Shown here piece after piece: positions 1 to 17,585 of a stretch of DNA of 17,585 nt (its first letter is position 1; the number at the start of each line of letters is the position of its first letter). This DNA is from a bacterium. Its GTDB lineage: Bacteria; KSB1; UBA2214. Location of the stretch: NCBI GenBank assembly GCA_029560815.1, contig JAKQKF010000123.1, positions 1-17,585 of the forward strand, read 5' to 3'. The translations under genes and the position numbers were made by a program. The notes beneath the pieces are model-generated. The model ran no database searches and was not told where the DNA came from. It saw only the letters and a program-made list of their open reading frames with translations.

Positions 1-908
1 CGGCGGTGACCAAAAAGCGCGAGGGCAAGGAGATCACCGAGATGGCCGAGCTGGTGCGGGCCGGAGCGGTCGCCTTTTCCGACGATGGCAGTCCGGTGAA
101 AAGCGCCGCGGTGATGCGGCACGCGCTCGAGTATGCGCACATGTTCGGCGTGCCGGTAATCGACCACTGTGAGGAGCCCGATCTGGCCGCCGGCGGCCAC
201 ATGAACGAGGGCTGGATGTCGACCCGGCTGGGCTTGCCGGGCATCCCCGACATTGCCGAGGCGGTGATGATCGCCCGCGATGTTGCCCTGGCCGAATTCA
301 CCGGCGGACATATCCATATCGCCCACATCTCCACGGCCAAGGGGGTTGAGCTGGTGCGCCGCGCCAAGGAAAATGGAGTCAGGGTGACCTGCGAGGTGAT
401 GCCGCACCACCTGGCTCTCACCGAGGAGGCGCTGGAACAGTACGACACCAATCTCAAGATGAATCCCCCCCTGCGCAGCCGCGCTGATGTGGAGGCCCTC
501 ATGGCCGGCCTGCGCGACGGCACTATCGATGTCATCGCCTCCGACCACGCTCCGCACAGCATCGAGGAGAAGGATGTTGAATTTGCCGCTGCGCCGAATG
601 GCATCCTCGGGCTGGAGACCATGCTCGGCATCATCCTCGCCAAGGTGGTGGCGGCCGGGGTGCTGCCGCTGCACCAGGCGCTGGAGAAGATGATCCTGGC
701 CCCGCGCCGGGTGCTCAATCTGCCCCTGCCGCTCATCAAAGAGGGCGCCCCGGCAAACCTGACCTTCTTCTCCCCGGACGAGAGTTGGACCGTGGCGGCG
801 AAACGGCTCAAATCTCTCTCCCGCAACATGCCCTATGAAGGCTGGAGCCTGCCCGGCAAAGTCCGCGGCGTGATCAATCGCGGGTTGCTCTGGACGGCGG
901 GATTGTAG
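1..908 (+). CDS. pyrC: Dihydroorotase, 3' part (5' end outside window)
   Basis: This is a cytoplasmic zinc amidohydrolase that closes carbamoyl-aspartate to dihydroorotate, the third step of de novo pyrimidine synthesis. The frame is open from base 3 and the first GTG at base 6 is internal, because the N-terminal 120-130 residues of the family, with the first metal motif HxH, are missing to the left. Counting from that GTG, the visible motifs are FSDDG (about residue 25), the metal-ligand His54 in DHCEEP, His107 in HIAHIS, the PHHL segment, KMNPPLRS, and the catalytic/metal Asp180 in ASDHAPH. The C-terminal strand VRGVINRG is also present. This is the long-type (class I, allantoinase-like, about 425 aa) dihydroorotase rather than the short E. 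coli type. The frame shows no damage. It is followed by a hairpin lacking a T-run and then the rplM promoter, so it ends its own transcription unit. Confidence 0.93.
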   Translation, partial: AVTKKREGKEITEMAELVRAGAVAFSDDGSPVKSAAVMRHALEYAHMFGVPVIDHCEEPDLAAGGHMNEGWMSTRLGLPGIPDIAEAVMIARDVALAEFTGGHIHIAHISTAKGVELVRRAKENGVRVTCEVMPHHLALTEEALEQYDTNLKMNPPLRSRADVEALMAGLRDGTIDVIASDHAPHSIEEKDVEFAAAPNGILGLETMLGIILAKVVAAGVLPLHQALEKMILAPRRVLNLPLPLIKEGAPANLTFFSPDESWTVAAKRLKSLSRNMPYEGWSLPGKVRGVINRGLLWTAGL

Positions 909-919
909 CCGGCTGACAA

Positions 920-955
920 ACGGCCGGGTTTCACGCTCTGGTGCAGCCCGGCCGT
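920..955 (+). terminator. Possible terminator hairpin after pyrC, no T-run
   Basis: A perfect 9-bp inverted repeat, acggccggg (920-928) and cccggccgt (947-955), encloses an 18-nt loop in which cac and gtg can also pair. It lies 12 bases after the pyrC stop. No run of T follows, so it is either a weak intrinsic terminator, a 3'-end stabiliser, or part of Rho-dependent termination. Confidence 0.4.
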
Positions 956-1039
956 CCCTGCGACTCGCCCCGGTACGGCCACTTTTACCCTTCCCTGCCC
1001 TATCTTCCTGAAAAAGCAAGTGAAATCGGCAGAAAAATC

Positions 1040-1068
1040 TTGCATAATTGCCGAATTTTTCCTATATT
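1040..1068 (+). promoter_or_regulatory. Sigma-70-type promoter of rplM-rpsI
   Basis: The -35 TTGCAT (1040-1045) and -10 TATATT (1063-1068) are separated by exactly 17 bases. The surrounding stretch is much more AT-rich than the neighbouring genes. The expected start of transcription is near 1075, giving a short leader of about 27 nt before the TTG start of rplM. Confidence 0.7.
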
Positions 1069-1101
1069 TCTCGGCTTAAGGCAAAATAAAGGAGAAATAT
1101 C

Positions 1102-1530
1102 TTGAAGACTTTTACCCCGAAACCCAGCGACATCACGCAAAAGTGGTACGTGATCGATGCGAACGGGCAGGTTTTGGGCCGTCTGGCCTGCAAGGTCGCA
1201 GAGATCCTGCGCGGCAAGAACAAGCCCATTTGGGCCCCGCACATGGATTGCGGCGATTTTGTCGTGATCGTCAACGCCGACAAGGTCAAGCTCACCGGCC
1301 GCAAGATGGAGCAGAAGAAGTACACCCATTTCACCGGTTATCCGGGCGGGTTGCGTCTGACGCCGATCGCGCGCATGATGGAGAAAAAACCTGAATTTGT
1401 CGTGCGTCATGCCGTGCGCGGCATGCTGCCGAGCAACACTCTGGGGCGTCACATGCTCAGGAAGCTCAAGGTCTATGCTTCGCCGGAGCATCCGCACGCC
1501 GCCCAGCAGCCAGAACCTATCACCCTGTAA
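1102..1530 (+). CDS. rplM: 50S ribosomal protein L13
   Basis: L13 is a primary-binding protein of the large ribosomal subunit needed early in 50S assembly. The 142-aa product has the same length as E. coli L13. It shows the family's N-terminal WYVIDANGQVLGRLA, the middle motif GDFVVIVNADKVKLTGRK with YTHFTGYPGG, and the C-terminal VRGMLPSN...LKVY region. The start is a TTG codon (1102-1104) preceded by AAAGGAG (1088-1094) at 7-nt spacing. No ATG in frame would keep the conserved N-terminus, so the TTG is well supported. It is first in an operon with rpsI, 34 nt downstream, the classical L13-S9 pair. Confidence 0.97.
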   Translation: MKTFTPKPSDITQKWYVIDANGQVLGRLACKVAEILRGKNKPIWAPHMDCGDFVVIVNADKVKLTGRKMEQKKYTHFTGYPGGLRLTPIARMMEKKPEFVVRHAVRGMLPSNTLGRHMLRKLKVYASPEHPHAAQQPEPITL

Positions 1531-1564
1531 TCGATCCCTGCTTGAGCAGACTTAAGGAGAGCAA

Positions 1565-1957
1565 ATGAAAGGTACGTACTACAACGCCACCGGCCGCCGC
1601 AAAAATGCGATCGCGCGCGTCTGGCTGGCGCCTGGTACCGGCGCCATCGAGGTTAATGAGAAGAACCTCCTCGACTATTTCAAGCGAGACACGCTCAAAA
1701 TGATCATTGAGCAGCCGCTTGAGGTGACCGGCAGTCAGGGCAAATGGGACATCAAGGCGCACGTCGAAGGCGGCGGGCTCACCGGTCAAGCCGGCGCGCT
1801 GCTGCTCGGCATCGCCCGCGCCCTGGTCAAGGCCAACGAAGAGCTGCGTCCGACGCTGCGCAAGAACGGGTTTCTGACCCGCGACCCGCGCATGGTCGAG
1901 CGCAAAAAGTACGGCCGTCCCGGCGCCCGCAAGCGTTTTCAGTTTTCGAAACGTTAA
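1565..1957 (+). CDS. rpsI: 30S ribosomal protein S9
   Basis: S9 is a small-subunit head protein whose C-terminal tail reaches the P-site tRNA. The 130-aa product has the family start [17 protein letters not shown], the central [19 protein letters not shown] and the basic tail [18 protein letters not shown]. It ends in Lys-Arg, as expected for the residues touching tRNA. ATG at 1565 has a good Shine-Dalgarno AAGGAG ahead of it. It is co-transcribed with rplM; its 34-nt spacer holds no promoter or terminator. Confidence 0.97.
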
Positions 1958-1974
1958 ACCAGGCTTATCACTCA

Positions 1975-2030
1975 CATCCTCCGTTGAACAAGGGGTGCCT
2001 GACAAGGTTATATCTCTGGGCTGGAGGATG
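1975..2030 (+). promoter_or_regulatory. Possible rpsB leader: weak promoter and/or hairpin
   Basis: The 102-nt rpsI-rpsB gap holds a perfect 8-bp inverted repeat, catcctcc (1975-1982) with ggaggatg (2023-2030), enclosing about 40 nt. Inside it TTGAAC (1984-1989) followed after 18-19 bases by TTATAT/TATATC could be a weak promoter. S2 controls its own operon through an rpsB leader in gamma-proteobacteria. Whether this hairpin has that role is inference. Confidence 0.35.
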
Positions 2031-2059
2031 GCGGATCAACCCCAAGATCAGGAGTTATC

Positions 2060-2854
2060 ATGGCTGAAGTCACTATTCAAGATTTGCTGCTGGCCGGAAG
2101 CCATTTCGGTCATCTGACCCGCCGCTGGAATCCCAAGATGAAGAAATTCATCTTTATGGAACGCAACGGCATCCACATCATCGATCTGAAAAAGACCATT
2201 GTCTGCCTGAACGAGGCCCGCGACGCGATCCGCAAGATCGTCGCCGAGGGCGGCTCGGTGCTGATGGTCGGCACCAAAAAACAGGCCAAGGACATCATCA
2301 AGCTTGAAGCCGACCGCTGCGGCATGCCCTATGTCACCGAGCGCTGGCTGGGCGGCACCCTGACCAACTTCGTCACCGTCAAGAAGAGCGTCAAACGCCT
2401 GAAGAATCTCGAGAAAAAGGCGACTGACGGCACCTACGACAAGGTGACCAAGAAAGAGATCCTCACCATCGAGCGCGAAAAGGAAAAGCTGGATAAGGTG
2501 CTTGGCGGCATCCGCGACATGAATCATCTGCCCACCGCCCTTTTCATCGTCGATTCCAAAAAGGAGTCGATCGCGGTCATGGAGGCCAAGCGGCTGAACA
2601 TCACCACCTTCGCCCTGAACGACACCAACGCGGATCCCGATTTCGTCGATTATCCGGTCCCGTGCAACGATGATGCTTTCAAGTCGATCAGCCTGCTCAC
2701 CCGCGCCATCGCCGAAGCCATCCTCGAGGGCAAGTCCGGACGCATCGATATGCAGATGGCCTCCGAGAGCGAAGGCAGCGAGGCGGAACTCGCCTACAAG
2801 AAAGAGCACGCAGAGAGTGCCGAGAGCTATTCCAGTGACGCCGTAAAGAAATGA
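2060..2854 (+). CDS. rpsB: 30S ribosomal protein S2
   Basis: S2 binds late to the small-subunit head and helps S1 to bind. The 264-aa product shows the diagnostic AGSHFGHLTRRWNPKMKKFI near the start, the strand GGSVLMVGTKKQA, the signature ERWLGGTLTNF around residue 95, and the NHLPTALFIVDSKKE and DTNADPDFVDYPVPCNDDA segments typical of S2. The C-terminus is extended by about 30 residues rich in Glu and Ser, past the IAEAILEGK end of the core; such tails vary between phyla. ATG at 2060 has CAGGAG upstream. It pairs with tsf 18 nt downstream, the usual rpsB-tsf operon. Confidence 0.97.
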   Translation: MAEVTIQDLLLAGSHFGHLTRRWNPKMKKFIFMERNGIHIIDLKKTIVCLNEARDAIRKIVAEGGSVLMVGTKKQAKDIIKLEADRCGMPYVTERWLGGTLTNFVTVKKSVKRLKNLEKKATDGTYDKVTKKEILTIEREKEKLDKVLGGIRDMNHLPTALFIVDSKKESIAVMEAKRLNITTFALNDTNADPDFVDYPVPCNDDAFKSISLLTRAIAEAILEGKSGRIDMQMASESEGSEAELAYKKEHAESAESYSSDAVKK

Positions 2855-2872
2855 TCAGTCAGGAGTAAGATA

Positions 2873-3466
2873 ATGTCCATATCCGCTTCATTAGTGAATG
2901 ACCTGCGCAACAAGACCGGCGCGGGTATGATGGATTGCAAAAAGGCCCTTGAGCAGACCGGCGGCGATATTGAGAAAGCCATCGATTATCTGCGCAAGCG
3001 CGGAGTGCAGCAGGCCGAGAAAAAGGTCGGCCGCAGCGCCAATCAGGGCATCATCCAGTCCTATATTCATCCGGGCAGCCGGCTGGGCGTGCTCGTCGAG
3101 ATCAACTGCGAAACCGATTTTGTCGCGCGCACGAATGATTTCCAGGAGTTCGCCAAGGATGTCGCCATGCAGATCGCAGCGGCCAATCCCCTTGTGGTCG
3201 ATCGCAGCGAGCTGGACCAGGAGAAGATCAACAAGGAGCTCGAGATCTACCGGGACCAGGCGCGCGAGCAGGGCAAACCCGAGGCCATCCTTGAAAAGAT
3301 CGCCCAGGGCAAGCTGGAGAAGTATTACCAGGAGGTCTGCCTGCTGGAACAGAGCTTTGTCAAGGATCCGAACAAGACCATCCGCGACCTGCTCAACGAA
3401 AAGATCGCCAAACTGGGCGAAAACATGATCCTGCGACGGTTCGTCCGGTTTCAGCTGGGCGAATAG
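2873..3466 (+). CDS. tsf: Elongation factor Ts, short form
   Basis: EF-Ts is the cytoplasmic nucleotide-exchange factor that reloads EF-Tu with GTP. The N-terminal UBA-like domain (about residues 1-50) has LRNKTGAGMMDCKKAL. The core carries the EF-Tu-contacting motif INCETDFVART near residue 80, which inserts at the EF-Tu magnesium site, and then LLEQSFVKDPNKTIRDLL. At 197 aa this is the short class with a single core subdomain, as in Thermus, rather than the 280-aa E. coli class. The frame is intact and the C-terminus matches the short class, so this is not a truncation. ATG 2873 follows CAGGAG. An intrinsic terminator begins 10 nt after the stop. Confidence 0.96.
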   Translation: MSISASLVNDLRNKTGAGMMDCKKALEQTGGDIEKAIDYLRKRGVQQAEKKVGRSANQGIIQSYIHPGSRLGVLVEINCETDFVARTNDFQEFAKDVAMQIAAANPLVVDRSELDQEKINKELEIYRDQAREQGKPEAILEKIAQGKLEKYYQEVCLLEQSFVKDPNKTIRDLLNEKIAKLGENMILRRFVRFQLGE

Positions 3467-3476
3467 AAAGTGGTTG

Positions 3477-3507
3477 AAGAGCGAAGTCGAGGCTTCGCTC
3501 TTTTTTT
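3477..3507 (+). terminator. Intrinsic terminator after tsf
   Basis: A perfect 10-bp stem, aagagcgaag (3477-3486) with cttcgctctt (3493-3502), has a 6-nt loop and is followed by an uninterrupted T-run to 3507. It lies between tsf and pyrH, ending only 23 nt before the pyrH start codon. Confidence 0.88.
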
Positions 3508-3530
3508 AGAGTCCTGAAGGAGGGTGACGC

Positions 3531-4262
3531 ATGAGCGATCCGGGCAAATCCGTCTTCCGCCGCGTACTGCTCAAGCTGAGCGGAGAAGCCCTCATGGGCG
3601 ACAGCAACCGTCTGGGCATCGATCCCCAGACCGTAGACCAGATCTGCCGCGAGGTGGCCGAGGTTGCGCGCATGGGGGTGGAGATTGGCATCATCATCGG
3701 CGGCGGCAATATCTTCCGCGGACTCTCCGCCAGCGCGCGCGGCATGGATCGCGTCACCGGCGACTATATGGGGATGCTGGCCACGGTGATCAACGCTCTG
3801 GCCCTGCAGGACTATCTGGAACGCAACGGCGCGGAGACGCGGGTGATGACGGCCATCAAGATGGAGCAGATCGCCGAGCCCTTCATCCGGCGCCGTGCGA
3901 TGACCCATCTCGCCCACGGCAAGATCGTCATTTTCGGGGCCGGCACCGGCAATCCCTATTTTACCACCGATACAGCGGCCGCCCTGCGCGCCATCGAGAT
4001 CGGCGCCGACGCCATCCTCAAGGGGACCAAGGTCGACGGGGTCTATGACAAGGATCCGGTCACCCATGCCGACGCCGTCAAATATGATCAATTGTCTTAT
4101 ATGGATGTGATCCGCGGCAGGCTCAAGGTGATGGACACCACGGCTGTGACTCTCTGTATGGAGAACGATCTGCCTATTCAGGTGTTCAATCTCAAGGAGC
4201 CCGGAAATCTGCTGCGTGTGATCCTGGGTGAATCCATTGGAACCAAAGTAACAGGTGAGTAG
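3531..4262 (+). CDS. pyrH: Uridylate kinase (UMP kinase)
   Basis: This cytoplasmic enzyme phosphorylates UMP to UDP with ATP; bacterial PyrH belongs to the amino-acid-kinase superfamily and is usually hexameric and GTP/UTP-regulated. The 243-aa product shows the N-terminal [13 protein letters not shown] phosphate-binding loop, [30 protein letters not shown], the [17 protein letters not shown] loop, and the [15 protein letters not shown] nucleotide-binding segment. The C-terminal part contains [23 protein letters not shown] 3531 has a strong GGAGG site. It follows the tsf terminator directly and overlaps in organisation with frr, which starts 3 nt after its stop, so pyrH and frr are translationally coupled. 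Confidence 0.97.
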
Positions 4263-4265
4263 CCT

Positions 4266-4823
4266 ATGATAGAAGAGATTAAAAAAGATGTCCGCCACCG
4301 CATGGATGCGGCCGTGGAGAGCGTCCGCAGCGAGCTGGCCAAGCTGCGCACGGGCAAAGCTTCGCCCGCCATCCTGGACGGCATCGTCGTCAATTACTAC
4401 GGCACGCCGACGCCCCTGCGTCAGGCAGCCAACGTCAGCGCGCCGGAGCCGCGCCTGCTGGTGATCCAGCCCTGGGACCGCTCCCTGCTGGGTGAGATCG
4501 AAAAGGCGATCCTCAAATCCGACCTCGGCTTTAACCCCGCCAATGACGGCATCGTGGTGCGCATTCCGATCCCGCAGCTTACCGAGGAGCGCCGCGTCAG
4601 CCTGGTCAAGGTGGCCAAACGGGTGGGCGAAGAGGGCCGGGTGGCGGTGCGCAACGTGCGCCGCGACGGCATCGAGCGTCTGAAAAAGCTGGAGAAGGAT
4701 TCCAAAATCTCCGAAGATGACTCCCGCCGGGCTCAGGAGGAGGTGCAGCACGTGACCGACGAGCTGGTCAGAAAGATCGACGAGATCCTCGTGCTGAAAG
4801 AGAAAGAGATCATGGAGGTCTGA
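4266..4823 (+). CDS. frr: Ribosome recycling factor
   Basis: RRF, acting with EF-G, splits the post-termination ribosome. The 185-aa product matches the usual length. Domain I helices frame the sequence: near the N-terminus ELAKLRTGKASPAILDGI with VNYYGTPTPLRQAANVS, then LLVIQPWD and the NDGIVVRIPIPQLTEERR strand-helix. The last third (about 120-185) is the long charged helix with VRNVRRDGIERLKKLEKD. It starts 3 nt after pyrH, with the AGGTGAG ribosome site inside the pyrH end, and is followed by an intrinsic terminator. No uppS or cdsA follows, unlike the arrangement in many other bacteria. Confidence 0.97.
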   Translation: MIEEIKKDVRHRMDAAVESVRSELAKLRTGKASPAILDGIVVNYYGTPTPLRQAANVSAPEPRLLVIQPWDRSLLGEIEKAILKSDLGFNPANDGIVVRIPIPQLTEERRVSLVKVAKRVGEEGRVAVRNVRRDGIERLKKLEKDSKISEDDSRRAQEEVQHVTDELVRKIDEILVLKEKEIMEV

Positions 4824-4866
4824 GCGGCGGGGCCGCATCCGGCCGGACTTGTAATTTGAATGAGGG

Positions 4867-4899
4867 ACCGCGGCTGCACCAGCGCCGCGGTTTTTTTTT
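4867..4899 (+). terminator. Intrinsic terminator after frr
   Basis: An 8-bp GC-rich stem, accgcggc (4867-4874) with gccgcggt (4884-4891), with a 9-nt loop, is followed by nine T (4891-4899). It closes the pyrH-frr unit, 43 nt past the frr stop. Confidence 0.88.
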
Positions 4900-4912
4900 A
4901 TGGAGGAGTGTG

Positions 4913-5680
4913 ATGCCCGTCGTCTACGACCGTTTCGCCCGCTTTTATGATCTCGAGTACAGCCTCAAGGAGGATGACCTCCCCTTTTATCTCGATTTCG
5001 CCGACCGCTGCGATGGTCCGGTGCTGGAGATCGGGGCCGGCACCGGGAGGATCACTCTGGAGCTGGCCCGGGCCGGTCATCCGGTCTGCGGCATTGACGA
5101 TTCGGCCCGTATGCTGGCCATCGCCGGCAAAAAGCTGGGCGGGCTCCCGGAGGGAGCGGGAGAGGTGGAGCTGATCAAGGCCGACATGCGCGATTTCCGT
5201 CTTGAGCGCAAGTTCGCGCTCTGTATCATCCCCTTCCGCGCCTTTCTGCACAATCTCACCCAGGCCGATCAGCTGGCGACGCTCGCCGCCATTCATCGCG
5301 CCCTCCGCCCCGGCGGTATTCTCGCCTTCGACCTCTTTGTGCCTCTCCATCAGGTGCTCAGCCGGCGGGAATGGCATCAGGAGATCCCCGCCGATGAGCT
5401 GGCCGAACCGGAGCAGGGCGTCTCCCTGACCGTGGACATCGAACACGATCCCGCCCGGCAGCTGCTCTCCATCCGCAACACCTATCATCAGGCGGAGGGG
5501 AAAAAAAGCAGTGCGGTCATGCACTACCGCTACATCTACCGTTATGAGATGGAGGCCCTGCTGGCTCTGAGCGGTTTTACAGTCGAGGCGGTTTATGGTG
5601 GATTCAGCGAAGAGCCCTATGATTATCACAGCGGCGTGATGTGTTTCGTCGCCCGCAAGGCCGGCGGCCGGCGGCGCTAG
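4913..5680 (+). CDS. Class I SAM-dependent methyltransferase
   Basis: This 255-aa soluble protein has the Rossmann-type methyltransferase fold. Motif I is VLEIGAGTGR (residues 37-46), the acidic residue of motif post-I is Asp62 in GIDDS, then KADMRDF, and the post-motif III strand LRPGGILAFDLFVP. The N-terminal YDRFARFYDLEY is common in this 'methyltransferase domain 25' group. The substrate cannot be read from sequence; small molecules are usual for the group. I chose ATG 4913, with GGAGGAG 5 nt upstream, because an upstream TTG at 4856 in the same frame would place the frr terminator inside the gene. No promoter is obvious between the terminator and the start, so expression may come from read-through or from within frr. 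It converges on the minus-strand operon, with only 30 nt between the two stop codons. Confidence 0.88.
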   Translation: MPVVYDRFARFYDLEYSLKEDDLPFYLDFADRCDGPVLEIGAGTGRITLELARAGHPVCGIDDSARMLAIAGKKLGGLPEGAGEVELIKADMRDFRLERKFALCIIPFRAFLHNLTQADQLATLAAIHRALRPGGILAFDLFVPLHQVLSRREWHQEIPADELAEPEQGVSLTVDIEHDPARQLLSIRNTYHQAEGKKSSAVMHYRYIYRYEMEALLALSGFTVEAVYGGFSEEPYDYHSGVMCFVARKAGGRRR

Positions 5681-5710
5681 AAGGTTCTGCCCATGCAGCG
5701 GCGGGGCGGA

Positions 5711-6139
5711 TCAGTCCTGGTAGATGGAGAGCCTGGCGGCTGCGCTGCCGTTGAGGATGAAAGTGACAGTGCAGCCGGCCATGATGGGGAAGGGATTGGG
5801 CACAATTTTGCCCAGTTCGTTGGTATGCCAGATTTCGTTATAGTAATAGTAGGATGATTCAGCCTCGTTTTCCTTGCCCCCCTCCACCGCGGTGACATAA
5901 TCCTGGTCCTGAAAATCCCTGACTTCAAGCACGAAATGGTATTTCCCTGGCGGCACATAGCGGTTTTGCAGATCGCGGCCGTTCCAGAAATAGACATAGC
6001 GGCCCATGGGCGCGTCGTAAAAGAGCGCCTCATGGACCAGCTTTTTGTTCTTCTCCTCCGAGAGGGGATTCTTGCAGCCCGCTGTCAGGAGCACAGCGCA
6101 GAGGAGGAGGAGAAGAGGGATGGTGGATGTGCGGGTCAT
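5711..6139 (-). CDS. Small lipoprotein with FlgD-like Ig-fold motifs
   Basis: This 142-aa protein starts with a signal peptide and lipobox (LLLLCAVLLTAGC, lipid Cys at about residue 22), so it should be a membrane-anchored lipoprotein. The mature part contains YVYFWNGRDLQNRYVPPGKY and, near the C-terminus, VPNPF...LSIYQD. Both look like halves of the FlgD-like Ig domain found in sorting domains, but in swapped order. I do not recognise a characterised family and no enzymatic residues stand out. ATG at 6139 was chosen over a start further upstream because the hydrophobic signal begins there; it is 20 nt past the S9 peptidase stop, so it is the last gene of that operon. The ribosome site is weak, which suggests coupling to the gene before it. 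Confidence 0.72.
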   Translation of the reverse strand: MTRTSTIPLLLLLCAVLLTAGCKNPLSEEKNKKLVHEALFYDAPMGRYVYFWNGRDLQNRYVPPGKYHFVLEVRDFQDQDYVTAVEGGKENEAESSYYYYNEIWHTNELGKIVPNPFPIMAGCTVTFILNGSAAARLSIYQD

Positions 6140-6159
6140 GGCTTTGAGCCCAGAGAAAT

Positions 6160-8211
6160 TCAGTTCTGCGAACTCCCGGTCCAGCGGCCGATCCAGCCGT
6201 GCACCTCTTGCCACCAGAGGCGCGCATTCTGCGGTTTGAGGACGAAGTGGGTCTCGTCCGGATAGAGCAGCAGGCGGGAGGGGACGCCCATGCGCTGCAG
6301 GGCGGTGAACAGTTGCAGTCCCTGAGTATAAGGCACGCGGTAGTCCTTCTCGCCGTGGATGACCAGGGTCGGGGTCCGGAATTTCCGGAAATTATCGACA
6401 TAGGATGAAACAGACCATTTCCTGAAAAGTTCCGGTTTTTGGTAGGGCACCCCGCCGAACTCCCATTCGGGGAACCAGAGCTCTTCGGTGGCGCCGTACA
6501 TGCTGATCTGATCGAAAACGCCGGCGTGGCTGACCAGGGCTTTGAAGCGGCTGGTATGGGTGGCGATCCAGTTGACCATAAAGCCGCCGTAGCTGCCTCC
6601 TGCCGCGGCCATGCGCTCCCCGTCGATGAAGGGACAGGTTTTGAGCAGATAGTCGATGCCGGCCATGAGATCCTTGTAGGGTCCGCCGCCCCAATCCCTG
6701 CTCACCGCATCGGTCCAGGCCTGGCCGTAGCCGGTCGAGCCGCGGAAATTGACAAAAACCGCCACATAGCCGGGCGCGGCGAAGAGGGCCGGATTCCAGC
6801 GGTAGTGAAAGTCGTCTTCAAAAGCGCCCTGCGGGCCGCCATGGATCAGATAGATCAGCGGATATTTTTGGGCGGGATCGAAAAAGGGCGGCTTGACGAG
6901 CATGCCGTGGACCTTTTTCCCGTCAAAGCTGGTGAACCAGAACTCCTCGGCGGGATTGAGGGCCAGCTGGTCGAGCAGGGGCTGATTGACGGAGGTGAGC
7001 TGCTCCACCTTCCCGCTGGCGAGGTCGAGGCTGTGAATCTCGTCCGGCGAGGACGCCGACTGCTGTTTGAACCAGAGGGTCCGGCCGTCCGGGGAGATGG
7101 TGATGGCGCTGTTGACATGCTGATGCAGAATCTCCGTCACAGTCGCGGCTGCCGCATCGGCGCGGAAGATGCAGTTGCGGGCCTGATGGTTGGCGGTGAG
7201 GTAGAGGCTTTTGCTGTCCGGGGCCCAGATCACTTCGCCGATCTTGAGATCGAATGCACCGGTCAGATTGCGGCTCCGGCCGCTGGCGCGGTCGAAGAGC
7301 ATCAGCTCTTCCTGGTCGGCCTCGAAGCCGGGGCGGCTCATCGCCTTGTAGGCGATCCAGCGGCCGTCGGGCGAATAGAGGGGATTGTTGTCGACCGCCT
7401 TGTTGGCTGAGGTTATGCAGCGCGGTTCGCCGTCCGCCAGGGAGAGGAGGAAGAGGTCGTTATTGGTCTGGGTTGCGGGCATGGGGTCGATATTGCGCAC
7501 AAAGGCGACCTCGCTCCCGTCGGGGGAGATGGCGAAATCGCGCGTCCCGCCGAGATCGAGGGGGGGCGTGTCATATTCGCCCGGAGTGAGGTCGCGCAGG
7601 CTGCCGCCGTCGGTGTCGCAGAGGAAGAGATGGGTGCGCATCCCTTCACGATAGTGGTTGAAGTAGCGGAAGAAGAGCTGGTCGCTGGTGCGGGCTTTGA
7701 TCGGGCTCTCGTCGCGTTTTTCGGCGCGGGCGGCGCTCTCCGCCAGGGTCGGCGCATCGGCATAGACCGTGGCGGTGAAAAGGAGGTGTTTGCCGTCGGA
7801 GGACCAGAGATAGTCCTCGATATCGACCGGCAGCGAGGTGATGGCACTCGCCTCGCCGCCGGTGAGGGGCAGGCGGTAGAGCTGGTTTGATCCGCCGCGG
7901 CTGGAGAGGAAGCTCAGGGCGGAGCCGTCAGGGAGCCACTGCGGGGCGCCGTCGTACTGGGGGTGGGAGGTGAGCCGGCGCGGTGTGCCGCCCGCGGCGG
8001 GGATGATCCAGAGGTCGGAGTTGCCGCTGTTTTTCTCCATATCATAGCAGGTCTGGTTAAAGGCGATCCAGCGGCCGTCGGGGGAGAGGGCCAAACTGCC
8101 GATTCGTTTCATCGCCCAGAGGTCGTCTGCGGTCATCGCGCGCCGGTCGGCGGCCATGAGCGGGAGGGCGAGAAGGGTGGAGAGCAGCACTAAAAGGATG
8201 ATTTTTTTCAT
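6160..8211 (-). CDS. S9 family serine peptidase (prolyl-oligopeptidase-like), exported
   Basis: This 683-aa serine peptidase belongs to the acylaminoacyl-peptidase/DPP-IV-like branch of S9. It has a cleavable signal peptide (MKKIILLVLLSTLLALPLMA). An N-terminal beta-propeller runs from about residue 30 to 410, with repeated blade motifs such as LSPDGRWIAF, SPDGSEVAF, YSPDGRWIAY and APDSKSLYL. A C-terminal alpha/beta hydrolase domain covers about 430-680. The catalytic triad is visible: Ser540 in GGSYGG, Asp623 in GEKDYRVPY and His655 in DETHF; the oxyanion-region HGGP is also present. The family cleaves short peptides, so a periplasmic role in degrading peptides or processing exported proteins is likely. 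GGAG lies just before ATG 8211. It is the middle gene of a three-gene unit, 24 nt after the Ig-like lipoprotein. Confidence 0.93.
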   Translation of the reverse strand: MKKIILLVLLSTLLALPLMAADRRAMTADDLWAMKRIGSLALSPDGRWIAFNQTCYDMEKNSGNSDLWIIPAAGGTPRRLTSHPQYDGAPQWLPDGSALSFLSSRGGSNQLYRLPLTGGEASAITSLPVDIEDYLWSSDGKHLLFTATVYADAPTLAESAARAEKRDESPIKARTSDQLFFRYFNHYREGMRTHLFLCDTDGGSLRDLTPGEYDTPPLDLGGTRDFAISPDGSEVAFVRNIDPMPATQTNNDLFLLSLADGEPRCITSANKAVDNNPLYSPDGRWIAYKAMSRPGFEADQEELMLFDRASGRSRNLTGAFDLKIGEVIWAPDSKSLYLTANHQARNCIFRADAAAATVTEILHQHVNSAITISPDGRTLWFKQQSASSPDEIHSLDLASGKVEQLTSVNQPLLDQLALNPAEEFWFTSFDGKKVHGMLVKPPFFDPAQKYPLIYLIHGGPQGAFEDDFHYRWNPALFAAPGYVAVFVNFRGSTGYGQAWTDAVSRDWGGGPYKDLMAGIDYLLKTCPFIDGERMAAAGGSYGGFMVNWIATHTSRFKALVSHAGVFDQISMYGATEELWFPEWEFGGVPYQKPELFRKWSVSSYVDNFRKFRTPTLVIHGEKDYRVPYTQGLQLFTALQRMGVPSRLLLYPDETHFVLKPQNARLWWQEVHGWIGRWTGSSQN

Positions 8212-8235
8212 GGTAACTCCGGTTGGTTGAGTTGG

Positions 8236-9939
8236 TTATTCCGGGAGAAGGAGGTCATTGCCTTCGTTGGGCCAGCGCGACCGCACCTGGATGGTGTCCG
8301 GGTAGAGGGCAAAGCGCTCGGCGGGCTGCCAGGGGAAGGGGCGGCCGGGGGAGAAGCGGCCGTCGCCGTCTTCATCGCGAAAAAACTCGATCAGGTACTC
8401 CCCGGGCATGATCTTTTCAAAGCGATAGGCCCCCTCTGTCGCGGCCTTGATTTCAGAGGAGGATCCTTTGGGGATCCGGGCAGTGATGTAAAAGGGTCCC
8501 GAACGGCCGGGTGCGCCGTCGCGCACTGAGCCGGCGATCTCCGAGAGGGTATCCGGATTGATGGTCTGGAACCGGATGGTGAGGAGGGTATCGGAGAGCG
8601 GGTTGCCCTGGCGGTCGCGCAGCGAGTCCACGGCCATTTTGACGCTGTAAAAGTGCTCCGGGCGGAGAAGGGAATCGGGCCGGAACTCCATTTCGGCGCT
8701 GTTGAGCCAGGTGATGCGGCCGGGCAGGGGGATCCGGCTGCTGTCGGTCAAAGAGAAGGCGAGGCCGGCCAGCGGCTGATCCATGGCCTCCGAGAAGGCG
8801 ATGGCGATCGTGGCGTCGAGCGGTACGCTGCGCGCCTTGTCCTCAGGCCGGGAGGCGATGAAGTAGGGTTTGGCCGAATCGGCGCGGGTGGCGCCGGTGA
8901 AGGCGGCTGTGCGGCTGGTGTCCTCCAGGGGGTGCCCCGCCAGGTCCCATCCCTCCAGTACAGTTACGGTGTAGGCCGCGTCCGCTTTTTGTTCTTTCGT
9001 CAGGAGGTGGAGATAGGCGGGATTGCGTTTGTCGATAAAGAGATCGAGCACAGCGAGGCTGTCGCTGCCGGCGGCGATGCGGTAGTTGGCGGGGAGGGTC
9101 AGACTCCGTTCGGCCATGCGTTCCGAGAAGCGCAGATCGAGATGACGGGCATCGATGGCCGAGGCCCCGGCCAGGGCTGGTCGTGTCGTATCCTGGAGCG
9201 CGGTACGAAGCAGCAGTCCCTCGATGCGCGGCCGGCCGGGGGTGAGGAGGTAATCGCGGCCGGAGACGCCGATGATCTCCCGCTCGGCATCGTAGCGGTT
9301 GTTGTGGTCGCGGTCGCCCACGGCGAAGAGGCGGTAGGTGCCGAGGGCGAGGTATTCGAGGGCGAATTCGCCGAGATTGTTGGCCTGGGTGACATAGAGA
9401 GGCGGGGTGACCGCCGGATTGGGCTCCCCGCCTGCGCCCAGCTCATAGGCCCAGAGCTGCACTCCTTCGGTCTGCCCATCGCTGAGGATCTTTCCGGAGA
9501 GGGCGCCGCGGTCGAGAGAGTCACCGGTCGAGAAGGCCAGGGAGAAAGAGGAGGCGATGGCGATATTGCGCAGATCGCGTGTGCCGGTGCCCACGGTGAT
9601 GACATAGGTGCGTTGGGGGAGCAGGCCGCCGGGGATGATGATCTCAAGCTTTTTGCCGTGCCATTTGAAGCGGGCTTTTTCCGCCGGCTGCGGGGTGATA
9701 AAGATCGACTCTTCGCAGCTTCTGTGTTCTACGGCCTCATTGAAGTGGAGGAAGATCCGGCTGTCGAGGGGGACCCGGGTGGTATCGGGCCGCGGCGCTG
9801 TGGCCATGATGCGCGGAGGCATTCTGTCGACTGGACCGCCCGGCGGCGCGCCCTGGCGTGCGCAGGCGGCCGGCAGGAGCAGGATCAGGATCGGCAGCAG
9901 AGCGATGACCGGATGACGGGATCGTTGGGATTTATTCAT
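8236..9939 (-). CDS. Multi-domain Big_5 (SbsA-type Ig-like) lipoprotein
   Basis: This 567-aa exported protein has an N-terminal hydrophobic signal and probable lipid Cys26 (LLLPAACA; Pro at -3 is slightly unusual). The mature start CARQGAPPGGPVDRMPPRI follows the pattern of Bacteroidota 'Ig-like domain-containing' lipoproteins. By motif reading the order is: Big_5 domain (about 40-138, with FLHFNEAV), a carboxypeptidase-regulatory-like beta domain (about 147-225, GALSGKILSDG...LGTYRLFAVGDRDHNNRYD), Big_5 (about 255-355, LDLRFSERM), Big_5 (about 355-465, IAIAFSEAMDQP) and a second regulatory-like domain (about 470-567, PGEYLIEFFRDEDGDGRFSPG). The D-D-N/D-D runs look like calcium loops. The function is unknown; no catalytic domain is seen. 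It is first in the minus-strand operon, read from the promoter at 9975-10003. The ribosome site before ATG 9939 is weak. Confidence 0.82.
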   Translation of the reverse strand: MNKSQRSRHPVIALLPILILLLPAACARQGAPPGGPVDRMPPRIMATAPRPDTTRVPLDSRIFLHFNEAVEHRSCEESIFITPQPAEKARFKWHGKKLEIIIPGGLLPQRTYVITVGTGTRDLRNIAIASSFSLAFSTGDSLDRGALSGKILSDGQTEGVQLWAYELGAGGEPNPAVTPPLYVTQANNLGEFALEYLALGTYRLFAVGDRDHNNRYDAEREIIGVSGRDYLLTPGRPRIEGLLLRTALQDTTRPALAGASAIDARHLDLRFSERMAERSLTLPANYRIAAGSDSLAVLDLFIDKRNPAYLHLLTKEQKADAAYTVTVLEGWDLAGHPLEDTSRTAAFTGATRADSAKPYFIASRPEDKARSVPLDATIAIAFSEAMDQPLAGLAFSLTDSSRIPLPGRITWLNSAEMEFRPDSLLRPEHFYSVKMAVDSLRDRQGNPLSDTLLTIRFQTINPDTLSEIAGSVRDGAPGRSGPFYITARIPKGSSSEIKAATEGAYRFEKIMPGEYLIEFFRDEDGDGRFSPGRPFPWQPAERFALYPDTIQVRSRWPNEGNDLLLPE

Positions 9940-9974
9940 GCCTCAAGGCCTTGCAAAAAGTGGGATGGATACCT

Positions 9975-10003
9975 AAAATAAAAATTAACCACTGCAATAT
10001 CAA
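9975..10003 (-). promoter_or_regulatory. Promoter of the Ig-lipoprotein/S9/lipoprotein operon
   Basis: On the minus strand TTGATA (9998-10003) and TATTTT (9975-9980) are spaced by 17 bases in an AT-rich stretch, 36 nt before the start codon at 9939. The match is 5/6 at -35 and 4/6 at -10. A perfect 10-bp palindrome CAAGGCCTTG (9944-9953) sits between it and the start codon and may affect leader structure. Confidence 0.55.
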
Positions 10004-10038
10004 GCGCTTTTTCGCACCCCGCCGGCCAAAATTCTGTT

Positions 10039-10066
10039 TTGAATTGAGCGGAAATTTCTATAGAAT
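10039..10066 (+). promoter_or_regulatory. Promoter of the LD-carboxypeptidase gene
   Basis: TTGAAT (10039-10044) and TAGAAT (10061-10066) are 16 bases apart, and the expected transcription start is about 40 nt before ATG 10112. It is divergent from the promoter at 9975-10003, with the two -35 boxes only about 36 bases apart. Confidence 0.55.
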
Positions 10067-10111
10067 GAGCCAAACAGCCTGAAGAACGGTGCAAAGAGCG
10101 AGGTATATGCG

Positions 10112-11170
10112 ATGAAAAAGAGTCGTTCCGACGTGACGCGGCGGGAATTTCTGGGCGGAATTGCAGCCACCGGAGCCCTGACAGCCTGGATGACGCCGCT
10201 GAAGAGTCAGGCCGCTCCGCTCCCCCTCATCAAGCCGGGCCCCCTCACCGAAGGAGATTGTGTCGGGCTGGTCACCCCCGCCAGTCCCGTCTTCGAACCC
10301 AGTTCGGTGCGAGAGGGCGAGATGGCCATGGAGAAGCTGGGCTATCGCGTCAAGGTCGGCCGCAATATCGGCCGCAAATGGGGCTATCTCGCCGGGTCGG
10401 ACGCCGAGCGCGCCGGGGACCTGATGGAGATGTTTCTCGATCCGGAGGTCAAGGCCATTTTCGCCCTGCGCGGGGGGTACGGCACCATCCGCATGCTCCC
10501 CCTGCTCGACTATGGGCTCATCCGATCCCATCCCAAGATCCTGATCGGCTACAGCGATATCACTAGCCTCCATCTGGCTATTCACAAGCTGGCCGGCATG
10601 GTCACCTTTCACGGCGCCGTGGCCTCCTCCACTTTTAATGATTATTCCACGCGCTACCTCAAGGCGACCCTGGGCCGGGCGGCCCCGGTGGGGATGATCG
10701 AAACGCCCGAGAAGGCGCTGCCGATGGTGATCTGGCCCGACCGGGCGCCCGAGGTCGTGCGCGGCCCCCTGGTCGGCGGCAATCTCACCCTGGTCTGTGC
10801 GAGTCTGGGAACCCCCTACGAGATCGATACGGCGGGCAAGGTGCTTTTTCTCGAAGAGACCGGCGAGGAGCCCTACGACATGGACCGGATGCTGACCCAG
10901 CTGGGGCAGAGCGGCAAACTCCAGGCGGCCGCGGCGATCCTCGTCGACCGCTGCGTTAATTGCAAGCCCGCCGACTACAAGCCGGCCTTCAATAATACCA
11001 TGAGCACGGAGGAGGTCATCCTGGACCGCCTCGAGGGGATGGGCGTGCCGGTGCTCTACGGGCTTTCGATCGGTCATGTCGCCGACAAGCCGGTCCTGCC
11101 CCTCGGGGTGCAGGTGGCGGTGCACAAAAAGAGCGCCTCTTTTTCACTTGAAGAAGCGGCAGTCGGGTAG
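10112..11170 (+). CDS. S66 family LD-carboxypeptidase, Tat-exported
   Basis: S66 peptidases remove the terminal D-alanine from tetrapeptide stems of peptidoglycan (LdcA type) and related L,D-peptides. The 352-aa product has the family's CVGLVTPASP start, ALRGGYGTIR, and the catalytic residues expected from the LdcA pattern: Ser148 in GYSDIT, Glu248 in LFLEE and His322 in IGH. Spacing (100 and 74 residues) agrees with the known Ser-Glu-His triad. The N-terminus carries a twin-arginine signal, TRREFLGG (about residues 9-16), then a mildly hydrophobic stretch and a QAA cleavage region, so it should be folded before export by Tat, whereas E. coli LdcA is cytoplasmic. GCGAGG lies 8 nt before ATG 10112. 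Single gene, divergent from the peptidase operon. Confidence 0.92.
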   Translation: MKKSRSDVTRREFLGGIAATGALTAWMTPLKSQAAPLPLIKPGPLTEGDCVGLVTPASPVFEPSSVREGEMAMEKLGYRVKVGRNIGRKWGYLAGSDAERAGDLMEMFLDPEVKAIFALRGGYGTIRMLPLLDYGLIRSHPKILIGYSDITSLHLAIHKLAGMVTFHGAVASSTFNDYSTRYLKATLGRAAPVGMIETPEKALPMVIWPDRAPEVVRGPLVGGNLTLVCASLGTPYEIDTAGKVLFLEETGEEPYDMDRMLTQLGQSGKLQAAAAILVDRCVNCKPADYKPAFNNTMSTEEVILDRLEGMGVPVLYGLSIGHVADKPVLPLGVQVAVHKKSASFSLEEAAVG

Positions 11171-11208
11171 AAAAAATTCCGCACTTTGCCCCTAATTCTG
11201 TACATCAA

Positions 11209-11238
11209 AAGTGTAAGGATTATCTCTTCAAGTGTGAG
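11209..11238 (+). repeat. Direct repeat AAGTGTRAG, two copies
   Basis: AAGTGTAAG (11209-11217) and AAGTGTGAG (11230-11238) differ at one base and are 21 bases apart, two turns of the helix. They lie upstream of the dockerin-protein gene at 11323 and could be a binding site for an activator. Chance cannot be excluded for 9-mers. Confidence 0.3.
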
Positions 11239-11263
11239 AAGAATCACCCCAAGTTGTTTGCAG

Positions 11264-11330
11264 AAATCATACCTTGTGATGGCTGCTTTCTGTATATTGT
11301 GTTGAAAATCAAGACCTAAGGTATGATTTT
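11264..11330 (+). promoter_or_regulatory. Inverted repeats burying the start codon of the first dockerin gene
   Basis: AAATCATACCTT (11264-11275) is the exact reverse complement of AAGGTATGATTT (11318-11329), which includes the ATG start at 11323; G-T pairs extend it to 14 bp. The same 3' arm can instead pair locally, AAAATCA (11305-11311) with TGATTTT (11324-11330). A -10-like TATATT lies between the arms at 11293-11298, so whether the long pairing forms in RNA depends on the real transcription start. Confidence 0.5.
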
Positions 11331-12351
11331 GATCAGAGTGAAAAGAAGCGGGGATACCGGGCCGAGGCCTTTTGCTTTTCTGTTCTTTGTCGTCGTGGCG
11401 GTCTGGATGGCCGGCGCGCCCGGCGCGCTGCCGCAGAGTGCGACCCTTTCCTGGCAGCCGGTCACCGAGGATACCAGCGGCCATGCAGAGCTGCCGCCGG
11501 TCTATTACAATATCTACTGCGATACCATACCGGCTTTCCGTCCCGATTCGGCCAGTTTCCTCGCCGCCACCCTGAAGACCAGCTACCTGCATACCGATGC
11601 GCGGCTGGGCGATCCCAACCGGCATCTCTATTACCAGGTACGGGCGGTCGATTTGTGGGGAAATGAATCGGCGCTCAGCGATACAGTCGGTGAGACGGGC
11701 TATCTTCTGGTCCAGGTGCGCGCCTTTCTGCAGGCGCCCTATGACGCGGCGGGCGATTCCATGCGGACGAATTTGCAGCGGCAGGGGCTCCTGCCGCTCG
11801 CATCGCCCTACAGCGTCTCCCCGCGCGCTGCCGCGGTCATGCCCCCGGAAGCAGTGGACTGGGTGCTCCTGCAGCTGCGCGACCCCGCCACGGCCGTCAT
11901 CGCCGGCGAGGAGTCCTTTCTTATGGACAGGGAGGGCTATCTCACCGAGCTGGACGGCCGCAACCGGGTACTGGGTTTCACCGGCTGTGCGCCCGGCCAA
12001 TACCAGCTGGTCCTGAACCACCGCAACCATGTGGCGGTGATGTCGCGCAACACCTACGAGTTCACCGGGGCGCCGCCCGTGCTGCATGATTTCAGCGCCG
12101 ACAGCGCCTTCTGCGAGGGCAGCGGCGCCGTCTGCGAGGTGGAACCGGGGGTGTGGGGACTCTGGAGCGGAGACATCAACCAGGATCGTCAGGTCTCCAG
12201 CCTCGATTTCATCTTCTGGCAGAGCGCGGCCAGGGAGGGCAGGAGCGGCTATCTTGCCGAGGATCTCAATTTCGACGGCCTGATCACCACCGCTGATTAC
12301 GTGCTTTGGTACAGGGCCCACCGCCGCGGCGTCGGTTCTTACGTGCCCTGA
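11323..12351 (+). CDS. Secreted FN3 and dockerin-like repeat protein
   Basis: This 342-aa exported protein is not a known enzyme. A signal peptide covers about residues 1-38 (hydrophobic FAFLFFVVVAVWMAG). A fibronectin type III-like domain follows (about 38-122, ATLSWQPV...YYQVRAVDLWGNES). Then comes a domain of about 120 residues (130-255) with RAFLQAPY, VDWVLLQLR (Val178) and HRNH (His233). A C-terminal dockerin-like pair of calcium loops ends it: DINQDRQVSSLD (284-295) and DLNFDGLITTAD (314-325); the chain ends in VP. The 130-342 part is homologous to the next gene. The start is uncertain: ATG 11323 has AAGG only 1 nt upstream, while the in-frame TTG at 11329 has it at 7 nt. It heads a three-gene cluster. 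Confidence 0.82.
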   Translation: MILIRVKRSGDTGPRPFAFLFFVVVAVWMAGAPGALPQSATLSWQPVTEDTSGHAELPPVYYNIYCDTIPAFRPDSASFLAATLKTSYLHTDARLGDPNRHLYYQVRAVDLWGNESALSDTVGETGYLLVQVRAFLQAPYDAAGDSMRTNLQRQGLLPLASPYSVSPRAAAVMPPEAVDWVLLQLRDPATAVIAGEESFLMDREGYLTELDGRNRVLGFTGCAPGQYQLVLNHRNHVAVMSRNTYEFTGAPPVLHDFSADSAFCEGSGAVCEVEPGVWGLWSGDINQDRQVSSLDFIFWQSAAREGRSGYLAEDLNFDGLITTADYVLWYRAHRRGVGSYVP

Positions 12352-12364
12352 TCGCTTTTGTTGT

Positions 12365-12392
12365 TTGAAACTGTCAATTATTCGTGTATATT
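12365..12392 (+). promoter_or_regulatory. Promoter of the second dockerin-protein gene
   Basis: TTGAAA (12365-12370) and TATATT (12387-12392) are 16 bases apart, in a short AT-rich gap 32 nt before ATG 12425. The 10-mer TGTATATTGT (12385-12394) around the -10 box also occurs at 11291-11300 before the first gene of the cluster. Confidence 0.55.
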
Positions 12393-12424
12393 GTAAGCGA
12401 ACCCTAAAAGGGGAAGTGGAAGAA

Positions 12425-13618
12425 ATGATGAAAAAATTGCATCTTTTGCTGGGCCTGTCACTCCTCCTGCTCGGATTTTCGGCTTCCACAGTGCTGGCCG
12501 ATGCCTCCGAATTCCGCCTCGTTGTGTCGAGCAACACGGGCGCGGTCAGCGGGCGTTTCGCCGTCGATCTGGAGATCAAGGCTTCATCGAACCGGACGCT
12601 GAACTCGCTGACGGTGGATGTGCCCTACGGCCCCGAGCTCGCTTCGGTCGCCACGCCGGGAGAGAACTGGTTCTCAGGCAGCGCCAACTATGAAACTTCA
12701 GTGACCTCGATCAGCCTTCCCGGCACCTACTACCGCGTGCTGGTGACCGGCAACGATATCGGCAAGACCAGCGCAGGTGTGCCCGCCGGTTTTACGGTGA
12801 CGACCAACTGGCAGCGGGTGGTCACCCTGGTCTGGAGCATCGCCACGCTGAGCAACAGCTACAATGTCGACCTTGCGACCTACACCGACTGCGCCGCCTA
12901 TTTCGACAACCTCGCCAACAATCCCCTGGCGGATCTGACGGAATGGGACAGCGGCACGATCAATTTCGCCACCGTCAAGCTGGCGGCCAGGGCTTTTCTG
13001 CAGGGGCCTTACAACACCACCAGCCACAGTATGAAGACCGATCTCTATACGGCTGCGCTGCTTCCCCCGACCTCGGTCTATACCTACGATCCGCGCACTG
13101 TCGCCGCCGTCCCCGCTTCGGTCGACTGGGTTATGCTGCAGCTGCGCAGCTCGGTCACGGGTCCCCCGATCTACTCGAAAAGCCTCTTCCTGCGCAGTGA
13201 CGGGCAGGTGGTGGATGAGGACGGCACGGAGAATTTCGACATCGCCACCCTCGAGGGGGAAAAGAGCTATTATGTGGTGCTGAGCCACCGCAACCACCTG
13301 ACCACCATGAGCTCGGCGCCGATCCCGCTGTCGGGAGGCGCCTATACCAGCTATGATTTCACAACCGCCCAGAACAAGGCTTACGGCACCAATCCGATGA
13401 AGGCGATGACCGATGGCGCCTATGCCTTCAAGGCCGGCGACGGCAATGGAGACGGCGGTGTTGATGCGCTGGATCTCAATGCCATCTGGCGGCCCAGTAA
13501 CGGCACCACCTGGAGCTATGCCAAATATGCGGATTTCAACCTTGACGGCGGTATCGATGCCATCGATGCCAACGCCTACTGGCGCCCCAACAACGGCAGC
13601 GCCACCCAGGTACCCTAA
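12425..13618 (+). CDS. Secreted cohesin-like and dockerin-like protein
   Basis: This 397-aa exported protein has a signal peptide (KKLHLLLGLSLLLLGFSA, cleavage near Ala25). The N-terminal beta domain (about 27-178) starts FRLVVSSNTGAVSGRFAVDL and resembles, in pattern, the N-terminal domain of the next gene; both look cohesin-like, but this is a pattern call. Next is the domain shared with the preceding gene (184-315; RAFLQGPY, VDWVMLQLR at Val233, HRNH at His288). Two well-formed dockerin/EF-hand loops follow, DGNGDGGVDALD (339-350) and DFNLDGGIDAID (370-381), each with a WRP(S/N)NG tail, and the chain ends in VP. Two adjacent ATG codons (12425 and 12428) are possible; an upstream in-frame TTG at 12365 coincides with the -35 box and is rejected. 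The next gene starts 6-18 nt after the stop. Confidence 0.82.
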   Translation: MMKKLHLLLGLSLLLLGFSASTVLADASEFRLVVSSNTGAVSGRFAVDLEIKASSNRTLNSLTVDVPYGPELASVATPGENWFSGSANYETSVTSISLPGTYYRVLVTGNDIGKTSAGVPAGFTVTTNWQRVVTLVWSIATLSNSYNVDLATYTDCAAYFDNLANNPLADLTEWDSGTINFATVKLAARAFLQGPYNTTSHSMKTDLYTAALLPPTSVYTYDPRTVAAVPASVDWVMLQLRSSVTGPPIYSKSLFLRSDGQVVDEDGTENFDIATLEGEKSYYVVLSHRNHLTTMSSAPIPLSGGAYTSYDFTTAQNKAYGTNPMKAMTDGAYAFKAGDGNGDGGVDALDLNAIWRPSNGTTWSYAKYADFNLDGGIDAIDANAYWRPNNGSATQVP

Positions 13619-13636
13619 TCGCAGATGAGGATGAAG

Positions 13637-14737
13637 ATGAAAAAAACAATCTACGCAACGTTGATCCTGCTGCTGGTCCTGAGCGCAAACCTCATGGCCG
13701 CCTATAATCTGCAGTTCGTTGTTGTGCGCAATGACTATATCAACAGCGGCTACTTTGACGTCAAGGTGCAGATCGCCAGCAGCAGCGCTACCATGACGGT
13801 AGGTACGTCCAATCTGGTTTTTACCTACAATACAAGTGCTATAAATCCACAGCCGCTAAACTTGACAACGCATGCTTTCAGCGGCGGGAATTATAATGTC
13901 ATGATTTTAACAGAGCCTTTCGCCGGACGGCTCTCCCTTAACATCGACCTGGCCTCCCTGAACAACGGGACGGTTGTCGGGACCACCTGGATGGATGTGG
14001 CGACGGTACGCTTCACCATCATCGACCAGACGCTGAATTCGGGGCTGGAATGGCGTTCGATTACTCCCAACAGGACCAACCTCTTTTTGCATGACAACCT
14101 GACCGAAGTACCCAGCGGCGCCCTGAGCCCTCTCGATACCACCCTGCCGGTGGAACTCAGTGCTTTCTCGGCGGTCAACGTCAACGGCGTGGTCAGACTC
14201 TCCTGGACCACCCAGAGCGAAATGAATTCCCTCGGTTTTTATGTCAACCGCCGGGAAGGGACGACGGGCGATTTTGAGCGGATCAGCGGACTGATCGAAG
14301 GGGCGGGCAACTCGGCCGCGCCGAGGAATTATCTATTTGAGGATGAACGCCTCGAAAAAGGCCGCACCTATTCCTACATGCTCGAGGACAAGGATATCAA
14401 CGGCCGGGTGAGCTGGCACGGTCCCATCAGCGTGACCGTCGAAAGCGTGCAGCTTCCGGAGGCCTTTTACGTGGAGCAGAATTACCCCAATCCCTTCAAC
14501 CCCACGACTACGATTGAGTATGGTCTGCCCGAAGCGGCCCATGTGCGCATCCAGATCTTTAATATGCGCGGCGAGCTGGTTCGCACCCTGGTCGACGGCA
14601 TGCAGCAGGCCGGGAATCTGACCCGGCTCTGGGACGGCCTCAACGACAGCGGCTCGATTGTCCCGAGCGGAGTCTACTTCTGCCGGGTGCAGAGCGGCTT
14701 TGAGCACAGGATGATCAAGATGGTCTTTGCCAAATAA
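13637..14737 (+). CDS. Surface protein with cohesin-like domain and FlgD-like C-terminal sorting domain
   Basis: This 366-aa exported protein has a signal peptide (MKKTIYATLILLLVLSANLMA). The cohesin-like beta domain (about 22-150) has YFDVKVQIASSSATMTVG and LVFTYNTSAI. An FN3-like domain follows (about 170-270; LPVELSAF, VVRLSWTTQSEMNSLGFYV). The C-terminal about 90 residues form the FlgD-like domain, YPNPFNPTTTIEYGLPEAA from Tyr283 through VPSGVYFCRVQSG to the end, the type known as a type IX secretion sorting signal in the FCB group. Three in-frame ATGs exist (13625, 13631, 13637); only 13637 has GAGG at 6-nt spacing. It has no promoter of its own, so it is transcribed with the preceding gene, and it ends at a strong terminator. 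Confidence 0.85.
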   Translation: MKKTIYATLILLLVLSANLMAAYNLQFVVVRNDYINSGYFDVKVQIASSSATMTVGTSNLVFTYNTSAINPQPLNLTTHAFSGGNYNVMILTEPFAGRLSLNIDLASLNNGTVVGTTWMDVATVRFTIIDQTLNSGLEWRSITPNRTNLFLHDNLTEVPSGALSPLDTTLPVELSAFSAVNVNGVVRLSWTTQSEMNSLGFYVNRREGTTGDFERISGLIEGAGNSAAPRNYLFEDERLEKGRTYSYMLEDKDINGRVSWHGPISVTVESVQLPEAFYVEQNYPNPFNPTTTIEYGLPEAAHVRIQIFNMRGELVRTLVDGMQQAGNLTRLWDGLNDSGSIVPSGVYFCRVQSGFEHRMIKMVFAK

Positions 14738-14753
14738 GGGCCGAGCGCTCTTC

Positions 14754-14787
14754 AGGGCTGTCCGATGCGATCGGGCAGCCCTTTTTT
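14754..14787 (+). terminator. Intrinsic terminator of the dockerin/cohesin cluster
   Basis: A 13-bp stem with one T-G pair, agggctgtccgat (14754-14766) and atcgggcagccct (14770-14782), with a 3-nt loop, is followed by six T (14782-14787). It lies 17 nt past the stop. Confidence 0.9.
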
Positions 14788-14946
14788 ATTGCCTGCACGT
14801 GTCTGCCTGCGCTCGCGAATGCCCGATCCGGGGCCCTTGCGCCCGCCGTCTCCGCTCAGTCTCTTTGTTCAAGCCGTCCGGCCGGGAGCCCTCGCGGCTA
14901 TCCGGTCCTGGCCTGCTCCTGCGGCGTGCCCGAGGCCACAAAAGAG

Positions 14947-14975
14947 TTGCTTTTCCCGCGGATATTTTTTACTTT
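14947..14975 (+). promoter_or_regulatory. Weak candidate promoter of the M24 peptidase gene
   Basis: TTGCTT (14947-14952) and TACTTT (14970-14975) are 17 bases apart, about 30 nt before ATG 15005. The -10 match is poor (3/6). The rest of 14788-15004 shows no gene: the frame is open there but has no homology-like features. Confidence 0.3.
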
Positions 14976-15004
14976 CCTTCATCCATCTAAAATGTGAGGT
15001 GATT

Positions 15005-16189
15005 ATGGATCTATCCGCCATTCAGCACGCCCTGCAGGACGCCGGCCTCGATGGCTGGCTCTTTTATGATTTTCACAACCGTGACGCCATCGCCGCGCGC
15101 ATTCTCGGCATGGACACCCACCGTTTTGCCTCACGGCGCTGGTACTATTACATTCCGGCCTCCGGCGAGCCGCAGAAACTGGTGCACCGCATCGAGCCCT
15201 GGCGCTGCGATCACCTCCCCGGTGCCAAACATATCTATCTGCCGTGGCAGGAGCAGCACGCCCTGCTCAAATCGATGCTGGGCGGGGCCAAAAAAGTGGC
15301 CATGCAGTATTCCCCCAACAACGCCATTCCCTATGTCTCCATCGTCGATGGCGGCACCGTCGAGCTGCTGCGCAGCTTCGGCGTCAAGGTGATCTCCAGC
15401 GCCGACCTGGTCGGCCGCTTCGAGGCCCATCTCTCGATGGAGGACTGGGCGAGCCACAAGGAGGCGATGGCGGTGCTGCACAAGACCAAGGATGCGGCCT
15501 TCCGGGAGGTCGGACGGCTGATCCGCGCCGGTGTTCCCCCCCGCGAGATCGAGATCGCCGAGTTCATGCGCAGCATCATGCGCGAGCACCATCTCCAGTT
15601 CGAGGACGGCCCGATCGTGGGCATCAACGAGCACGCCGGTGATCCCCATTTCGAACCGACCGAGGCCAACAGCCTGACCATGAAAGAGGGCGACATCCTG
15701 CTGCTCGACCTCTGGGGCAAGATGGACCGCCCCGGTTCCATCTATGCCGACATCACCTGGATGGGCTATATCGGCGCCTCGGTGCCCGCTGCGCTCGAGG
15801 AGATTTTTCAGATCATCCGCCGCGGCCGCGACGCCGCCGTCGCTCTGGTGCGCGAGCGCTTTGCCGCCGGCGTGACGGTCTACGGCTGGGAGGTGGATGA
15901 CGCCTGCCGCAAGGTGATCGAAGCTGCCGGCTATGGCGCCTATTTCACCCACCGTACCGGTCACAACATCGGCGAGGAGGTGCACGGCAACGGGGTGCAC
16001 ATCGACAACCTCGAGACCAAGGATGAGCGCACAATCATCCCGGGCAGCTGCTTCTCGGTCGAGCCGGGCATCTACATGCCGGAGAAGAAGCTGGGCTTTC
16101 GCACCGAGATCGACGTCGTCGTCACCGACGAGGGCGAAGTGACGGTCGAAGGCGGATTGCAGGAAAAGATCGTGCCGATCCTGGCCTGA
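15005..16189 (+). CDS. M24 family metallopeptidase (Xaa-Pro aminopeptidase-like)
   Basis: This 394-aa protein has the two-domain creatinase/prolidase layout: an N-terminal domain (about 1-155) and the pita-bread catalytic domain (about 160-394). All five metal ligands of the dinuclear centre are visible: Asp235 in LLLDLWG, Asp249 in YADITW, His320 in HRTGHNIG, Glu353 in SVEPGIY and Glu368 in FRTEIDV. Members cleave Xaa-Pro bonds or dipeptides; the exact substrate is not readable. No signal peptide is present, so it is likely cytoplasmic, recycling peptides. I chose ATG 15005, with GAGG at 5-nt spacing, because the same frame is open back to 14765 but those 80 residues run through the preceding terminator and a proline/arginine-rich stretch with no family likeness. 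Single gene with its own terminator. Confidence 0.93.
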   Translation: MDLSAIQHALQDAGLDGWLFYDFHNRDAIAARILGMDTHRFASRRWYYYIPASGEPQKLVHRIEPWRCDHLPGAKHIYLPWQEQHALLKSMLGGAKKVAMQYSPNNAIPYVSIVDGGTVELLRSFGVKVISSADLVGRFEAHLSMEDWASHKEAMAVLHKTKDAAFREVGRLIRAGVPPREIEIAEFMRSIMREHHLQFEDGPIVGINEHAGDPHFEPTEANSLTMKEGDILLLDLWGKMDRPGSIYADITWMGYIGASVPAALEEIFQIIRRGRDAAVALVRERFAAGVTVYGWEVDDACRKVIEAAGYGAYFTHRTGHNIGEEVHGNGVHIDNLETKDERTIIPGSCFSVEPGIYMPEKKLGFRTEIDVVVTDEGEVTVEGGLQEKIVPILA

Positions 16190-16212
16190 GAGTGCGAATA
16201 CCGGTAATGAGT

Positions 16213-16246
16213 GCCCTGGCTGCCTGAGGCGGCCAGGGCTTTTTTT
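16213..16246 (+). terminator. Intrinsic terminator after the M24 peptidase
   Basis: A 12-bp stem with one T-G pair, gccctggctgcc (16213-16224) and ggcggccagggc (16228-16239), with a 3-nt loop, is followed by seven T (16240-16246). It lies 24 nt past the stop. Confidence 0.9.
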
Positions 16247-16355
16247 ATGGCAAATACGGCAGCGCTTTCCGCCAGGCTGTGAAAAAGGGAATAGCCCGGC
16301 CGGATGGCGGCGTTAACAGAGTACAGTTGAGGTGATCCGAAAGGGAGAAAGAGAT

Positions 16356-17333
16356 ATGAAAATAATCGGGAAAAAAATAATTCTACTGCTGTGGGCGGGC
16401 CTTTTACTGACCAGCGCCTGCCAGGCACAATCCGGAGATGACCAGATGAAATATAATAAACTGACTGCGGACGAGGAACGGGTGATCCTGCACAAGGGGA
16501 CGGAACGGCCCTTCACCGGGGAGTACACCGACTATGAGGCGAAAGGCACCTATCTCTGCAAGCGCTGCGACGCCCCGCTCTACCGCTCCGAGGATAAATT
16601 CCATTCCGGCTGCGGCTGGCCGAGCTTTGATGACGAGATTCCCGGCGCGGTCAAACGCATCCCCGATGCGGATGGCCAGCGGGTGGAGATCGTCTGCGCC
16701 AGCTGCGGCGGCCATCTCGGCCACGTCTTCACCGGCGAAGGATTTACGGACAAGAACACCCGCCACTGCGTCAACTCCATTTCGATGAAATTTGTGCCGG
16801 CGGGGCAGGAATTGCCGGCGCTCCCCGGCGGGGAAAAGAGCGCAGCAGTCAAGACCGCGAAAGCCTGGTTCGCCGGCGGCTGCTTCTGGGGGGTCGAGCA
16901 CTATTTCGAAAAGGCCGAAGGGGTGGCCGCGGCGGTCTCGGGCTATATGGGCGGGCATGTCAAAAATCCCACATACCAGCAGGTCTGCACCGGCAAAACC
17001 GGCCATTATGAGACCGTTCAGGTGACCTACGATCCCGCGCAGACCAGCTATGAAGCACTGGCGCGGCTCTTTTTCGAAATCCACGACCCCACCCAGAGCG
17101 ACGGCCAGGGACCGGACCTCGGCGACCAGTATCTGTCGGTGATTTTTTATGCGACGCCGGAAGAGAAGGTGGCTGCGGAAAAACTGATCAACATTCTGAA
17201 GGAGAAGGGCTACAAGGTGGCCACGAAGGTGATCCCGGCTTCGACATTTTGGGCGGCGGAGGAGTACCATCAGGACTATTACGCCCACAAGGGTAAACCC
17301 CCCTACTGCCATTTTTATACCAAGCGGTTTTGA
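16356..17333 (+). CDS. Bifunctional methionine sulfoxide reductase B/A, lipoprotein
   Basis: The fused enzyme reduces both diastereomers of methionine sulfoxide: the MsrB domain (about residues 31-155) takes the R form, the MsrA domain (about 168-325) the S form. MsrB shows the zinc Cys pairs C68xxC71 and C114xxC117, the resolving Cys86 in SGCGWPSF and the catalytic Cys138 in RHCVNS. MsrA shows catalytic Cys176 in GGCFWGVE, then GYMGG, GHYETVQV, HDPTQ and a C-terminal YCHF cysteine that may recycle it. The N-terminus is a signal peptide with lipobox LLTSAC (Cys22), so the enzyme should be anchored outside the cytoplasm and would need an exported electron donor. ATG 16356 has GGGAG upstream; an in-frame GTG at 16332 lies 24 nt upstream and would only lengthen the signal. 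Total 325 aa, frame intact. Confidence 0.94.
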   Translation: MKIIGKKIILLLWAGLLLTSACQAQSGDDQMKYNKLTADEERVILHKGTERPFTGEYTDYEAKGTYLCKRCDAPLYRSEDKFHSGCGWPSFDDEIPGAVKRIPDADGQRVEIVCASCGGHLGHVFTGEGFTDKNTRHCVNSISMKFVPAGQELPALPGGEKSAAVKTAKAWFAGGCFWGVEHYFEKAEGVAAAVSGYMGGHVKNPTYQQVCTGKTGHYETVQVTYDPAQTSYEALARLFFEIHDPTQSDGQGPDLGDQYLSVIFYATPEEKVAAEKLINILKEKGYKVATKVIPASTFWAAEEYHQDYYAHKGKPPYCHFYTKRF

Positions 17334-17354
17334 ACTGCTGCAATCCTGCAGAAA

Positions 17355-17393
17355 CAGAAACGGCGGGCAGGTCTATCCTGTCCGCCGTTTCTG
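17355..17393. terminator. Bidirectional terminator hairpin between convergent genes
   Basis: A 17-bp stem with one G-T pair runs from cagaaacggcgggcagg (17355-17371) to cctgtccgccgtttctg (17377-17393), with the 5-nt loop tctat. It lies between the stop of msrBA (17333) and the stop of the opposite-strand gene (17422). T-rich tails are short on both sides, but stem length and position suit termination from both directions. Confidence 0.75.
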
Positions 17394-17421
17394 GTATTTA
17401 TTCGAACCCAGGCTCTTCAGC

Positions 17422-17585
17422 TCAGTTGCCGGAGGTCGTGGTGGTATAGATCACCAGAAAGATCGTCGCCAGCTGGGCGGCGACGGCGATGAGATCCCGG
17501 GAGAGCTGCCAATAATCCCTTTCCGGTTTCTCCGGGATGAAGATGGTGTCTCCGATCTCGACAGCGGTGTCATCGTCCGGTTTGG
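17422..17585 (-). CDS. Polysaccharide export protein (SLBB type), C-terminal end
   Basis: Only the last 53 residues are in the window; the gene enters from the right edge. They read VEIGDTIFIPEKPERDYW followed by a hydrophobic segment LIAVAAQLATIFLVIYTTT and the stop. 'GDTIFIPEKP' is the typical closing strand of an SLBB domain, and the terminal membrane-like helix is what is seen in SLBB polysaccharide biosynthesis/export proteins (Wza/GumB-related outer-membrane exporters) of FCB-type bacteria. The family call rests on a short piece, so it is a probable one. It converges with msrBA across the hairpin at 17355-17393. Confidence 0.68.
   Translation of the reverse strand, partial: KPDDDTAVEIGDTIFIPEKPERDYWQLSRDLIAVAAQLATIFLVIYTTTTSGN

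What the first reader, a model, noticed from the sequence alone, without database searches (positions are those of the whole stretch)
11323..14737. Three-gene mosaic that may form a small cohesin-dockerin-type surface assembly
Seen: gene 1 (11323) and gene 2 (12425) share a 120-residue domain plus paired calcium loops; genes 2 and 3 share an N-terminal beta domain pattern (SG.F.V...I.SS ... V.T.W..V.T); genes 1 and 3 carry FN3-like domains; only gene 3 has the FlgD-like C-terminal sorting domain. Known: dockerin loops bind cohesin domains in cellulosomes, and FlgD-like CTDs send proteins through type IX secretion to the surface. Inferred: gene 3 is the surface-held partner and genes 1 and 2 dock onto it through their C-terminal loops. 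No catalytic module is present, so this would be a matrix or scaffold rather than a cellulosome.
Basis: partly seen in the sequence, partly recalled or inferred. Interest (0 to 1): 0.72.

Follow-up and report, generated by a model that had tools for sequence, protein, structure and literature searches.

The report
Three-link cohesin-dockerin surface chain
Three neighbouring genes of an uncultured bacterium appear to make a plug-and-socket chain (cap, adaptor, surface anchor) that holds proteins on the cell surface, and its relatives swap plug and matching socket together.

The parts
11323..12351 (+). gene 1, 342 aa: Sec-like N-terminus, FN3-like region, CEN, dockerin of the constant 'G1' dialect (proposed cap; one of many G1-dockerin clients)
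11695..12135 (+). gene 1 CEN domain (residues 125-271)
   Evidence: profile match
12148..12348 (+). gene 1 dockerin-like double loop (residues 276-342)
   Evidence: DOC profile; Pfam Dockerin_1 18.4 bits, under cut-off
12425..13618 (+). gene 2, 397 aa: Sec-like N-terminus, cohesin-fold domain COHg2, CEN, type I-dialect dockerin (proposed adaptor)
12500..12964 (+). gene 2 cohesin-fold domain (residues 26-180)
12965..13414 (+). gene 2 CEN domain (residues 181-330)
13415..13615 (+). gene 2 dockerin, two similar calcium-loop halves, ends at the stop codon
   Evidence: Pfam 31.3 bits; profile A1 also finds solved dockerin chains 2vn5_B and 5lxv_B (E 0.0051 and 0.022)
13625..14737 (+). gene 3, 370 aa: Sec-like N-terminus, cohesin-fold type I receptor, FN3-like, T9SS type A sorting domain (proposed anchor)
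13697..14152 (+). gene 3 cohesin-fold domain (residues 25-176)
14153..14452 (+). gene 3 FN3-like domain (residues 177-276)
14453..14734 (+). gene 3 FlgD-like / Por secretion C-terminal sorting domain
   Evidence: PF13860 40.9 bits, PF18962 33.3 bits; TIGR04183 34.2 bits over cut-off 23

Best explanation
The trio encodes a three-link cohesin-dockerin chain. Gene 3 crosses the outer membrane and stays on the surface through T9SS (inferred from its sorting domain and from PorU/SprA in relatives). It presents a cohesin-fold socket. Gene 2 is an adaptor: its C-terminal dockerin plugs into the gene 3 socket, and its own N-terminal cohesin (COHg2) is a second, different socket. Gene 1, and many unlinked proteins with the same 'G1' dockerin, plug into COHg2. 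Dockerin and matching socket change together in evolution while much of the rest of the chain stays. Shown here: domain content, predicted cohesin folds, gene order, dialect-receptor association. Inferred: binding, surface location, order of the chain, role in displaying extracellular enzymes.
For: Cohesin fold of both N-terminal domains. Trio in order in 5 of 5 loci (the L005 contig ends inside gene 3) and in G054. Co-switching: L004 v L052 are 91/92% identical in gene 1 CEN/DOC, 79/81% in gene 2 cohesin/CEN and 89% in gene 3 CTD, but only 43% in gene 2 dockerin, 20% in gene 3 N-domain and 42% in gene 3 FN3; the neighbours S66 and M24 are 92% and 94% identical. Across 12 trios, partial r of gene 2 dockerin v gene 3 N-domain is 0.85, against 0.16 and 0.20 for the control pairs g2COH-g3COH and g2DOC-g3CTD. 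I wrote 20 genome-dialect expectations before searching the receptors (4 of the 20 were source genomes of their type); 20 of 20 were found. With the scoring rule, held-out genomes: 13 of 13 using only tails fetched before the receptor searches (shuffle mean 3.07, maximum 9, 0 of 20000); 16 of 16 with all tails (0 of 100000). Partial Mantel r 0.942 given rpsB distance, 0 of 20000 permutations (22 sources, reference ones included). G1 dialect v COHg2: 12 of 14 dialect genomes. In G017 a G1-dockerin gene lies directly upstream of a COHg2-FN3-CTD gene with no adaptor between. Both dockerin halves resemble each other within a protein (mean 0.41-0.67) more than halves of other dialects (0.27-0.33), as in dual-binding dockerins (passages of PMC12484212). 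Of 12 adaptors with a readable tail (window included; G054's is interrupted), 7 tails were assigned, none to the type of the adaptor's own socket; 5 were unassigned.
Against: No binding was tested and no complex could be co-folded; the dockerin tail of the gene 2 model has pLDDT under 40. Gene 2 dockerin and gene 3 cohesin lie next to each other in the DNA, so one recombination can swap both: the neighbour pairs g2CEN-g3COH (0.61) and g3COH-g3FN3 (0.43) also correlate. Unlinked matches exist but are few: G077, G078, G039, plus extra type II dockerins on other contigs in G018, G021, G050 (coordinates). Of 137 tails, 44 were not assigned, and the margin of 0.08 was chosen after seeing the tails. 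With a looser margin G013 (type III) and G021 (G1) become dialect genomes without receptor. Exceptions at the set margin: G015 and G055 have the G1 dialect without COHg2; G053 has COHg2 without a G1 tail among those read. Of 28 receptor-genome pairs, 5 have no assigned dialect; counting three weak or partial hits that I left out (G050 and G002 type III, G049 type I) it is 8 of 31. G007 has a partial type II receptor and no CEN. Fold of receptor types II, III and V was not predicted, and type V has no profile similarity to type I. Pfam's cohesin model misses these domains. The window's own genome is not held.
Confidence: 0.76

Rival explanations
1. Both gene 1 and gene 2 dock directly and side by side on gene 3.
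For: Both end in dockerin-like loops and only gene 3 is anchored.
Against: Gene 1's dialect stays of one kind while gene 3's receptor switches between at least four types in close relatives. G1 dialect goes with COHg2 across genomes, 12 of 14. In G017 the COHg2 domain itself carries the T9SS anchor beside a G1-dockerin gene.
Confidence: 0.08
2. Dockerin and receptor do not interact; the gene 2 3' end and gene 3 5' end are co-replaced only because they are adjacent on the DNA.
For: The domains are separated only by a short intergenic stretch and a signal peptide. Neighbouring CEN and FN3 also partly co-switch (g2CEN-g3COH 0.61, g3COH-g3FN3 0.43). At most matched loci the two genes are neighbours.
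Against: G077 and G078 (type I) and G039 (type III) have dockerin and matching receptor on different contigs; G018, G021 and G050 have further type II dockerins on other contigs. G1 dockerins are mostly dispersed yet go with COHg2. Dockerin-receptor correlation (0.85) exceeds that of the pairs g2CEN-g3COH and g3COH-g3FN3.
Confidence: 0.1
3. The CEN plus double loop is itself a C-terminal sorting or retention signal, not a dockerin for these receptors.
For: It is the last thing in 137 of 145 CEN ORFs whose stop is in view (8 of 145, all G020, end at CEN), and it never co-occurs with a T9SS CTD: 0 of 149 CEN ORFs (4 of them run off the contig end) and 0 of 86 CTD ORFs.
Against: A sorting signal read by one machine would not be expected to come in several dialects within a genome that track separate receptor genes. 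Dockerins are commonly terminal (recalled).
Confidence: 0.06

Closest known systems
Ca. Stygibacter (Cloacimonadota) cellulosome-like complex (PMC8542988; abstract, passages and section 7 seen)
   Same: Dockerin-ended proteases and glycosidases; cohesin scaffoldin held on the surface by a conserved C-terminal domain (its authors cite a T9SS review there); not cellulose-centred.
   Different: There one 3,755-residue scaffoldin with tandem cohesins and CBMs. Here mostly single-cohesin anchors of about 370 aa, a separate adaptor, an unannotated CEN domain before the dockerins, and several dialects that switch between close relatives.
Adaptor and anchoring scaffoldins of clostridial and ruminococcal cellulosomes (PMC12484212, passages; PMC4959524, search listing only)
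   Same: Hierarchy enzyme dockerin - adaptor - anchor, and dual-binding dockerins with two similar halves. Gene 2's order cohesin-domain-dockerin resembles the cohesin-X-dockerin end of CipA (composition recalled); 3kcp and 4fl4 are its top Foldseek hits.
   Different: Anchoring there is by SLH or sortase; here by a T9SS sorting domain. The adaptor here has a single cohesin.
Planctosome of freshwater Planctomycetes (known to me here only from its mention in PMC8542988 section 7)
   Same: Non-canonical cellulosome-like structure for polypeptide degradation.
   Different: Not compared here.

Membership tests
Cohesin domains (genes 2 and 3 N-termini) | cohesin fold (nine-stranded, recalled; strands not counted here) | tested here: met
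Cohesin domains (genes 2 and 3 N-termini) | dockerin binding | not testable with these tools
   indirect only: dialect-receptor association
Cohesin domains (genes 2 and 3 N-termini) | match to Pfam Cohesin PF00963 (diagnostic, not defining) | tested here: not met
   no PF00963 hit in the trio at E<=1, nor in 8 relatives with COHg2 or type I, II, III, V receptors
Type I dockerins | duplicated calcium-loop F-hand, over Pfam cut-off | tested here: met
   gene 2 31.3 bits v cut-off 22.9
Type I dockerins | the same for gene 1 | tested here: inconclusive
   18.4 bits, under cut-off; DOC profile built from gene 2 homologues matches
T9SS type A substrates | C-terminal sorting domain | tested here: met
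   gene 3: PF18962 33.3, TIGR04183 34.2 bits, both over cut-off
T9SS type A substrates | secretion machinery in the genome | tested here: inconclusive
   PorU and SprA over cut-off in 5 of 5 relatives; the window's own genome is not held
Cellulosome | scaffoldin with several cohesins | tested here: not met
   one cohesin each in genes 2 and 3. G050, G052 and G053 have 3xCOHg2+FN3+CTD proteins, but that is elsewhere
Cellulosome | dockerin-bearing enzymes | tested here: met
   in relatives only: 10 of 26 scanned CEN-dockerin proteins hold an enzyme-family domain over Pfam cut-off; none in the trio
Cellulosome | cellulose or plant-wall degradation as the purpose | not tested
   the 10 enzyme-family proteins are six proteases, and one each amylase, apiosidase-like, esterase-like and RG-lyase-like

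The most novel reading that the evidence does not exclude
Piggyback export: most dockerin proteins have Sec-like starts by a crude test (112 of 128 CEN ORFs, v 178 of 454 other ORFs) but none has a T9SS sorting domain (0 of 149 CEN ORFs). They may bind their CTD-bearing cohesin in the periplasm and be carried through the T9SS pore as folded passengers, so that cohesin dialects decide which cargo is exported as well as where it sits.
Probability: 0.15. Interest if true: 0.85.

Novelty: new variant of a known kind. Interest (0 to 1): 0.68.

Why it matters
It would give a T9SS-held version of the adaptor-anchor logic of cellulosomes in a poorly known candidate phylum. Its socket domains are missed by Pfam's cohesin model. 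A natural set of at least five plug-socket dialects, swapped together between close relatives, would be a source of orthogonal protein pairs and makes cohesin-dockerin specificity testable by exchange. It also raises a concrete question: how do dockerin proteins without any T9SS sorting domain cross the outer membrane?

Tried and rejected
Gene 2's tail came out with pLDDT under 40, so its dockerin fold rests on sequence profiles. For gene 3 the best Foldseek E-values go to PorU and multi-FN3 proteins and cohesins start at rank 25; VIA-align puts cohesins first. For gene 2 pilins also appear among the Foldseek hits. Profile comparison of receptor types II and V with type I gave no significant match, so their cohesin fold is untested; type III was not compared. 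VIA-align lists are filled by the cohesin domain, so CEN's fold was barely tested, and CEN as an X-module analogue remains a guess. A type II secretin search found 0 of 10 genomes over cut-off, but 9 of 10 had weaker secretin matches, so no T2SS absence is claimed. PHROGs gave nothing for the trio at E<=0.001. Homopolymer by self-docking of gene 2: not favoured, because none of the 7 assigned adaptor tails has the type of its own socket. Papers: 'dockerin'+'KSB1' 0 papers; 'KSB1'+'type ix secretion' 0 papers. Peer et al. 2009 was not held.
Full report
WHAT IS THERE. The window (17,585 bases, genome not held) carries pyrC-rplM-rpsI-rpsB-tsf-pyrH-frr-type housekeeping genes (named from the sequence and recall; not searched one by one), then a methyltransferase, an S9 peptidase, a Big_5 protein, an S66 peptidase, the trio, an M24 peptidase and an msrB/A fusion. 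The trio is confirmed at the stated coordinates. Gene 1: Sec-like start, FN3-like region, CEN, dockerin-like tail. Gene 2: Sec-like start, beta domain, CEN, dockerin. Gene 3: Sec-like start, beta domain, FN3-like, T9SS sorting domain. Gene 2's dockerin passes Pfam's cut-off; gene 1's does not. CEN is my label; Pfam, NCBIfam and PHROGs show no model that matches it in genes 1 and 2.

NEIGHBOURHOOD. A scan of the species-genome collection with gene 2's alignment returned 5 loci, two titled 'candidate division KSB1' and three 'bacterium'. Genes 1-2-3 stand in order in 5 of 5 (in L005 the contig ends inside gene 3). The S66 gene precedes in 4 of 5 (the L003 contig starts just before gene 1) and the M24 gene follows in 4 of 5 (L005 ends). 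G054 has the same block, with gene 2 interrupted by one stop. PorU and SprA pass their cut-offs in 5 of 5 genomes, and Pfam cohesins and dockerins also occur in 5 of 5.

DIALECTS. Lining up 16 trios or pairs (contig pairs c... were joined by equal contig length) showed that the gene 2 dockerin changes type together with the gene 3 N-domain, while the gene 1 dockerin and the gene 2 cohesin keep to one kind. L004 and L052 are sisters (S66 92%, M24 94%; gene 1 91/92%, gene 2 cohesin 79%, gene 3 CTD 89%), yet gene 2 dockerin is 43% and gene 3 N-domain 20% identical (FN3 42%). L002 and L003 (rpsB distance 0.044) show the same: g2COH 82%, g3CTD 78%, g2DOC 38%, g3COH 30% (g2CEN 49%). The type II dockerin of contig c17767 is closer to L003's (60%) than to the window's (34%), and so is its receptor (48% v 24%), although its gene 2 cohesin (53% v 68%) and gene 3 CTD (60% v 83%) are closer to the window's. 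Across 12 trios the partial correlation of g2DOC with g3COH is 0.85; control pairs g2COH-g3COH and g2DOC-g3CTD give 0.16 and 0.20; g2CEN-g3COH gives 0.61 and g3COH-g3FN3 0.43.

PHYLUM-WIDE TEST. Gene 2's profile hits 33 of 82 genomes of the phylum. I read 149 CEN ORFs (33 genomes and the window). Of 145 with the stop in view, 137 end 55-74 residues after CEN; 8, all in G020, end at CEN with no dockerin. T9SS sorting domains: 0 of 149. I wrote down by eye which genomes had dialects I, II, III and V (20 pairs, 4 of them source genomes of their type) and then searched the four receptor types: 20 of 20 found. With a fixed scoring rule, 93 of 137 tails were assigned. Of the assigned I/II/III/V genome-dialect pairs, 23 of 23 have the receptor (shuffle mean 5.20, maximum 14, 0 of 100,000). 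Leaving out all source genomes: 16 of 16 in 27 genomes (mean 3.45, maximum 11, 0 of 100,000). Three of those 16 (G039, G042, and type V of G043) were read only after a receptor hit pointed there; without tails fetched after the receptor searches it is 13 of 13 held-out and 20 of 20 overall, no shuffle of 20,000 as good. Species relatedness does not explain it: dialect sharing hardly follows rpsB distance (r -0.10), and the partial Mantel r of dialect with receptor is 0.942 (0 of 20,000; 22 sources including the reference ones). In the other direction the match is looser: of 28 receptor-genome pairs, 5 (type I in G004, G020, G022, G023, G024) have no assigned dialect, and 8 of 31 if weak and partial receptor hits are counted; a motif rule calls four of those five genomes type I, but it misses G052 for type II. 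The looser margin adds G013 (type III) and G021 (G1) as dialects without receptor. The G1 dialect goes with COHg2 in 12 of 14 dialect genomes (missing in G015 and G055); COHg2 without a G1 tail: G053.

ORDER OF THE CHAIN. COHg2 occurs on adaptors (COHg2-CEN-dockerin, as in gene 2) and also directly on T9SS anchors: single in G002, G003, G004, G005, G017, G054 and G016 (interrupted), triple in G050, G052 and G053. In G017 a G1-dockerin gene lies directly upstream of a COHg2-FN3-CTD gene with no adaptor. Other adaptors pair a type III socket (G039) or a type I-like socket (G022) with a dockerin that was not assigned to any type. Of 12 readable adaptors, 7 tails are assigned and none has the type of its own socket. 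Hence the proposal: G1 clients plug into COHg2, the adaptor plugs into the typed receptor, the receptor is held by T9SS. The two halves of a dockerin are alike within a protein (mean identity 0.41-0.67) more than across dialects (0.27-0.33; 92 tails), as expected for dual-binding dockerins (PMC12484212, passages).

CLIENTS. Of 26 CEN-dockerin proteins scanned, 10 hold an enzyme-family domain over Pfam's cut-off: two papain-like C1 with lectin-like domains, four subtilases, one alpha-amylase, one apiosidase-like hydrolase, one esterase-like, one with a rhamnogalacturonan-lyase C-terminal domain; others are beta-propellers, beta-helices or without match. So the trio is more likely the scaffold end of an enzyme-display system than a bare matrix.

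LIMITS. No binding or localisation is shown. The main confounder is physical adjacency of gene 2's dockerin and gene 3's cohesin. It is weakened by matches on different contigs (G077, G078, G039; extra type II dockerins in G018, G021, G050) and by the dispersed G1 dockerins. The genomes are drafts without stated completeness in these calls. The assignment margin was set after seeing the tails. Receptor types II, III and V have no predicted fold. How dockerin proteins without a sorting domain leave the cell is open.

NOVELTY. A surface-held cohesin scaffoldin with dockerin enzymes has been proposed for Ca. Stygibacter (PMC8542988, section 7 read). What differs here is the single-cohesin anchor plus adaptor chain, the CEN domain before the dockerins, and the set of dialects that switch together with their receptors. 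Text searches for KSB1 with dockerin or with type IX secretion returned 0 papers. Hence a new variant of a known kind.

Noticed in passing
L059 (G002) 16388-17800, L061 (G001) 2278-3699: Proteins with Pfam-recognised cohesin, dockerin and FlgD-like tail all in one chain (470 and 473 aa) lie about 12 kb from porU; in G001, G002, G003 and G005 cohesin genes lie within about 8-15 kb of porU, in G004 not. A second, CEN-less cohesin-dockerin set of unknown role.
   Followed up: partly
L131 (G052), L130 (G053), L135 (G050): Three-cohesin scaffoldins 3xCOHg2+FN3+CTD of 711-718 aa; Pfam's cohesin model does not see the two that were scanned, L131 and L135.
   Followed up: partly
L222, L223, L224, L148, L210 (G020): Eight CEN proteins end at CEN with no dockerin; G020 thus uses CEN without the plug or has lost it.
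   Followed up: no
L195 (G022), L053 (G052), L146 (G042), L115 (G047): Further dockerin dialects (NSDKD..ANLN, FADDITL, T.ADKA-like) without an assigned receptor type; L195 916-2052 carries a weak type I-like N-domain (21 bits) with FN3 and CTD next to four NSDKD tails.
   Followed up: no
L002 14644-17769, L003 6489-9512: A 1,007-1,041 aa protein between the M24 and msrBA genes, absent at that place in L001 and the window; in L002 it has Calx-beta, F5/8 type C and a T9SS tail.
   Followed up: partly
hits such as P0042, P0061, P0088; P0031, P0032, P0050, P0075: Homologues of gene 2's C-terminal part include proteins named Bacteroidota (P0042) and Ignavibacteria (P0061, P0088), so the module seems to reach beyond this phylum; P0031, P0032, P0050 and P0075 carry a precomputed Pfam cohesin in the same chain.
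   Followed up: no
window 5711-6214 (-): 167-aa protein conserved beside the S9 gene; relatives in L004 and L069 show weak similarity to the FlgD/T9SS tail (15-22 bits).
   Followed up: no
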